Origin: Hyphomicrobiaceae bacterium
GTDB lineage: Bacteria > Pseudomonadota > Alphaproteobacteria > Rhizobiales > Hyphomicrobiaceae
Assembly: GCA_016793635.1 (NCBI GenBank)
Contig: JAEUMD010000016.1
Coordinates: 40,238-104,237, forward strand
DNA: 64,000 nt
Direction of reading: 5' to 3'
Shown: in pieces, positions 1 through 64,000 of the stretch
How the letters are laid out: each line of letters starts with the position of its first letter
Position numbering within the stretch: the first letter of the stretch is position 1
Notes under the pieces: generated by a model
Database searches by the model: none
Told to the model about the DNA's origin: nothing
What the model saw: the letters and a program-made list of their open reading frames with translations, nothing else
Position numbers and translations under genes: made by a program

Positions 1-796
1 GCGGCGTCGAGACGATTACCGAGCCGGTGATCGGCACCTGCTGCGCGATCGTCAGCTGCACGTCGCCGGTGCCGGGCGGCATGTCGATGACGAGGGCATC
101 GAGATCGCCGTCGATATTCCAGGCAACGTCGAACAGCATCTGCTGCAGCGCCTGCACGACCATCGGGCCACGCCAGATGATCGGCATGTCCTCCTCGATG
201 AGAAAGCCGATCGACATGACGTCGAGGCCGAATGCCTTGAGTGGGATCAGCTTCTGCTGGTCCGCGGTCGCGGTCGGGTGCTGCCCGGTGAGGCCGAGCA
301 GGCGAGGCTGAGAGGGACCGTAGATGTCGGCGTCGAACATGCCGACCTTGAGGCCGAGCGCCTGCAGGCCGAGCGCGAGGTTGACCGCTGTCGTCGACTT
401 GCCGACGCCGCCCTTGCCGGACGCGACGGCGATGATGTGCCGGACGCCGGGCAGGCCGGGAATTGAGGTGACGCCGCGCGGCTGTGCGGCCACCGGGGGC
501 GAAGGGGCACGGGCGGGCTCAGCCGAGCCGTTGGAGGATTTCGAGCCCGCCGATTCCGCGGTCAGGACCGCCGTGACGTTGCCGACGCCCGGCACCTGCC
601 TCACGGCATCCTCTGCGGCGCGACGCATCGCTTCGAGCTCGCCTGCGCGCTCGATCGGAACGGTGATCGAGAAATAGACCCGGTCTTCCTTGACCACCGT
701 TTCAGAGACGAGGCCGAGATCGACCAGGTTGCCCGTGCCGTCCGGCCCCGGAACCGTCTTCAGCCTGTCGATGATCGCATTCTTGGTTACGGCCAT
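1..796 (-). CDS. apbC: ApbC/Mrp-type Fe-S cluster carrier P-loop ATPase (partial, C-terminus beyond window)
   Basis: The frame runs from an ATG at 796 to the window edge without a stop, giving 265 codons of a protein normally about 360-390 residues long. An N-terminal MIP18/DUF59-like domain (about 1-85) is followed by a Pro/Ala linker and a deviant Walker A, SGKGGVGKS, at about residues 126-134, then the family signatures FDADIYGPSQPR and VIDMPPGTGD. These ATPases bind and transfer [4Fe-4S] clusters in the cytosol. A GAGGGAAG ribosome site precedes the ATG. The gene lies on the dsr strand, 171 bases after the DUF4202 gene, so it could help mature the many Fe-S proteins encoded upstream; that link is inference. 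The family call is secure. Confidence 0.93.
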   Translation of the reverse strand, partial: MAVTKNAIIDRLKTVPGPDGTGNLVDLGLVSETVVKEDRVYFSITVPIERAGELEAMRRAAEDAVRQVPGVGNVTAVLTAESAGSKSSNGSAEPARAPSPPVAAQPRGVTSIPGLPGVRHIIAVASGKGGVGKSTTAVNLALGLQALGLKVGMFDADIYGPSQPRLLGLTGQHPTATADQQKLIPLKAFGLDVMSIGFLIEEDMPIIWRGPMVVQALQQMLFDVAWNIDGDLDALVIDMPPGTGDVQLTIAQQVPITGSVIVSTP

Positions 797-967
797 GAAT
801 TGTCTTCCCTCACCCTCGGGCCCGCTTGGCGGCACCCCGCGTTTCCTGCCGGCCCGCTTGTCGGGCCGTGCTTGTCGAGATTTAACATTCGCGTTTTGCG
901 ATGTTTGGTCCAAATGGCGATCCCGCCCCGCGATTGCAAGGCGCTGCCGGAAACGCACGGACCGCGA

Positions 968-1609
968 TCAGTCGATGGCGACGGCGGCGAGCTTGGCCAG
1001 CGTATCCGCCTCGCGCTCGACGGCCTTCATGATGAGCGCGCGCTTGGCCTCGGGCAGGTCGAGTGCGAGTGCCGCCTGATGCCCCTTCGGCGACATCTTG
1101 CGCAGCGTCTTGCCGACGATGTCGAGAACCTTGTCCTCGTCGTAGCTCGAGTACTTGGCGAGGAACTCATCGATGTAGTGCTCGACGAAGACCACGTCGA
1201 CGACGTTCTCGAGCGCCTGGCTCTCGCGGTCCTTCTTGAGCTGCTCTTTCTTCACCATCATCACCACGCGGGCGATCTCGTCTTCCGAGTAGCCGCTCTT
1301 GGCCATGAGCTGCGAAATCAGTTTGGCGTGATGCTCCCGGCAAGTCTTGCGCCAGTCGTTATAGCCGGTGCGGCCCTCGGGGAAACGGTCTCGCGGGATA
1401 TCCCAGCGGCGGATGTGCTGGGCGCGCGCGGCGATGCGCAGCGTCTCGGAAGCATCCGGATACATAGCGGCGAGGCGCTCGGTCATGCGCTCGGCGTAGA
1501 CAACCTCGTAGGGGCGCTTCACGCCGCCGACGACCGTCGAGCGTGGGTCGTCCGCATTGGCGGCATCGATGGCCTTGATGGTCTCGTCGAAGCGGGCAGA
1601 ATTGGTCAT
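968..1609 (-). CDS. DUF4202 family protein at the tail of the dsr cluster
   Basis: A 213-residue soluble protein. The start is the ATG at 1609, preceded by AGGAG at a good distance. It carries what I recognise as DUF4202 features: an N-terminal YEVVYAERMTERLA segment, RAQHIRRWDIPR, a W-rich stretch (YNDWRKTCREHHAKL), and VVFVEHYIDEF near residue 150, followed by KTLRKMSPKGHQAAL. The spaced His/Asp residues suggest an all-helical metal-dependent hydrolase-like fold, but no function is established. It starts 26 bases after the dsrN stop, so it probably belongs to the same transcript. Placement at the end of a complete dsr operon makes a role in sulfur metabolism plausible, not shown. Confidence 0.85.
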   Translation of the reverse strand: MTNSARFDETIKAIDAANADDPRSTVVGGVKRPYEVVYAERMTERLAAMYPDASETLRIAARAQHIRRWDIPRDRFPEGRTGYNDWRKTCREHHAKLISQLMAKSGYSEDEIARVVMMVKKEQLKKDRESQALENVVDVVFVEHYIDEFLAKYSSYDEDKVLDIVGKTLRKMSPKGHQAALALDLPEAKRALIMKAVEREADTLAKLAAVAID

Positions 1610-1635
1610 GATCGTCGGCTCCTGTTCGTTGCGGC

Positions 1636-3102
1636 TCAGGATGTCGAGAGCTGGCTTTGTGTTGGGCGCCGGCTCATCGGCGTCGCGGCGCGAGCGTCGT
1701 TGGTGCGTAACCGGGCAGCCTTGCGCTCTCGTACGAATGCTACGAAGCGGCGTGCCCAGGGATTGCGACTGGTATCGCGCTGATGCGTGAACGTGGCCAG
1801 CAGATTTTGCACCACGATACCGTCGTTGCGGCCGTCGATGCCCTCTCCGCGTGCCACGTCGAAGGCGTAGTCGAGCCCGGCGGGCAAGTTGCGAATGGCG
1901 GCGTAATGGAACTCGTGCGCGTTGATCCGCGTGCCTTCTCCGCCCGCGCCGTCGCAGGCCGGCCATGGCGACGCGGCGGTTTCGACGAGGCGAACCTGGC
2001 CGCGGCCCTGCGGCTTGGGGTTCATCACCGCGTCGCCCGGTACGACGCCGACCATGTCGCCCGTTTCATCGCCGAACGAGATGCTGCGGCACATGTACAT
2101 GAGCCCGCCGCATTCAACGTAGGCTGGCATGCCGCTTTCGATCGCGGCGCGAATATCGGCGCGAAGTCCGCTGTTGGCGGCGAGGGCCTCGATCTGCGTC
2201 TCGGGGAATCCGCCGCCGATCAGCAGTCCATCGGCGTCGGGCAAACGCTGGTCGCAGAGCGTGTCGAAAAAGACGAGATCTGCACCTGCCCGCTCGAGGG
2301 TCTCGAGATCGTCGGGATAGTAGAACCCGAACGCAGTATCGCGGGCGACCGCGATGCGAACTTTCGCCCCCACCGGAGCGTCGGCTGGCGCCGGTACACT
2401 TGGCGGTCTGGCAACGGGAGGAGCGGTTGCCGCCAGTGAACGGATCGCGTCGAGGTCGAAGCTCGCCCGCACGGCATCGCTGATCGCGGCAATGCGGGTC
2501 TCCACCTCGCCCGTCTCCGAGGGCGTAGTAAGTCCGAGGTGGCGTTCACGCACGGCGAGGCGTTCGTCACGCCGCAGGCATCCGAGGATCGGCAGATCGG
2601 TGTAGCGGGCGACGGCCTCGCGCAGCTTGGCCTCGTGACGAGGGCCTGCGACCTTGTTCAGTACGACACCGGCAATGCGCACCGCGGGGTCGAACATGCG
2701 GTAGCCGAGCAGCAAGGGCGCGATGCCGCGCGTGATGCCTTCGGTATCGACAACCAGAATGACCGGCGCACCGAGCAGTTTCGCCAGCGCGGCATTGCTG
2801 TCGCTGCCCTCGAGATCGACGCCGTCGAACAGTCCCTTGTTGGCCTCGATGATCGAGATGTCGGAACCTGCGGATTTCTCAGCGAACATGGCCGCGATCT
2901 CGTCGCGGTTCTGGGTGTTGAAATCGAGATTGTAGCAAGGCCGCCCGACCGCGCGCGCATGCCACATCGGATCGATATAATCCGGCCCCTTCTTGAAGGT
3001 CTGCACCGCGAGGCCGAGTTCGCGCAGCGCACGCGCCAAGCCGAGCGTCACCGTCGTCTTGCCGGAGGACTTGTGTGCGGCGGCGATCAGCAGGTGGGCC
3101 AA
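1636..3102 (-). CDS. dsrN: DsrN, cobyrinate a,c-diamide synthase-like glutamine amidotransferase
   Basis: A 488-residue CobB/CbiA-type protein. It has an N-terminal ATP-binding domain with SSGKTT at about residues 12-17 and a C-terminal class I glutamine amidotransferase domain whose nucleophile lies in AYVECGGLMYM near residue 330. In dsr loci DsrN is thought to amidate sirohaem to the amide form used by DsrAB. The start is an uncommon TTG at 3102, supported by AGGAG nine bases upstream; no in-frame ATG is as well placed. It follows dsrP by about 110 bases on the same strand. The C-terminal 30 residues are Arg/Ser/Thr-rich and probably disordered. The assignment is strong because of both sequence and position. 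Confidence 0.93.
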   Translation of the reverse strand: MAHLLIAAAHKSSGKTTVTLGLARALRELGLAVQTFKKGPDYIDPMWHARAVGRPCYNLDFNTQNRDEIAAMFAEKSAGSDISIIEANKGLFDGVDLEGSDSNAALAKLLGAPVILVVDTEGITRGIAPLLLGYRMFDPAVRIAGVVLNKVAGPRHEAKLREAVARYTDLPILGCLRRDERLAVRERHLGLTTPSETGEVETRIAAISDAVRASFDLDAIRSLAATAPPVARPPSVPAPADAPVGAKVRIAVARDTAFGFYYPDDLETLERAGADLVFFDTLCDQRLPDADGLLIGGGFPETQIEALAANSGLRADIRAAIESGMPAYVECGGLMYMCRSISFGDETGDMVGVVPGDAVMNPKPQGRGQVRLVETAASPWPACDGAGGEGTRINAHEFHYAAIRNLPAGLDYAFDVARGEGIDGRNDGIVVQNLLATFTHQRDTSRNPWARRFVAFVRERKAARLRTNDARAATPMSRRPTQSQLSTS

Positions 3103-3211
3103 CTCACGCGACTCCTGGTTTCAAGATGCATCGGCTGGTCGGAACCGCGGCGCCGCTGATCGAACGGCCTCCCGCGAGCCGGCCGCGAGGCGCCCAGTCG
3201 CGCGCCTCGCC

Positions 3212-4429
3212 TCAGCCGTCGTACTCTTCGCCCTTCGGCAGAAACGGCATCACCTTCAGCGCCACGCCGGTTATGAGCATGGCGATCGAGACACCGGCGA
3301 TGCCGAGCAGGACCTCCGGCAGCGACGGCGCGTAGTTTGCGATCTGGCCGTCGAGGAACGAGCTCGACACCTCCTTGCCGGGGAACAGCTTGAGCGGGAA
3401 CGCCTGTCCGCCGATGATGGTCACGTACATGAAGCAGAGGCCGCCGATCAGAGCGAGGATCGAGGCGACGGTGAGCGCGCGCCGCTCGGAGATGTAAGCC
3501 TTGCCGGCATTGCTTCCGGCGAGCAGCAGAAGGCCCGCTGGAATAACCAGCCCGACGACGATGTGCCCGAGCCAGAACAGCTTCGTATAGATGCCGCCGT
3601 CGCGCAGGATGAACATCTCGACGTCCCAATGCTGCGCGGCATAGAGGTTCGTCAGGTGCTGGACGATAGTGAAGTAGAGCACCGCCAGCGCGAAGATGAT
3701 GAGCAGGCCGCGGAAGCTCGACACCATCTCGTCGTTGAGCAGGCGCTGGCGCGTCTCGCGGCACATGGTGAGCAGCACCAGAACCGTGAATGCGAGACCG
3801 TAGAGGAACGATGCGGCGATGAACAGCGGCGCCATGATCGCCGCGTCGTAGGCTTCGCGCGCGACGAGGAAGCCGAAGATCGAGCCGGTGCCCGTGGTGA
3901 GCGCGAGGCGCCACACGAACGCGAACCAGCCAGCGGCCTTGGTGTAGGCCGGATTGCGAGCGGTCCCCCGATCCATCATCGTGAACAGGTAGGCCGCCAC
4001 GATGACCAGGAAGCCCGTGTAGAGATAGATGTTCCAGGAGAAGATGGACTTGAAGTTATAGGTCGTCATGGCGACGGTCAGACGCTCGGGCCGTCCGAGG
4101 TCCAGCACCAGTACCGCGAGGCCGCCGGCCAGCAGCGCGATTGCAAGCACACCGGAGAGGCGTGCGAACGGCTTGTAGGCGAGCCGGTTGAACACGGAAG
4201 AGATCGACGCGACGTTGAGTGCGCCGGAGGCGGCGACGATCAAGAACACGGCGAACACGTGCGGCGTGCCCCACACCACGGCATTGTTCATGCCCGTGAC
4301 GATGTGACCGTGATGCTCCATGTACAGGACGGCGCCGAGCCCGACCATGATGAGGGCGGCGTGCATGGCGAGCAGCCCCCAGAACAGCACGCTGTGGTCG
4401 TCGAGCTTCTGATACGTGATATGCGCCAT
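3212..4429 (-). CDS. dsrP: DsrP, NrfD/PsrC-type integral membrane quinone-interacting subunit
   Basis: A 405-residue polytopic protein with about ten hydrophobic segments, beginning at residues 15-36 and ending near 375-395, as in NrfD/HybB-type subunits. It is the membrane part of the DsrMKJOP complex and is expected to exchange electrons between the periplasmic DsrJO proteins and the quinone pool. The ATG at 4429 is preceded by a purine-rich stretch. The gene follows dsrO by about 50 bases. Family and position agree, and no residues seem missing. Distinguishing DsrP from other NrfD relatives by sequence alone would be hard; the operon settles it. Confidence 0.95.
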   Translation of the reverse strand: MAHITYQKLDDHSVLFWGLLAMHAALIMVGLGAVLYMEHHGHIVTGMNNAVVWGTPHVFAVFLIVAASGALNVASISSVFNRLAYKPFARLSGVLAIALLAGGLAVLVLDLGRPERLTVAMTTYNFKSIFSWNIYLYTGFLVIVAAYLFTMMDRGTARNPAYTKAAGWFAFVWRLALTTGTGSIFGFLVAREAYDAAIMAPLFIAASFLYGLAFTVLVLLTMCRETRQRLLNDEMVSSFRGLLIIFALAVLYFTIVQHLTNLYAAQHWDVEMFILRDGGIYTKLFWLGHIVVGLVIPAGLLLLAGSNAGKAYISERRALTVASILALIGGLCFMYVTIIGGQAFPLKLFPGKEVSSSFLDGQIANYAPSLPEVLLGIAGVSIAMLITGVALKVMPFLPKGEEYDG

Positions 4430-4481
4430 GGTTGTTCTCGTCCTTCGGACCTTGGCGCCGGCGCGTGGCCGGCGGGTCTCG

Positions 4482-5333
4482 TCAGATATTCTGGTAGTAG
4501 ACGCCGGGATCCGTGCCGAGGTCGTCGCGGATGCGCGTCGTGCGGTAGGTCGCGACGCGCTTCGCGATCTCGGAATTGGGATCGTTGAGGTCGCCGAAGA
4601 TCATCGCGTTGTTGCCGGTCTTCGTGCAGGCCTCGACGCACGCGGGCGTGCGGCCGGAATCGACGCGATGAACGCACATCGTGCAGCTCTCGACGCAGCC
4701 CTTGCCGCGCGGCGCATATTCCTTCTGGTCCTGCAGCGGCTCGTGGACGAACGAACGCGCCTTGTACGGGCACGCCATCATGCAATAGCGGCAGCCGATG
4801 CAGATGTGGCGGTCGACCAGCACGATGCCGTCGGCGCGTTTGAACGAGGCACCCGTCGGGCACACGTCGACGCACGGCGGATTGGCACAGTGCTGGCACA
4901 TCATCGGCAGCGAGAACTGCGAGCCGTTCTTCGGATCGCGAACCGTGAGCTTGCGGATCCACTGCGCGTCCGTCTCCGGGCGCGTTGGCGTTGCCCAGCC
5001 GTTCTCCGTCGAGCAAGCCGTGACACAGCTCGAGCAACCGTCCTGGCATTTGCCGGCGTCGATCAGCAGGCCCCAGCGGTTCTTGGCCGAGACCTTCTGG
5101 TCCGCTGGACGGGCATTGGCCGGCGTGCTCTCGGCGTAGGCCATCAACGTGACGCCCGGCGCAAGCGCCATGGTCGCGAATGCGGAAGCAGACTTTAGGA
5201 AGAAGCGGCGTGCGGCGCTGATCGGTGCGATCTCGTCGGACTGGAGCGACGCGCCGCCCGATGCGCAGCCGCAACCGCTGCCGCAGCCACCGCCATTCTT
5301 CGCTGAGCGTTCCTCGAAGCTCGAGCAGCTCAT
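4482..5333 (-). CDS. dsrO: DsrO, Tat-exported periplasmic ferredoxin-like Fe-S protein
   Basis: A 283-residue protein that starts at ATG 5333, overlapping the dsrJ stop as ATGA and preceded by GGAGG. A Gly/Cys-rich N-terminus leads into a Tat signal, AARRFFLKSASAF, near residues 40-52. Mature sequence carries four cysteine clusters of the DmsB/NrfC type: DGCSSCVTACS, CQHCANPPCVDVCP, CIGCRYCMMACP and CVESCTMCVHRVDS followed by CVEAC, enough for several [4Fe-4S] clusters. It should relay electrons between the triheme DsrJ and DsrP in the periplasm. An upstream extension of the frame is only the antisense-like shadow of dsrJ; the coupled ATG with its strong ribosome site fixes the start. Confidence 0.95.
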   Translation of the reverse strand: MSCSSFEERSAKNGGGCGSGCGCASGGASLQSDEIAPISAARRFFLKSASAFATMALAPGVTLMAYAESTPANARPADQKVSAKNRWGLLIDAGKCQDGCSSCVTACSTENGWATPTRPETDAQWIRKLTVRDPKNGSQFSLPMMCQHCANPPCVDVCPTGASFKRADGIVLVDRHICIGCRYCMMACPYKARSFVHEPLQDQKEYAPRGKGCVESCTMCVHRVDSGRTPACVEACTKTGNNAMIFGDLNDPNSEIAKRVATYRTTRIRDDLGTDPGVYYQNI

Positions 5334-5800
5334 CGCTGAACCTCCTTCAGGTAGGCGGAGAGGGCCGCCACATCGCCGTTGTGAGGGTCCGCGTCGGCCG
5401 CGCCCGATTGCGTCGCCGCGCCTTCGGGACGCGAGGCGTGGCACTCGAAGCAGTCGAGCTTCACCGCCGCATAGTCGTGGCACGTACGGCAGAAGTGCTT
5501 GGGATCGGCAACCGTCACCGCCTTTCCGTCGTCGCCCTTGACCGCGTGGCAGTCGACGCAACCCTTGAGGCTGAACGTGCTGGTGCGCAGCCCTTCGTGC
5601 ACGGTGCCGTCACGCTGGTGCTTCAGCACGCTCATATGGTTACGGCGCATCCACCCCGTTTCCGCGACGCACTTGTCGCCGCGTCCCTTGGCGACCTGGG
5701 GCGGGCCAGCGGATGCCGGGTCCGGTAACACCCCGAGAGACAGGATCGCGAGCAGCAGCCATGCCGCCGCGACCCTGCCGATATGCCATGCGATGCGCAT
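5330..5800 (-). CDS. dsrJ: DsrJ, periplasmic triheme cytochrome c
   Basis: A 156-residue protein with an uncleaved-looking hydrophobic N-terminus (about residues 8-30) and three CXXCH haem sites: CVDCH, CRTCH and CFECH, between about residues 80 and 120. The Cys in GDKCVAETGW (about residue 44) corresponds to the unusual cysteine haem ligand of DsrJ, and NHM supplies further potential ligands. It is the periplasmic haem subunit of DsrMKJOP. Start: ATG at 5800; a TTG at 5803 is directly upstream and AAGGA could serve either. The stop overlaps the dsrO start, so the two are translationally coupled. Confidence 0.95.
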   Translation of the reverse strand: MRIAWHIGRVAAAWLLLAILSLGVLPDPASAGPPQVAKGRGDKCVAETGWMRRNHMSVLKHQRDGTVHEGLRTSTFSLKGCVDCHAVKGDDGKAVTVADPKHFCRTCHDYAAVKLDCFECHASRPEGAATQSGAADADPHNGDVAALSAYLKEVQR

Positions 5801-5812
5801 CAACGATCGTCC

Positions 5813-7801
5813 TTACTGGCCGAGGCCCATCTCGATGTAGCCCGTCGGGCAGACGTCGGCGCAGATGTGGCAGCCGACGCACATCGAGTACTCGGTATAG
5901 ACGTAGCGGCCGACGGCACGCTCCTTCTTCGGCACACGCTTCACGGCCGTCTGCGGGCAGAAGATCACGCAGTTGTCGCACTCGAAGCACATGCCGCAGC
6001 TCATGCAACGCTTGCCCTCGTTGATCGCCTGCTGCTCGGTGAGGCCCTGGATGCGCTCTTCAAAGTTGCCGAGCACCTCGTCGGCGCCGATGTGCTTTTC
6101 CTCGCGCTTGCCGCGGGCCTCGTACTTGAAGTGCCCCTTGAACAGGTCGCTGTGCGGGATGATCTGGCTGCCCGAGAGATCCTCGTAGTTATGAATGGCG
6201 AACTTGGCGGCGTTGGTGCCGCGCGTCTGGCCGTGCTTGTAGGGCTCGGGATCGAGCGCGCGCTGATGCAACTCGCGCAGCAGGTTGAAGTGGTGCACGT
6301 CCACCTTCGGGCGCTTGTCGACAGGCGATCCGTTGAGGAAGTGGTCGATGCTCTCCGCGGCGATGCGGCCGTGGCCGATGGCGGTGGTCAGCAGGTGCGG
6401 ACGTACGATGTCGCCACCGGCGAAGTGCTGCGGCTTGCCCTTCACCTGATAGAGCGGCGTCACGTTGACGAAGCCCTTGCCGCCGTCGAGCGATGCGAGG
6501 CCGCCGGTGAGGTCGCCCATCTGGCCGATCGCCGAGATGATGATGTCGGCTTCGATTTCGAACTCGCTGTCCGGCACCTTCTCCGGCGTGTTGCCCTTCA
6601 TCACGCACTTGCACATCTTGAGGCCGCGGGCGAGGCCGTTCTCGTCACGCAGCACCTCGAGCGGCATCACGCCGCCGAGGATGGTGACGCCTTCGCGCTT
6701 GGCATCCTCGCGCTCGCGCTCCGACGCGGTCATCTTCTCGAGCGGGAACAGCGACGTCAGCGTCGATTGCAGGCCCTCGCGGCGCATCGTGCCGGCGACG
6801 TCGTGCGCCGTGTAGCCAAGCACGTTGTGGGCGTCGATGTCCTTCTCGGCCTTGTGGGTGATGTGGCCGAGACGGCGAGCGACGGACGCGACGTCGATCG
6901 AGGTGTCACCACCGCCGACGACGACGACTTTCTTCGCGGTGCCGACGACCCAGCCCTGGTTGAAGGCATCGAGGAATTCGACGCCGGTGATGCAGTTCTC
7001 GGTGCCTTCCCAGCCCGGCACCGGCAGACCGCGGCCCTTCTGTGCTCCAACGGCCCAGAAGATCGCGTCGAATGCCTTCTCCAGCTCTTCGACGGAAATG
7101 TCGGTGCCGACCTTGGTGTTGGTGCGGACGTCGACGCCCATGTCGAGGATGCGGCCGATCTCCTTGTCCAGCATGTCGCGCGGCGTGCGGTAGCCGGGAA
7201 TGCCGTAGCGCATCATGCCGCCGAGCTTGCTGTGCGCCTCGAAGATCGAGACGGCGTGACCCTTGCGGCGCAGGAAGTAGGCGGCCGCGAGGCCGGCCGG
7301 GCCGCCGCCGATGACGGCGACCTTCTTGCCCGTGAAGTCGCCCGCGGCCGGCAGCTTCAGTCCGTTCTCGTTGGCCCAGTCGCCGACGTACTGCTCGACG
7401 GCGTTGATGCCGACGAAGTCGTCGACCTCGTTACGGTTGCAGCCGTCCTCGCACGGGGCGGGGCAGACGCGGCCCATGGTGGCGGGGAACGGGTTGGCAT
7501 CGATCATGCGCTCGAACGCATACTGCTGCCACTTCATGTCCTTCGTCGGCGGCTTGTCCATTTGGCGCGCGATGGCGAGCCAGCCGCGGATCTCGTGACC
7601 CGAAGGGCAGGACCCCTGGCACGGCGGCGTGCGGTGCACGTAGGTCGGGCACTTGTAGGAGTGGTCGCCCTGGAAAATCTTCTCCGTCAGGTCCTGCCAG
7701 CCGGTCCACATGTTGTCGCCGTTCTTGAAGCGGCGGAATGTGAGCTTGGTGTCATCGGCCGGGGCGCCAGAGGACTTGGGCTTGTTCGCCATGTCGTTCA
7801 T
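5813..7801 (-). CDS. dsrL: DsrL, iron-sulfur flavoprotein NAD(P)H:acceptor oxidoreductase
   Basis: A 662-residue protein related to the glutamate synthase small subunit. It has N-terminal cysteine motifs (CQGSCPSG near residue 63 and CPAPCEDGC near residue 115), an FAD site GGGPAGLAAAYFLRRKGH near residue 161, a pyridine nucleotide site GGGDTSIDVASVA near residue 300, and a C-terminal ferredoxin domain with CMSCGMCFECDNC and CVGCHICADVCP. In sulfur oxidisers DsrL takes electrons released by DsrAB to NAD+, and its presence is a marker of the oxidative direction. The ATG at 7801 has a near-perfect AAGGAGGT. The gene lies between dsrK and dsrJ, only 12 bases after dsrK. Confidence 0.96.
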   Translation of the reverse strand: MNDMANKPKSSGAPADDTKLTFRRFKNGDNMWTGWQDLTEKIFQGDHSYKCPTYVHRTPPCQGSCPSGHEIRGWLAIARQMDKPPTKDMKWQQYAFERMIDANPFPATMGRVCPAPCEDGCNRNEVDDFVGINAVEQYVGDWANENGLKLPAAGDFTGKKVAVIGGGPAGLAAAYFLRRKGHAVSIFEAHSKLGGMMRYGIPGYRTPRDMLDKEIGRILDMGVDVRTNTKVGTDISVEELEKAFDAIFWAVGAQKGRGLPVPGWEGTENCITGVEFLDAFNQGWVVGTAKKVVVVGGGDTSIDVASVARRLGHITHKAEKDIDAHNVLGYTAHDVAGTMRREGLQSTLTSLFPLEKMTASEREREDAKREGVTILGGVMPLEVLRDENGLARGLKMCKCVMKGNTPEKVPDSEFEIEADIIISAIGQMGDLTGGLASLDGGKGFVNVTPLYQVKGKPQHFAGGDIVRPHLLTTAIGHGRIAAESIDHFLNGSPVDKRPKVDVHHFNLLRELHQRALDPEPYKHGQTRGTNAAKFAIHNYEDLSGSQIIPHSDLFKGHFKYEARGKREEKHIGADEVLGNFEERIQGLTEQQAINEGKRCMSCGMCFECDNCVIFCPQTAVKRVPKKERAVGRYVYTEYSMCVGCHICADVCPTGYIEMGLGQ

Positions 7802-7813
7802 CGCTTTACCTCC

Positions 7814-9370
7814 TTAGGCAGCTCGGCCGTTTCCGGCTGCAGCGTTCATCTTCTCCGCGAGCTCACGTGCCTGGGTCGACCCCGTGAGCACGATCGCATT
7901 CGCAACCATCTGGTGGACCGAGAGGATGCTATCCATCTCGAAACCGTACTTCGGCATGACCTTGGTGAACTGGGCTTTGCAGATGGCGCAGATCGCCGCC
8001 ATGTGCGTCACGCCGTGATCCTCGCGCACCTGCTGGAGCGCGCGCATGCGCGGTTGCGCGCCCTTCACGCGCAGCTCCATGAGGTCGTCGGTCAGCAGGC
8101 CGCCGCCACCGCCGCAGCAGAATGTCTGCTCCTTGATGGTCTCCGGCGCCATGTCGAAGAAGTGGTTGCACGAGGCCCGCAGGATCGCACGGGGGATCTC
8201 GAACTGGCCGCCCGGCATGTCGCCCATGCGTGAGCCACGCGCGACGTTGCAGCTATCGTGGAAGGTCAAGCGGTATTGATCGTTCTTCGACTTGTCGAAA
8301 ACGAGCTTGTTGTCCTTCATCAGATCGTAGGTGAACTCGCAGATGTGCTGCGGCACCGGATAGCGCGGATCGAGGAAGTCGAACGGCCCCGCGAGCGTAT
8401 TGAGGAACGAGTACGCGACGCGCCAGGCGTGACCGCATTCGCCGAAGACGATCCGCTTGACGCCGAGGTCGAGCGCCGCCTTGCGGATGCGCAGCGAAAC
8501 GTCCCGCATGTTCTCGTAGGAGCCGATGAACATGCCGAAGTTGGCGGCTTCCGAGGCATACGAGCTGAGCGTCCACGTGACGCCGGCTTCATGGAACACC
8601 TTGGCGTAACCCATCAGGCCCTGGATGTGCGGCTCGGCGAAGAGGTCCGCCGATGGCGTGACGAGCAGCACCTCGGCGCCCTTCTCGTCGAGCGGCATGC
8701 GCACGTCGAGGCCGGTCTCTTCCTTGATCTCCTCCTCGAGGCCCTCGAGCGTCGAGCGGATGGCACCTTTCGGCAGGCCGAGGTTGTTACCGACTTTGAA
8801 TACCTTGCCGATGATCTCGTTGCAGTACTTCTGCCCCTTGCCGACCGAGTCCATGATCTCGCGCGCGGCCATCGAAACCTCGGCGGTATCGATGCCATAC
8901 GGGCAGAACACCGAGCAGCGGCGGCACTGCGAGCACTGATGGAAGTAGCTGTACCAGTCGTCCAGCACCTCCTCGGTGAGATCCTGGGCGCCGACGAGCC
9001 AGGGCATGTACTTGCCCGAGAAGGTGAAGTAGCGGCGGTAAACCTTGCGCAGGAGGTCCTGGCGCGCCACCGGCATGTTGTTCGGGTCGCCGGTGCCGAG
9101 GAAGTAGTGGCACTTGTCGGTACAGGCGCCGCACTTCACGCAGGAGTCGAGGTAGACCTGCAGCGAGCGGTATTTGCCGAGCAGCTCGCCCATTTTGTCG
9201 ATGGCGCGCTCTTTCCAGTCGGGCAGCAACTCGCCCGGAAAGCCAAGCGGCTGCTGATGATCCGGCTTAGCGACGAACGGCTTGGACTTCGCCATCGCGC
9301 CGCAGGCAATTTCCGGCATCTCGAGAGGATCGGGCCGGTCGTCGATGATGTAGTCGCTCATGTCAGCCAC
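7814..9370 (-). CDS. dsrK: DsrK, HdrD-like cytoplasmic Fe-S subunit of DsrMKJOP
   Basis: A 518-residue protein with two [4Fe-4S] motifs (CVKCGACTDKC at about 77-87 and CSQCRRCSVFC at about 144-155) and two CCG-type cysteine regions (ECGHAW near 310 and FCCGGGGG near 415). This is the HdrD-like architecture that binds the non-cubane cluster acting on disulfides; in Dsr the expected partner is the DsrC trisulfide/disulfide. I chose the GTG at 9370 because AAGGAG lies seven bases upstream; the ATG at 9361 is too far from it. It is followed by dsrL and preceded by dsrM in the same operon. Confidence 0.96.
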   Translation of the reverse strand: MADMSDYIIDDRPDPLEMPEIACGAMAKSKPFVAKPDHQQPLGFPGELLPDWKERAIDKMGELLGKYRSLQVYLDSCVKCGACTDKCHYFLGTGDPNNMPVARQDLLRKVYRRYFTFSGKYMPWLVGAQDLTEEVLDDWYSYFHQCSQCRRCSVFCPYGIDTAEVSMAAREIMDSVGKGQKYCNEIIGKVFKVGNNLGLPKGAIRSTLEGLEEEIKEETGLDVRMPLDEKGAEVLLVTPSADLFAEPHIQGLMGYAKVFHEAGVTWTLSSYASEAANFGMFIGSYENMRDVSLRIRKAALDLGVKRIVFGECGHAWRVAYSFLNTLAGPFDFLDPRYPVPQHICEFTYDLMKDNKLVFDKSKNDQYRLTFHDSCNVARGSRMGDMPGGQFEIPRAILRASCNHFFDMAPETIKEQTFCCGGGGGLLTDDLMELRVKGAQPRMRALQQVREDHGVTHMAAICAICKAQFTKVMPKYGFEMDSILSVHQMVANAIVLTGSTQARELAEKMNAAAGNGRAA

Positions 9371-9415
9371 GGGCAGGCTCCTTGGCGGCTCGCTCGGTGG
9401 AATGGAAAGCGGTCG

Positions 9416-10153
9416 TCATTTCGCCTCTCCGCGCGCCGGCAGCTTGGCGGCCCACGGCGCGAGATGGCGGCGCTCGCGCGGGTTGTCGGCCTGGTTGCGG
9501 CTCGGCGAGAAGAACAGGCCGACGCCATGCACCAGCTTCGAGAACGGGAAGATGATCATCAGCACGGCCACCAGAGAGAGGTGGACGATGAGCAACGGAT
9601 CGGCCGGCAGCGGGCGCAGCTCGAGCGTCATGAGGCCGGTGAAGAACGCCTTGACGGCGACGATGTCGGTATGGGCGACGAACTTCATCGCCATGCCGCT
9701 GAGGCCGATAGCGAGAAGCAGCGCGAGCATCAGGTGGTCGGACGGAGCGCTGATGTAGCGGATCCGCGGCACGATAATGCGCCGTGCCCACAGGCCGGCG
9801 AGGCCCGCGACCATCGCGAACGCGGCGAGAATTCCGAACGGCTGGATGAAAGCCAGCACCTCGGGCACGGGATTGACGAAATAGCGCAGATGCCGGAGAA
9901 GAACGAGAAGCAGGCCGAAGTGGAAGATCCACCCGAACACCCAGATCCACTTGTTGGCCTTGAACAGGCTCTCGAACAGCACGACCTCCCGCGCCAGGCG
10001 GAATGCCACGCCCGAGGTCGTCGTCGGCGCCGGTGTCGTTGGAATCTTCAGCGGCGCTGGCACGCTCCAATAGCGACGGATCTTCATTGCAAGTCCGCCG
10101 ACGAGAACGGCTGTCGCCACGTAGAACAACAGAGCGAATAGACCCGTTAGCAC
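9416..10153 (-). CDS. dsrM: DsrM, membrane cytochrome b (NarI-like) subunit
   Basis: A 245-residue membrane protein with about five to six helices and the histidines expected for two haem b groups, for example IFHFGLLLVLLRHLRYF, PSDHLML, FVAHTD and HLSLVAV. It resembles the gamma subunit of nitrate reductase and pairs with DsrK to connect cytoplasmic disulfide chemistry to quinone. The start is GTG at 10153, preceded by GAGGAGGAG; the frame remains open further upstream but without a better initiation signal. The final segment (PSRNQADNPRERRHLAPW) is a polar cytoplasmic tail. Its paralogue-like counterpart in this window is Isp1 of the hydrogenase cluster. Confidence 0.95.
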   Translation of the reverse strand: MLTGLFALLFYVATAVLVGGLAMKIRRYWSVPAPLKIPTTPAPTTTSGVAFRLAREVVLFESLFKANKWIWVFGWIFHFGLLLVLLRHLRYFVNPVPEVLAFIQPFGILAAFAMVAGLAGLWARRIIVPRIRYISAPSDHLMLALLLAIGLSGMAMKFVAHTDIVAVKAFFTGLMTLELRPLPADPLLIVHLSLVAVLMIIFPFSKLVHGVGLFFSPSRNQADNPRERRHLAPWAAKLPARGEAK

Positions 10154-10187
10154 GGGATGCTCCTCCTCACGCTCTTCCCCAGGTAGT

Positions 10188-10279
10188 CTCCCCGTGCCGG
10201 CCGCTTGCGCCAATGCGCTCGGCGCTTCTTGTCGTGCACGGGGAGGCTTGTCGTGTCAGGCTGTCCCGCCGGTGCGGGA
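10188..10279 (-). other. Two hairpins in the dsrC-dsrM spacer
   Basis: On the minus strand, directly after the dsrC stop codon, lies a 6-bp stem (TCCCGC/GCGGGA, 10264-10279) with a tetraloop. It is followed by a perfect 10-bp inverted repeat, CTCCCCGTGC (10188-10197) with GCACGGGGAG (10236-10245). Neither is followed by a T-run, so transcription into dsrM is likely to continue. Such structures can protect the 3' end of an upstream message. That would fit higher expression of dsrC, but it is inference. Confidence 0.5.
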
Positions 10280-10612
10280 TCAGACGCAGCCGGTCGGCTT
10301 CGGCAGACCGGCGATCATGCATGCCTGCTTCGCCGGGCCGTACGGGAACAGCTCGTAGAGGTACTTGTTCGAGCTCTTCTCCGGGCCCATCGTCTTGGCC
10401 AGCGCCTTGGTGAGGACGCGGATGGCCGGAGCGACCTGGTACTCGTCGTAGTAGTTGCGCAGGAAGTTCACGACTTCCCAGCGCTCGTCGTTCATCTCGA
10501 GCTGCTGGCCCTTGGCGATTTCGAGCGCAAGCTCAGGATTCCACTGGTTGATGTCCGTGAGGTAGCCTTCCTCGTCGTGCTCAACCTCGGTGCCGTTGAT
10601 GACGTAAGCCAT
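10280..10612 (-). CDS. dsrC: DsrC, sulfur-carrier protein with both conserved C-terminal cysteines
   Basis: A 110-residue protein of the DsrC/TusE/RspA family. The mobile C-terminal arm, ACMIAGLPKPTGCV, contains both redox cysteines: CysB at about residue 98 and CysA as the penultimate residue 109, eleven positions apart. This is the pattern of true DsrC, which carries sulfur atoms between DsrEFH, DsrAB and DsrMK as persulfide or trisulfide. AAGGAGAGG precedes the ATG. The gene follows dsrH by 80 bases and is separated from dsrM by a hairpin-rich spacer. A second family member without either cysteine lies at 18707-19045. Confidence 0.97.
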   Translation of the reverse strand: MAYVINGTEVEHDEEGYLTDINQWNPELALEIAKGQQLEMNDERWEVVNFLRNYYDEYQVAPAIRVLTKALAKTMGPEKSSNKYLYELFPYGPAKQACMIAGLPKPTGCV

Positions 10613-10692
10613 TTGTTTTTTCCTCTCCTTCAGATGGATCGTTTTGGCTGTCGACGCGGATCAGCCGGTTGCTTCGGACCGCGATCGGCGGC

Positions 10693-11004
10693 TCAAAGCC
10701 ACGCCTGCGTGCGCTGGTGCGTAGTCACCAGATCGACGAAGCCGTTGTAGTCGACGACGGTCACGCTGTCGGCAATGCGACCGTCGCCCCCGAGGCCGCG
10801 CGCGGTGAGGTCGGGGCCGAGAACGTAGACCTTGACCTCACCCGCGATGCGGCCGAGCTCGCTGGCGACCGTGGTGCCCTTGAGGGCGCCATAGACGCCA
10901 TCCTCGAAAAGCAGCACGGCGTCGCCCTTCAGCGCGTGTCCAAGCGCGCTCTGCATCGCATTCTTCTCGAAAGGCGACTTGTTGACCATGTGCAATGTTG
11001 TCAT
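10693..11004 (-). CDS. dsrH: DsrH, TusB-like subunit of the DsrE2F2H2 sulfurtransferase
   Basis: A 103-residue protein with the TusB/DsrH fold signature: MTTLHMVNKSPFEKNAMQSA at the N-terminus, LLFEDGVYGAL in the middle and VTVVDYNGFVDLVTTH near the C-terminus. It has no cysteine, as is usual for DsrH. It forms a cytoplasmic hexamer with DsrE and DsrF that passes sulfane sulfur to DsrC. The dsrEFH trio is one of the diagnostic markers of sulfur-oxidising dsr systems. It follows dsrF by 26 bases. Confidence 0.95.
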   Translation of the reverse strand: MTTLHMVNKSPFEKNAMQSALGHALKGDAVLLFEDGVYGALKGTTVASELGRIAGEVKVYVLGPDLTARGLGGDGRIADSVTVVDYNGFVDLVTTHQRTQAWL

Positions 11005-11030
11005 CGCATTCTTCCTTCGCGAAACCGCCT

Positions 11031-11438
11031 TTAGAAGCTCAGGATTACGTCCTGCTCGCGCATGATGCCGGCGAGCTCGGAACGGCTGACGACGTTGATC
11101 GAGGGCTTCTCGGCGAAGCCGTCGTTCTCGTCCTCGTAGGTGATCGGCATCAGGTCGGCGGCGGTGAGGCCGCGCTCTGAAAGCGATTCCTGTTCGACGT
11201 AGAGCTTCGTCACACCGTAGTCGCCGAGTGCACGGAACGTCGGCGAGAAGTTCTTCACTCCGAGGCTCTTGGTGTCCTGGCCCTTGGCGAGCTGGAACAC
11301 GCCGTCGTCGATGAAGGCGAGCGATACCTGCTGGTCGAACGCGGCGCCGATCAATACCACCTCGAGGCTTTCGAGCGCGTAGATCGAGCCGTAGGGCGCC
11401 TTGCGGTTGAGGTAGAGGAATTTCTTGATGTTAGACAT
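11031..11438 (-). CDS. dsrF: DsrF, TusC-like subunit of DsrE2F2H2
   Basis: A 135-residue DsrE/DsrF-fold protein beginning MSNIKKFLYLNRKAPYGS, with LAFIDDGVFQLAKGQD in the core and KLYVEQESLSERGL, as in TusC/DsrF. It carries no cysteine, in keeping with DsrF being a structural subunit. AAGGG precedes the ATG at 11438, and dsrE ends 12 bases upstream. It acts together with DsrE (which carries the active cysteine) and DsrH. Confidence 0.95.
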   Translation of the reverse strand: MSNIKKFLYLNRKAPYGSIYALESLEVVLIGAAFDQQVSLAFIDDGVFQLAKGQDTKSLGVKNFSPTFRALGDYGVTKLYVEQESLSERGLTAADLMPITYEDENDGFAEKPSINVVSRSELAGIMREQDVILSF

Positions 11439-11450
11439 GGGGCACCCTTG

Positions 11451-11849
11451 TCAGTCGCCGAACACGACGAGGCGGTCGGCCTCGATGCCGGCTTCGATCA
11501 ACTGGCCGAGACCGGAGATGCGGAAGCCGGGAGCGATGTTGGCGGAGCCTTCGCCCTTGTTGTGGCGCTTGGCCTCGCCCTCGTCGAGGATGCCGCGGCG
11601 CTGAGCGGCGGCGATGCAGACGACGAGATCGAGCTTGTGCTTCTCGGCGAGCTCGCTCCAGTTCTTCTGAACGTTGCGGTCGTCCTGAGGCGGCACGGTC
11701 AGGCGCGTGCCGTTGTTCACGCCGTCGTGGTAGAAGAACACGCGAAAGATCTCGTGCCCCTTTTCAAGCGCGGCCTTCGTGAACTGGTAGGCCGAGTCCG
11801 ACGCCTGATGCGTGTAGGGCCCCTCGTTGACCAGGATGCTAAGCTTCAC
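11451..11849 (-). CDS. dsrE: DsrE, TusD-like catalytic subunit of DsrE2F2H2
   Basis: A 132-residue protein starting at GTG 11849 (GTG AAG CTT AGC). It shows LSILVNEGPYTHQ at the N-terminus, FRVFFYHDGV in the centre and a single cysteine in LDLVVCIAAAQRRGI near residue 78, equivalent to the active-site persulfide cysteine of DsrE. The C-terminus (GLGQLIEAGIEADRLVVFGD) is typical. The frame stays open far upstream, but the conserved N-terminus defines the start and a GGGGAA site lies about nine bases before it. An unusually long 465-base spacer separates it from dsrB. Confidence 0.94.
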   Translation of the reverse strand: MKLSILVNEGPYTHQASDSAYQFTKAALEKGHEIFRVFFYHDGVNNGTRLTVPPQDDRNVQKNWSELAEKHKLDLVVCIAAAQRRGILDEGEAKRHNKGEGSANIAPGFRISGLGQLIEAGIEADRLVVFGD

Positions 11850-12314
11850 CTTGGTGCTTCCCCTGCTGCTGCGACACTTCCTAAGGGCTGGACGCACTCG
11901 CGATGAGCGCGCCAGCTCGTGGCCGAGCATCGCGTTCCACCGGATTCTTCGCCGGCTGATTCGCGCACGACCTGTCCGGGCATCAGGCTTTCCCGTTGCC
12001 CGAACCAATTTCGTTCAGATCCAGCTCGAACCGTGGCTCTTGCCGCCGGTCGCGGCACTCCGGCCCAAATAAGGCCCGCAATGCCATTCGCTGGTGTCCC
12101 GACTGTCGCCTGGGCCGGGGCTGGGCGCCCCGATCCTTAACTGGCGGACGAATTCGCTCACCCAAGTCCGCGCACCATACGAGCGGCCAATTCCGGAAAG
12201 CCGGGTATCACCGGCCGCCACGAGGGCGGCCGAATGAAAGACCGGAATTCCGCAGGCCCGCCCTTGATCGAGCGGTCTCATCGGGCATCAACGCCGCCTC
12301 GGCGGCGCATGCCG
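11850..12314 (-). other. 465-base spacer between dsrB and dsrE
   Basis: No convincing gene is present in either direction. Just after the dsrB stop on the minus strand is a short GC hairpin, CGCCGC-CTCG-GCGGCG at 12292-12307, without a T-run. The remainder is GC-rich sequence with no repeat or RNA signature that I recognise. The length is striking inside an otherwise compact operon and could hold an internal promoter for dsrEFHC. Confidence 0.5.
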
Positions 12315-13415
12315 TCAGAAGCGGACGTGCGCCGACATATTCATCGTGTGGCGCGCACCCGTCCAGGTGTCGAGGTGGTGCTTCGTGAAGGCGAGACCGG
12401 TTTCCTCGAAGAAGCGCGGCCAGCCGATACGCTCGATCCACTCGCCCATGCGCTCCCAGTCCTTCGCGCCGGCCTTGTAGGCGTAGAGGATCTTGCGGAC
12501 GACCTCCTCGACCTCCGGCCAACGCGGCGGGTTGTTCGGCAGGTTGGCGACGGCGAGCTTGTGGAACGTCGGACGCGAGCGCGCGTTCGAGTGCTTACCG
12601 CCGACCCAGATGGCGATCTTGGTCGACTCCGCGCCGTTGATCTGCATGGGCGGGCACGGCGGGTAGCAGGCGCCGCAGCACACGCACTTCTTCTCGTCAA
12701 CCTCGAGTGACGGCTTGCCGTTCACCATGGCCGGACGGATCGCTGCCACCGGGCAGCGCGCGACGACAGCCGGGCGCTCGCAGACGTTGGCGACGAGATC
12801 GTGATTGATCTTCGGCGGCTTGGTGTACTGGACGTTGATGGCGATGTCGCCCTGGCCGCCGCAGTTGATCTGACAGCACGACGTGGTGATGCGCACGCGG
12901 TTCGGCATGTCCTCGGTGACGAACTCCTTGTGGAGCATGTCCATGAGGCTCTTCACGACGCCCGAGGCGTCCGTGCCGGGGATGTCGCAGTGCAGCCAGC
13001 CCTGGGTGTGCGAGATCATCGACACCGAGTTGCCCGTGCCGCCGACCGGGAAGCCCTTGTCGTTGAGGGCTTTGATGAGGGCGGGAACCTTCTCGAAGGA
13101 GGAGGTGAGGAATTCGATGTTCGAGCGCGTGGTGAAGCGGACGTAGCCGTCGCCGATGTTGTCGGCGATGTCGCAGAGCGTGCGGATGGTGTAGACGTCC
13201 ATCTGGCGCTGCGTACCCGCGCGGACCGTGTAGATCTCGTCACCGCTCTTCGCCACGTGGCGCAGCACGCCCGGACGCGGACGCTCGTGATAGGCCCACT
13301 GGCCGTAGTTCTTCACCATCACGGGATGCATGTATTTCTTCGGGTCGGGAACGCCCGACTCGATCGGCGTGCGCTTCTTGGCGGGCGCCGCCGGCGTCGC
13401 TGCACCTTGACTCAT
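12315..13415 (-). CDS. dsrB: DsrB, dissimilatory sulfite reductase beta subunit
   Basis: A 366-residue protein. The sirohaem-[4Fe-4S] region TTSCCQINCGGQGD lies near residue 179, and an inserted ferredoxin domain with CVCCGACYPPCPPMQI lies near residue 245, as in DsrB. It pairs with DsrA as an alpha2beta2 enzyme that here should run oxidatively, converting DsrC-bound sulfane sulfur to sulfite. The start is ATG at 13415. The N-terminal 30 residues are Ala/Pro/Lys-rich. A 290-base spacer, unusually long for a dsrAB pair, separates it from dsrA. Confidence 0.97.
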   Translation of the reverse strand: MSQGAATPAAPAKKRTPIESGVPDPKKYMHPVMVKNYGQWAYHERPRPGVLRHVAKSGDEIYTVRAGTQRQMDVYTIRTLCDIADNIGDGYVRFTTRSNIEFLTSSFEKVPALIKALNDKGFPVGGTGNSVSMISHTQGWLHCDIPGTDASGVVKSLMDMLHKEFVTEDMPNRVRITTSCCQINCGGQGDIAINVQYTKPPKINHDLVANVCERPAVVARCPVAAIRPAMVNGKPSLEVDEKKCVCCGACYPPCPPMQINGAESTKIAIWVGGKHSNARSRPTFHKLAVANLPNNPPRWPEVEEVVRKILYAYKAGAKDWERMGEWIERIGWPRFFEETGLAFTKHHLDTWTGARHTMNMSAHVRF

Positions 13416-13705
13416 CGCATTTCCTCTCGTCGTCGCAACTTGCTGTTGTCTCGGCGTATGCCGACAGGGCCTTGGCTTATCCGCCTCGGCTTCCAGCCGT
13501 CTCCGCCGTATTCCTATCGCGGCTCTCGGTTCGCTCCGCCGTTGGCGCCGCCGGAGAAGGTTTCGGAACGGGCTGGCCGGTAACGTGGCTCCTGCACCGC
13601 AGCCCGCGCAGGCTGCCGCCCATGTCCGTCCTTCTCGCCGGGCCCGGCGATCGGCTGCGGCGGGACCAGGGGTGAGCCCGGACCCGCCGTGCCAGTGCGA
13701 CCCGC
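13416..13705 (-). other. Hairpin-rich 290-base spacer between dsrA and dsrB
   Basis: No gene is visible. Downstream of dsrA on the minus strand are an inverted repeat with 7-bp arms (CGGCGGG at 13658-13664, CCCGCCG at 13683-13689) and a perfect 16-bp palindrome, TCGCCGGGCCCGGCGA, at 13635-13650. No U-tract follows, so these look like RNA stability or pausing elements rather than a terminator. In most organisms dsrA and dsrB are nearly contiguous. Confidence 0.55.
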
Positions 13706-15019
13706 TTACTCGGCGGCCTCGGCCGCAGAGCCGTCCTTCTTGAGACCCTTGCGGGCGAAGTACTTCTCGGCTTCGTCGGTGAAGTCATCCGTGCGGACGT
13801 AGCAGGACGTGCGCGGATGCTTGACCATGTTCGGATCCGGCTCGATGCCGAGGGCATTGAGGAACGCCGGCAGACCGATACGGTCGAGCGTCTCGCCCAC
13901 GCGCTCGTGCTCGAGGGCGTTCTCGGCGAAGAAGTCGATCATGTTGCGGGCGAACTCGCGCAGCTTGGCGAAGTCCTCTTCCGTCTCGAGCTTCATGAAC
14001 GGAATGATCATGGTGCCCATCAGGTCGCCGACCTTGAGCGAGCGCTTGCCGCCGATCAGGATCGAAGCACCGCGATCGTCGCCCGGAGCCAGAGCCTTGT
14101 GCATCACGTTGATGCAGTGCATGCAGCGCACGCAGCTCTTGTTGTCGATCTCGAGCGTGTTGTCGTCGTTGAGCGAGACCGCGCGGGTCGGGCACATCGC
14201 GACGACGTGGTCGATCGTGTACTTGCGGCCGTGATCCGCGACGTACGTCTTGACCTCTTCCTGATTGATCTTGATGTCGTCGCGCCAGGTGCCGATCACC
14301 GCGAAGTCGGCGCGGTGGATGGCGTTGACGCAATCGTTGCCGCAGCCCGAAAACTTGAACTTGAACTTGTACGGGAGCGCCGGGCGATGAATCTCGCTGA
14401 CGTTCTCGTTCAGGATCTCACGGTGCACGCGCGGCTCGTCGTACATCGACATTTCGCAGCGGGCGTGACCGACGCAGCTCATCGAGGTGCGGAGTGCGGG
14501 GCCGGCGCCGCCGAGGTCGAAGCCGAGCTCGTTCAGCTCGTCGAAGGCCTTCTGGCAGCCCTCGGTCGTCGTGCCCTGGAACATGATGTCGCCAGACTGG
14601 CCGTGGAACGCGATCAGGCCCGAGCCATGACGCTCCCAGATGTCGCACATCTGACGCAGCACGTTGGTATCGTAGTGATAGCCAGCCGGCGGCATGACGC
14701 GGAGCGTGTGGAACTCCTTCGACTTCGGGAACTTGTCGCCGACTTCGGAGAAGCGCGGAATGATGCCGCCGCCGTAACCGAACACCGAAACGGTGCCGCC
14801 CTTCCAGAAGCCGAGGCGCTCGGTATAGGAGTGCTCGAGCTGGCCCAGAAGGTCGTTCATGTACTCGGCGTAGGGCTTGTCCTCGGAGTCGCGCAGCCGC
14901 TTCAGGCCGGTGACGAAGCTCGGCCACGGGCCGCTTTCCAGTTCATCGAGCTTCGGCGTCGACCGCTTCGCAAAGGAAGCGCCCGTTGCAGCCGCGCCCG
15001 TCTTCGTCTCATCCGTCAT
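13706..15019 (-). CDS. dsrA: DsrA, dissimilatory sulfite reductase alpha subunit
   Basis: A 437-residue protein with the sirohaem-[4Fe-4S] cysteines in SCVGHARC (about residues 180-186) and SGCGNDCVNAI (about 223-229). These are followed by a ferredoxin domain (CPTRAVSLNDDN, then SCVRCMHCINV near residue 290) and a C-terminal KHPRTSCYVRTDD segment. It forms the catalytic core with DsrB. AAGGGAAG precedes the ATG at 15019. It is the first gene of the minus-strand dsr operon; its control region lies between here and the divergent dioxygenase gene. The adjacent dsrEFH and dsrL place it with the oxidative type. Confidence 0.97.
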   Translation of the reverse strand: MTDETKTGAAATGASFAKRSTPKLDELESGPWPSFVTGLKRLRDSEDKPYAEYMNDLLGQLEHSYTERLGFWKGGTVSVFGYGGGIIPRFSEVGDKFPKSKEFHTLRVMPPAGYHYDTNVLRQMCDIWERHGSGLIAFHGQSGDIMFQGTTTEGCQKAFDELNELGFDLGGAGPALRTSMSCVGHARCEMSMYDEPRVHREILNENVSEIHRPALPYKFKFKFSGCGNDCVNAIHRADFAVIGTWRDDIKINQEEVKTYVADHGRKYTIDHVVAMCPTRAVSLNDDNTLEIDNKSCVRCMHCINVMHKALAPGDDRGASILIGGKRSLKVGDLMGTMIIPFMKLETEEDFAKLREFARNMIDFFAENALEHERVGETLDRIGLPAFLNALGIEPDPNMVKHPRTSCYVRTDDFTDEAEKYFARKGLKKDGSAAEAAE

Positions 15020-15132
15020 GACGTTCTTCCCTTCTGTTCGCGCCCCTTTTCCGGGCCGCCATCCTGCATTGCCTGTGCATTCTGACTTGGGAGCTGCCTG
15101 CCGGCCGCACCCTAAATTCTCCGAAAAACCCT

Positions 15133-15139
15133 ATTTATA
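15133..15139 (-). promoter_or_regulatory. Possible -10 element for dsrA
   Basis: On the minus strand the sequence TATAAAT lies about 115 bases before the dsrA ATG in a conspicuously AT-rich patch (15112-15215). No clear -35 hexamer is found at the ideal spacing, so the call is tentative. Confidence 0.3.
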
Positions 15140-15269
15140 GAATGGGTAAGCTCGAAGAACCTGCCGTCAGGATAATCCATACTACGCTTATCGGAAAATC
15201 CCTTTTGGTTACCCTCTGAGCGCATTTATCGTTGCGGAATGCCCGCGCGGCCCATCTTGCCATGCGCTT

Positions 15270-15292
15270 GCATATTCACAAGTATGCATATT
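15270..15292. promoter_or_regulatory. Candidate operator in the dsrA/dioxygenase divergent region
   Basis: GCATATT occurs twice, at 15270-15276 and 15286-15292. The stretch GCATA-8-TATGC (15270-15287) is also an inverted repeat. It sits in the AT-rich centre of the 358-base divergent spacer and could bind a dimeric repressor controlling dsr and the plus-strand genes. The rest of the spacer holds a GC hairpin near 15332-15352 (CCCAC...GTGGG) and no gene. Confidence 0.4.
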
Positions 15293-15377
15293 ATGACTGA
15301 CTAGGACAGGCGCACAAGTCCAAAGTCGAATAACCCACCCGTTCGGGTGTGGGCGGTTGCTCTCACCGGGCAATTTC

Positions 15378-16454
15378 ATGGTGCCAAGTCAGGCGATTAG
15401 TGCTGCAGGTGCGGCGCAGTGGCGAGACTTTCTTCGGTGGGCGCAACCTGCGTTCCGGGTGGTCGAGGTGGAGGAAACGGCCTTGAGCAACGTTGCGGAA
15501 AGCCTCGGGATCACGAACGCGGACGCCGCTTCGGCACGGTCGCGCCCGTGCGGGAATCCGTTTGATCTCGCGGATGAAAAATCCTACGCGGCATGGCGCG
15601 AGTGGAAGCTCTCGAGCTATCCGAGGCGCGCGGCCGAGATCCGATTCGACATTTCCGGGTTGCTTGCTCCGACCGCGGGAGAGAAGGCGGCGCTCGTTGC
15701 GGCTTGCGCCGTCTGCAACATGGCGATTTACCGCGTTCCGGTGCGTCCCGAGACCACGGGAGCTGATGCGGCAGCGGTGCTCGGGGGCGAGTTGAGGCAA
15801 TTTGCCTCACACTTCGCTCTCGGCATCGTCGAGGATCACCGTTCGGCGGGGGACGACGGCATCGTCGCAATCGAGGTTACCGAACAGGCGTCGAAACGCG
15901 CGTTCATCCCGTACACGAAGCGCGCGCTCAACTGGCATACGGACGGCTACTACAATCCTCCCGACGTGCCGATCCGGTCGATGATCTTGCATTGCGCGCG
16001 TCCCGCCCGCGAGGGTGGCGAGAACGCGCTGCTCGATCCCGAAATCGCCTACATCCGCCTGCGCGATGCGAGCCGCGCGGAAATCGCGGCGATGATGCAT
16101 CCTGAAGCGATGATCATTCCGGAGAGCGTCGAGGAGGACGGGCGCGTGCGTCCGACCAGCACCGGGCCGGTGTTCATCGTCGATCCGGTCGACGGCAATC
16201 TGACCACGCGATATACCGCGCGCACCCGCAACATCCATTGGCGCGACGACGCGGATACGCGAGCAGCCGTCGCCCGACTCGATCGATTGCTCGGACACGA
16301 GGAGGAGCCGCTGATCCTCAAGTACCGCCTCGAAGCGGGCGAGGGACTGCTCTCCAACAACGTCCTTCACACCCGCACGGCGTTCGAGAACGAGGACGAG
16401 GCGGGCCGCCTGCTGCTGCGCGCGCGCTATCGCCAGCGGATCGCCGGAACCTGA
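15378..16454 (+). CDS. TauD/TfdA-like Fe(II)/2-oxoglutarate-dependent dioxygenase
   Basis: A 358-residue protein. The iron-binding facial triad is visible as NWHTDGYYNP (H-T-D, about residue 193) and a distal His in LLSNNVLHTRTAFE near residue 335, followed by the RARYRQR arginines that would hold 2-oxoglutarate. Substrate is unknown; relatives act on sulfonates, betaines, alkyl sulfates and others. It opens the plus-strand set divergent from dsrA. The start is uncertain: ATG 15378 is chosen; a TTG 21 bases upstream (15357) and a GTG directly after are alternatives, none with a strong ribosome site. A link to supplying sulfite or reduced sulfur from an organosulfur compound is speculation from position. 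Confidence 0.82.
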   Translation: MVPSQAISAAGAAQWRDFLRWAQPAFRVVEVEETALSNVAESLGITNADAASARSRPCGNPFDLADEKSYAAWREWKLSSYPRRAAEIRFDISGLLAPTAGEKAALVAACAVCNMAIYRVPVRPETTGADAAAVLGGELRQFASHFALGIVEDHRSAGDDGIVAIEVTEQASKRAFIPYTKRALNWHTDGYYNPPDVPIRSMILHCARPAREGGENALLDPEIAYIRLRDASRAEIAAMMHPEAMIIPESVEEDGRVRPTSTGPVFIVDPVDGNLTTRYTARTRNIHWRDDADTRAAVARLDRLLGHEEEPLILKYRLEAGEGLLSNNVLHTRTAFENEDEAGRLLLRARYRQRIAGT

Positions 16455-16582
16455 GCCGGAACCCGAGACCGGCGCGACGAAATCACGGTGACGGTAACGC
16501 CAAGTCCGAAACACCGAGTCCGAAGCAACGAAAAGAACCAGAACAAGCGGCACAGCGCCGCCCGAGGAGAGGATTAAGCACC

Positions 16583-16825
16583 ATGTCAGAGCTCGAACTC
16601 GAGCGTGAGCCGGGGATGCTCCAGCTCAGCGACCTCATCATCTACAACCCGCAGGTCAAATCGTTCGAGGAGCTTCTCGTGTTGGTCGCCGAAGCCGCCG
16701 CGAACGGCGCGCGGTTCATCAATTTCGACGTCAAGCCGGACTTCGTCGACACGCCGCGCACTTGGCAGCAGGTGATCGAGCGCGTCTTCAATCTGGGTGC
16801 GCGCTACCTCGAGGGCCGCAAGTGA
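16583..16825 (+). CDS. Small conserved-looking acidic protein of unknown function (dsr neighbourhood)
   Basis: An 80-residue protein without cysteine, signal peptide or membrane segment. The centre reads LSDLIIYNPQVKSFEELLVLV, then ARFINFDVKPDFVDTPRTW, and the end is helical (QQVIERVFNLGARYLEGRK). GAGGAGAGG precedes the ATG. Its stop overlaps the GTG start of the next gene by two bases, which shows translational coupling. I do not recognise a family. Position between a dioxygenase and cysG suggests a role tied to the dsr system. Confidence 0.75.
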   Translation: MSELELEREPGMLQLSDLIIYNPQVKSFEELLVLVAEAAANGARFINFDVKPDFVDTPRTWQQVIERVFNLGARYLEGRK

Positions 16826-17085
16826 GCGATCCCGCCGTCACCGACATCAAGGAGATCGCGGCGCCCTACCGGCGGCAGATTCTGCTTCAGGACGTGCAGC
16901 ACGAGAGCGGCCTGCGGCTGCTTCGCATCCGGATTCGCGAGGGGCGGCGGTTCACCATCATGGATATCGATGGGCCGACGGCGGAAGCGCTCGCGGCTGC
17001 ATTGGGAGATTGGAGCCGGCAGGCCGGCAGCGCCGCGATCCTCGACGATCCCGATGCCGCCGCGCCGAGAGGAGACAGCACCTGA
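16822..17085 (+). CDS. Small protein of unknown function, coupled to the preceding gene
   Basis: An 87-residue protein starting at GTG 16822 within the stop of its neighbour (GTGA). The core, APYRRQILLQDVQHESG followed by LRLLRIRIREGRRFTIMDID, is beta-strand-like and strongly patterned, so it is probably a real folded domain. The tail is Ala/Asp-rich. No cysteines. I cannot name the family with certainty. It precedes cysG by 91 bases and probably shares a transcript with the dioxygenase gene. Confidence 0.75.
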   Translation: MSDPAVTDIKEIAAPYRRQILLQDVQHESGLRLLRIRIREGRRFTIMDIDGPTAEALAAALGDWSRQAGSAAILDDPDAAAPRGDST

Positions 17086-17176
17086 TCGAGTCGGTGTTCG
17101 GACCATCCGGCCTTAGCCGCCGTGATGCCCTCCCGACCGCCGCCCGCGAGCTTTTTTCAATTCTGGAGTACCGCAG

Positions 17177-18655
17177 GTGGAGCAGCTTCCTATCTGCCTC
17201 GACATCAAGGGTCGGAAAGTCGTCGTCGCCGGTGATGGCGCCGGTGCCGCGAGAAAGGCGCTGCTGGCCGCCGGTGCGGGCGCCGTGGTGACGGTCGTCG
17301 CCGCGTCCCCGTGCGACGAGCTGCGCGAGCTCGCGGCCGCCGGCCGTTTTGGACTGGCAGAGCGCGGACTTCACGCCTCCGATGTCGCCGGCGCCGCGAT
17401 CGTTTTTGCGGCCGCCGAGCACGACGAGCGCGACGGCGAGGCGGCGCGTCTCGCGCGAGAGGCGGGAGTTCTGGTCAACGTTGTCGACCGAGCCGATCTC
17501 TCGACCTTCACCATGCCCTCGATCATCGACCGATCGCCGCTGGTCATCGCGGTTTCCTCCGCCGGTGTTTCGCCGCTGCTCGGCCGAATGATGCGCCAGC
17601 GGCTGGAGGCGACGATCCCCGCGGCCTTCGGCAACCTGACGCGCTTCCTCGGCTCCATCCGCGGCGTGCTCAAGCGCCGCATTCCCGACGTTCGCAATCG
17701 CCGTCGGTTCATCGAGACCGTCGTCGACGGCACGGTCGCCGATCTTGTGCTCGCCAACGACGAGGAGCGCGCGCGCCAGCAGCTTGACCAGAGCCTGGAA
17801 GCCTTCCTCGCCGACGGTCACAACACGCAGGGCGAGGTGTATCTCGTCGGCGGCGGGCCGGGCGATCCGGATCTGCTCACATTCCGAGCGCTACGGCTCA
17901 TGCAGCGCGCCGACGTCGTCGTCTACGACCGTCTCGTCGGAAGCCCGATCATGGATCTCGTGCGCTCGGACGCGGAGCGCATCTACGTTGGCAAGAAGCG
18001 CAACCAGCACGCCATGCAGCAGGACGACATCAGCCGCCTGCTCGTCACGCTGGCGCGGCAAGGCAAGCGCGCGCTTCGCCTCAAGGGCGGCGATCCCTTC
18101 ATCTTCGGCCGTGGCGGAGAGGAGATCGAGCTGCTCGCGGCGGAGGGCATTCCGTTCCAGATCGTGCCGGGCATCACCGCTGCGTCCGGGTGCGCGAGCT
18201 TCGCCGGCATTCCGCTCACGCACCGCGATCATGCGCAATCGTGCGTATTCCTGACCGGCCACACCAAGACCGGGCGCCTCTCGGCCGATTGGAGCACGGT
18301 GCTGCAGCCGGGCCAGACGGTCGTCATCTACATGGGGCTCGCGTTCCTGGGTGAGCTGATGCGCGATTTCATCGCCCGCGGCGCCGACCCCGAACTTCCC
18401 GTCGCCGTCGTCGAGAACGGTACGCGCCCGAACCAAAAGGTGGTGACGGCGACCGTTGCGACCATCGCCGAGGCCGCCGCCGCCGCCGGCATCCAGGGTG
18501 GTAGCCCGGCGCTGACGATCATCGGCTCGGTTGTGACGCTGCGCGACAAACTCGCCTGGTTCAACGAGGCACAGCCGCCGACCGTATCGGCGACGGCGGC
18601 CTTCAGCGCCGAGGTCGGCCGCGCCGGTCCACCGGCGAAGCCGGCCCGTTCATAG
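17177..18655 (+). CDS. cysG: CysG, fused sirohaem synthase
   Basis: A 492-residue protein. The N-terminal part (about 1-210) is the precorrin-2 dehydrogenase/sirohydrochlorin ferrochelatase with a Rossmann site VVVAGDGAGAARKAL. The C-terminal part (about 215-470) is the uroporphyrinogen-III C-methyltransferase with VYLVGGGPGDPDLLT, YDRLV and LRLKGGDPFIFGRGGEE. Together these steps make sirohaem, the cofactor of DsrAB, which explains its place here; DsrN would then modify it. The start is GTG 17177 with GGAG eight bases upstream. The last 25 residues are an Ala/Pro tail. Confidence 0.95.
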   Translation: MEQLPICLDIKGRKVVVAGDGAGAARKALLAAGAGAVVTVVAASPCDELRELAAAGRFGLAERGLHASDVAGAAIVFAAAEHDERDGEAARLAREAGVLVNVVDRADLSTFTMPSIIDRSPLVIAVSSAGVSPLLGRMMRQRLEATIPAAFGNLTRFLGSIRGVLKRRIPDVRNRRRFIETVVDGTVADLVLANDEERARQQLDQSLEAFLADGHNTQGEVYLVGGGPGDPDLLTFRALRLMQRADVVVYDRLVGSPIMDLVRSDAERIYVGKKRNQHAMQQDDISRLLVTLARQGKRALRLKGGDPFIFGRGGEEIELLAAEGIPFQIVPGITAASGCASFAGIPLTHRDHAQSCVFLTGHTKTGRLSADWSTVLQPGQTVVIYMGLAFLGELMRDFIARGADPELPVAVVENGTRPNQKVVTATVATIAEAAAAAGIQGGSPALTIIGSVVTLRDKLAWFNEAQPPTVSATAAFSAEVGRAGPPAKPARS

Positions 18656-18706
18656 CGATTTTTTTGAGATCCCCCACGGGGGCGAAACGCCAAGAAGGAG
18701 GAAGTT

Positions 18707-19045
18707 ATGGCAATCGAGTTCAATGGGCAGGAGATCGAGACCAACGACAAGGGGTATCTCGAGAACCCGGAGGATTGGAGCGAAGGGCTCGCGCAGCTGC
18801 TGGCGGACAGCGACGGTCTGACGCTCGGGCAGGAGCAGATGGACATCATCAACTACCTGCGCGACGAGTATTTCAACAACAACAACAACCAGCCGAACAC
18901 GCGCACCATCGTCAAGGCGATGGCCGAGCAGTGGGGCAAGGAAGTCGACCAGAAGTACGTCTACGACCTCTTCAACGGTGATCCCTCGAAAATCGCCGGG
19001 CGCATTGCGGGCCTGCCCGAGAGCCGGCGCAAGGGCGGCTACTGA
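18707..19045 (+). CDS. Cysteine-less DsrC-family protein (RspA-like)
   Basis: A 112-residue DsrC/TusE relative. The N-terminus (MAIEFNGQEIETNDKGYLENP) and core (EQMDIINYLRDEYF) match DsrC, and the arm IAGRIAGLPESRRKGGY aligns with the DsrC arm. Both redox positions are glycine: CysB becomes Gly in AGRIAG and the penultimate CysA becomes Gly in GGY. The protein has no cysteine at all, so it cannot carry sulfur; such members have been called RspA and are suspected to be regulators. AAGGAGG precedes the ATG. A run of asparagines sits at about residues 57-61. It follows cysG by 51 bases and ends just before a strong terminator. Confidence 0.9.
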   Translation: MAIEFNGQEIETNDKGYLENPEDWSEGLAQLLADSDGLTLGQEQMDIINYLRDEYFNNNNNQPNTRTIVKAMAEQWGKEVDQKYVYDLFNGDPSKIAGRIAGLPESRRKGGY

Positions 19046-19070
19046 CCCACGGTCTACGTGCTTGGCTACG

Positions 19071-19103
19071 AAAACGGCGCGCCAAATCTTGGCGCGCCGT
19101 TTT
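19071..19103. terminator. Bidirectional rho-independent terminator
   Basis: A 15-bp perfect stem, AAAACGGCGCGCCAA with TTGGCGCGCCGTTTT, closes a 3-base loop (19086-19088). The A-run on one side and T-run on the other make it work in both directions, ending both the plus-strand cysG/DsrC-like unit and the convergent minus-strand gene. Confidence 0.93.
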
Positions 19104-19138
19104 CTTGAGTGATGGTGCCGGCAGCCGGTCGCCGTCCG

Positions 19139-19492
19139 TCAGGCCGTGCGGGTACGCCCGCCGAAGAAGCCGAGGAACAGCGAAGCGGCGAGGAACGCCG
19201 ACGCGATCTGCCAGAACGGCACCAGGATGAATTCCATCTTCGAGAAGTCGCCGAAGTTGATCTTGGGCGGCATGCCGAGCGCCATGCCGGCGACCTGACA
19301 GGCGAAGAAGAACAGCGCGAGGCCGAGCAGGATGCGTCCGGCGAGCAGGATGTAGCCGCCGTTATCTGAACGGAACAGCATGTGTGCGATGAGCAGCACG
19401 AAGCCGATCGCCGCCGCGGCGCCGCCCGCATAGACCATGGGCTTCATGGCCGGCATCATCATAATCATCATGTCGATCATGAACTGTCGCAT
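19139..19492 (-). CDS. Small membrane protein of unknown function
   Basis: A 117-residue protein starting at ATG 19492, chosen because GGGAGGAG lies directly upstream. It begins with a methionine-rich stretch (FMIDMMIMMMPAMKP) and has three hydrophobic segments (about 20-40, 48-70 and 88-108), with charged loops between. No known family is apparent. It is transcribed towards the shared terminator and may be sulfur-related only by location. Confidence 0.75.
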   Translation of the reverse strand: MRQFMIDMMIMMMPAMKPMVYAGGAAAAIGFVLLIAHMLFRSDNGGYILLAGRILLGLALFFFACQVAGMALGMPPKINFGDFSKMEFILVPFWQIASAFLAASLFLGFFGGRTRTA

Positions 19493-19902
19493 CGTGTCTC
19501 CTCCCGGATCTCTTATTTCGTTTCGAAGACGGCTCGACTGCCGCATCGTATTCCGTACCGCTCGAACGGCCGTGGCCCGTCGCCGGGTCACGCCCTTGGG
19601 GCACCCGCGACGTTCGCATGCGCCCTTCCCAAACGCCTGAAGCAACAAGCCTAAACACACCGGCTCGCCGTTGCCCCGCGGCGCGGCGGCTCGTCCACCT
19701 CGCGCCGACCGGCAGGTCGCCATGCCAAATCAACCCGTCAGGCGGCCGTATTCGCATTCAACAATATCATGCTTGCACAGCCGCTGCGAAGCCAGCATCA
19801 TTCCTGGAAAATAAAAGCCGGGGCTAACGCTCGGACCGCAACGACGGTCGAGGCGGCCGGTGGGGTATGAAACGCGCGTCGCAAAACAAGGAAAAGGGCA
19901 CG
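19493..19902. other. Intergenic region, 410 bases
   Basis: Divergent spacer between the small membrane protein and the DUF302-like gene. I see no gene or recognisable RNA. An AT-richer patch near 19745-19815 is the likely promoter area for the plus-strand gene. Confidence 0.4.
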
Positions 19903-20484
19903 ATGCTGGGCTTCCTTCGCAATATTTTCGCATTGATCGGCGTCGTGGCGACCGCTGCGGGCGTCTATGGCTACATGAGCTACAACCGCGCCATCAGCGG
20001 TTTCGACCCCAAGGCGATGGCCGTTTACCAAGATATGGCCAACCAGCTCATGGCTACGGGTAATCCCGCCGAGGCGACGGTCTGGAAATCGAAGGTCAAG
20101 GAAGGGCTGTCGTTCGACGAGGTCGATCAGTCGATCAAGTCGGTCGCGACGGAAATGAATATCAAGGACGTCGGCGCGCTGCCCCTCGGCGATCAGGTCG
20201 AGGCGATGCAGGGCAAGAAGTGGCGCAAGCTCAAGATCTATCTCTACTGCAACCCGCTCACCGCGGCGAAGATGATCGATTACTCGGACGCCTTCTCGGC
20301 CTACCTGCCCTGCCGCATCTCGCTGCTGGAGGACAAGACGGGCAAGCTCTGGCTCTACACCCTCAACATGGACATGATGATCCACGGCGGTAAGCCGTTG
20401 CCGCCCGAGCTCAAGGCCGAGGCCGAGGGCGTCAAGAAGATCATGCAGACGATCCTCGAGCGGGGCGCCAAGGGCGACTTCTGA
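19903..20484 (+). CDS. DUF302-like protein with an N-terminal membrane anchor
   Basis: A 193-residue protein. Residues 1-25 (MLGFLRNIFALIGVVATAAG...) form a transmembrane anchor. The C-terminal domain resembles DUF302: IYLYCNPLTAAKMIDYSDAF, YLPCRISLLEDKTG, and LWLYTLNMDMMIHGG, with two conserved-looking cysteines (in YLYCNP and YLPCRI). DUF302 proteins recur in sulfur oxidisers, but their function is unknown. An ATG at 19867 would add 12 residues; I prefer 19903 because AAGGAAAAGGG lies before it and the anchor starts there. No partner gene is adjacent on the plus strand. Confidence 0.8.
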   Translation: MLGFLRNIFALIGVVATAAGVYGYMSYNRAISGFDPKAMAVYQDMANQLMATGNPAEATVWKSKVKEGLSFDEVDQSIKSVATEMNIKDVGALPLGDQVEAMQGKKWRKLKIYLYCNPLTAAKMIDYSDAFSAYLPCRISLLEDKTGKLWLYTLNMDMMIHGGKPLPPELKAEAEGVKKIMQTILERGAKGDF

Positions 20485-20575
20485 GGCTCGGGCGACCTGC
20501 GAAGAGCGTCCAGGGGACATTCAATTCGCTGACCGTTCTTGAACGCAAGAGAATGAGACAGTCGGAAGACGACGA

Positions 20576-20606
20576 GCGGCGCCGGAGGTTGGCCTCCCGG
20601 CGCCGC
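20576..20606. terminator. Strong GC hairpin between convergent genes
   Basis: GCGGCGCCGG-AGG pairs with CCTCCCGGCGCCGC across a 4-base loop, with one bulge. It lies between the DUF302-like gene and the convergent DUF1111 gene. No long T-run follows on either strand, so it is a probable but not textbook terminator. Confidence 0.5.
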
Positions 20607-20684
20607 AATTCTGTCGGCGTCCCGGGGTGGCCGTCGCAAGAGTGGGCAGCCGTCGCACGAGAACAGCGACGGCCTCTCGAACCC

Positions 20685-22208
20685 TCAGAGAGAATTGACG
20701 AACGCGACCAGCGCCGCGCGCTCCGCCTTGCTCAGGTTGGCGTAGCCGTCGCGCGCCGCCTGCGCTTCGCCGCCATGCCAGAGGATCGCTTCCTCGATCG
20801 AGCGCGCGCGTCCATCGTGCAGAAAGTACGTGTGCCCGCTCACCGTCTCCGTGAGGCCGATGCCCCAGAGCGGTGACGTGCGCCACTCGCTGCCCGAGGC
20901 GACGCCTTCGGGGCGCCCGTCGGCAAGCCCTTCGCCCATGTCGTGCAGCAGCAGGTCGGTGTAGGGCCAGATGGTCTGGCCTGAAAGGTGCGGCTGGCCC
21001 GGCATGTCGCCAGTCATATGCATCGGCGTATGGCAGGTGGCGCAACCGAGCGCGGCAAACGACGCCTTTCCCGCAAGCACTTCGGGGGTGTTCGCTCCGC
21101 GTCGCTGCGGCACCGCGAGATTTCGCGCGTAGAATGTAACGAGATCGAGAAGCTGATCGCTCACTTCAGGATCGGTCTCGGATGGCGAGTTTCCATTCGG
21201 GGCGGAGAGGCAGGTAGATTGCGCGCTCGTGCAATCGCCGGATGGGCGCGGGAACAGCGACGTCGACAGCCCCATGTCGCCGTTGAAGGCGTCGGCGCTC
21301 TGCTGGCGCACGCTCGGGTTGCCCGCCTTGAAACCGAAACGACCGAGTGTGACGCGGCCAAGCTCGCGCGACCAGACTTCGCTCGCGCGTCCCGAAATGC
21401 CGTCGCCATCGCGGTCGTCGGGATCGGCTGCGGCGCGGATCGCGGCTTCAGGGATCGCCTCCAGCAGACCTAGTCCGATCATCTGCGGCGCGACGCGCGG
21501 CGACATCATCACGTCGGCGCGCATCGGCCCGTAACCGAGGTTGCTGACGCCGTAACCGGGGCGGCGCAACGTCACGACGGTTCCATCGCCGAGCTTCACC
21601 GGGTGATCGGTATAGGCGATGGTCATCTGCCCCTCGGCAGCGTGCCCTTGCACGGAGAAGTTCTGCAACTGACCGCCGTAGGTTGGCTCCGGCAGAGTTG
21701 CCGCGCGATGCTCAGCGAGAAGGCGGCGCTCCTCCTCGCTCGTCGGCGGCACGGAGAGGCGGAGGAACATGGAGACGGCCGTCTCCTCCGGCCAATCGGC
21801 TTGCGGCGGACGTCCGCGACCATCCTTCAAATGGCAGTTCTGACAGCCGCGCGCGTTGTAGAGCGGGCCGAGGCCATCGGATGATTTCGTGGACGAGGGC
21901 GAGGAGACCCAGAGTTTACGGAAGATGGCATTGCCGAGTTTGAACCGCGCTTCGCCGTCGAGGCCGATGCCATTCGAGAATCGCGAGAAGGCATCGCGGT
22001 GATCCGTGCTGCCGGGTGTCGTCGCCTCGCCGCCCGGCTTCAGCTCCCGAGCGTCGAGCACAGCCACCCGCGAACTATCGCCACCAGCGGCCACGGCCAA
22101 GGCGGCAACAGAAAGCGAGGCCGTACCAGCGAGGGCGAGCATGCCACCACATGTGAATCGCCGGCAGCGGTCGCGACGATTGGTTCTGCGGACATTCGAA
22201 CCGGTCAT
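20685..22208 (-). CDS. DUF1111 di-haem oxidoreductase (periplasmic, iron cluster)
   Basis: A 507-residue secreted protein. The N-terminus has a signal peptide (Arg-rich start, then MLALAGTASLSVAALAVAAG). Two c-type haem sites are visible: CQNCH at about residue 118 and CATCH at about residue 397, as in the DUF1111 'thiol oxidoreductase' family, which is related to di-haem peroxidases. Such genes travel with imelysins and DUF1513 proteins in iron-uptake clusters. GAGGAGG precedes the ATG at 22208. A TATACT element at 22240-22245 is a possible -10. It follows the porin gene by 263 bases and may have its own promoter. Confidence 0.9.
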   Translation of the reverse strand: MTGSNVRRTNRRDRCRRFTCGGMLALAGTASLSVAALAVAAGGDSSRVAVLDARELKPGGEATTPGSTDHRDAFSRFSNGIGLDGEARFKLGNAIFRKLWVSSPSSTKSSDGLGPLYNARGCQNCHLKDGRGRPPQADWPEETAVSMFLRLSVPPTSEEERRLLAEHRAATLPEPTYGGQLQNFSVQGHAAEGQMTIAYTDHPVKLGDGTVVTLRRPGYGVSNLGYGPMRADVMMSPRVAPQMIGLGLLEAIPEAAIRAAADPDDRDGDGISGRASEVWSRELGRVTLGRFGFKAGNPSVRQQSADAFNGDMGLSTSLFPRPSGDCTSAQSTCLSAPNGNSPSETDPEVSDQLLDLVTFYARNLAVPQRRGANTPEVLAGKASFAALGCATCHTPMHMTGDMPGQPHLSGQTIWPYTDLLLHDMGEGLADGRPEGVASGSEWRTSPLWGIGLTETVSGHTYFLHDGRARSIEEAILWHGGEAQAARDGYANLSKAERAALVAFVNSL

Positions 22209-22471
22209 GGGTGCCTCCTCGCTAAAACATTACAAAAATAGTATAAAAAGGAAGCTGACCACAGCATTGCACATTGACGCATCGCAAGTTGCGCTGGGCG
22301 ATCGCGCCACCCGATGCGCAGTGGGTTGTCGCGCGCGGCATCCCGAGCATCTGCGACGCGGGGATTCGAAGACGCGACCTCGTGCGGACGGCTTGGGTGC
22401 CCGGGAATACGTGCAGGCGCCGCGCGCGACTGCTTCGCGCGCGGCGCCGGTCCTGCGCTGGAGGCGCTTCG

Positions 22472-23764
22472 TCAGAACGAGATTTTCGATCCCATCACGA
22501 CCGACTGGAAGCTCTCGATGCCGGGAGAGGCGACAGCGGCGCCGCCACCATCGACGAGATCGAAGTCGAATGCGTGATGGCGATAACCGAGGTAGATCTG
22601 CATCTCGGCCGCGTCGATGTGCTGGACGACACCGAGGCCCCAGACCTCTGCGGTGCTGCCGGTTATCGTCACGGCTGCCGTGGCGGGGTCGAGATTGGTC
22701 GCTGTACCATTAGAAAGAAAATCACGGAAGCGGCCGTACTCGCCATAGAAGGCGGTCGGACCGAGGCCGTTCAGATGCGCGAGCCAGCCGAGCTTGGCGT
22801 AGACGAACGAGGCGTTGGCGAGGGCCGGATCGTCGAAGTCCCGGCGGCCGCCGGAGATGAGAGCGTTGAGGCCAGAGGGTTCGTGCAGCAGCGCCGCCGA
22901 CCCGACCAGGGTCTTGTTGCGATCGTCGCCCTCGTTGTTGAGGCCGTTTTCGTCGGTCACTCGTGAATAGGCAATGGCGGCAGAGAGCTTGAAGCCGGCA
23001 AGCTGACCTTCGTACTTGGCGCCGACATCCCAGATATCGTCCTCGCCGTAGCTCGCCGACAGTACGACGCCGGCAATGGAGGGCGTGTCGTAACGAACGA
23101 CGTTGGCGGTATCACCGTTGAAGTGATTGTAGACGTCTCCAAGCGAGATGTTGGAAAGAACGCCGCTCTTGAGCCTTATGGCAAAGCCGCCGCCAAGGTC
23201 CTGTACGCCGGCATAGGCTGCAACGCCGGTTTCCGAAACATCATGTTCCGGCGCGGTATCGGAGACGCGCGAGGACTGGCCGACGGCGAGGCGGCCGTAA
23301 CGTTCGCTGTCGAGAAACCAGTAGTTCTCCCAGACCACGAAACCCGAGCCGCCATCGTCGGTCGTCTGGTGGACCTCGTCGGAAACGTTGTCGCGCAAGC
23401 GGAGCGTGATCGCGTATCCCGCCTTCAGATCCTTGGAGATAGCGGCTTCGCCCGTGAACGAGAAGTTCGACTGATCGTTCTTGTTGCCGACCACATAGGT
23501 ATTGCTCTCGCGCCCGTCGTCCCAGTACAGCACCGCGTGGTGCACCTGTCCCGCAATGGTCAAGGCTACCTTGCGGTTGCCCTTGCGCGCGGTCGTCGCC
23601 TCGAGCTCGGCGATGCGCTCTTCGAGGTCGGCGCAGCAATCCCCGCCGAGATCGGCCGCACGGCCGGGCGGCGCGACAAGGAGCGATAGAGTGGCGAGGA
23701 GGGTTGCCAGCGCCGCGGCGCCACCCAGTCGCGCGCCCGCGATACGTTGCTCGATTTGGCGCAT
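22472..23764 (-). CDS. Alphaproteobacterial outer-membrane porin
   Basis: A 430-residue protein with a signal peptide (LGGAAALATLLATLSLLVAPPGRA), a mature start GGDCCADLEERIAELEATTARKG typical of the short coiled coil of Hyphomicrobiales porins, then alternating beta-strands ending in the aromatic SKISF. It forms a trimeric outer-membrane channel. I chose ATG 23764 because GGGGGA lies six bases upstream; ATG 23791 would add nine residues. It lies between the imelysin and DUF1111 genes, so it may serve as the outer-membrane entry of the iron system; that is inferred from context. Confidence 0.92.
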   Translation of the reverse strand: MRQIEQRIAGARLGGAAALATLLATLSLLVAPPGRAADLGGDCCADLEERIAELEATTARKGNRKVALTIAGQVHHAVLYWDDGRESNTYVVGNKNDQSNFSFTGEAAISKDLKAGYAITLRLRDNVSDEVHQTTDDGGSGFVVWENYWFLDSERYGRLAVGQSSRVSDTAPEHDVSETGVAAYAGVQDLGGGFAIRLKSGVLSNISLGDVYNHFNGDTANVVRYDTPSIAGVVLSASYGEDDIWDVGAKYEGQLAGFKLSAAIAYSRVTDENGLNNEGDDRNKTLVGSAALLHEPSGLNALISGGRRDFDDPALANASFVYAKLGWLAHLNGLGPTAFYGEYGRFRDFLSNGTATNLDPATAAVTITGSTAEVWGLGVVQHIDAAEMQIYLGYRHHAFDFDLVDGGGAAVASPGIESFQSVVMGSKISF

Positions 23765-23903
23765 TTGAGGTCCCCCGTAGATTTGTTGCATGAGATCATC
23801 CGGAATGGATGGGCGTCAAACGGTCTCCGGCGTGCCGGCAACTCTCACGTGCCCTCGCAATGGATGCGAAGTTCCCCGTGATCGTTGGCAACCCGGTGTT
23901 GGC

Positions 23904-25181
23904 TTATTTCTTATGGATCTTGCCCGGTGCATCGAGGCTGTCGGAGCCTTCGAAAGCCACGCCTTCGATGCCGAGCACGGCCATCGCCCGCTCCAGCTCC
24001 TTCGACTGCGCGATCAGCGCGTCGATCGCGGCCTGCACCACGGCGTTCCCTTCCGTATTGCCTTGGCCAATCATCTGATCGTAGCGCTCGACCTTCTCGG
24101 CGCGTTCCTTGAGCGCTGTCATCTTTGCGACCGTCACATCGAGTGCCTTGCGCACGGCCGCATCGTTGTCGGGTGCTTTGGCGCGGACGAGATCGGAGAC
24201 GCTCGGCCCTTTCAAAGCCTGCCCGTCGGTGCGCGTGTACGTGCCGAAATAGACGTTGCGGATGCCGATGGCGTCGTAGAAGTGCGAGTTGTGCGTGTTG
24301 TCGGAAAAGCAGTCGTGCTCCTCCTCGGGATCGTTCAGCAACAGGCCGAGCTTCATGCGTTCACCGGCAAGCTCGCCGTAGGACAGGCTGCCGAGGCCGG
24401 TGAAGATGGCCGTCAGCCCTGCCTTCCCGTCTCCCTTCGTTACCTCGGCGCGGGCCTTGCCCTTGGCCGCCCAGGCATCGGCCATCGTCTTTAGTTGATC
24501 GACCAGCATGGCCGTGACGACCTTGAGATACTGTGCGCGGCGATCGCAGTTGCCGCCGGTGCAGGCATTCGTGTCGAAATCTGTGGCTGGGCGATTTCCA
24601 GCTCCGGGTCCTGTGCCGTTGAGATCCTGGCCCCATAGCAGGAATTCGATGGCGTGATATCCAATCGCCACGTTCGCCTCGACACCGCCCGCCTCGTGCA
24701 GCTTCTCGAGCAGCGCGGCGTCGATCACGCGCGTGTCGAGCGTGTCGGGACCGACCTTGAGCGACGTATTGGCGATGACGTTCGCGGCGTAGAGTTCGTT
24801 TTCAGGGCTTTCGCCTCCATACTCTCCAGCGACGTAGTCGATGAGGCCCTCGTCGAGCGGCCAAGCATTCACCTTGCCTTCCCAATCGTCGACGATCTTG
24901 TTGCCGAACCGGAACGCTTCGGTCTGCTGATAGGACGGGCGCGCCGCGACCCAGGCCCCGCGCGCGGCGGCGAGTGTCTTGTCGCTCGGCTTGGCGATCA
25001 GCGTGTCGATGGCAGCCTGCAGCTTCTTCGCTGCGGCGTGCGCGTCGGCATACCCCGCTGCGGCTATATCGGCGTAGGCCGTGAGCACGGCGGCGGGCGT
25101 GGGGGCGGCAGCACCTGCGTGTGTCGTCACGGCGAGCAGCAGCGGCGCGGCGGCCGCAAGTGTGGCAAAGCGGAGCTTCAT
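23904..25181 (-). CDS. Imelysin-family (IrpA/insulin-cleaving-like) periplasmic iron-regulated protein
   Basis: A 425-residue protein with a signal peptide (MKLRFATLAAAAPLLLAVTTHAGA) and an imelysin domain carrying the GxHxxE motif in IGYHAIEFLLWGQD near residue 170. The C-terminal half has EEEHDCFSDNTHNSHF and FGTYTR, as in the larger IrpA subtype. Imelysins are periplasmic proteins tied to iron uptake and lack peptidase activity in most tested cases. GGGAGGA precedes the ATG at 25181. It is the first gene of a minus-strand unit with the porin and DUF1111 genes, and is divergent from the Rrf2 gene with a shared palindrome between them. Confidence 0.93.
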   Translation of the reverse strand: MKLRFATLAAAAPLLLAVTTHAGAAAPTPAAVLTAYADIAAAGYADAHAAAKKLQAAIDTLIAKPSDKTLAAARGAWVAARPSYQQTEAFRFGNKIVDDWEGKVNAWPLDEGLIDYVAGEYGGESPENELYAANVIANTSLKVGPDTLDTRVIDAALLEKLHEAGGVEANVAIGYHAIEFLLWGQDLNGTGPGAGNRPATDFDTNACTGGNCDRRAQYLKVVTAMLVDQLKTMADAWAAKGKARAEVTKGDGKAGLTAIFTGLGSLSYGELAGERMKLGLLLNDPEEEHDCFSDNTHNSHFYDAIGIRNVYFGTYTRTDGQALKGPSVSDLVRAKAPDNDAAVRKALDVTVAKMTALKERAEKVERYDQMIGQGNTEGNAVVQAAIDALIAQSKELERAMAVLGIEGVAFEGSDSLDAPGKIHKK

Positions 25182-25323
25182 TCGTCCTCCCGTCAGCGGG
25201 CGCGCGGCACGCCGATAAAACCTTGTTGAGGTCTCCCGCTCGGCGGCAACGCTCTCGCTGTCGCGGCCCATGCGGCTGTAGGTTGAATTGCATTCTGGAA
25301 ATAAAGAGTCAACTATTAAAATT

Positions 25324-25338
25324 ATACCAAACGGGTAT
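25324..25338. promoter_or_regulatory. Palindromic operator candidate between imelysin and rrf2 genes
   Basis: ATACC-AAACG-GGTAT is a perfect 5-bp-arm palindrome in a 354-base divergent spacer (25182-25535). On the minus strand it overlaps a TATAAT (forward 25321-25326), so a bound protein would block the imelysin promoter. The nearby Rrf2 protein is the natural candidate ligand. The rest of the spacer holds no gene. Confidence 0.5.
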
Positions 25339-25535
25339 TGTTAGGTGAGTGTGTTCCGCTTGCTGCCGCGCTCGCCACGGCCGGTAAGGTTGCGGTATCG
25401 TCGGCGATCTTGGCGTCCTACGCCGGTTCGATTGCCACGCGCACCCGTGGCCTTGTATGAAGACGCCGCAGGAATTCGAATTCATGCGGTTAAACCGCCG
25501 CGCCAGCCGCCAGCCGCCAACCGAAAGGTCTTGCG

Positions 25536-26048
25536 ATGCGCCTCAACAAAGCGACCACCCACGCAATCCGCGCGCTGGCCGTTTGTGCCGGGAGCGAAGG
25601 GGAGTTGCTTAAGGTCTCCGATCTCGCCGAGCAGCTCGAGTTGACGCAGCAGAATGCCTTCAAGATCGTCCATCTGCTGTCACGCGCGGGGTTCCTGCAG
25701 GCGACGCGCGGGCGCAACGGCGGCGTCAGGTTGTCGCGGCCGGCGGGCGAAATCCGCGTCGGTGAGGTCGTGCGCAGCATGGAAGCGATGAGCTTTGACG
25801 GCAGTGAGGAGAGCGACGCGATGGCGCCGGGCACGGCGGCGCTCGGCCTCATCGACGATGCCTTCGAGGCGTTTCTCGCCGTCCTCAACCAGACCACCAT
25901 CGCCGATATGGCGCGAGGCTCGAAGCCGGGGAAAACCGCCCGTAGTACGGGGCGCTCCGCAACCGCGAAGAAAGAACAGCGCGCACCGCGCAAGACGCTC
26001 AAGGCAGGGAAATCGCGCGAGGCGAAGCGGACCTCGGCGCGCGTTTGA
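25536..26048 (+). CDS. Rrf2-family transcriptional regulator lacking cluster cysteines
   Basis: A 170-residue protein. The winged helix is clear: MRLNKATTHAIRALAVCA, LAEQLELTQQNAFKIVHLL, ATRGRNGGVRLSRP and EIRVGEVVRSME. In RirA, NsrR and IscR the next segment holds three cysteines that bind an Fe-S cluster; here that loop reads FDGSEESDAMAPGTAALG with none, and the only cysteine is at residue 18. It therefore cannot sense through the standard cluster. The C-terminal 45 residues are Lys/Arg/Thr-rich and disordered-looking. GAAAGG precedes the ATG. It sits in the middle of the iron block and is the likely local regulator. Confidence 0.9.
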   Translation: MRLNKATTHAIRALAVCAGSEGELLKVSDLAEQLELTQQNAFKIVHLLSRAGFLQATRGRNGGVRLSRPAGEIRVGEVVRSMEAMSFDGSEESDAMAPGTAALGLIDDAFEAFLAVLNQTTIADMARGSKPGKTARSTGRSATAKKEQRAPRKTLKAGKSREAKRTSARV

Positions 26049-26124
26049 ACGGTGGAAAACGGGGCTGATAGCTGTCTCGTATCCGCGGAGTTCATCGCCG
26101 GACTCAGGCTTGCTGAATTCCTTT

Positions 26125-26141
26125 TCTGGAATGTTTCCAGA
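26125..26141. promoter_or_regulatory. Irr-box-like palindrome
   Basis: TCTGGAATGTTTCCAGA is a perfect 7-3-7 palindrome with the geometry and TnGAAnnnTTCnA core of the alphaproteobacterial Irr (iron control element) box. It lies about 135 bases before the Cys-rich gene at 26276 and 34 bases before a TTGACA (26175-26180) that could be a -35 hexamer. Irr control of this iron block is inferred. Confidence 0.55.
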
Positions 26142-26275
26142 TCGAAGATGGGCCAGTTGACGCACATTTTGGCGTTGACACGCCCCATGATCTGACAGTT
26201 TTCTGTACGAGATGCGTCGAGATGGACGCAGGTCCGATGTCGGGGCCTTGAACCCCTTCGATTGGAGAGCGAGAG

Positions 26276-26869
26276 ATGACCTTGAAGCGAGCTGGCCGCG
26301 GGCGCGGCCGTGCGACCGCGTCGATGCGCGGCGGAATTGAACGTTCCACATCATTGAGCGCCGAGGCGGTGTCTGCCTGCGCTACCTTCCGATCCGTCTC
26401 CGACTTCACGGATGCGACCAGGCCGGAGCAACTTGTCGGGCTCGGCTTTCGCGGTTGGATTTCCGGCTACCAGAGCGGCGACGTCGGCTGCTGGGAAAAG
26501 GTCTGGCGGCTTTACTCCGGCGAGTTCGGCGCGCGACGCGCGGAGGCGGCCGTCGCCGGTCTTTCGAACTTCGCGCGCTCGGTGAATGCCTGTTCGCGCC
26601 GGCGCGTCGAGGTCGGACCATTTGGTTCGACTTGCTTCTGCCGCGACGAGAGCCTGGCCATCTCGATGGTGGCGGCCTTCCAGCACAACACCTGCCCGGC
26701 GATGCGCGCCTGTGCGTTCGCTCTCGTCGAAAGCTCGATGCTGGACGAGGTGCTGCACCATGCCGGGAGTTTCGCGCTGACGATGCGCACGCTCGATGCC
26801 GTGATCCCGCCGGCCTGGATCGTCAATGCCAACGCATTCGTCGGCACGCCGGCGGCGTCACCGAACTGA
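26276..26869 (+). CDS. Cys-rich protein of unknown function in the iron block
   Basis: A 197-residue protein with seven cysteines (in SACATF, VGCWEK, NACSRR, STCFCRDE and NTCPAMRACAFA). The clustered C-F-C-R-D-E and C-x6-C arrangement suggests metal or Fe-S binding, or disulfides. There is no signal peptide; the first 25 residues are Arg-rich. Core: LVGLGFRGWISGYQSGD, then LYSGEFGARRAE. GGAGAGCGAGAG precedes the ATG. It is followed 11 bases later by a Bfd-like ferredoxin gene, so the two probably act together. I do not recognise the family. Confidence 0.8.
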   Translation: MTLKRAGRGRGRATASMRGGIERSTSLSAEAVSACATFRSVSDFTDATRPEQLVGLGFRGWISGYQSGDVGCWEKVWRLYSGEFGARRAEAAVAGLSNFARSVNACSRRRVEVGPFGSTCFCRDESLAISMVAAFQHNTCPAMRACAFALVESSMLDEVLHHAGSFALTMRTLDAVIPPAWIVNANAFVGTPAASPN

Positions 26870-26880
26870 GGGAGCTTTCC

Positions 26881-27219
26881 ATGCTGATCTGCTCCTGCGC
26901 CGTCATCTCCGACCACGACATCGAGCTTGCCCTGCTCGAGATCATGATCCAGGAGAACGCGCCTTTGCCGACGCCCGGCGTGATCTGGCGCCACTTGAGC
27001 AAGAAGATGAACTGTTGCGGCTGCGCTCCGCTCGCCGTCGATACGATTTACGCCAAGCTCGAGGCGCTGGAGGCGAAGGGGCTCTTGAGCCCATGTCTCT
27101 GTGCCACGGTGAAGAGCCGATGGCGGCGGATCGAGGAGGTTCGTGCGCGCCGCTCTGCGGTCGGGGGCGAACTCGCTCCTGCGCGTTTTGCCGAGATGGT
27201 CGAGCTTGACGTCGACTGA
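26881..27219 (+). CDS. Bfd-like [2Fe-2S] ferredoxin domain protein
   Basis: A 112-residue protein starting MLICSCAVISDHDIELAL. Cys4 and Cys6 plus Cys45 and Cys48 (in MNCCGCAP) give the C-x-C...C-x2-C layout of bacterioferritin-associated ferredoxin, which reduces and releases iron from bacterioferritin. It is longer than the usual 60-70 residues: an inserted helix lies between the cysteine pairs, and the tail carries another C-x-C (SPCLCATV) and many basic residues. GGGAG precedes the ATG. A bacterioferritin gene lies two genes downstream, supporting the role. Confidence 0.8.
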   Translation: MLICSCAVISDHDIELALLEIMIQENAPLPTPGVIWRHLSKKMNCCGCAPLAVDTIYAKLEALEAKGLLSPCLCATVKSRWRRIEEVRARRSAVGGELAPARFAEMVELDVD

Positions 27220-27545
27220 CCATCGATGGACCTCGCCGCAAGTGTCATGCGGCGAACCTGAACCCTTTCTGCTTAAGACACGATGATCGAGAACAGCGGT
27301 CGGCGACAGGCTGGCCGCCGCGGAATGATCGGTTGAGGTGGCGACGCTCCGCGTTTCCAACAAAGCCGTTGGCAGCCTAGAGCGCTGTGCGACCAGAGGG
27401 CACCGCGAGCGGTTCCCCTGTTCGGATGAAGGCGGTCTAGCACGACGTTTTTTAAGCATGCCTATCCGGCCGTTCATCGCCGTCGCGATTCCGTGCGGTC
27501 GGATGATGCTCTCGGCCGCGTGCGCTCGTGTCCCGGAGACCCTCC
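27220..27545 (+). other. Intergenic region, 326 bases
   Basis: Between the Bfd-like and DUF2325 genes. Short open frames exist but none has family features or a good start. A T-run with the preceding ACGACG near 27445 is not a convincing terminator. A promoter for the next gene may lie here. Confidence 0.35.
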
Positions 27546-28748
27546 ATGTGCAGCCTCCCACCGAAACGCTGGCCGCCATCGCCACGCCTGCCGCTCCTTG
27601 GCGCTACGCTTGCCGCTGAACCGGCCCATAAGCGCCGATACGAGCTATGGGAGGTTCCCGGCGGGCTGCAATGCTCGATCATCGGCACATGCCTCGCACA
27701 TCAGGATCTCGTACGGCTGACGCGGCGGCTACGACTCGCCATTGAGGACGGTGCGGCAGACTACGAGGTTCACGCATACTTCGTCCGTGAGGCTTCGCGC
27801 CCCGGCGAGGTTGCCCGCGTGTTGCAGAAGGAGCTGGACCGCCGCTTCGAAGGGCAGTTGCGCCGCGTCGGGCGTTTGAAAAGCGATGCCGAGTTGAGCG
27901 TGTTCTGGAAAGAAGCGTACGACAACGGCCGCATCGCCGGAGCCTACTGGGCGGTCATGACGTATTCGCATGTCTCGGAGGAGTTTCGTCAGAAGGCGTT
28001 CGGCGATGTTCACATGCTGAGCCATGTGCTCGGCAGGACGACGCATGCGGCGGCGGTCAAGGCTTCGGAGCTCGAGAGCCGTATCGAGGAGCTGGAAGCG
28101 AAGCTCGCCCGGCAGGCGGAGCGTCATGCGGAGGCGATCGCGGCGAGAGATCGCGAGATCACGCGATTGAGCGCGACACGGATGAATGTTGCGTGTTACA
28201 GTCAAGAAAACGCGCGAGCCGTACAATCGGTTGGCGTGACGGTCGCCGGGCGCCGCCATGTTGCACGTGAGCGGGCTCTCGTCTCGGCGCGCGAGCGGGC
28301 GCGGCACGCCGAGGCTGCGGTTGAGCGGTTAGAGGCGCAGCTGCGCCGTGTTGCGCGGACCTCGATTTCACGGCGTCGTCGAGCTCAGTCGGCGGCGGCG
28401 GACGCGGTGGGCGCGTGTCCGGGCGCGGAAGCGTGCCGTCTCGATGTGTCGCCGCGTCGCGTGCTCTATCTCGGCGGCCGGCCGAGCGCGATCGAGCGCC
28501 TGCGCGCGATCGCGGCGTCGGTCAATGCCGAGCTGCTCCATCACGACGGGGGCGTGGAACAGACGGCCGACCTGATCGACGGCTTCGTTACGAGGTGCGA
28601 TGTCGTGTTCTGCCCGATAGACTGCATCAGTCATGGTGCCTGCGAACGCGCGAAAGCCTTATGCCGCAAGTACGACAAGGCGTTCGTGCCGTTGCGCTCG
28701 TCGGGTGCCTCGACTTTCAAACGCGCCTTGCGCAGCGTGCAGCCATAG
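27546..28748 (+). CDS. DUF2325 domain protein
   Basis: A 400-residue protein. The C-terminal ~95 residues form a DUF2325 domain: RVLYLGGRPSAIERLRAI, ELLHHDGGVEQTADL, CDVVFCPIDCISHGACERAK and FVPLRSSGASTFKRAL. A long helical/coiled-coil region (about 170-300, ELESRIEELEAKLARQ and repeated Arg-rich heptads) precedes it, and the N-terminus is a separate helical domain. DUF2325 proteins are widespread next to bacterioferritin and iron genes in Proteobacteria but have no proven function. The ATG at 27546 has GGAG eight bases upstream; a GTG at 27528 is also in frame. Bacterioferritin follows 86 bases later. Confidence 0.85.
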   Translation: MCSLPPKRWPPSPRLPLLGATLAAEPAHKRRYELWEVPGGLQCSIIGTCLAHQDLVRLTRRLRLAIEDGAADYEVHAYFVREASRPGEVARVLQKELDRRFEGQLRRVGRLKSDAELSVFWKEAYDNGRIAGAYWAVMTYSHVSEEFRQKAFGDVHMLSHVLGRTTHAAAVKASELESRIEELEAKLARQAERHAEAIAARDREITRLSATRMNVACYSQENARAVQSVGVTVAGRRHVARERALVSARERARHAEAAVERLEAQLRRVARTSISRRRRAQSAAADAVGACPGAEACRLDVSPRRVLYLGGRPSAIERLRAIAASVNAELLHHDGGVEQTADLIDGFVTRCDVVFCPIDCISHGACERAKALCRKYDKAFVPLRSSGASTFKRALRSVQP

Positions 28749-28834
28749 CATGAGAGCGGGAAAGAGCTGTCCGTCCGGTCCCTCCGGGCGTTTCGGGACG
28801 AAACACGGTAAATCAACAGATCGAGGACTATGCA

Positions 28835-29320
28835 ATGAAGGGCGATGCCGAAGTCATCAGGATGCTCAACGAGGCGCTGAAGCTGGAGCTCGGCGCGGTC
28901 AACCAGTACTGGCTGCATTACCGTCTGTTGGAGGATTGGGGTTACGGCAAGCTCGCCAAGAAGGAGCGCGCTGAATCGATCGAAGAGATGCAGCACGCCG
29001 ACAAGATCATCGCGCGGATCATCTTCCTCGAAGGGCATCCCAACCTCCAGCACGTCGCTCCATTGATGATCGGGCAGAACGTCAAGGAGGTTCTCGAGTG
29101 TGATCTCAAGGGCGAATACGTCGCCAAGGATCACTACATGAAGGGGCGCTCGCTCTGTCGTGAAAAAGAGGACTACGTTTCGATGGAGCTGTTCCAGGAA
29201 TTGCTCGAGGACGAGGAGGGGCACATCGATTTCCTCGAGACGCAACTCGAGCTGCTCGGCAAGATCGGCGCTCAAAACTACGGCCAGCTCAACGCCCTTT
29301 CGGCGGACGAGGCCGAGTGA
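28835..29320 (+). CDS. bfr: Bacterioferritin
   Basis: A 161-residue protein close to canonical length. Ferroxidase residues are in place: Glu18, Glu51 and His54 in the N-terminal helices and the [10 protein letters not shown] pair in the fourth helix. Met52 (SIEEMQHAD) is the haem-binding methionine of true bacterioferritins. It stores iron as a 24-mer in the cytosol. GAGG precedes the ATG. It lies between the DUF2325 gene and the second imelysin gene, only seven bases before the latter. Confidence 0.97.
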
Positions 29321-29327
29321 CCGTGGC

Positions 29328-30509
29328 ATGAAGAGCCTTGCGTCCCTGCTGTCGGCGGCGTTCGTCGCCGCCGGCCTTCTCCTGCAATCGTTCACGGTCG
29401 AGGCCGGAGCGGTCGATGGCGCGACGAATGCGAGCAAGGTCGGCCGCGATCCGGCGGCCGCGAAATCGCAAACGCTGCCGGAGCGTCACGCTTCGACCGT
29501 CGAGAGCACGGTCGAGGCCTACGTGCTGTCGCGCTATACGGAGCTGAAGCTCTCGACGGGAATGCTCGCTCACGCCGTGCAGGCATGGTGCGCGTCGGAG
29601 CAGGCGTCGGCGCCGGAACCAGTGCGCGACGCCTACAAGTCGGTGGTCCGCGTCTGGGCGGGCGTCGACTATTATCGCTTCGGCCCGGCGCGCGATGCCA
29701 ACCGTCTCCAGCGCATCATGTTCTGGCCGGACCCGCGCGGCGTCATCCGCAAGCAGGTGAGCCGGGTTCTCGCCGCAAAGGACGAGAGCCTGTCGAGTGC
29801 GCCGTCGATCGCGACGCAATCCGCGGCATTGCAGGGGCTGCCGGCGCTGGAACAGTTGATCTTCGCGGAGCGCTCCGGTGAGACGGCCGACGACGCGCGC
29901 TATCGATGCCGGCTGGCTGCCGCCGTTGCCGGTAACGTGGCGCAGTTGTCGAATGAGATGGTCGAGGAATGGCAGAAGCCGGACGGCTGGCGCCATTTGA
30001 TGGAAAACCCGGGGGCTGAGAACTCCACATACAAGTCGGAGGTGGAGGCGGTCTCGGAACTCTACCGGGCGTTGCTCGCGGGGCTACAGATCGTCGCCGA
30101 GCAAGTGATGCCGCCATGGCTCAAGGCGGCGGAGAGCGGCAAGTCTTGGGGGGGGCTGCCGTTCGAGACGTCGGGGCTGACGACGGTCTATGTGGGCGCG
30201 TTGATCGAGTCTCTCGATGATCTCGGCCAGTCGCTGCATCTCGCGGAAGTCGCGCAGGTCATCGGCGCGTCGGCCAAGGATAAGGCGTGGATGGCGAGCT
30301 GGATCGCCAACGCCTTCGCCAGCATGGCGCGCGACATCCCGACGCTCGTGGAGCCGCGGGCGCGTGCAGGCGTGAAGTTTTCCGCCGGAGAATTGGAGGC
30401 GCTGCGCCGCGTGAAGTTCCACGCCAACGGCATGCGTCAGCTCATCGGCCGCGAGATTGCAGGCGCCGCCGGTGCGTCGATCGGATTCAACGAGCTCGAT
30501 GGAGACTGA
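29328..30509 (+). CDS. Second imelysin-family periplasmic protein
   Basis: A 393-residue protein with a signal peptide (MKSLASLLSAAFVAAGLLLQ, cleavage near VEAGA). It belongs to the shorter imelysin type that accompanies DUF1513 proteins: VRVWAGVDYYRFGPA, RIMFWPDP and GLPALEQLIF are characteristic. The classic GxHxxE is replaced by GLPALEQ, so metal binding differs from the imelysin at 23904. It follows bfr by seven bases and precedes the DUF1513 gene by three, forming one operon. Confidence 0.9.
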   Translation: MKSLASLLSAAFVAAGLLLQSFTVEAGAVDGATNASKVGRDPAAAKSQTLPERHASTVESTVEAYVLSRYTELKLSTGMLAHAVQAWCASEQASAPEPVRDAYKSVVRVWAGVDYYRFGPARDANRLQRIMFWPDPRGVIRKQVSRVLAAKDESLSSAPSIATQSAALQGLPALEQLIFAERSGETADDARYRCRLAAAVAGNVAQLSNEMVEEWQKPDGWRHLMENPGAENSTYKSEVEAVSELYRALLAGLQIVAEQVMPPWLKAAESGKSWGGLPFETSGLTTVYVGALIESLDDLGQSLHLAEVAQVIGASAKDKAWMASWIANAFASMARDIPTLVEPRARAGVKFSAGELEALRRVKFHANGMRQLIGREIAGAAGASIGFNELDGD

Positions 30510-30512
30510 TCG

Positions 30513-31637
30513 ATGGCTCTCAATCGGCGAATGGTTCTCACAGGGGTGGCATCGGCGTTGCTCCTGCCATCATTCCTGGCACAAACTTCCCGCGCCGGAG
30601 AAGAAATTGGACGGGGTGAAGCCCTGTTCGTCTCCTCCGCGCGTCGCGGCGATGGCAGCTATTGCGTCGTGATCGTATCCGCGTCCGGGCGGGTCGTGCG
30701 CGAGCTGGCATTGAACGACCGAGGTCACGACGTCGCTGTCTCGCCCGACGGCGCGCTTGCCGTCGCTTTCGCCCGGCGGCCAGGAACGTTCGCCGTTGCC
30801 TTTGACGTGCGCGGAGTTCGTCCCGCCGTGGTGTTCGAAACGCCGCCCGCGCGGCACTTCTACGGTCACGGCGTATTTTCGGCAGATGGGCGACTGCTCT
30901 ATGCGACTGAGAACGATTTCGAGCGGGACGGCCGCGGCGTGCTCGGCGTCTACGATGTCGCCGGCGGATTCCATCGCATCGGCGAGCTACCGTCGCATGG
31001 CCTCGGACCACACGACCTTCTACTGCTCGATGACGGGCGCACGATCTGCGTGGCGAACGGCGGCATCGAGACCCACCCCGACGCCGGCCGTTCCGAACTC
31101 AACTTGGACACGATGCGCCCCTCGCTCGTCTTCCTCGACAGTGTGACGGGTGACGTTGTCGCGGAGCATGTCTTGCCGCAAGAGCTCAACCGGCTTTCTT
31201 TACGCCACCTCTGCGCGGACGGCAGTGGCAAAGTGTGGTTTGGCGGGCAGTGGCAGGGGGCGGTTGCCTCCTCACCCGAGCTGATCGGTTCGGCAGGGCG
31301 CGACCGTCCGATTTCGTTGGTCGAAGGCGGAGAGACGTTGGGCGCGGGCCTCAAGGGGTATGTCGGCTCGGTCTCGGCGAGCAACGATGGCCGTATAATT
31401 GCGGCCTCCGCGCCGAAGGCGGGCGCCGTCGTGTTCATCGATCCGGCGACGGGTCGCGTGCTCGGGCAAAAGAGGCTGCGGGACGTCTGCGGCATCGCGC
31501 CGGCCAGTACCACGGAGATGGCGCTGTCCTCAGGCGACGGTGTCCTGATGGTCGGCGCGCCGCCATCGAGCGACGCCATGCATTCAGAGGTGCCCGGGCT
31601 CGCCTTCGACAATCACCTGCGGCGGCTTCGCGCCTGA
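30513..31637 (+). CDS. DUF1513 beta-propeller-like periplasmic protein
   Basis: A 374-residue protein with a twin-arginine-like start (NRRMVLTGVASALLLPSFLA) and repeated beta-blade motifs such as DVAVSPDGALAVAF, FSADGRLLYATEND, HGLGPHDLLLLDDGRTICVANGG and GSVSASNDGRIIAASAP. DUF1513 proteins end the imelysin-type iron operons of Proteobacteria; the function is unknown. ATG 30513 follows the imelysin stop closely. It converges on hupE across a 242-base gap with a GC hairpin. Confidence 0.92.
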   Translation: MALNRRMVLTGVASALLLPSFLAQTSRAGEEIGRGEALFVSSARRGDGSYCVVIVSASGRVVRELALNDRGHDVAVSPDGALAVAFARRPGTFAVAFDVRGVRPAVVFETPPARHFYGHGVFSADGRLLYATENDFERDGRGVLGVYDVAGGFHRIGELPSHGLGPHDLLLLDDGRTICVANGGIETHPDAGRSELNLDTMRPSLVFLDSVTGDVVAEHVLPQELNRLSLRHLCADGSGKVWFGGQWQGAVASSPELIGSAGRDRPISLVEGGETLGAGLKGYVGSVSASNDGRIIAASAPKAGAVVFIDPATGRVLGQKRLRDVCGIAPASTTEMALSSGDGVLMVGAPPSSDAMHSEVPGLAFDNHLRRLRA

Positions 31638-31715
31638 CCGAATTCGCGCCTGCCCGTAGCTGATTCAGCGACGCTCGCGGTCGTTCGCGCTCACAGCACC
31701 GTGGCTCTATCGCAG

Positions 31716-31740
31716 GCGCGGCGGCGCGCACGCGCCGCGC
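31716..31740. terminator. GC hairpin between convergent DUF1513 and hupE genes
   Basis: GCGCGGCG and CGCCGCGC form a perfect 8-bp stem with a 9-base loop. It has no T-run, so it is only a candidate terminator for the two convergent operons. Confidence 0.4.
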
Positions 31741-31879
31741 GGCAACGCGCTACCGGGCCATATTTGGATGTTTCGGGCGAATCCATTCGAACCGATTGTA
31801 TCGATAGCCAGCTTGGAAGGTTCCCAAGCCTTTGGTCGCCGCGCTGCGGGTGAGGCATGGCGGAATATCAGTCGTGATG

Positions 31880-32464
31880 TCAAACGCTCGCCATCGCGAC
31901 GCCAGCGGCCGATATGGCCACGCCCAATGCGCGAACGAGCGCGGGAGCGCGGGCGAGTAGCCTCCCCGCGACGATGCCGCTGGCGTGAAGCGCCGCCGTG
32001 GCGATGGCGAATCCGCCGACATAGGCCGCTACCCCTGTGCCGGTTGGAATTTCCAGCCCATGCGCCTGGCCGTGCGCGAGCGCGAACAGTGCCGCCACCG
32101 CGATGGATGCGGCGAGACCGAGATCGAGCTTCAGTGCGATGGCGCCGCCCAGAACGACCACCGATCCGACAATTACCGACTCGGTGCCGCCGGTTGCGAA
32201 ACCAGAATGCGCCGCGAGCGCTCCGACGACCATCGCTGCGACGAACGCCGCCGGCAGTGCGAAAAGCGCGCGGCCGCCAAGTTGTGCGGCCCAGATGCCG
32301 ACGGCCAGCATGGCGAAGAGATGATCGGCTCCGGCGAACGGGTGAACGATGCCATCGTGCAACGCGAAGGTGACGTTGTGTCCGGTATGGGCGAGCGCTT
32401 CAGTGCCGACCGTGCCCGTGGCGAGAGCGGCGGCGGTTGCGATCGTGAGCAGCTTCTTGCGCAT
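31880..32464 (-). CDS. hupE: HupE/UreJ-family nickel transporter
   Basis: A 194-residue protein with a cleavable signal (MRKKLLTIATAAALATGTVGTEALA), then six membrane segments. The signature HPFAGADHLFAMLAVGIWAAQLGG supplies the conserved His/Asp nickel ligands, and HGQAHGLEIPTG is the second family motif. It likely admits nickel for the hydrogenase encoded just upstream. The ATG at 32464 follows an AGGGGA. It lies 41 bases after isp2, as the last gene of the hydrogenase unit. Confidence 0.92.
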   Translation of the reverse strand: MRKKLLTIATAAALATGTVGTEALAHTGHNVTFALHDGIVHPFAGADHLFAMLAVGIWAAQLGGRALFALPAAFVAAMVVGALAAHSGFATGGTESVIVGSVVVLGGAIALKLDLGLAASIAVAALFALAHGQAHGLEIPTGTGVAAYVGGFAIATAALHASGIVAGRLLARAPALVRALGVAISAAGVAMASV

Positions 32465-32505
32465 GATGCGTTGATCCCCTGCGAATGTTGTCGATCGTCG
32501 CCCGA

Positions 32506-33786
32506 TCATTCGGCCGCGTCCGCGACCTTGTCCGCCGAGCCATCGTCGAGGTGGTCGGCGAGGATCTCGACGAGGCTGCCGAGTTCGTGCGGCCATTTGT
32601 GGAACGCCTTGCTGTCGTCCATCGTCAACCGGCAATTCGAGCACGACGAGACCAGCATGTTCGTGCCGGTCGCCGCCACCTGGTCCATCTTGATCTTGAA
32701 GACCTGATGGCGAACGTCGGCGGCACGCCCCATGGCCTGCACGCCACCGCCTCCGCCGCAGCACCAGTTGAAATTGCCGGTCGGTGTCATCTCCTTGAAG
32801 CCCGTGGCGAAGCCTTCGAGCAGGTAGCGCGCATCCTCGGTGGCACCACCACGGCGCGAGATCTGGCACGGGTCGTGGTAGGTGAACGCCTCCGGCATCG
32901 GCTTGAGGCGCAGTCGGCCCTGACGCTTTGCCTCGGCGAGATACTCCGTGATGTGGCGCACTTCGAAGGGAAGCTCGCGGCCGATGATGTTGGCGGCCGA
33001 CCAGCGCATCACACCGAAGGCATGGCCGCATTCGGGGATCACGACCGTCTTGGCGCCGACGTCCTCGGCTGCGTCGACGATGCGCGCGACCATGATCTTG
33101 GCGATGTCGGGTTTGCCGGAGAGATAGCCGAAGTTCGTCGATTCGTAGCCCTTGCTCGAGAACGTCCAGTTGACGCCGATGTGGTTCATCAGCTTCGCCA
33201 TCGCCACGATCGAGTCCGGGTATTTCATCGTCTCTATCGACGAAACGGTCAGCAGGACGTCGGCCTTCTTCTTGTCGAGAGGAATGTCGACCTCGTTCTC
33301 GTCGGCAAGCCACTCGATGCGGTCCTGGAGCTTCTGCGGCGTGAGGCCGAGCGGAGAGCCCTTGTCCCGCGAGTTGTCGGCTGCGGCCATCAGATCTTCG
33401 GGGCCGAGGCCGGCCGCCGCGAACGCCTGCCGCGATACGGCGACGATGGATGCGATGTCGATGCCCATGGGACAGACGATGGTGCAGCGGCCGCACATCG
33501 TGCAGGTGTCGAAGATGAGCTCTTCCCACTCGGCGAGGTCGGCCTCGGTGATCTTGCGGCCGAGCCCCAGCCACGACAGCGGCGAGCGCTGTGCCTTGTA
33601 CGCCTTCGCCATCGGCAGCAGTTTGTAAGCGGGTGTGTGCCGCGGATCACGTGTCACCTTGTAGAAGTGACAGGCGTGAGCGCACTGGCCACAGTGCAGA
33701 CACGACTCGACGTAGGTCGCGAGGTTTCCGCCCGTGACAGCGAGGAACTTGTCCACTGCGGCGGCGACGTTGACCGGCTTGCCCAT
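32506..33786 (-). CDS. isp2: Isp2, HdrD/DsrK-like Fe-S subunit of the Isp-type hydrogenase
   Basis: A 426-residue protein with two [4Fe-4S] motifs (Cys29/32/35/39 in CLHCGQCAHAC and Cys95/98/101/105 in CTMCGRCTIVC) and two CCG regions (ECGHAFGVMRW, FNWCCGGGGG, then SSCSNCRL). The layout matches DsrK and HdrD. In Isp-type hydrogenases it works with Isp1 to pass electrons from the periplasmic HydSL across or into the membrane. The gene lies after hydL, ten bases apart; in the usual hynS-isp1-isp2-hynL order it would precede it. Confidence 0.92.
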   Translation of the reverse strand: MGKPVNVAAAVDKFLAVTGGNLATYVESCLHCGQCAHACHFYKVTRDPRHTPAYKLLPMAKAYKAQRSPLSWLGLGRKITEADLAEWEELIFDTCTMCGRCTIVCPMGIDIASIVAVSRQAFAAAGLGPEDLMAAADNSRDKGSPLGLTPQKLQDRIEWLADENEVDIPLDKKKADVLLTVSSIETMKYPDSIVAMAKLMNHIGVNWTFSSKGYESTNFGYLSGKPDIAKIMVARIVDAAEDVGAKTVVIPECGHAFGVMRWSAANIIGRELPFEVRHITEYLAEAKRQGRLRLKPMPEAFTYHDPCQISRRGGATEDARYLLEGFATGFKEMTPTGNFNWCCGGGGGVQAMGRAADVRHQVFKIKMDQVAATGTNMLVSSCSNCRLTMDDSKAFHKWPHELGSLVEILADHLDDGSADKVADAAE

Positions 33787-33796
33787 CGTAATCCTC

Positions 33797-35545
<1,749 letters not shown>

Positions 35546-35606
35546 GGCTTCATCCCCTCGGGGTGGCGGTAGTCCTGAGTGTATCGGGTCGGATGTGCGC
35601 GTTGAT

Positions 35607-36266
35607 TCAGAGCTGGGCGCCGCGATGCGCCAGGTGCACGCCCGTGGTGCCGCGCGAGACGAACACGAGGAAGGCGTGCATGAGCTTGCCGAACGGGAAC
35701 CAGACGAGGAACGCCGCGACGGAGAGCAGATGGATGGCGAGCAGCGTCTCGTAACGTGCGCCGAGGTGGCTGATGGCGAGGAGGCCGGTGGCGACCGGCA
35801 GGAAGGTCATCGCCCAGGAGATATAGTCGTTCGCAGTCGAGATCAGCCGCAAGACGGGATCGTTGATACGGCGCGCCAGCGCCAGCAGCAGCGACGCGAA
35901 CGTGATGACCGAGACGCCGTTGATGATGTTGGTCGGGAGGCCCGGCCACGAGATGCCGAACAGGTCGCGCAGGAACAGAATGTGCGGGGTTCCGCCGAAC
36001 ACGATGATGGCGAGTCCGAGGTGGAAGATGTAGCCGTTGATGACCGAGAAGCGCGTCGCCTCCGCGAAGGCGCCTTGCGGCCACATGCGGCGCAGCACCT
36101 CACGACCCGAGGCGATGGCGGCCGTGGGCGCGCCCTCGCGCGCCTTTGAGCGATCCTGCATGCGCGGGAGGAGCAGCAGGGCGGCGAGGCGCCACGCGAC
36201 GCCGAACGCGAACACGATGAGGCCGACCTGGAGCGCCGGTCCACGTGCGAAATCGAGCAGATCCAT
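35607..36266 (-). CDS. isp1: Isp1, cytochrome b (NarI/DsrM-like) subunit of the hydrogenase
   Basis: A 219-residue membrane protein with about five helices and several helix histidines (YIFHLGLAI, TPHILF, ISHLGARYETLLAIHLL, KLMHAFLVF) for haem b. It anchors the hydrogenase and delivers electrons to quinone or Isp2. I chose ATG 36266 since GGAGG lies seven bases upstream; a GTG at 36272 overlaps the hydS stop but is too close to the same site. The gene resembles dsrM of the dsr cluster. Confidence 0.92.
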   Translation of the reverse strand: MDLLDFARGPALQVGLIVFAFGVAWRLAALLLLPRMQDRSKAREGAPTAAIASGREVLRRMWPQGAFAEATRFSVINGYIFHLGLAIIVFGGTPHILFLRDLFGISWPGLPTNIINGVSVITFASLLLALARRINDPVLRLISTANDYISWAMTFLPVATGLLAISHLGARYETLLAIHLLSVAAFLVWFPFGKLMHAFLVFVSRGTTGVHLAHRGAQL

Positions 36267-36268
36267 GG

Positions 36269-37345
36269 TCACCCCTCCACTTTCTTGATCGCCCGGTCGG
36301 CGACGTCCTGCCGGCGCTTCTTGATGATCTGCGCGGCTGTTGCACCGATCGCGGCGCCGACGACGGCTGCCGCTCCGACTTCCGCGTTGATGCCGGCGGT
36401 AGCCGCAGCGAGCGGCTTATAGAAGCTGCCCTTGTCCCAGAAGTTCGGTTCCGAGCAGCCGAGACAGCCGTGCCCCGACTGGATCGGGAACGAGATGCCG
36501 CCGTTCCATTTGAGCGTGGCGCAGGCGTTGTAGGCGATCGGGCCCTTGCAGCCGACTTTGTAGAGGCACCAGCCCTTGCGTGCGCCTTCGTCGTCAAAGC
36601 TGTCGGCGAACATGCCGCGCTCGTAGAACGGGCGGCGATAGCAGCGGTCGTGTATCGACTCGCCGAAGAACGCGAGCGGCCGGTTGAGTTTGTCGAGCTC
36701 GGGCAACTTGCCGAACGAGAGCAGGTAGGCGATCGTGCCGGTCATCGCCTCCGGTATCGGCGGACAACCCGGGATATTGATGATCGGCTTGTCCTTGATG
36801 ATGTCGGAGACCGCGACGGCGCCGGTCGGGTTCGGGTTCGCATGCGGGATGCCGCCGAACGCCGCACACGTGCCGACCGAGACGACGGCGAAGGCATCCT
36901 TCACGGTATCCTTCAGCATCTGTTCGTTGGTGACGCCGGCGATGGTCGAGTAGATGCCGCCATCCTTGATCGGGACCGAGCCGTCGACGATGACGATGTA
37001 CTTGCCCTTGTTGTCCTTCATCGCCTGCTCGCGCGCGTGCTCGGCGGCAGCGCCGGACACCGACATCAGCGTATGATGGTAGTCCAGCGAGATGAAGTCG
37101 AAGATCAGGTCCTCGAGCGTCGGGCTGTACGAGCGGGTAATCGATTCCGTGCAGCCCGTGCATTCCTGGAACGAAAGCCAGATCACCGACTGGCGCCTCG
37201 CGGTCGCCAGGGACTGCGCGATTACACTTGTCGCCGACGCAGGCAACGCCATAGCCGTCGCGAGGTAAGAAGCGTATTTGAGGAACGCACGCCGCGACAC
37301 GCCGCGACTGGTCATCACCTCGCCAAGCGTCCTGTCATCCGACAT
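36269..37345 (-). CDS. hydS: [NiFe] hydrogenase small subunit with Tat signal
   Basis: A 358-residue protein. A twin-arginine motif SRRAFLKYASYLA (residues 17-29) exports the HydSL dimer. The first cluster ligands are Cys62 and Cys65 (ECTGCTES); further ligands lie in VGTCAAFGG, NIPGCPP, HDRCYRR, CLYKVGCKGP and SGHGCLGCSE. A C-terminal hydrophobic helix (EVGAAAVVGAAIGATAAQII) is the membrane anchor. GAGGAG precedes ATG 37345. Its stop lies directly at the isp1 start. Confidence 0.96.
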   Translation of the reverse strand: MSDDRTLGEVMTSRGVSRRAFLKYASYLATAMALPASATSVIAQSLATARRQSVIWLSFQECTGCTESITRSYSPTLEDLIFDFISLDYHHTLMSVSGAAAEHAREQAMKDNKGKYIVIVDGSVPIKDGGIYSTIAGVTNEQMLKDTVKDAFAVVSVGTCAAFGGIPHANPNPTGAVAVSDIIKDKPIINIPGCPPIPEAMTGTIAYLLSFGKLPELDKLNRPLAFFGESIHDRCYRRPFYERGMFADSFDDEGARKGWCLYKVGCKGPIAYNACATLKWNGGISFPIQSGHGCLGCSEPNFWDKGSFYKPLAAATAGINAEVGAAAVVGAAIGATAAQIIKKRRQDVADRAIKKVEG

Positions 37346-37793
37346 GGGAAGTCTCCTCGAGCCCTTGGTCAATCGTTTGCGCGGGTTCCGTGACGTCGTC
37401 GGATGCGAGGGTTTCGCGCAGCCGGGAGGCCGAGGCGCGCACGTCGTCGGAATGGGAGAGCAGGATGGCCGGCACGCGCGTGACGACGATCTCTTCAGAC
37501 GTGATGCGCTCATCCGCTCCGCGATGGCGTACCCACCAGACGCCTGCATAGGACGTTTCCCAGACCTCGCTCGGTCCGGCGACATCGACGACCGCCGTCA
37601 CCTCGCCCTGCCCGAGCGCGTCCTCGAGGGCGGCGCGGTCGGCATCCGTCATCGGCAGCCCGCGCAGATCGACGATGGTCTCTTCGCCGGTCTTGGCGAA
37701 GTGCTCCAGCAACTCGGCAATCTCGTTCAGGACGGCACCCGCCATCCCTGTCGCCTCACTACTGCAGCAGTCTGCGGCGTCGTGCAGTCTCAT
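37335..37793 (-). CDS. Short HupH-like hydrogenase maturation protein
   Basis: A 152-residue protein matching only the C-terminal domain of HupH/HyaF: LNEIAELLEHFAKTGEETIVDLRGLPM, LGQGEVTAVVDVAGPSEVWET, GVWWVRHRG and IVVTRVPAILLSHSDDV. Full HupH is about 280 residues, so the N-terminal domain is missing. HupH helps small-subunit or Fe-S assembly in other hydrogenases. Its end overlaps the hydS start by 11 bases, so it is translated just before the small subunit. ATG 37793 has GAGGT upstream. Confidence 0.8.
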   Translation of the reverse strand: MRLHDAADCCSSEATGMAGAVLNEIAELLEHFAKTGEETIVDLRGLPMTDADRAALEDALGQGEVTAVVDVAGPSEVWETSYAGVWWVRHRGADERITSEEIVVTRVPAILLSHSDDVRASASRLRETLASDDVTEPAQTIDQGLEETSHVG

Positions 37794-37803
37794 GGGAACC
37801 TCG

Positions 37804-38277
37804 TCATTGCCATTCGGCGATCAAGGATCTGATGGTGTCGCAGGCGCGGGGGATTGCGGATTGAACGGCATCGGTCGGCTCCAGCCCCCATTCAGTGGAG
37901 GCTGGCTGTACGGCCACCAGCGCGCGCCGTTCGGGGCGCATACCGGTGAGCGCCGCGGCGTCGAGCAGGTCGGCGGCCGCGACCTCGTGAGCCGTTCGTT
38001 TCTTTCCGAGCAGGCGAGCGTCCATGTCGGCGCCGACGAAGCAGCGCACGTCACCCGCTGCTGCGCCGACCTCGGCCGCATCGACGAGGATGAGCGCGCG
38101 CGAGCTTTCCACATCGGGCAGCAGCGCGAGCCCGAGCGTACCGCCGTCGCGGAAATCGATGTCGTCGCGTCCAGCGAACTCGGCGCGGAGTGCCTCGATG
38201 ACGTGGACGCCGACACCGTCGTCGCTCAACAGCGTGTTGCCGAGGCCCAGCACCAGAATGTTTCCCTCAGGCGGCAT
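37804..38277 (-). CDS. HupD/HyaD-type hydrogenase maturation endopeptidase
   Basis: A 157-residue peptidase M52 protein: ILVLGLGNTLLSDDGVGVHVIEAL at the N-terminus includes the nickel-sensing Glu/Asp positions, with DFRDGGTLGLALLP and ILVDAAEVG following. It removes the 15-residue tail of HydL once nickel is inserted. It is the first gene of the minus-strand hydrogenase unit, followed 10 bases later by the HupH-like gene. Placing the protease first, ahead of the structural genes, is unusual. Confidence 0.93.
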   Translation of the reverse strand: MPPEGNILVLGLGNTLLSDDGVGVHVIEALRAEFAGRDDIDFRDGGTLGLALLPDVESSRALILVDAAEVGAAAGDVRCFVGADMDARLLGKKRTAHEVAAADLLDAAALTGMRPERRALVAVQPASTEWGLEPTDAVQSAIPRACDTIRSLIAEWQ

Positions 38278-38339
38278 GGCGTCCCCGATCGTGGCCGGAT
38301 CAATGGACGAAAGTATCTTACCGATAGCGAGGGCTGACC

Positions 38340-38353
38340 TTGCTCTGGATCAA
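38340..38353. promoter_or_regulatory. FNR/FixK-like box 1 in the hup/hyp divergent region
   Basis: TTGCT-CTGG-ATCAA differs by one base from TTGAT-N4-ATCAA. It lies 63 bases before the hupD-type start on the minus strand and about 250 before hypC. The 325-base spacer (38278-38602) contains no gene. Confidence 0.5.
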
Positions 38354-38376
38354 GCATTGCAAGGTTTGAGTGTACA

Positions 38377-38390
38377 TTGATCGAGATCAG
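38377..38390. promoter_or_regulatory. FNR/FixK-like box 2 in the hup/hyp divergent region
   Basis: TTGAT-CGAG-ATCAG differs by one base from the FNR/FixK consensus. Its centre is 37 bases from that of the other box. Oxygen-responsive FnrN/FixK control of hup and hyp genes is known in rhizobia, so the pair is credible. Confidence 0.55.
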
Positions 38391-38602
38391 AGAATTCGCT
38401 CGATCACCACACTAGATTGAGCGCAGTGAGAGATGAGCGTGGCGCGCGTCGGATGCGGACGCAGAGGGCGCGGGTAAGAATGCAGGTAGCCCCGCGTGGC
38501 CCACCCGGCATGGACCCGAGATCCGCCGCCTCGGGATCGACCGCACCGGGACGAACGTGACGCGACGAAAAAGACTGGTCGTACACCTGGGGACGAACAC
38601 TC

Positions 38603-38908
38603 ATGTGCCTCGCCATACCGATGCGGATCGTCGAGATCACGGGCTTCAATGCGCGCTGCGAAGCCAAGGGCATCGAGCGCACGGTCAGCCTGTTCCTGAT
38701 GCAGCATGAATCGCTGACGCCGGGCGACATCGTCATGGTCCATGTCGGCTATGCCATTCAGCGGATGACGGAGGACGAGGCTCGCTCTGCGTGGGAGCTC
38801 TACGACGAGATGCTAGCGGCAGAAGCTGGACTCGACGAAGCCGGACACGATGAAGGCGACATCGACAAAGACGGCCGCAAAGAACGCGCGGCGGCGGATC
38901 ATGCATGA
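38603..38908 (+). CDS. hypC: HypC, hydrogenase maturation chaperone
   Basis: A 101-residue protein beginning MCLAIPMRIVEI, whose Cys2 is the essential ligand for the Fe(CN)2CO unit. VSLFLMQHESLTPGDIVMVHVGYAIQRM follows, as in the family. The C-terminus carries an extra acidic/basic tail (about residues 78-101) beyond the usual length of 75-90. GGGGA precedes the ATG. It is first in hypCABDE and overlaps hypA by eight bases. Confidence 0.95.
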   Translation: MCLAIPMRIVEITGFNARCEAKGIERTVSLFLMQHESLTPGDIVMVHVGYAIQRMTEDEARSAWELYDEMLAAEAGLDEAGHDEGDIDKDGRKERAAADHA

Positions 38909-39299
38909 ACTCGCCATCGCGCAGGGATTGATGGGCGAGGTGCTGCGCGTCGCGGCGATGCATGGCGCGAACGGTGTCGATCTCGTCGTCGTACGCATCG
39001 GAGCACTCGCCGGCGTCGAGCCGGGGCTGCTCGAAAGAGCTTTCAGCGTTGCGCGGGCGGGCACACTGGCATCGCGGGCGGCGTTGGAAATCGAGCACGG
39101 ACCACTGGTCGTCGTGTGCTCGTCGTGCGGAGCCGAAACTGAGGCGCGCGCCGACAGAATCGTCTGTGGTGACTGCGGCGACTGGAAAGTGCGGGTCGTC
39201 GAGGGCGAGGAGATGCTGCTCGTGCGCGTCGGCCTCACCGGCGTCGGAGAAGCGGCGCCATCAGAAGACAAGTCGGAGCCGCCCCATTTGCAAATGTGA
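38901..39299 (+). CDS. hypA: HypA, nickel insertion protein
   Basis: A 132-residue protein starting MHELAIAQGLM, where His2 is the nickel ligand. The zinc site is the CSSCG...CGDCG pair at about residues 74-94. It delivers nickel to HydL together with HypB. The tail (about 118-132) is a polar extension. It starts inside the end of hypC, showing translational coupling; a 17-codon upstream extension of the frame has no family match. Confidence 0.95.
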   Translation: MHELAIAQGLMGEVLRVAAMHGANGVDLVVVRIGALAGVEPGLLERAFSVARAGTLASRAALEIEHGPLVVVCSSCGAETEARADRIVCGDCGDWKVRVVEGEEMLLVRVGLTGVGEAAPSEDKSEPPHLQM

Positions 39300-39376
39300 A
39301 GCAGGGCGGTCACGGCCGATAGCCGCGTGCCGGGCTTGGCTCGGCAGAGCGGAGAAGAGCCGAGGAGGAACAAGCG

Positions 39377-40186
39377 ATGTGCGATACGTGCGGTTGCTCG
39401 ATCACGCCGGGAAACAGGCATCTCGTGGAGGCGGGCGGCAAGCTCGCAAACATTCAGGATGGTCGCGCCAGCGTCGAAGTGCTGACGAACCTGCTCGCCG
39501 AGAACGATGCGATGGCGCGGCATAACCGCAAGCACATAGAGCGGCACGGCGTTCTCGCGATCAACCTGATGTCGTCACCCGGCTCGGGCAAGACTGCCTT
39601 GCTCGAAGCAACCGCCGACGCGCTCGGCGGGCGTTTGCGCATCGGTGTCATCGAAGGCGACCTAGCGACGGAAAATGATGCGCGCCGTATTCGCGCGAAG
39701 GGCGTGCCGGCGATTCAGATCACCACCGGCCAGGCGTGCCACCTCGACGCGCATATGGTTCACGACGCCTTGCACGAGCTCGACCTTGCAGCACTCGATG
39801 TCCTGTTCATCGAGAACGTCGGCAATCTCGTGTGCCCTGCGAGCTTCGATCTTGGGCATCATCTGAACGTCGCCCTGCTGTCCGTCGCCGAGGGTGACGA
39901 CAAGCCGGCCAAGTATCCGGTGATGTTCCGGCACGCCGATCTCGTTCTGCTCTCCAAGGCCGACTTGCTCGGAGCGATCGACGATTTCGATACGGCGGCG
40001 GCCGAGCGCCACGTGCGCGACCTCGCCAACCCCGCACCTGTGATGCCCGTCTCGGTGCGCCGTCCAGCGCTCCTTGAAAACTGGATCGCGTGGGTGGAGG
40101 CGAAGCTCACCTCGCGCCGGATGGGCCTGGTGCAGCGTCCGCGCGTCGAGCGCGATGCGCGCAATCTCGTGGGGATGCATCCGTGA
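39377..40186 (+). CDS. hypB: HypB, GTPase for nickel insertion
   Basis: A 269-residue protein. It begins MCDTCGCS, the high-affinity nickel motif, and lacks a long His-rich stretch. The GTPase domain has SSPGSGKTALLE (Walker A, about residues 66-73), VIEGDLAT, the metal site QACHLDAHMV and SKADLL for guanine. It powers nickel delivery to the large subunit. GAGGAAC precedes the ATG. Its stop overlaps the hypD GTG start. Confidence 0.96.
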   Translation: MCDTCGCSITPGNRHLVEAGGKLANIQDGRASVEVLTNLLAENDAMARHNRKHIERHGVLAINLMSSPGSGKTALLEATADALGGRLRIGVIEGDLATENDARRIRAKGVPAIQITTGQACHLDAHMVHDALHELDLAALDVLFIENVGNLVCPASFDLGHHLNVALLSVAEGDDKPAKYPVMFRHADLVLLSKADLLGAIDDFDTAAAERHVRDLANPAPVMPVSVRRPALLENWIAWVEAKLTSRRMGLVQRPRVERDARNLVGMHP

Positions 40187-41355
40187 GCGGAGTGGCAAAG
40201 CCGATAGCCGATCGGGGCGCGGAACCGGTGAGCGCCCCAGTGGGCGCCCCAGTGGGCGCCAGGGAGTGGCTCGAGCGCATTCGAACGCTGCCGCTGCCGC
40301 CGCGCGTTCGCGTCATGAACGTGTGCGGCGGTCACGAGCGCACCATTTCGATGGCGGGGCTGCGCAAGGCCATTCCGCAGAACATCGAGCTGATTGCGGG
40401 GCCGGGGTGCCCGGTCTGCGTCTGCCCAGAGGAGGATATTCACGCTTCGATCGGTCTCGCCGGACGCAAGGATGTCATTCTTGCTGCGTTCGGCGACATG
40501 CTGCGCGTGCCGGCCAATGGGCCGAAATCGGAACCGCGCTCGCTCGATGAGGCGCGCGCCGCGGGGGCGGACGTCAGGCCGATCGCATCTCCCGCTGAGG
40601 CGGCGCGCATCGCGCGCGACAACCCGGACCGCGACGTCGTGTTCTTCGCCGCGGGCTTCGAAACGACCACGGCACCCGTCGCGGGCCTCGTCGCCGAAGG
40701 GTTCCCGCCGAACTTGTCGCTGCTTCTGTCAGGGCGGCTCACGTGGCCGGCCGTCGCCATGCTGCTCGAAAGCGAGGCGCCTGGGTTCGACGCTTTGATT
40801 GCGCCCGGGCATGTCGCGACGGTGATGGGACCGGAGGAATGGTCGTTCGTGCCGGAGCGGCATGGACTGCCGGCCGCGATCGCCGGCTTCACGCCGGAAA
40901 GCCTGCTGGCCGCTCTCTACTCCGTTCTGCGCCAGCTCATCGAGCGCCGCGCTTTCCTCGACAACTGCTACCCGAAGGTGGTGCATCCCGGCGGCAACCG
41001 GACGGCGCGCATGCTCCTCGACGAAACAATGGAAGTCACAGACGCAACCTGGCGCGGCATCGGCACCATCGCGCGCTCGGGCTTCGCGCTGAAGGAACGC
41101 TTTGCAGGTATCGACGCGCGCCGCCGCTTCGCCATCGTCGTCGACGGAGCGCGCAAGCGCGCGGGGCAGATGCCGCCCGGCTGCGACTGCGCGCGAGTCG
41201 TGCTCGGCAAGATCCGTCCAAGCCAGTGCACACTCTATGGTGCGGCCTGCACGCCGCGCACGCCGATCGGCCCATGCATGGTGTCGGACGAGGGGGCCTG
41301 CCGCATCTGGTGGTCGACGGGTGTGCGCGAGCGCGAGCCGGCCTCCGCCGCGTGA
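40183..41355 (+). CDS. hypD: HypD, Fe-S scaffold for the Fe(CN)2CO group
   Basis: A 390-residue protein starting at GTG 40183, overlapping the hypB stop as GTGA. Conserved blocks are all present: NVCGGHERTI, AGPGCPVCVCP, FFAAGFETTTAP, PGHVATVMG, NCYPKVVHPGGN and the C-terminal cysteine set CDCARVVLGKIRPSQC...CTPRTPIGPC. It holds the iron ligand unit with HypC. A 12-bp duplication encodes APVGAPVGA near residue 25. The first 30 residues are a poorly conserved extension. Confidence 0.95.
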   Translation: MSGVAKPIADRGAEPVSAPVGAPVGAREWLERIRTLPLPPRVRVMNVCGGHERTISMAGLRKAIPQNIELIAGPGCPVCVCPEEDIHASIGLAGRKDVILAAFGDMLRVPANGPKSEPRSLDEARAAGADVRPIASPAEAARIARDNPDRDVVFFAAGFETTTAPVAGLVAEGFPPNLSLLLSGRLTWPAVAMLLESEAPGFDALIAPGHVATVMGPEEWSFVPERHGLPAAIAGFTPESLLAALYSVLRQLIERRAFLDNCYPKVVHPGGNRTARMLLDETMEVTDATWRGIGTIARSGFALKERFAGIDARRRFAIVVDGARKRAGQMPPGCDCARVVLGKIRPSQCTLYGAACTPRTPIGPCMVSDEGACRIWWSTGVREREPASAA

Positions 41356-41437
41356 CCGGCAAGCGCGTCGACGTTGCGCATGCACGGTGCGACCGTCCTG
41401 ACGATTTTGCGTGCAGGCTTTCTCCCCAGGGGACGAC

Positions 41438-42457
41438 ATGACGTTCGAGGATCGCCACATCCGGCTCGCGCATGGCAACGGCGGGCGATACATGCGTGAG
41501 TTGATCGCGCAGGTGTTCCGCGCGCACCTGGCCGATCCGGCGCTCGACGTCACGTGCGACGCCGCGCCGATCGTAATCCCGGACGGCACGCCATTCGTCA
41601 CGACGGACGGCTTCACGGTGCAGCCGCTCGAATTTCCAGGGGGTGACATCGGCTCGCTTGCGGTCAACGGCACCGTCAATGATCTCGCGGTGAGCGGCGC
41701 CCGGCCGCTCTATCTCACGCTATCGGCGATCATCGAGGAGGGGCTAGAAGCGGCACTCCTCGAACGCATTGCCGCGAGCATCGGCAAAGCGGCGAAAATC
41801 GCCGGTGTCCGCGTCGTCGCAGGCGATACCAAAGTGGTTCCGCGCGGGCATGGCGGCGGGATTTACCTGACGACGACGGGTATCGGCATCCGCCCGCACG
41901 GCCTCGATCTGGGGCTCGACCGCGTCAAGGCGGGTGACGCTCTCCTCGTCAGTGGTCCGCTTGGCGACCACGGCACCGCCGTCATGCTGGCGCGGGAGGA
42001 TTTCGATCTCACCGGCGACGTACGGTCCGACTGCGCGAGCGTGCGGCCGCTGACCGAAGCCCTGATCGATATTCCCGGCGCTCGTTTCATGCGCGACCCG
42101 ACCCGCGGTGGCTTGGCCGCGGTCACGCACGAATTGGCGCAGGCGAGCGGCCTTGACGTGCGGCTCGATGAAAGCCGCCTGCCCGTTCGCGATGCCGTTC
42201 GTTCGGTCTGCGAGATCCTCGGCTACGATCCCTATTATCTCGCCTGCGAGGGGCGCGTCGTGGCGGTGGTATCGGGCGAGGCGGCGGAGGCCGCGCTCGC
42301 TGCATGGCAGGCGCTCGATGATGGCCGCGACGCCGCCATCGTCGGATGGCTTGCACCGGGCGGGACGCGGGGAGGGCGCGTGATCCTCGCCACTAGTGCC
42401 GGCGGTGAACGGAGCCTCGAGGAGCTCGAGGACGATCCCCTTCCGCGGATCTGCTGA
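41438..42457 (+). CDS. hypE: HypE, carbamoyl dehydratase
   Basis: A 339-residue PurM-like protein. It begins DRHIRLAHGNGGRYM and ends PRIC, whose C-terminal cysteine carries the thiocarbamate that becomes cyanide. ATP-site motifs VVAGDTKVVPRGHGGG and FMRDPTRGGLA are intact. AGGGGA precedes ATG 41438; an upstream in-frame codon at 41411 lacks support. No hypF, its partner carbamoyltransferase, is found in the window. Confidence 0.96.
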   Translation: MTFEDRHIRLAHGNGGRYMRELIAQVFRAHLADPALDVTCDAAPIVIPDGTPFVTTDGFTVQPLEFPGGDIGSLAVNGTVNDLAVSGARPLYLTLSAIIEEGLEAALLERIAASIGKAAKIAGVRVVAGDTKVVPRGHGGGIYLTTTGIGIRPHGLDLGLDRVKAGDALLVSGPLGDHGTAVMLAREDFDLTGDVRSDCASVRPLTEALIDIPGARFMRDPTRGGLAAVTHELAQASGLDVRLDESRLPVRDAVRSVCEILGYDPYYLACEGRVVAVVSGEAAEAALAAWQALDDGRDAAIVGWLAPGGTRGGRVILATSAGGERSLEELEDDPLPRIC

Positions 42458-42581
42458 AGGGGGGCTTAGCCACAGAAGGGCCAGCCTGCATGTGGATGGC
42501 GCGAATGGTCGCGGCCGTTCCCTCTTGCCCCTGTCAGAATTTCCGGCAACCTGCACAAAAAATGTGCTTCCGGAGGCGCCG

Positions 42582-43571
42582 ATGTCAGTGAAGCCTGACG
42601 GCGCACCCGCGGAGCGCCCGGCGGCGCTGCTGGAGCGCATCCGGGTGCTGGCGGGTGTCGAGCTTGCACCTGTCAGTCACGCCGAACGGCTTGTCTCGGG
42701 GCTCGGCGGCTTCTGTGCGATCTACCTCGTTCTCGTACTCGAGCGCGGGCTGCTCGGTGATCTCGGCGCGGCGCTGCTGGTTGCCTCGATGGGGGCGAGC
42801 GCGGTGTTGCTGTTCGCCGTCCCGCACGGGACGCTGTCGCAGCCTTGGGCCGTGATCGTCGGTCACGCCGTTTCGGCGGCGATCGGCGTGGCGGTTGCGC
42901 GTGTCGTTCCAGATGCCTTCCTCGCCGCGGCGCTCGCCGTCGGCCTTGCCATCCTCGCCATGCATTACTTGCGGGCCATCCATCCACCCGGCGGGGCGAC
43001 GGCGCTGACGGCGGTCATCGGCGGATCACAGGTCCAGGCGCTCGGTTTCGGCTTTGTCGTGATGCCTGTGCTCCTCAACGCGGTGATCCTCGTTGCCGCG
43101 GCCGTCGCCTTCAACGCGGCCTTCGCGTGGCGCCGCTACCCGGTGGCGTGGGGCCGTCGCAATTTCGCGTCACGGCCCGTCACGTTCCCGTCCGGCCCGA
43201 GCCACGCCGATTTCGTGGAGGCGCTGCGCCGCATCGGCACGTTCGTCGATATCAGCGAGGAGGAATTCGTTCGCCTGACCGAGCTTGCCAAGGCTTCGTC
43301 CGATGAGCGGCGGCTGAAGCCGGATGCGATCCGCGTCGGCGGCTATTACTCGAACGGTGGCTTCGGTGCGGACTGGGCCGTGCGTATGGTCGTCGATGGC
43401 GATCGAGGCGGTCCGGACGGAAACGTCATCTGGCGCGTCGTCGCCGGGCGTGACCGGAACGCGACGGGACTGAGCTCGAGGCGCGATCTGGCGGCTTGGG
43501 CGGCCTATGAGGTCGTCCGCTCGGAAAGCACCTGGGTGCGGAGCAGCGACGTCAAAATAGCCGACGATTAA
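42582..43571 (+). CDS. HPP-family integral membrane protein
   Basis: A 329-residue protein. The N-terminal half (about 30-180) has four membrane helices with VASMGASAVLLFAVPHGTLSQPW and the name-giving HPPGGATALTAVIGG, as in HPP proteins; plant and cyanobacterial relatives act as nitrite transporters. The C-terminal half is soluble and unlike the usual CBS pair: SHADFVEALRRIGTFVDISEEEF and a W-rich end. CGGAGG precedes the ATG at 42582. It follows hypE by 124 bases without obvious functional link. Confidence 0.88.
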   Translation: MSVKPDGAPAERPAALLERIRVLAGVELAPVSHAERLVSGLGGFCAIYLVLVLERGLLGDLGAALLVASMGASAVLLFAVPHGTLSQPWAVIVGHAVSAAIGVAVARVVPDAFLAAALAVGLAILAMHYLRAIHPPGGATALTAVIGGSQVQALGFGFVVMPVLLNAVILVAAAVAFNAAFAWRRYPVAWGRRNFASRPVTFPSGPSHADFVEALRRIGTFVDISEEEFVRLTELAKASSDERRLKPDAIRVGGYYSNGGFGADWAVRMVVDGDRGGPDGNVIWRVVAGRDRNATGLSSRRDLAAWAAYEVVRSESTWVRSSDVKIADD

Positions 43572-43595
43572 GTGGGGCGCCCGATCCGAGGGCGA

Positions 43596-43670
<75 letters not shown>

Positions 43671-44039
43671 AGGTCCGGCGGGTGATGCCTGGGCTCGCCG
43701 ATGGCACCGGTTCCGGTGTTCGCGATGAGGCAATACAAACCCTGCTCCGAGCGGGCCGGCCGGTCGAAGCGGGCGGACATTGCCACAAGCCCATCGCCCC
43801 GGCAAGTCGCATCGACACCGGTTCTGTGACTAATCGGGGGAGACGCCAGGACCCCCGTGGAACCGCATTTTGCCCCCTCTGGCGCGTGGCGGTTGCGGAC
43901 CCGGGTGCGGATCATGTTATTGCACTCGCCGAAGGGGGATGCCGAGGTCGCACCAGCGTCCGGACTTGCGATACGCTCAGTCGGTCGGGGGCGGAAAGGC
44001 ACGCTGACTGACAAGTCGGAGAAAACAAGGGAGCACGGC
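43671..44039. other. Intergenic region, 369 bases
   Basis: Between the tRNA gene and the small protein gene. It should contain the tRNA promoter on its left. I see no gene; short frames lack ribosome sites and family features. Confidence 0.4.
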
Positions 44040-44234
44040 ATGACGCCGCCGGGCAAAAGGGCGGGGGGCGGCTCACGCGATGAGCGCCTTGAAGCGGCGC
44101 TGCGGGAGAACTTGAAACGCCGCAAGGCGCAGGCGCGGCGGCGGAGCGACGACAGCGAGGACGCCGCGGGTGAGGGAACCGGGAGCGGCGAAACACCGTC
44201 GTGCGAGATGCCCACCGATCCCGGCGAGAGTTGA
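44040..44234 (+). CDS. Small conserved basic protein upstream of murA
   Basis: A 64-residue protein. The motif SRDERLEAALRENLKRRKAQARRRS is characteristic of a short conserved alphaproteobacterial protein often located next to murA; its function is unknown. The remainder is polar and probably disordered. AAGGGAG precedes the ATG. Two large palindromic repeats separate it from murA. Confidence 0.7.
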   Translation: MTPPGKRAGGGSRDERLEAALRENLKRRKAQARRRSDDSEDAAGEGTGSGETPSCEMPTDPGES

Positions 44235-44264
44235 TCAGGGCGGGTCCGTCGGAGACGAAACACA

Positions 44265-44341
44265 CTAGTGTTCCGTCTCCGACACTTGGTTCCCAGTGCA
44301 GCATGCGATCGACCAAGTGTCGGAGACGAAAAGAACACTAG
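44265..44341. repeat. Long palindromic repeat 1
   Basis: CGTCTCCGACACTTGGT (44274-44290) and its exact inverse (44312-44328) form a 17-bp stem around a 21-base loop. Outer segments CTAGTGTTC and GAACACTAG (44265-44273, 44333-44341) extend it. A second overlapping foldback joins GGAGACG at 44251-44257 with CGTCTCC at 44274-44280. Confidence 0.9.
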
Positions 44342-44354
44342 CAACTCGATGATT

Positions 44355-44433
44355 CTAGCGTTGCTTTTGTCACTAACGCTTGGCAGACCACCGTTCCGCA
44401 ACCGGGAACCAAGCGTTAATGACGCAACACTAG
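44355..44433. repeat. Long palindromic repeat 2, related to repeat 1
   Basis: Arms 44355-44383 and 44409-44433 form an imperfect inverted repeat with a perfect inner 10-bp core, TAACGCTTGG/CCAAGCGTTA, and outer CTAG(C/T)GTTGC. The CTAG-GTT...CTTGG framework and the extra TTTT are shared with repeat 1, so both belong to one repeat family. Confidence 0.88.
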
Positions 44434-44511
44434 GCAGTACCCGAATCGCTATTATCACCGCTTGCGGACCCGGCCGGCCGGGGCACGCGGAGCGCGATGG
44501 AAAGCAGGCAC

Positions 44512-45801
44512 ATGGATCGCATCAAGATTATCGGCGGTAACCGGCTCAACGGCGTCATTCCGATCTCGGGCGCCAAGAACGCGGCGTTGCCGCTGATGAT
44601 CGCCAGCATGCTGACGGCCGACCGGCTGACGCTGAAGAACGTGCCGAACCTCGCCGACGTAAATCTGCTGGCGCGCATCCTGCGCAATCACGGTGTAGAT
44701 CTCGCCGTCGATGGAAAGCGCCCCGGCACCACGCACCTCGGCGAGACGTTCCATCTCACTGCGCGCGACATTGTCGATACGACGGCGCCTTACGAGATGG
44801 TGAGCCGCATGCGGGCGAGCTTTTGGGTGCTCGGACCGCTCATCGCCCGCATGGGGCAGGCCAAGGTGTCTCTGCCGGGCGGCTGTGCCATCGGCACCCG
44901 ACCGGTCGATCTCCACCTCGAGGGCCTCAAGGCGCTCGGTGCCGACATCGAGATCGACGCAGGCTACGTGATCGCCAAGGCCCCGAAGGGGCTCAGGGGC
45001 GCGCGCATCATCTTTCCTAAGGTGTCCGTTGGCGCCACCCATAACGTGCTGCTGGCTGCTGCCCTCGCGCGGGGTGAGACGGTCATCGAGAATGCGGCGC
45101 GCGAGCCCGAGGTCGGCGACGTGGCGCGCTGCCTCGTCAAGATGGGTGCCGGGATCGACGGCATCGGCACTTCGACGTTGCGCATCCAGGGCCGCGACCG
45201 GCTCGAGGGCGCGGTTCACACCGTTCTGCCGGACCGTATCGAGACCGGAACCTTCGCCTATGCCGTCGCCGCGACGGGTGGCGACGTGACACTCGAGGGT
45301 ACCAACGTCGAGCTGCTCGAAACGGCGCTCGCCGTGCTGCCGAAGATAGGAGCCGAGGTAACGGCGACCGCCAACGGCATCCGCGTCAAGCGTGACAACG
45401 GCCACATCGAGCCGATCACCATCGAGACGCAGCCATTCCCGGGCTTCCCCACCGACCTGCAGGCACAACTCATGGCGCTCGTCACCACGGCGCGCGGCAC
45501 GAGCGTCATTCGCGAGACCATTTTCGAGAACCGCTTCATGCACGTGCAGGAACTGGCCCGCCTCGGCGCGGACATCAGGCTGCACGGCGACACAGCGACC
45601 ATCAAGGGCGTGCCGCACCTGCGCGGTGCCCCGGTGATGGCGACGGATCTGCGCGCCTCGGTTTCGCTGGTCATCGCAGCGCTTGTCGCGGAGGGCGAGT
45701 CGATGATCAATCGCGTCTACCATCTCGATCGCGGATTCGAGCGACTCGAGGAGAAGCTGACGCGGTGTGGTGCCGCCATCGAGCGCATTTCGGCGGGCTG
45801 A
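44512..45801 (+). CDS. murA: MurA, UDP-N-acetylglucosamine 1-carboxyvinyltransferase
   Basis: A 429-residue enzyme for the first committed step of peptidoglycan synthesis. [17 protein letters not shown] at the start and [19 protein letters not shown] with the catalytic cysteine near residue 120 are diagnostic; FPTDLQAQ and [11 protein letters not shown] follow. I start at ATG 44512 (MDRIKIIGG), which matches the family N-terminus; ATG 44497 with GGAG upstream would add five residues. A DUF2948 gene follows. Confidence 0.97.
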
Positions 45802-45907
45802 GGGTGCGAAGGGCATTGCGCGGCGTGCGGAGTGGGCGGTTCGGCCGCCTTGCCTGCCCCGGCCGTGTTGGCTATCAGTCCGGTTCAAGCCGCTGGATGC
45901 CGTTGCC

Positions 45908-46390
45908 ATGTCCGATTCCGTGCCCTTGAAGCTGCTGGCGCTCGACGCCGAGGATCTGGCGGTTCTTTCCGCGCACCTCCAGGATGCGGTCGTGCGCGTC
46001 GGTGATCTCGGGTATTTCCCGCGTGAGCACCGCTTCGCCGGGGTTCTCAACCGGTTCGACTGGCTCGGTGCGTTGCTTCAGGGCGCGCCCGACGCCGCAA
46101 ACGAGCGGCGGCGCGCGGGCCTGCGGTTCGAACAGGTCAGGCGCGCGCGCCTGCAGAACCTCGATCCGGCGGCCAAGGACCGTGTGCTCTCGCTGCTCGC
46201 CATTACATTCGTGCCCGAGGGCGGCGAGGGGCCGGGCGGTGTTGTTCACCTGCATTTCTCTGGCGACACGGCGATCGAGCTGCACGTCGCGTGCGTCGAG
46301 GCAGAGCTCAAGGATCTCGGCGCCGCCTGGCACGCGCGTCACCGCCCTGCCCACCCGCTGGACGCGGGTGAGCCGGAGCCCGAGGCTTGA
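45908..46390 (+). CDS. DUF2948 family protein
   Basis: A 160-residue protein: LKLLALDAEDLAVLSAHLQDAVVRVGDL, YFPREHRFAGVLNRFDW and VHLHFSGDTAIELHVACVEAELKDLG. This is the DUF2948 pattern, which in alphaproteobacteria lies between murA and hisD as here. Function unknown. The ribosome site is weak and the frame is open upstream; ATG 45908 is chosen by family N-terminus. Confidence 0.88.
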   Translation: MSDSVPLKLLALDAEDLAVLSAHLQDAVVRVGDLGYFPREHRFAGVLNRFDWLGALLQGAPDAANERRRAGLRFEQVRRARLQNLDPAAKDRVLSLLAITFVPEGGEGPGGVVHLHFSGDTAIELHVACVEAELKDLGAAWHARHRPAHPLDAGEPEPEA

Positions 46391-46488
46391 AGTCGCCGGT
46401 GAAGGCGCTAAACCAGTTCGCCGTCCGGCCGCCACGTCGGCCAGCCCAAAAAAGCACAGGAGCGGCCGGGAACGGCCGATCATCAGAA

Positions 46489-47796
46489 ATGCCGAAGCGC
46501 CTCACCACATCGGCTGCCGATTTCGAGCAATCGTTCCAGGCCTTCCTGGCCGAGAAGCGCGAGATTTCGGAGGATGTCGACGCTGCCGTCCGCGCCATCG
46601 TCGCAGAGGTCCGGCGCGACGGCGACAAGGCGCTGATCGCACTGTCTCAGAAGTTCGATCACGTCGATCTCGCCCGCCTCGGCCTCAGGATCTCGGCGGA
46701 GGAGATCGCCGCAGCGCGCGCCCAATGCGAGCCGGAGACGCTTGCCGCGCTCGAACTCGCGCGTGAGCGCATCGCCGACCATCATCAACGCCAGCTCCCT
46801 GCCGACGAGCGTTATCGCGACGCGGCGGGCGTCGAGCTCGGCCATCGCTGGACGGCGGTCGAATCGGCCGGGCTCTATGTTCCGGGCGGGCTCGCCTCCT
46901 ATCCGAGCTCGGTGCTGATGAATGCCGTGCCGGCCAAGGTCGCCGGTGTGCCGCGCATCGTCATGGTGGTGCCCTCGCCGCGCGGCGAGCTCAATCCTCT
47001 CGTGCTGGCCGCTGCCGAGATCGCGGGCGTCAGCGAGATCTACCGCGTTGGCGGCGCACAGGCTGTCGCGGCGCTCGCCTATGGCACGGAGACGATCAAG
47101 CCGGTCGTCAAGATCGTCGGCCCGGGCAATGCGTACGTCGCAGCCGCCAAGCGCCAGGTCTACGGCACGGTCGGCATCGACAGCATCGCCGGTCCGTCTG
47201 AGGTTCTGGTCATCGCCGATCGCGACAACGATCCGGAATGGATCGCGGCCGACCTGCTTGCACAGGCCGAGCACGACACCGCCGCCCAATCGGTGCTGAT
47301 GACCGATGATGCCGGCTTCGCTGCCGCCGTCGAAGGCGCGGTCGAGCGCCAGTTGCGCACGCTCTCGCGTGGCAACATCGCCGGGGAGAGCTGGCAACGG
47401 TTCGGTGCCACGATCGTGCTCGGCTCTCTCGACGAGGCACCAGCGCTCGCCGATCGCTTCGCCGCCGAGCATCTCGAGATCGCGACCGCCGACGCCGAGG
47501 AACTCGCGGGCCGTGTTCGCAACGCTGGCGCCATCTTCATCGGCCGCCATACACCGGAGGTGATCGGCGATTACGTCGCTGGCTCCAACCACGTGCTGCC
47601 GACGGCGCGCAGCGCGCGCTTCTCCTCGGGCCTCGGCGTGCTCGATTTCATGAAGCGCACCTCGCTGCTCAAGCTCGATTCCGGTGCGCTGGCGGCGCTC
47701 GCCCCCGCGGCGATGACGCTCGCCCGGGCCGAAGGTCTCGAGGCGCACCGCCGCTCGGTCGAGGTTCGCGTGGCTCAGGCGGGAGGGAAGCTCTGA
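46489..47796 (+). CDS. hisD: HisD, histidinol dehydrogenase
   Basis: A 435-residue enzyme for the last two steps of histidine synthesis. It has [52 protein letters not shown] and the zinc ligands in AEHDTAAQS and AEHLEI. ATG 46489 (MPKRLTTS) fits the family; a TTG overlapping the previous stop at 46387 would add 34 residues without similarity. It overlaps the next gene by one base. Confidence 0.97.
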
Positions 47797-48293
47797 TGAC
47801 CGGAACGCCCGAAGCCGAACCGCAGTCACGCGCGCGCCTGTTCGCCGTCGAGGTCGACGAAAAGTCGCTCCAGCGCAACAACACTAACGTCGAGCACGAG
47901 CGCGAGGTCGCAATCTTCGATCTGCTCGACGGCAACTCGTTCGAGGTGATCGGACGGGACGACGGACCCTACCGTCTCGTCATCTCGCTCGCCGAGCAGC
48001 GTCTGCAACTCGCCATCGGCACCGAGGCCGAGCCGGTTGTCGTCACGCATCTGCTGTCGCTGACGCCATTCAAGCGGATCATCAAGGACTACTTCATGGT
48101 CTGCGACAGCTACTACGAGGCGATCCGCACCGCGCCGCCGTCACGCATCCAGGCCATCGACATGGGGCGACGCGGTCTGCACGACGAGGGCAGCCGCATT
48201 CTGATGGAGCGCCTCGACGGCAAGATCGCGGTCGATTTCGATACGGCGCGGCGTCTCTTCACCCTCATCAGCGCGCTGCACTGGAAAGGGTAG
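47796..48293 (+). CDS. UPF0262 family protein
   Basis: A 165-residue alphaproteobacterial protein, with [60 protein letters not shown] and [13 protein letters not shown]. Function unknown. Start ATG overlaps the hisD stop (TGATG), as is usual in this conserved hisD-UPF0262-phosphatase run. Confidence 0.95.
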
Positions 48294-48299
48294 TCGTAG

Positions 48300-48755
48300 G
48301 TGGCTGCCGCCGATCTGCCAGGAGCGGTTCTGTTTGCCTGCTCGATGAACGCGGTGCGCTCGCCCATGGCGGCGGCGATGCTGCGGCATCTCGCTGGCCG
48401 GCGCGCCTATGTCGAATCGGCCGGTGTCCGCGCGGGTGATCCCGACGGCTTCGTCGCGGCGGTGATGGACGAGATCGGCATCGACACCAAATCGCACAAG
48501 CCGCGATCTCTGCGCGACCTCAACGACACGAGCTTCGATCTCATCGTCACCCTGTCGCCGGAGGCGCACCATCAGGCACTCGAACTGACGCGGACGATGG
48601 CGGTCGATGTCGAATATTGGCCGACGCACGACGCTACGCTGGTCATCGGCCAGGGCACGCGCGAGCAGGTGCTCGACAGCTACCGGCGCGTGAGGGACGC
48701 CCTGTTCCACAAGATCCGCGCACGCTTCGGCTTTGAGGGCGGCCCGAGCGTTTGA
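48300..48755 (+). CDS. Low-molecular-weight protein tyrosine phosphatase-like protein
   Basis: A 151-residue protein starting at GTG 48300. The P-loop FACSMNAVRSPMA has Cys-x5-Arg-Ser, as in LMW phosphatases and arsenate reductases, and WPTHDATLV supplies a late Asp region instead of the usual DP. It follows UPF0262 by six bases. The substrate is unknown. Confidence 0.88.
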   Translation: MAAADLPGAVLFACSMNAVRSPMAAAMLRHLAGRRAYVESAGVRAGDPDGFVAAVMDEIGIDTKSHKPRSLRDLNDTSFDLIVTLSPEAHHQALELTRTMAVDVEYWPTHDATLVIGQGTREQVLDSYRRVRDALFHKIRARFGFEGGPSV

Positions 48756-48774
48756 GCGTTCGGCGATCTTCGGC

Positions 48775-49275
48775 TCAACCGCTCTTCTTCGCCTTCGTCA
48801 CCGTGTCGGTATCCGTCAGGGCCCCGGTCTCGCCGATCGGCAGGCCGGAGGGATACTTGTAGGAAGCGTAGCGGATCAGCAGCACCGAAAGCGCCAGGAT
48901 GAGGATGCCGCCTGACAGGATCAGCACTCCTTCGTCAGGCTTAGGCTCGTGGTTGACCCAGCCGATGAGATGGCGGGTCAAGGCCGTGATGCCGATGTAG
49001 ATGAGGAAGCGCAGCGGCATCCTGTTGGTCTTGAAGTAGATGCCGACCATCGAGCCGATCTCGAGATAGATGAAGAGAAGCAGCAGATCCTCGATCGTGG
49101 CGTGCTGCTTGCCCATCAGCTCGATGAAGAAGTGCACGCCCGCCCACGCCGTAGCGGCGCCGATGGCGAACAGGCCTATCAGATGAAACAGGTCGGCGAG
49201 CAGGTTGCCGATCGGTTCAATCAAGTGATGGATCTTGTCGGTGGCCTTCTGGGCGTGGTGCTCGGTGCTCGGCAT
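48775..49275 (-). CDS. PsiE-like phosphate-starvation-inducible membrane protein
   Basis: A 166-residue protein with four membrane segments (about 25-48, 60-80, 88-105 and 118-138), IEDLLLLFIYLEIGSMVGIYFKTNRMPLRFLIYIGI marking the PsiE family. AGGGGAG precedes ATG 49275. Its role in phosphate starvation is by family name only. It converges with the phosphatase gene. Confidence 0.85.
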   Translation of the reverse strand: MPSTEHHAQKATDKIHHLIEPIGNLLADLFHLIGLFAIGAATAWAGVHFFIELMGKQHATIEDLLLLFIYLEIGSMVGIYFKTNRMPLRFLIYIGITALTRHLIGWVNHEPKPDEGVLILSGGILILALSVLLIRYASYKYPSGLPIGETGALTDTDTVTKAKKSG

Positions 49276-49474
49276 GTGCGCTCCCCTCGCGCTCTGTAAC
49301 ACTGGCGATGTCGATGGAAACGTGCTCCCGATCCATCGGCTTCGCAAATAGCACTCTAGACCATGTGCTGCAGGTGCCTGACACGTTATCCATCGAAACG
49401 CGGGGTGTTCCAACTCGGCGGGCACCTTCGCGCTGGCTCGACCCCGGCGGGCCTGATTGTGTAGAGCGTTGCTG

Positions 49475-49510
49475 AAAAAGAGAAGGCCGCGCGAAGCCCG
49501 CGCGGCCTTC
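49475..49510 (-). terminator. Rho-independent terminator of gap
   Basis: GAAGGCCGCGCG (49482-49493) and CGCGCGGCCTTC (49499-49510) form a perfect 12-bp stem with a 5-base loop. On the minus strand it is followed by TCTTTTTC, 24 bases after the gap stop. Confidence 0.92.
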
Positions 49511-49533
49511 GAAGATCACATCCGAAAACTGGC

Positions 49534-50541
49534 TCAGATCAGCTTCGCCAGTGCGACGGCCGTGTCGTTCATGCGGTTCGAGAAGCCCCACTCGTTGTCG
49601 TACCAGGAGAGCACGCGGACCATCGTGCCGCCCATTACCTTGGTCTGGTCGAGGTGGAACACGCTCGAGCGCGGGTCGTGGTTGAAGTCCATCGAGACGT
49701 TCGGCTGGTCGGTGTAGCCGAGCACGCCCTTGAGCGGGCCGTTGGCGGCCGCCATGATCGCCTTGTTGATCTCGTCCTTCGTGGTCTCGCGCTTGGCGAT
49801 GAACTTGAAGTCGACGACCGAGACGTTCGGTGTCGGCACGCGGATGGCGGTGCCGTCGAGCTTGCCGTTGAGGTCGGGCAGCACGAGGCCGACGGCCTTG
49901 GCGGCGCCGGTCGAAGTCGGGATCATGCTCATTGCCGCGGCGCGGGCGCGATAGAGATCCTTGTGCATGGTGTCGAGCGTCGGCTGGTCGCCCGTGTAGG
50001 AGTGGATCGTCGTCATGAAGCCCTTTTCGATGCCGACGAGGTCGTTCAGCACCTTGGCGACGGGCGCGAGGCAGTTGGTCGTGCACGAGGCATTCGAGAC
50101 GACGAGGTGGTCCTTGGTCAGCTTGTCGTGATTGACGCCGTAAACGACGGTGAGGTCCGCGCCGTCGGCCGGCGCGGAGACGAGCACGCGCTTGGCGCCA
50201 GCGTCGAGGTGAGCCTTCGCCTTCTCGCGCGCGGTGAAGATGCCCGTGCATTCCATCGCGATTTCGACGCCGAGGTCCTTGTGGGGCAACTCTGCCGGGT
50301 TCTTGATCGCGGTCACCTTGATCGGACCGGTGCCGACGTCGATCGAGTCGCCGTTGACGGTCACCGTGCCGGGAAAGCGGCCATGCACCGAATCGTAGCG
50401 CATCAGGTGCGCGTTGGTTTCGACCGGCCCGAGGTCGTTGATCGCTACAACCTGAACGTCGGTGCGTCCGCTCTCGACGATCGCGCGCAGCACGTTGCGG
50501 CCGATGCGGCCAAATCCGTTGATTGCGACCTTCACTGCCAT
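49534..50541 (-). CDS. gap: Glyceraldehyde-3-phosphate dehydrogenase
   Basis: A 335-residue enzyme of glycolysis/Calvin cycle. [16 protein letters not shown] is the NAD site, [13 protein letters not shown] holds the catalytic cysteine near residue 152, and [10 protein letters not shown] and [12 protein letters not shown] are conserved. The residue after the second strand (AINDLG) is Asp, favouring NAD. It stands alone with its own terminator; tkt and pgk are not adjacent. Confidence 0.98.
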
Positions 50542-51309
50542 TGTCCGAAATCTCCCAGGAATGGTGTTTATCTGAGGTGGGGCGCTCGAGGTACTGCCGC
50601 GGCTCGCGGAATGCGCGCTCCTGCCTTGCAGCGCGTCGGCTTGTTGGTCCCGCCCCCGGGTGAGTGGATGCTCGGCCGGCGAGCGAGAGCCCGCAGCCAG
50701 CCATCCGGTGCGCGGCGGGCTGGCGCCGTTCGTGCACCCGAGGTCGAGGCGGCGCCATTAAGTTTGCCGGGGGGCAGGCTGTCAATGTGACACGCCTACA
50801 AAAGTTTCGGCCCGAAGGTCGCAGCCGCCGCGCTCCCTCGGACGGACGAGGTTCTACGCCGGCCGGATCGCGTCGGGACAAGGCCGCCGTCAAGGACGGC
50901 GGTTCGGCGATTGACGCCCCGCAACCGCGGCCCCTATGGTCTTCGGTGTATTGCAATGGACAAGTAGCGGGCCTGAAAAGTGTGTGTGCCTCGCACATGC
51001 TTGCGAATTGACGGTCAATGCGGGCAGATTCGACCGCACGATGTTCATCTTCATGGGGCAGCCGCGCAAGAGTGTGCAGCTCTCTCGGCTTCCCCTGCTT
51101 GCTGGGCGACAGAGAAACGTTGTGAGCAAGGTCCGGCAATGGCTTGCGGTCGCGGGTGAAGTCATGGTTCAGCATGACATGCGTCGGGCCGCGCCCGGCG
51201 CTCTCGTGGGGGAGGCGGCGAGCACGGTAGCCCGTGCCGGCCGCGGCGCAACATCGTTGCGGACCCCCGAAACGGATCGGCGTCGCCGCCGGCAGAACGG
51301 ACCAGGGCC
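50542..51309. other. Intergenic region, 768 bases
   Basis: Divergent spacer between gap and the coiled-coil gene. It includes an 8-bp hairpin CCGCCGTC-AAG-GACGGCGG at 50884-50902 and scattered open frames (for example 50936-51325) with no family match or start signal. Promoters for both flanking genes must lie here; I cannot place them. Confidence 0.4.
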
Positions 51310-51705
51310 ATGGCTCAGCGTGTGAAATCCAAGAAGCCCGCCGTTGTGCGCGGCGAACCGGCGCAGCGCGCGGTCAAGTCCCCACCGCGCGGCGTTCCCG
51401 CGGTCGCTCCAACGGCAAAGGCCGCGCCGAGCGCCAAGGCGGCGCCCTCGCCCAAGGCCCCGCCATCCGCGGGTCCGAAACCTGCCCCGGCGCCGGCGAA
51501 GGCTGCGGTCAAGACGAAGGGCGCTTCCGCCGGAGGCGTGCCTAGCCGGCTCGCGGAGCTTGAGGCCGAGATCGCCAAGTTGCGCGCCGAGCTCACCGAT
51601 GCCGGCAAGGAGATCGAGCAGCTGCGGCAGCGTCAGGAACTTGTGGTTAACCGAATTGATTGGGTGATCGACTCCCTTCATAACCTGATCGAAGGGGAGG
51701 GCTAA
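51310..51705 (+). CDS. Ala/Pro-rich coiled-coil protein upstream of zapA
   Basis: A 131-residue protein. The first ~75 residues are Lys/Ala/Pro-rich and low-complexity (repeated APSAKAAPSPKAPPS-type units). Residues 78-131 form a coiled coil (SRLAELEAEIAKLRAELTDAG) ending in LVVNRIDWVIDSLHNLIEGEG. Similar short proteins precede zapA in alphaproteobacteria. A role in division is inferred only from location. Confidence 0.78.
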   Translation: MAQRVKSKKPAVVRGEPAQRAVKSPPRGVPAVAPTAKAAPSAKAAPSPKAPPSAGPKPAPAPAKAAVKTKGASAGGVPSRLAELEAEIAKLRAELTDAGKEIEQLRQRQELVVNRIDWVIDSLHNLIEGEG

Positions 51706-51763
51706 GCGTCCCTATCCCGTTTCAGAGAACGGCGCGGCCGATGCGGGCCGCGAAAAAGGGGCG

Positions 51764-52084
51764 ATGGGCCAGGTTTCGGTTATCATCAACGGCCGCAACT
51801 ACAGGCTCGCGTGCAGCGACGGCGAGGAAGGCCGCCTGCTGGAGCTCGCAACCCATGTCAAGGCGCGGGTCGATCAGCTAACGCGCGAGTTCGGCCAGGT
51901 TGGCGACGACCGCCTTCTCCTCATGACTGCCCTTCTCGTTGCCGACGAGCTCTGGGATACGCGCCTCGCGCTCGAGGTGCAGATCGAGGAGGCGGCCGAC
52001 ATGCTCCGCCGGCTCGGTGAATTGCAGGACGGTGACGGGCAGGGCGCCCAATCCTCCGCCTCCCGCGGCAAGCGTAGCGCCTGA
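51764..52084 (+). CDS. zapA: ZapA, FtsZ ring-associated protein
   Basis: A 106-residue protein: MGQVSVIINGRNYRLACSDGEEGRL begins the ZapA head and VDQLTREFGQVGDDRLLLMTALLVADEL leads into a coiled coil. It bundles FtsZ at the division site. It is followed by 6S RNA and the 5-FCL gene, the classic zapA-ssrS-fau order. Confidence 0.93.
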   Translation: MGQVSVIINGRNYRLACSDGEEGRLLELATHVKARVDQLTREFGQVGDDRLLLMTALLVADELWDTRLALEVQIEEAADMLRRLGELQDGDGQGAQSSASRGKRSA

Positions 52085-52171
52085 CGCACTCCTTCCGGCG
52101 TTTGCGATCCGGTGCAAAACATTGGCCGGCGTTGAACGCGCCGATGGCAATTTTCCCCACCCATGCCTACA

Positions 52172-52292
52172 TTAGCCGTGCTGCGGGGTGCGTTAGGAAC
52201 AACGAATCTCCAGGGCCTATAAGATCTGCCAGGGAGCTGTCCCTGACCGGGACCGTGGTCCCGGACATACGGCGCCCACCTTACTTTTGTAG
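52172..52292 (+). ncRNA. ssrS: 6S RNA
   Basis: Between zapA and the 5-FCL gene, the sequence contains the alphaproteobacterial 6S features: AATCTCCAGGGCC, CTGCCAGGGAGCTGT, a CTGACCGGGACC hairpin with GTCCCGG, and GGCGCCCACCTTACTTTT at the end. It folds as a long rod with an open central bubble that mimics a promoter and binds sigma70 RNA polymerase. Ends are approximate. Confidence 0.82.
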
Positions 52293-52515
52293 GGACCCGG
52301 CGAGATCAAACATGTTCCGACGGCCACCGCGGCACTGAATTCGAACGTCCTCTCCCGCCCTCCTGATGGGAGGTCTCACGGGGCAGGGTTTTCGCCGTGC
52401 TCGCATCCGTGCCGGTAATGCCGTCGCCGCACTTGGCGCCGCCGCAGCGCCCTACCGAGCACGGCATCGCGCGTTAGTCTCTCAGGATCAGCGCACCTCT
52501 CAGGAACATCGCACC

Positions 52516-53133
52516 TTGCCCACAACCCCGCCGCATCCGCTGGACGATCGCGATGCGATGGCGGCCAAAAAGGCGATGCGGGACGCCGCGAAGGCACGCC
52601 GCAACGCCGCGTTTGCCGTGCATGGTGCCCGTGCCGGTGAACGGCTCGCCGAACACGGCCTCGGTTTCGCCGGGCTGTCGGGCGGGGCGACGGTCGCGTC
52701 GTTTCTTGCCATCGGCGAGGAGATCGACCCACTACCGCTGATGCGCCGGCTCTGGGGCGAGGGGCACGCGACGGGGCTGCCGGTCATGATCGGCAAGGGC
52801 CAGCCACTCGTGTTCCGGCCTTGGCGAGAGGGTGATGCGCTGGCGGATGCCATGTGGGGCATCCGCGAGCCGCTGGCCGAGGCTGGCGAGATCGAGCCGG
52901 ATGTGGTTCTGGTGCCGCTGCTCGCTTTCGACCTCGCAGGCTACCGCCTCGGCTACGGCGGTGGGTTCTACGACCGCACACTTGCCTTGCTACGGCAAAG
53001 GAAGCCGCTCCGGACGATCGGTCTCGCCTACGACGAGCTGAAGGTCGACGCCGTACCGCATTGTGATTATGACGAGCGCCTCGACTGGGTTCTGACGCCC
53101 TCGGGTCCGCTCCGCGTGGGGGGCGACCCTTGA
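52516..53133 (+). CDS. 5-formyltetrahydrofolate cyclo-ligase
   Basis: A 205-residue enzyme that converts 5-formyl-THF to methenyl-THF with ATP. KKAMRDAAKARR at the start, VASFLAIGEEIDPLPLM, and the phosphate/ADP motif VVLVPLLAFDLAGYRLGYGGGFYDR are diagnostic. TTG 52516 has AGGA upstream; ATG 52558 (MAAKKAMRD) is an equally plausible start. It follows 6S RNA as in many bacteria. Confidence 0.93.
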   Translation: MPTTPPHPLDDRDAMAAKKAMRDAAKARRNAAFAVHGARAGERLAEHGLGFAGLSGGATVASFLAIGEEIDPLPLMRRLWGEGHATGLPVMIGKGQPLVFRPWREGDALADAMWGIREPLAEAGEIEPDVVLVPLLAFDLAGYRLGYGGGFYDRTLALLRQRKPLRTIGLAYDELKVDAVPHCDYDERLDWVLTPSGPLRVGGDP

Positions 53134-53237
53134 TGCGGCCCTGCGGCCGGTGCAAGGGGCGGCTCGTCCCGGAGTTCATGTTCGAGGGCGCCTTCATCCG
53201 CACGGGACGAGGGGCGATCGCGGTCTATCACGATTGA
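53133..53237 (+). CDS. Putative 34-residue Cys-pair microprotein
   Basis: ATG 53133 overlaps the 5-FCL stop (TGATG). The product starts MRPCGRCKGRLVPEF and ends GAIAVYHD. The CGRC pair and clean coupling suggest translation, but the length is so small that chance is possible. It may be a remnant of a zinc-ribbon protein. Confidence 0.35.
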   Translation: MRPCGRCKGRLVPEFMFEGAFIRTGRGAIAVYHD

Positions 53238-53267
53238 AAGCGCGCAAGGCGCTGAAGCAGGCTGAGA

Positions 53268-54104
53268 ATGCGATTCCTTTTTCTAGGCGATATTGTCGGG
53301 CGCAGCGGACGCGCCGCAGTTCTCGAGCACCTGCCGCGACTGATCGAGCGCTACCGGCTCGACTTCGTCGTAATCAACGGCGAGAACGCGGCGGGCGGCT
53401 TCGGCATCACCGAGAAGATCGTCGACGAATTGATCGATGCCGGAGCCGATGCCGTGACGCTCGGCAACCACGCCTTCGATCAGAAGGAGACGCTTGTTTT
53501 CATCGAGCGCCAGCCGCGTCTCATCCGGCCGCTCAACTTTCCGAAAGGTACGCCCGGCCGCGGCGCCGGCCTCTACCGCGCCAAGAACGGCGCCGACGTG
53601 CTGGTGATCAACGCCATGGGCCGCGTGTTCATGACCGATCTCGATTGTCCGTTCCGCGCCATCGACGCGGAGCTGACAGCGTGCAAGCTGAAAGAGGGCG
53701 CCGACGTCATCTTCGTCGATTTCCACGCGGAGGCGACCAGCGAGAAGCAGGCGCTCGGGCATTTCATCGACGGGCGCGTCTCCGGCATGGCGGGCACCCA
53801 CACCCACACGCCGACCTCCGACGAGCGCGTGCTGGCGCGTGGCACCGCCTACATGACTGACGCAGGCATGTGTGGTGACTACAACTCCGTGCTCGGCATG
53901 GATACCGAGGAGCCGATCACGCGCTTCATCACCAAGATTCCGCGTGGCCGCTTCGAACCGTCGGGCGGACCGGCGACGCTGTCGGGGCTTGCCATCGACA
54001 TCGACGACGCCACGGGGCTCGCGCGGGCGTGCGGCGCGTTGCGGGTCGGTGGCGTGCTGAAGCCGATCGTGCCGGATTTCTGGGCCGGCACGGCGGCTGT
54101 TTGA
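53268..54104 (+). CDS. YmdB-family metallophosphoesterase
   Basis: A 278-residue protein: MRFLFLGDIVGRSGR, VVINGENAAGGFGIT, TLGNHAFDQKE and GTHTHTPTSDERVL carry the two-metal site of the TIGR00282/YmdB 2',3'-cyclic-nucleotide phosphodiesterases. It probably acts in the cytosol on cyclic nucleotides. It follows the 5-FCL gene and precedes yebC, a common alphaproteobacterial order. Confidence 0.94.
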   Translation: MRFLFLGDIVGRSGRAAVLEHLPRLIERYRLDFVVINGENAAGGFGITEKIVDELIDAGADAVTLGNHAFDQKETLVFIERQPRLIRPLNFPKGTPGRGAGLYRAKNGADVLVINAMGRVFMTDLDCPFRAIDAELTACKLKEGADVIFVDFHAEATSEKQALGHFIDGRVSGMAGTHTHTPTSDERVLARGTAYMTDAGMCGDYNSVLGMDTEEPITRFITKIPRGRFEPSGGPATLSGLAIDIDDATGLARACGALRVGGVLKPIVPDFWAGTAAV

Positions 54105-54242
54105 CGGTCCATATCGGGCTCTCGCCGGGCAAGGGCGACGGGCGCCGATGGGTAGCGGATCGTCGCCCGTCTTGACCGCTGCCGTCCCGTTCGCGCAAAA
54201 GAACGGTCTCCCGAGAGGCATCGAGCAAGACACGGAACATCC

Positions 54243-54992
54243 ATGGCTGGCCATTCAGCGTTCAAGAACATCATGCACAAGAAGGGCCGCGCCGACGCGG
54301 CCCGCGCCAAGATGTTCGCAAAGCTCGGGCGCGAAATCACCGTTTCCGCCAAGATGGGCATGCCCGATCCGGCGATGAACCCGCGCCTGCGCCTCGCCGT
54401 GCAGGCGGCCCGCGCCGAGAACATGCCGAAGGACAACATCGAGCGCGCCATCAAGAAGGCGCAGGGCAACGATGCCGGCAACTACGACGCCGTGCGCTAC
54501 GAGGGCTACGCTCCGGGCGGCGTGGCGGTCATCGTCGAAGCGCTGACCGACAATCGAAACCGCACGGGGGGCGCGGTGCGCGCTGCTTTCACCAAATTCG
54601 GCGGCAACCTCGGCTCGACAGGTTCGGTCTCTCACATGTTCAACCATGTCGGCGAGATCGCTTACAAGGCGAGTGCCGGCTCGGCGGAAAAGGTGCTCGA
54701 GGCGGCGATCGAGGCAGGCGCGGACGATGTCGTTTCGGACGAGAGCGGGCACGTCATCGTCTGCCCGTTCGATTCGCTCGGCACGGTCGCGGGTGCCCTC
54801 GAGGCGTCGCTGGGCGAGGCCGAGAGCGTCAAGGCCGTTTGGAAGCCCAATCTCTCCACTTCGGTCGACGAGGATCAGGCGCGCTCGATCATGAAGCTCG
54901 TCGCCCTGCTCGAGGACGATGACGACGTGCAGACGGTGTTCGCCAATTTCGAGGTTTCCGACGAGGTGATGCGCAAGCTCACCGCAGCCTAG
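54243..54992 (+). CDS. yebC: YebC/PmpR-family transcription or translation factor
   Basis: A 249-residue protein beginning [25 protein letters not shown], the YebC signature, with [23 protein letters not shown] and [11 protein letters not shown]. The family binds DNA and has been linked to relief of polyproline ribosome stalling. It lies upstream of the ruv genes, as usual. Confidence 0.96.
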
Positions 54993-55114
54993 GGTGTAAC
55001 TCGCACCCTCAGTGCGATGTTCTGAAGCACAACCGCATCGATCACGAGAAAACCGTCGCCCCTCGGGGAACTCCAGCCGGCGCGAACCTGCCCGGCGCGT
55101 GGTATCTCTCGCAC

Positions 55115-55633
55115 ATGCAGAGAGAAACGATTCGCATCATCGGCATCGACCCCGGCCTGCGCCGAACCGGCTGGGGTATCATCGAGAGCGACGGCGTACG
55201 CTTAGCGTACGTCGCGAGCGGTCATATCTCGTCCGACAGCGCCGACCCGCTCGCGTTTCGGCTGAGGGTGCTGTTCGAAGGAATTTCCGGTGTCATCGCC
55301 TCCTACCAGCCGCGAGAAGCGGCGGTCGAGGAGACCTTCGTCAACGACAACGCGAAGGCGACACTGAAGCTCGGCCAGGCGCGCGGTATGGCTCTGCTCG
55401 CGCCGGCGATGAAGGGCCTGCGCGTCGCCGAGTACGCACCGAACCTCATCAAGAAGACGGTGGTCGGAGCCGGACACGCCGAGAAGCATCAGATCCAGGC
55501 GATGATCGGCTTTCTGCTGCCGAAGGCGAAGTTCGACAGCGCCGACGAGGCCGACGCGCTCGCCATCGCCATCTGCCATGCGAGCCATCGCGGGGCGGCC
55601 GCCATGGCGGCACGCGTAGCCCGGGCTGGGTAG
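55115..55633 (+). CDS. ruvC: RuvC, Holliday junction resolvase
   Basis: A 172-residue nuclease. Acidic catalytic residues lie in [14 protein letters not shown] (Asp12), [12 protein letters not shown] and [12 protein letters not shown]. It cuts junctions processed by RuvAB. An extra gene separates it from ruvA here. Confidence 0.96.
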
Positions 55634-55638
55634 CGGTG

Positions 55639-56115
55639 ATGTCGCTCAAGTATGCCGTTCCGGAGACGATTTCCGTGCAGGTCGGGCAAACCGCGTACCA
55701 ACGATGGCTGGGCAGAATCGCGATTGCTCATGTTCGGCGTGATCGCAAGCGGGGCAACGCCGACGCCACGAGGGAAGCGTATATGCTCTCGATCCACGCG
55801 GCGGTTGTCGAGGGGCGCGGCAGGGATGCATACACGGGTGAGGAACTGCGCTGGGATCTTCTGAGCACCTACGACAATCTCAAGTCCTCAGAAGGACGGC
55901 GCTCGTACAAAGCGAGCTTCGCGCTCAAGCCGACAGTCGATCATGTCGGCGATGGAACAGGCCCGGCCAACTTTGTCATCTGTGCTTGGCGTACCAATCA
56001 GGCGAAGAGCGATCTTTCCCTCGAAGACTTTTTGGATCTGTGTCGGCGCGTCGTGTCGTTTCAAGAACAGCGTGAGCACGCGAGGCAGGTAGACGACCGG
56101 GGTATAGAACCATGA
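55639..56115 (+). CDS. HNH-like protein inserted between ruvC and ruvA
   Basis: A 158-residue protein of unknown family. The C-terminal half resembles a zinc-free HNH nuclease: [33 protein letters not shown], then [22 protein letters not shown], where Asp-His, Asn and the final helix occupy HNH-like positions. No start signal is strong; ATG 55639 lies five bases after the ruvC stop. The end overlaps the ruvA start (ATGA), so it is translated with the ruv operon. Base composition is slightly less GC-rich than its neighbours, suggesting a later insertion. Function is not established. Confidence 0.72.
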
Positions 56116-56753
56116 TCGGTAAGCTGCGCGGCAAAGTCGATGCGATCGGGGAATCGCACTGCATCATCGATGTCGGCGGCGTCGGCTACGAGGTGCAGGC
56201 GTCGGCGCGGGCGTTGCGCAACATGAAGCTCGGCGAGGAAATCTCGCTCACCATCGATACGCACGTGCGCGAGGACGCGATCCGCCTCTACGGTTTCTCG
56301 AGCGAGGTCGAGCGGAGCTGGTTCCGCACGCTTCAGAACGTGCAGGGCGTCGGCGCCAAGGTCGCGCTGGCCGTGCTCGGCGTGCTCTCGACTGCGGACC
56401 TCGCCAACGCCATCGCGCTCGGCAACTGGGCGATCGTGGAGCAGGCACCGGGCGTCGGCAAGAAGCTCGCGCAGCGAATCGTCATCGAGTTGAAGGACAA
56501 GGCGCCGGCGCTCTCTCTGGCGGGCCTCGGCGGCAAGCCCGCGGCCGGAAAGGGCGACGCCGCGGCGTCATCCTCCTCGCCCGCCGAGGCGAGCCAGGGT
56601 CTCGCCGCTGCCGAAGCGATCTCCGCACTCACCAATCTCGGCTACAACCCGTCTCAGGCCAGCCAGGCCGTCGCCGTGGCGATGAAGGAACTCGGTGCCG
56701 AAGCCGATACGGCCAAGCTGATCCGCCGCGGCTTGAAGGAGCTGGCGCGATGA
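56112..56753 (+). CDS. ruvA: RuvA, Holliday junction-binding protein
   Basis: A 213-residue protein: [28 protein letters not shown] (OB fold), helix-hairpin-helix motifs [20 protein letters not shown] and [21 protein letters not shown], a flexible Ala/Gly linker and the C-terminal RuvB-binding domain ([18 protein letters not shown]). Its stop overlaps the next gene. Confidence 0.97.
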
Positions 56754-57175
56754 GCGTCGGTCACGCGACGAGTAGCACGCAGCGGGCGCTGTTCACGTTT
56801 CTCGGTTTCACCCTGCTCGGGCCGTTTTTCACCGGTTTCGCGGTGCTAGCCGGGCTCATCCTCGCCGCGCCATTGAAGCTCGACGCACTCATCCCGGCGG
56901 GCATGGCAAATCCCGGCGAGGCGGCGATCGCCGCGTTCGTCTGGGCCGCCATCCCGTCCGCGCTTGCGGCGCTCGGTCTCCTTCCCTTGGTGATCCGCCA
57001 GGGCACCTTTTCGTGGCTCGCGGCGGCCGTCGCCGGTGGCCTCGCATTCATGGTCTCGGCGATCGCCATGCCGTTGCCCGCGTCGCTCTCCTTGACGGTT
57101 CTGACGGGTTTTGCCGCCGCCGTCGCGCTCGCCGTGCGGGCAGCTCTCGCGAGCGGAAGGATCATCGCGACATGA
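56750..57175 (+). CDS. Small membrane protein in the ruv operon
   Basis: A 141-residue protein with four predicted membrane helices (about 13-36, 55-78, 88-105 and 110-132). No motif is recognised. It overlaps ruvA by four bases and the next gene by four (ATGA at both), so it is cotranslated. Confidence 0.75.
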
Positions 57176-57627
57176 GCGGCGAAGGCGCACCTGCTCCGGT
57201 CGCTGGCCGCGTAGGACGGGCCGTTGCCGTCGGCGCTTTCGTCACGCTCGCCGGCCCCGTGATCGGAGCTCTATTGATCGCGGCGCTTTCAATGTTCCGG
57301 GGTGGGTTTGGCTGGAGCGGTGGCAGCTTGAGCCAGATCGCCGCCGACGTCGCCAGCGTCGTGTATATGTTCGTGCTGTTCGGTTACGTCTTCGGCGTTC
57401 CCCCGGCATTGGCCGCCGCCATCTGGCTCGGGTGGCGAACTTATCGCAAGGGTGGCTTCGGATACATCGAGGCGGCCGTGACGGGCGGGTTGGCGCCTGT
57501 CGTCTATGCGCCGTTTGCGCCGGGTGCGATGTTCGGGCTGGCGCCGATCGGCCTGTTCGCGGCGCTCATCGGACGTTACCTGCTCGCTCGCGCGGGTTGG
57601 ATCTCTGCGGAGAAAGCTGTCCGCTGA
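57172..57627 (+). CDS. Second small membrane protein in the ruv operon
   Basis: A 151-residue protein with about four membrane segments (18-40, 60-82, 100-118 and 120-140). The ATG overlaps the preceding stop. The general pattern resembles its neighbour, so the two may be distant paralogues. Function unknown. Confidence 0.75.
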   Translation: MSGEGAPAPVAGRVGRAVAVGAFVTLAGPVIGALLIAALSMFRGGFGWSGGSLSQIAADVASVVYMFVLFGYVFGVPPALAAAIWLGWRTYRKGGFGYIEAAVTGGLAPVVYAPFAPGAMFGLAPIGLFAALIGRYLLARAGWISAEKAVR

Positions 57628-57738
57628 CGGCCTCTGTGTTACGCTCGCGTCAACGAGAGGTGCGCAAGCACCCGCGGATCGTGGGCCGTGGCCGCCAGCA
57701 AGGCCGCCGCGAACATGAGACCGGGAGGAACGACAACA

Positions 57739-58128
57739 ATGACAACGGGAACGGGACGTCTGCGGCGCGCGGCGCTCGCGGCGGCATTCATGCTGGCAGG
57801 CGTCGCCAGCGCGTTGGCCGCCAGCCCTTATGGAACTTGGGTGCGTCCATCGACGGGCACCAAAGTCAACTTCTACGACTGTGGCGGCAAACTCTGCGCC
57901 AAGATCGTCGGCGTCAAGGACGCCTCGAAGAAGGGGACGGTCGGTACGGTTATCATGAGCGGGGCCAGCAAGACGGGCGACAACAAGTGGGAAGGCGATC
58001 TTCTCAACACCGAGAACGGCAATACCTACTCCGGTTACGTCACGCTTTCGGGCGGCGGCCTCAAGCTCCAGGGGTGCGCGCTGGGCGGCCTCGTCTGCAC
58101 CGGCGAGACCTGGCAGCGATCCGACTAG
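57739..58128 (+). CDS. DUF2147 secreted protein
   Basis: A 129-residue protein with a signal peptide (LRRAALAAAFMLAGVASALA) and a DUF2147 domain: YGTWVRPSTGTKVNFYDCGGKLCAKIVG, with YSGYVTLSGGGLKLQGCALGGLVCTGETW. Four cysteines may form two disulfides. GGGAGGA precedes ATG 57739. It probably acts in the periplasm; the role is unknown. Confidence 0.9.
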   Translation: MTTGTGRLRRAALAAAFMLAGVASALAASPYGTWVRPSTGTKVNFYDCGGKLCAKIVGVKDASKKGTVGTVIMSGASKTGDNKWEGDLLNTENGNTYSGYVTLSGGGLKLQGCALGGLVCTGETWQRSD

Positions 58129-58406
58129 GGCGCGATCTTTTGATATGGGAGGGCTTCGCGCTCTCGTCGGAAGCGTGAACGGCATCCCCGGCCGACATTC
58201 AAAAGCGCACTTCACGGCTTTGCTCGATCGCAGGTACCGGTCCATCGACGCGCTGCAACCCTCTGATGGACGCAACGGTCGCGCCCCGGAGCGCACGGCC
58301 AGCGCGCCCGGAACGCCACGCGGGCAAATCATGGTAGAAGCGGAACGAGTCTCAGATCGCCGATCCGGGACCGTTGCGAACAACCGGAGAGCAAGCCCCG
58401 CGCGCC

Positions 58407-59477
58407 ATGGCCGACACGCGACCATCAAGCTCCGGTCCGGCCGGAGATCGAATTCTGGCCGGAGCCAAGCGCGAATCCGATGCCTACGAGGCACAGATCC
58501 GCCCGCAGTCGCTCGACGAATTCATCGGGCAGGAGCAGGCGCGCGCCAACCTCAAGGTTTTCATCGAAGCCGCCAAAGCCCGTGGCGACGCGCTTGACCA
58601 CGTCCTGTTCGCCGGCCCGCCAGGCCTCGGCAAGACGACGCTCGCCCAGATCATGTCGCGCGAACTTGGTGTCGGCTTCCGCGCGACCTCGGGGCCCGTC
58701 ATCTCGAAGGCGGGCGACCTGGCGGCGCTGCTGACCAACCTCGAGGAGCGCGACGTACTGTTCATCGACGAGATCCACCGCCTCAACCCCGCGGTCGAGG
58801 AAATCCTCTACCCGGCGATGGAGGATTTCCAACTCGATCTCATCATCGGCGAGGGGCCGGCCGCGCGCTCTGTGCGCATTGATCTCGCCAAGTTCACCCT
58901 GGTCGGCGCCACGACGCGCGCTGGGCTACTGACGACGCCGCTGCGCGATCGTTTCGGCATTCCGGTTCGTCTCAACTTCTACAACATCGATGAGCTGCAA
59001 CTGGTGGTGACGCGCGGTGCCCGGGTGCTTGGCGCGCCGATGAGCCCTGAGGGGGCGCGCGAGATTGCGCGGCGGTCGCGGGGCACGCCGCGGATTGCCG
59101 GCCGGCTGCTGCGCCGCGTGCGCGACTTCGCGGCGGTGGCACGGGCACCGGTCATCGACGCGGCCGTCGCCGACGTGGCACTTCGTGCCCTCGAAGTCGA
59201 TAACGAGGGGCTCGACGCCCTCGACCATCGCTATCTCGCCTGCATCGCGCGCAACTACGATGGCGGGCCGGTCGGCATCGAAACGCTCGCCGCGGCGCTT
59301 TCCGAACCGCGCGACGCGCTCGAGGAAATCGTTGAGCCCTATCTGCTCCAGCAGGGCTTCATCGGCCGCACGCCGCGCGGCCGCGTGCTGACGCTCAAGG
59401 CGTTCCGCCATCTCGGCATGTCTGGGCCGGCGCGCAACGCAGCCCCCGAGTTGCCGCTGCTCGATCCCGACGAGTGA
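58407..59477 (+). CDS. ruvB: RuvB, Holliday junction branch migration helicase
   Basis: A 356-residue AAA+ motor. [18 protein letters not shown], Walker [14 protein letters not shown], Walker [11 protein letters not shown], sensor [21 protein letters not shown] and the C-terminal winged helix ([12 protein letters not shown]) are all present. ATG 58407 is chosen; a TTG at 58374 would add 11 residues. It is separated from ruvA by three genes and a 278-base gap with no other feature. Confidence 0.97.
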
Positions 59478-59637
59478 GCTGACGCGACCGGGCAACCATG
59501 CGCCACGTGCGCTTCCCGACCCAAGCGGCCTAGCGCGCTCCAGCGCAAGCTTCTGGCCGGTCCTCGCGACTGCGTCCCGCAGAGTACGACGTGGAAACCA
59601 AGAAAGAACATTTTGTGGCACGCCCTGTGGACAAATA

Positions 59638-59652
59638 GAACAAAAAGTGTAC
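59638..59652 (+). promoter_or_regulatory. Candidate LexA (SOS) box upstream of recA
   Basis: GAAC-AAAAAGT-GTAC differs by one base from the alphaproteobacterial GAAC-N7-GAAC LexA site and lies 51 bases before the recA ATG in an AT-rich patch. Confidence 0.5.
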
Positions 59653-59702
59653 ATTAACCTCGATTGCGTCGCGTAGAGCTTCATGAAATAAGGGGACAAA
59701 AC

Positions 59703-60827
59703 ATGGACATGCCGTCGCTGAGAGTGGTCGAGGGGGGAGTCATGGACAAGCAGAAGGCGCTCGAGGCGGCTCTTGCGCAAATCGATAAGAACTTCGGCAA
59801 GGGCTCGATCATGCGCCTTGGCCAGAACGACAAGTCGATCGATGTCGAGGCGATCTCGACGGGTTCTCTCGGTCTCGACATCGCGCTCGGCATCGGTGGC
59901 CTGCCGAAAGGTCGTGTCGTCGAGATCTATGGCCCCGAGTCGTCCGGCAAGACGACGCTCGCCCTGCAGGTGATCGCCGAGTCGCAGAAGCGTGGTGGCG
60001 TATGCGCCTTCGTGGACGCCGAGCATGCGCTCGATCCCGTCTACGCGAGAAAGCTCGGCGTGAAGGTCGATGACCTGCTGGTATCTCAGCCAGACACGGG
60101 CGAGCAGGCGCTCGAGATTGCCGACACGCTGGTGCGCTCGGGCGCGATCGACGTGCTGGTGGTCGACTCGGTGGCGGCGCTGACGCCCAAGGCCGAGCTC
60201 GAGGGCGACATGGGCGACAGCTTGCCGGGCCTTCAGGCGCGGTTGATGAGCCAGGCGTTGCGCAAGCTGACGGCGTCGATCTCGAAGTCGGGCTGCATGG
60301 TCATCTTCATCAACCAGATACGCATGAAGATCGGCGTGATGTTCGGCAACCCGGAGACCACGACGGGTGGCAACGCGCTCAAGTTCTACGCTTCCGTCCG
60401 GCTCGATATTCGGCGCATCGGCCAGATCAAGGACCGCGACGAGATCGTTGGCAATCAGACGCGCGTGAAGGTGGTGAAGAACAAGGTCGCCCCGCCGTTC
60501 AAACAGGTCGAGTTCGACATCATGTATGGCGAGGGCATCTCGAAGATGGGTGAGCTGGTCGACCTTGGTGTAAAGGCCGGCATCGTCGAGAAGTCGGGGG
60601 CTTGGCTCTCCTACGAAGGTCAGCGCATCGGACAGGGCCGCGAGAACGCGAAGACGTTTCTGAAGGACAATGCGGAGGTCGCGACGCGTCTCGAGCAGGC
60701 GATCCGCCAGAATGCTGGTCTCATCGTCGATAAGATGCTTGTCGGTCCCGAGGAGGACGCCGAGGGCGTGGACCCGGGTGACGACTCCGAGGAAGAGGCT
60801 GGCGGCAAGGGTCGCGCTCGCCGGTGA
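59703..60827 (+). CDS. recA: RecA recombinase
   Basis: A 374-residue protein. Walker [10 protein letters not shown] spans residues 77-85; [26 protein letters not shown] and [28 protein letters not shown] follow. It forms filaments on single-stranded DNA and activates LexA cleavage. The ATG at 59703 follows AAGGGGA; ATG 59742 with GGGGGGAG would omit 13 residues that alphaproteobacterial RecA proteins normally have. Confidence 0.98.
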
Positions 60828-60910
60828 GGTTGCGGGGTGCGAGCGGTTGAGAAGCAAAACGTCGTGCGCTTCCGGCGAGAGCGTCAATCGCACTCTAAGC
60901 TCAGAGTCGA

Positions 60911-60971
60911 GAGTGCTATCGGCGGCTTCGATGGTTGGCGAATGCCGTTCAATCGAAGCGCGATAGCACTC
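60911..60971. repeat. Inverted repeat downstream of recA
   Basis: GAGTGCTATCG followed by GGCTTCGAT (60911-60932) folds onto ATCGAAGC and CGATAGCACTC (60952-60971) across a 19-base loop. A third copy of the GCACTCT heptamer lies at 60890-60896. No T-run follows, so this is not an ordinary terminator. Confidence 0.85.
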
Positions 60972-61271
60972 TGGTCCGCGATGGACGCGGAGTTCCGGCT
61001 GTCGCGATTTCGTTTCGCATGGCAGGTTCGTTTTGCAGGGCAGGTATGAAACGGGCGAGTGATCGTGATCGCACCGCCCCGGGCTGCTTGACTCGGCATT
61101 TCCGGCGGACCATTGGCGGCTCTGGTCTTGGCCGCTTCCGCGCCTTCGTCGGATATTGCTCGGCTTCTCAGCACTCGGTTTCGGGGTAAACGTGCGCCCG
61201 CTTCGGCGGCGTGATGTGCCGCCACGCGCGGCGCGCCGGGTTTTTTCAGTGCGCCGCTTTTGCGGTGTGCC

Positions 61272-61331
61272 CCACGTCGGGTTTGCCCACGTCTAACTTA
61301 CCCGTGTCTGGCTTAGCCGTGTCTGGCACCC
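61272..61331. repeat. Four 15-bp tandem repeats
   Basis: Units start at 61272 (CCACGTCGGGTTTGC), 61287, 61302 and 61317 (CCGTGTCTGGCACCC). Each keeps CC-GT-C at fixed positions. Read on the minus strand they encode a PDVGK-like pentapeptide repeat. Confidence 0.85.
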
Positions 61332-61586
61332 CGTACCGCTCGTTCATCATGCTCGCGTCATGCGCGATCGATCTGCACATTCCTTTTGCAGATGGAGCCA
61401 TCGCAGCACAGGAGGTTTCGGCTTCCGGAGTGTGGTGCGGGGACGGCAATTCCGCACTTCCGCCGTTCCTTATTGTGGCTTTGGGATCAGGTAGTGTCTC
61501 AGTTTGAAATCTGACGCTGTTGACAGCTACGTGCCGGCTCATCACGTCTCTTGTATGCTTAGCGTAAAGCAGACCAAGGAGACACC

Positions 61587-61826
61587 ATGCCTAAAGGCCC
61601 CAAGGGTGAGAAGCGCCCTGCTGACGTGATCGCGAATGCCATCAAGGTGGCGAGGATCGCGACAGGTGAGGAGCCCGAAGAGATCGAGAAGACTGATGAC
61701 GGCAAGGACAAGGCCGCGCAGTCGCTAGGACGGCGCGGCGGGAAGGCACGGGCAGAGAAGCTTAGCGCTAAAAAGCGGTCCGAGATCGCTAAGAAGGCTG
61801 CGGCGAAGCGGTGGGAAAAGGAGTAG
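61587..61826 (+). CDS. Small basic KGG/RW-motif protein
   Basis: A 79-residue protein: MPKGPKGEKRPADVIANAIKVARIATGE, then an acidic linker and the basic C-terminal motif GRRGGKARAEKLSAKKRSEI ending KRWEKE. Such short proteins are common hypotheticals in alphaproteobacteria and may bind nucleic acid. AAGGAG precedes the ATG. Its C-terminal motif recurs in the next gene. Confidence 0.8.
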   Translation: MPKGPKGEKRPADVIANAIKVARIATGEEPEEIEKTDDGKDKAAQSLGRRGGKARAEKLSAKKRSEIAKKAAAKRWEKE

Positions 61827-61862
61827 CAAGCATATGACCTGATGTGCGCAGTATATGCTTGC
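61826..61862. promoter_or_regulatory. Inverted repeat and GCAAGCA iterations before the P63C gene
   Basis: GCAAGCATAT (61826-61835) and ATATGCTTGC (61853-61862) form a perfect 10-bp inverted repeat. Further direct copies of GCAAGCA follow near 61871 and 61897. This may be an operator for the gene at 61919 or a terminator for the small basic protein. Confidence 0.5.
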
Positions 61863-61918
61863 AATGCTCAGCAAGCAGTAGTACGTGAATTGCCTAGCAA
61901 GCATGCAAGAGGTGATTC

Positions 61919-62959
61919 ATGAACGACGACAAGTCACCACAGAGCAAGGGCGGCGCCGCGCGAGCCGAAAAGTTAACGCCAGAAGAGAGGTCTGAGATTG
62001 CCGCAGGTGCCGCACGGGCCCGATGGGAAGAAGAAACAAATCTTCCAACAGTGGACTTCCCAGGCACGCTTCATCTCGGTGAAATATCTATTCCGTGCGC
62101 TGTTCTTACTGATGGTACTCGCGTTTTATCTGAGAACGGCATTACCAACGCGCTCCTCGGAAGTCGAAGCGGAGCGTCTAAACGCAAGAAAAAAGCTGCT
62201 GAAGAAAGTGGGGCCCATCTACCCCTTTTTGTTGCTCCAAGGCAGCTAGAACCGTTCATTTCCAAGGAGTTACTTGAAGGGCCCCTAAAGCCCATAAAGT
62301 ACCGTGATGGTCGGTCAGTCGTCGTTGGTTATGATGCGCGCATCTTGCGGGCGGTCTGTGAAATTTGGCTGGCAGCCCGAGCGGCGGGGGCGCTGCAGGA
62401 TCAACAGCAGGATAAGGCGCAACGAGCTGAACTGCTAATGCGAGCCCTTGCCGACATCGGCATTGTGGCACTCGTTGATGAAGCTACAGGCTATCAGCAG
62501 TTCAGAGCCCGCGATGAACTGCAGAGAATTCTATCGGCTTACGTCTCTCCCGAGCTTTTGCCTTGGGCCAAGCGCTTTCCAGATGTGTTTTACGAAGAGC
62601 TACATCGCGTATGGGGATGGGCCTACAAGCCAGGCTCCAAGAACAGAACCGCTTACATCGGAAAGCTCACTAACAGCCTGATCTACGAAAAGCTTCCACC
62701 GGGCGTTTTGGATGAGCTGAAACGGCTAAACCCCGTCGATCCATCCACCAAACGTAGAAAAACACATCACCACCGCATACTCACTGAAGAGATCGGACAT
62801 CCACACCTTGAAAAGCAGATTGTCTCAGTGACGACGCTTCTCAAAATTTCTTCGAACAAGGAGGAGTTCTTTACTCACTTCGGGAAAGCGTTTCCTCCAG
62901 GCGCCGACGATCTGTTCTCACTGCCACCACCTGATGACGACGGCGACGAGGATACGTAA
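61919..62959 (+). CDS. P63C-domain protein (mobile-element associated)
   Basis: A 346-residue protein. The N-terminus repeats the KGGAARAEKLTPEERSEIA...RW motif of the preceding small protein. The body matches P63C-domain proteins: CAVLTDGTRVLSENGITNALLG, ELLEGPLKPIKYRDGRSVVVGYDARIL, YQQFRARDELQRILSAYVSPELLPWAKRFPDVFYEELHRVWGW and RTAYIGKLTNSLIYEKLPPGVLDELKR. The function is unknown; the family is spread by mobile DNA. Base composition is clearly more AT-rich than in the rest of the window, indicating transfer. Confidence 0.85.
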   Translation: MNDDKSPQSKGGAARAEKLTPEERSEIAAGAARARWEEETNLPTVDFPGTLHLGEISIPCAVLTDGTRVLSENGITNALLGSRSGASKRKKKAAEESGAHLPLFVAPRQLEPFISKELLEGPLKPIKYRDGRSVVVGYDARILRAVCEIWLAARAAGALQDQQQDKAQRAELLMRALADIGIVALVDEATGYQQFRARDELQRILSAYVSPELLPWAKRFPDVFYEELHRVWGWAYKPGSKNRTAYIGKLTNSLIYEKLPPGVLDELKRLNPVDPSTKRRKTHHHRILTEEIGHPHLEKQIVSVTTLLKISSNKEEFFTHFGKAFPPGADDLFSLPPPDDDGDEDT

Positions 62960-62997
62960 TGCTTGACGCCAAGCATAGCGCATCATATATTAATGGC

Positions 62998-63885
62998 ATG
63001 AACAAGCTGCCCACACACAAGCGCGTCCAAATCCTCTCGATGCTCTGCGAGGGATCGTCCATGCGGTCGATCTCGCGGGTGTGCGACGTGTCGATCAACA
63101 CGGTCGCCAAGCTGCTCGAGGATGCGGGCAAGGTCTGCATGGCGTTCCACGACGAAAAGGTCGTGAACGTGAAGGCCAAGCGCGTGCAGATGGATGAAAT
63201 CTGGAGCTTCACCTACGCCAAGCAGAAGAACGTCGCGGCGGCAAAGGCAGCACCGGAAGGCGCTGGCGACACGTGGACGTGGACGGGCATCGACGCTGAA
63301 AGCAAGCTGATCCTACAATGGTACGTCGGCCCGCGCGACGGCGAGACGGCCAAGTATTTTGTCGACGGTATGGCCTCGCGTCTCGCCAACCGCGTGCAAC
63401 TCACCAGCGACGGCCTCAAGGCTTATCTCGAAGCCGTGGAAGGTGCCTTCGGTGCCGACGTGGACTATGCCCAACTGGTGAAGCTCTACGGCGCCGCTCC
63501 TGAGAGCGCCAGGGGCCGATACAGCCCGGCCGAGTGCACCGGCATCATCAAGACGCCGATCGAGGGCAAGCCGGACGAGAAGCACATCAGCACGTCCTAC
63601 GTCGAGCGCCAGAACCTCACGATGCGTATGAGCATGCGCCGGTTCACTCGCCTGACGAACGGCTTCTCCAAGAAGCTGGAGAGCCACATCTACGCGATCT
63701 CGCTCTACTTCGTGTTCTACAACTGGATGCGCATCCACAAGACGCTAAAGGTCACGCCTGCGATGGCCGCTGGCCTCACCACCAAGCTGATGAGTATGGA
63801 AGACCTGTGCGACCTGATGGATGCCTCAGCACCGAAGCCGGGACGGCCCAAGACGTATAAAAAAAAGGTGAGTGAGGCCATGTAA
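62998..63885 (+). CDS. IS1-like DDE transposase
   Basis: A 295-residue protein. An N-terminal helix-turn-helix (KRVQILSMLCEGSSMRSISRVCDVSINTVAKLLE) is followed by a DDE domain: VQMDEIWSFTY (first Asp), VQLTSDGLKAYLEAV (second Asp) and TSYVERQNLTMRM (Glu), then FYNWMRIHKTLKVTPAMAAGL. ATG 62998 begins the family N-terminus; a further upstream codon at 62959 lacks support. I see no clear terminal inverted repeats, so it may be a domesticated or solitary copy. Confidence 0.88.
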   Translation: MNKLPTHKRVQILSMLCEGSSMRSISRVCDVSINTVAKLLEDAGKVCMAFHDEKVVNVKAKRVQMDEIWSFTYAKQKNVAAAKAAPEGAGDTWTWTGIDAESKLILQWYVGPRDGETAKYFVDGMASRLANRVQLTSDGLKAYLEAVEGAFGADVDYAQLVKLYGAAPESARGRYSPAECTGIIKTPIEGKPDEKHISTSYVERQNLTMRMSMRRFTRLTNGFSKKLESHIYAISLYFVFYNWMRIHKTLKVTPAMAAGLTTKLMSMEDLCDLMDASAPKPGRPKTYKKKVSEAM

Positions 63886-63938
63886 AATGGGGTACGATTC
63901 GGCAGCTTCACGGTCAGGCCATCAGAGTGGAGGCTGCC

Positions 63939-64000
63939 ATGACTGTTCCTGTCCTGTCAGCCGCTCAGCGACTGGCATACAAGTCAGGCTGGGTACTTTC
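63939..64000 (+). CDS. Start of a gene truncated by the window edge
   Basis: GTGGAGG lies before ATG 63939 and the frame reads MTVPVLSAAQRLAYKSGWVL up to the edge. This start resembles that of some SocA/Panacea-type antitoxin-like proteins, but 20 residues are too few to be sure. Confidence 0.45.
   Translation, partial: MTVPVLSAAQRLAYKSGWVL

Follow-up and report, generated by a model that had tools for sequence, protein, structure and literature searches.

A DsrQ-like oxygenase and two small proteins divergent from dsrA constitute a conserved Dsr-linked module

Introduction

Which role do three genes play that are read away from dsrA and are followed by cysG, and do they belong to the pathway of their neighbor at all? 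The reverse Dsr pathway is a main route of sulfur oxidation. In a stretch of 64,000 nucleotides from a Hyphomicrobiaceae bacterium, the whole of which is called the window here, a TauD-like oxygenase and two small proteins (S1 and S2) are encoded at this position. A preliminary description, made from the sequence alone, had regarded this trio as an undescribed module, which could feed sulfur or sulfite derived from organosulfur compounds into the Dsr pathway or help in cofactor assembly.

Materials and Methods

The relatives sample comprised 60 genomes, 14 dsrA-positive and 46 dsrA-negative. G045 was scored as dsrA-positive from fragments, and G033, with a weak dsrA match (3.6e-5, 30% over one third of the protein), was not counted as positive. 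The phylum sample comprised 398 genomes, 54 dsrA-positive (G206 and G230 from fragments) and 344 others. Named dsrQ loci come from bacterial and archaeal genomes, a scan of which gave at least 587 relatives. The search motifs contained either H152 and D154 or H296 and did not select for R309. The best 80 of these at least 587 were kept, a set biased towards the window's kind. Alignment A1 contains the window and 11 relatives, with L048 and L057 left out. Drawn from the window plus the best 80 of at least 587 loci, alignments A4, A5 and A6 contain 26 of 81, 28 of 57 and 27 of 43 sequences, respectively.

Results

Layout of the Locus

Three plus-strand open reading frames divergent from dsrA and followed by cysG had been described, the frames of 80 and 87 residues overlapping as GTGA, and both the layout and the overlap were confirmed (Table 1). 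The dsrA product matches TIGR02064 over cut-off with 563.8 bits. The start of the oxygenase had been placed at 15378; however, it is probably the TTG codon listed in Table 1, as this codon is preceded by a GGAGG motif and an in-frame stop lies upstream of it in G001, a genome of the same genus. In the relatives G022, G045 and G046 the oxygenase has ATG starts, picked by script, near or after this point.

Table 1. Features of the dsrA-divergent locus (positions in the window).
Feature	Position	Strand	Remark
dsrA, sulfite reductase alpha subunit	13706..15019	-	first gene of the divergent dsrABEFHCMKL... cluster
dsrA-dsrQ intergenic region	15020..15482		divergent, shared; carries GCATATT direct repeat
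GGAGG, likely ribosome-binding site of the oxygenase	15470..15474	+	sequence
dsrQ, TauD/TmpA-like Fe(II)/2-oxoglutarate oxygenase, 323 aa	15483..16454	+	corrected TTG start; PF02668
S1, 80 aa, small domain predicted as mostly helical	16583..16825	+	family without name
S2, 87 aa, DUF6967 (PF22295)	16822..17085	+	GTG start overlapping S1 stop
cysG, sirohaem synthase	17177..18655	+	tetrapyrrole methylase and sirohaem-synthase domains
DsrC-family paralogue without any cysteine	18707..19045	+	3' of cysG

The genes are tightly coupled. Of the 13 genomes with both small genes (window included), 10 show the 4-nt overlap of S1 and S2, which suggests that it is maintained. Among the best 80 of at least 587 loci and with starts picked by script, S1 and S2 are at most 14 nt apart in 26/26 loci, and dsrQ and S1 at most 30 nt in 45/56.

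The intergenic region carries the sequence GCATATT at 15270-15276 and again at 15286-15292, i.e., 16 bp apart, within a stretch common to four genomes of the same genus in a five-genome alignment. This direct repeat is possibly a regulator site. The sequence TGCATATT was found in only 7 of 72 intergenic regions, the window included (shuffled mean 0.9), and the paired CATATT form in 4 of 72. TAATATA occurs in 20 of 72 regions (3.7 in shuffled sequence) and the inverted form ATATT/AATAT in 10 of 72 (0.8), both relative to a crude shuffle.

The Oxygenase Fits DsrQ

The oxygenase belongs to PF02668 (TauD; 4e-19, 70 bits against a curated cut-off of 27). The metal ligands of the HxD...H type (H152-x-D154...H296) and the 2-oxoglutarate arginine R309 are present. 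H152, D154, H296, R309, R313 and R315 are found in 80/80 of the best 80 of at least 587 relatives, which for H152, D154 and H296 is partly due to selection by the search motifs. In a profile comparison (hhalign), R309 and R313 fall on the segment RIMHR of E. coli TauD, whose arginines we take to be the ligands of 2-oxoglutarate and the sulfonate. TauD and DsrQ match weakly in this alignment (E 0.063), with a shift of two columns at the distal metal histidine, and the closest solved protein is TmpA (5.8e-8).

The invariant residues, many of them arginines, extend well beyond the metal and 2-oxoglutarate sites. This suggests a real substrate and argues against local removal of O2 by uncoupled 2-oxoglutarate turnover, which could shield reverse Dsr and would suit an oxygenase tied to a sirohaem/Fe-S enzyme system. 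Such chemistry would also be wasteful, and we consider this explanation very improbable.

The preliminary description had stated that no known dsr accessory gene matches the trio, which is wrong for the oxygenase. According to the passages on dsrQ in PMC7596348, this name was given by Lenk et al. (2012) to a TauD-like gene preceding dsr clusters, and in the window a tauD-like gene adjoins the dsr cluster and is divergent from it. The oxygenase thus fits DsrQ, set beside the proteins of Lenk et al. by annotation and position rather than by sequence. The same passages place dsrQ also in isolates of Myxococcales, Deltaproteobacteria and Verrucomicrobiales and describe the organisms with DsrQ as exposed to O2.

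Two Small Proteins Without Described Role

S2 matches DUF6967 with 2.7e-26 and 91.7 bits (cut-off 27). It is predicted to form a bbbba sheet with a weak match to Pur-alpha/PC4 repeats. For S1 there was no family over cut-off and no fold match. Unlike DsrR, which is IscA-like according to a reference title in PMC11406059, neither S1 nor S2 gave a Pfam match to IscA/HesB (Fe-S_biosyn) at E up to 1. In the open-licence literature no paper naming DUF6967 was found, and the passages found in PMC11406059, PMC6397845, PMC4287430, PMC6382920 and PMC5573963 do not mention the small partners. S1 and S2 appear to be undescribed as partners of DsrQ. Of the proposed undescribed module, the novelty of the oxygenase has to be given up, while the small partners still appear novel and the conserved link to Dsr is supported.

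The Trio Co-occurs With dsrA

In the relatives sample the oxygenase is present in 14/14 dsrA-positive and 0/46 dsrA-negative genomes (Fisher p 6e-14, kinship among genomes uncorrected). The same numbers were obtained for DUF6967, and S1 is present in 13/14 and 0/46, respectively, being missing in G048, which has two copies of the oxygenase. Twelve of the 14 genomes have dsrA and dsrQ in divergent orientation, one of them (G045) with dsrA truncated by the contig end. The exceptions are G046, whose trio and dsrA are at opposite ends of the dsr operon and about 14 kb apart, and G050, with dsrQ on a different contig. Since in genus g3 one genome (G028) has every gene and another (G005) none, gain or loss seems to affect the whole set at once.

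In the phylum sample the oxygenase profile matches 41/398 genomes at E 1e-30 or better, namely 40 of the 54 dsrA-positive genomes and one of the 344 others (p 8e-42, again uncorrected for kinship). With a strict dsrA cut-off the numbers are 38/52 and 3/346. A DsrQ match at 1e-20 is missing from 14 of the 54 dsrA-positive genomes. The sole genome with the oxygenase and without dsrA, G081, has a DsrE gene over cut-off, and its dsrA may therefore lie in an assembly gap. The remaining 343 of the 344 dsrA-negative genomes lack DsrQ, which disfavors a general role in sulfite damage, provided that some of them make much sulfite. DUF6967 was found in 10/398 and S1 in 5/398 genomes, all of them dsrA-positive, and thus S1 and S2 occur only in dsrA-positive genomes of both samples.

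Most of the dsrA-positive genomes (44/54) belong to 13 families outside the window's class (f57, f60, f63, f68, f69, f73, f75, f77, f79, f84, f85, f89 and f91), and 30 of these 44 have the oxygenase. DUF6967 and S1 gave no match in this group. The oxygenase is found on the same contig within 5 kb of dsrA in six of the 30, and three inspected loci (L162-L164) have the order dsrA-dsrB-dsrL-oxygenase on one strand. In the other 24 it is distant or on a separate contig, so that there the tie is by co-occurrence only. The linkage of dsrA and dsrQ thus survives rearrangement, being divergent in most loci and on a single strand in L162-L164. As to the direction of Dsr, DsrE was found in 52/55 genomes and DsrD in 0/55, where the latter does not imply absence, as no positive control matched.

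As a separate observation, two dsrA genes over cut-off, with scores grouping at about 520 and 480 bits, are present in 10 of the 44 dsrA-positive genomes from these 13 families. In the two inspected (G123 and G151) dsrQ follows the lower-scoring dsrABL.

The trio is not a chance neighborhood of dsrA. Chance adjacency, for which we found no supporting point and which absence of the trio beside dsrA in related sulfur oxidizers would have indicated, is contradicted by the co-occurrence in both samples, by the conservation of the locus and by the Fisher p values, and has practically no probability left. A conserved module linked to Dsr, as proposed before, is supported.

Distance correlations were given little weight, since taxonomy is by itself enough to produce them and all genes compared came from within the cluster: DsrA distances correlate with those of DsrQ (r 0.52, 67 loci), S1 (0.84, 50 loci) and S2 (0.58, 39 loci), values reached in 0/500 permutations, and for comparison with those of DsrB (0.86, 62 loci).

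A Cas6-Like Protein Replaces One of the Small Partners

The titles of the best 80 of at least 587 records are those of alpha-, beta- or gammaproteobacteria or of Proteobacteria at large, except for L125, titled Halobacteria archaeon, which is taken to be misbinned. Records titled Rhodobacteraceae and Rhodobacterales belong to the same oxygenase family. In 72 of these best 80 dsrA lies in the available flank upstream of dsrQ on the opposite strand, in one layout with intervening genes. Of the others, L094, L100, L124 and L137 are cut close to dsrQ with no dsrA seen, and L111, L112, L126 and L131 have no dsrA within at least 4 kb on either side of dsrQ.

In the available flanks of the same best 80 of at least 587 loci, S1 was found in 56/80 and S2 in 42/80, i.e., both in 26, S1 only in 30, S2 only in 16 and neither in 8 loci. 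A Cas6-like protein is encoded in 0/26, 28/30, 15/16 and 3/8 of these classes, respectively, and thus in 43 of the 46 loci with exactly one small protein. Copies are located at L140:7361-8026, L099:11091-11792 and in 44 further dsrQ loci. The assignment to Cas6/Cmx6 was made with two proteins, for which PF09559 and TIGR02807 were over cut-off, and the L140 copy matches a solved type I-B Cas6 (1.5e-14). No CRISPR-like array was detected in the available flanks of the 46 Cas6-like loci by a simple exact-repeat test. The Cas6-like frame overlaps S2 in 11/11 loci measured (guessed starts) and lies at most 40 nt behind S1 in 8/21 loci. The genome of the window gave no Cas6 match, in a search in which no positive control matched. 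In open-licence papers we found no account of dsrA with Cmx6 or of an orphan Cas6 with dissimilatory sulfite reductase.

Judged by record titles, S1 with S2 is mainly alphaproteobacterial, S1 with the Cas6-like protein mainly gammaproteobacterial and S2 with the Cas6-like protein mainly betaproteobacterial; exceptions are L128 and L130, with S1 and S2 under gammaproteobacterial or Woeseiaceae titles. The patterns mostly track lineage and therefore reflect few evolutionary events, not 72 independent ones. S1 and S2 are not universally required, as one family group has neither in its dsrQ regions and many named loci lack one or the other.

In a regulatory explanation, DsrQ would sense O2 and 2-oxoglutarate and control dsr expression through small nucleic-acid-binding partners, namely S2 with its predicted Pur/PC4-like sheet and the Cas6-like protein of many beta- and gammaproteobacterial loci. 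We regard this as unlikely. Somewhat less likely still is the wider proposal that the dsrA-divergent genes are an oxygen-responsive control module, in which the DsrQ sensor would work with interchangeable partners handling nucleic acids, either the DUF6967 protein or a Cas6-family RNA-binding protein derived from CRISPR and lacking an array in the available flanks.

Other neighbors of dsrQ were observed as well. They are encoded at L099:12444-13400 and 13397-14002 and at L140:9356-9976 and comprise a DUF3050 protein in L099 and a protein of about 200 amino acids without Pfam match, its family being present in 13/81 clustered sequences. In a viral collection dsrQ is present on two contigs. On L181 (IMG/VR) it stands at the contig end directly beside phage-like frames recognized by eye (L181:1-5906), one of them reverse-transcriptase-like (1418-2488), so that we read dsrQ there as the host flank of a prophage. 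L180 gave no match besides dsrQ when checked against the dsr reference set.

cysG, DsrC and Sulfonate Transport Around dsrQ

The suggested help in cofactor assembly is supported by the adjacency to cysG. cysG follows the trio in 13 of the 14 dsrA-positive relatives, in two of them with a DsrC-like frame on the opposite strand in between. Of the best 80 of at least 587 loci 21 have cysG near dsrQ, but in the available flank of the other 59 it was not seen. A maturation role would mean that DsrQ hydroxylates either sirohaem (or a precursor of it) or a protein residue in DsrAB, in DsrC or in the DsrC paralogue that lacks cysteine, an O2-dependent step needed by aerobic organisms with reverse Dsr. 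In addition to cysG, a DsrC-like frame within 4 kb of the dsrQ center in 50 of the best 80 of at least 587 loci, dsrQ following dsrABL in three inspected regions of one group and the many invariant arginines are consistent with such a role. The passages of PMC7596348 add a Verrucomicrobiales cluster dsrNCABL-hyp-dsrQ-dsrEFH, in which DsrN is linked to the sirohaem amide according to a title in its reference list. However, 14 of the 54 dsrA-positive genomes of the phylum sample do without a DsrQ match. Maturation is possible, though doubtful. We also know of no TauD-family enzyme that acts on a tetrapyrrole, which counts against it.

The feeding of organosulfur compounds into Dsr fared worse. 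At 1e-5 the window and the best 80 of at least 587 dsrQ loci contained no match to E. coli TauA or TauC, and TauB, a generic ABC ATPase, matches 4/80 of these loci near their ends. Catabolism of imported sulfonates or other organosulfur compounds delivering sulfite would agree with the TauD family and comes close to the speculation about sulfonates, intracellular or ambient, in the passages of PMC7596348. Yet the sulfite would enter after reverse Dsr and not before, and the tie to dsrA is near-strict in the samples, so that this catabolism is improbable.

Discussion

DsrQ probably belongs to the reverse Dsr pathway itself, because it is tied to dsrA and not to sulfonate transport. As a tentative first choice, ranked above maturation and regulation on data that do not decide among the three, we propose that the trio is an O2-dependent accessory of reverse Dsr acting on an intracellular anionic substrate. 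DsrQ would use Fe(II), O2 and 2-oxoglutarate to hydroxylate an anionic compound made by or for reverse Dsr within the cell. The substrate would in the first place be a dead-end organosulfonate, formed from sulfite released by rDsrAB and metabolites, and hydroxylation beside the C-S bond would return the sulfite, as in the chemistry of TauD. Such a return would suit sulfur oxidizers exposed to oxygen and would not need an importer.

The sulfonate is a guess, against which we count that the similarity of TauD and DsrQ is weak and that TmpA, the nearest solved protein, is not a sulfonate enzyme. The adjacency of cysG fits a cofactor role equally well. The part of S1 and S2 would be that of co-translated accessory subunits, binding DsrQ or tuning it in a physical complex. 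Against the proposal we also count the 14 dsrA-positive genomes without DsrQ match and the frequent lack of S1 or S2.

The near one-to-one tie to dsrA in the samples, which extends over alpha-, beta- and gammaproteobacterial loci and further families, implies a step of the pathway, or an adaptation of it to O2, which seems to be absent from current models. Direct genetic targets for finding it are the small partners and their exchange for the Cas6-like protein.

Comparison With Known Systems

With the TauD/TfdA superfamily, i.e., E. coli TauD, TmpA (6npb) and the gamma-butyrobetaine and trimethyllysine dioxygenases, the window oxygenase shares PF02668, the HxD...H motif and a C-terminal arginine pair. 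It differs in being tied to dsr without TauA or TauC nearby, and against TmpA, trimethyllysine and butyrobetaine dioxygenases it scores only 7-14% of the respective NCBIfam equivalog cut-off. S2 is by profile a member of DUF6967, a family without known function, and its predicted bbbba topology would be common to sheet proteins of the Pur-alpha/PC4 type, to which the match is weak. The account of DsrQ in the passages of PMC7596348 names neither the two small proteins nor the Cas6-like protein. The DsrQ of Lenk et al. itself is like the gene of the window, as it is annotated as TauD and lies on the opposite strand next to the dsr cluster of a sulfur oxidizer.
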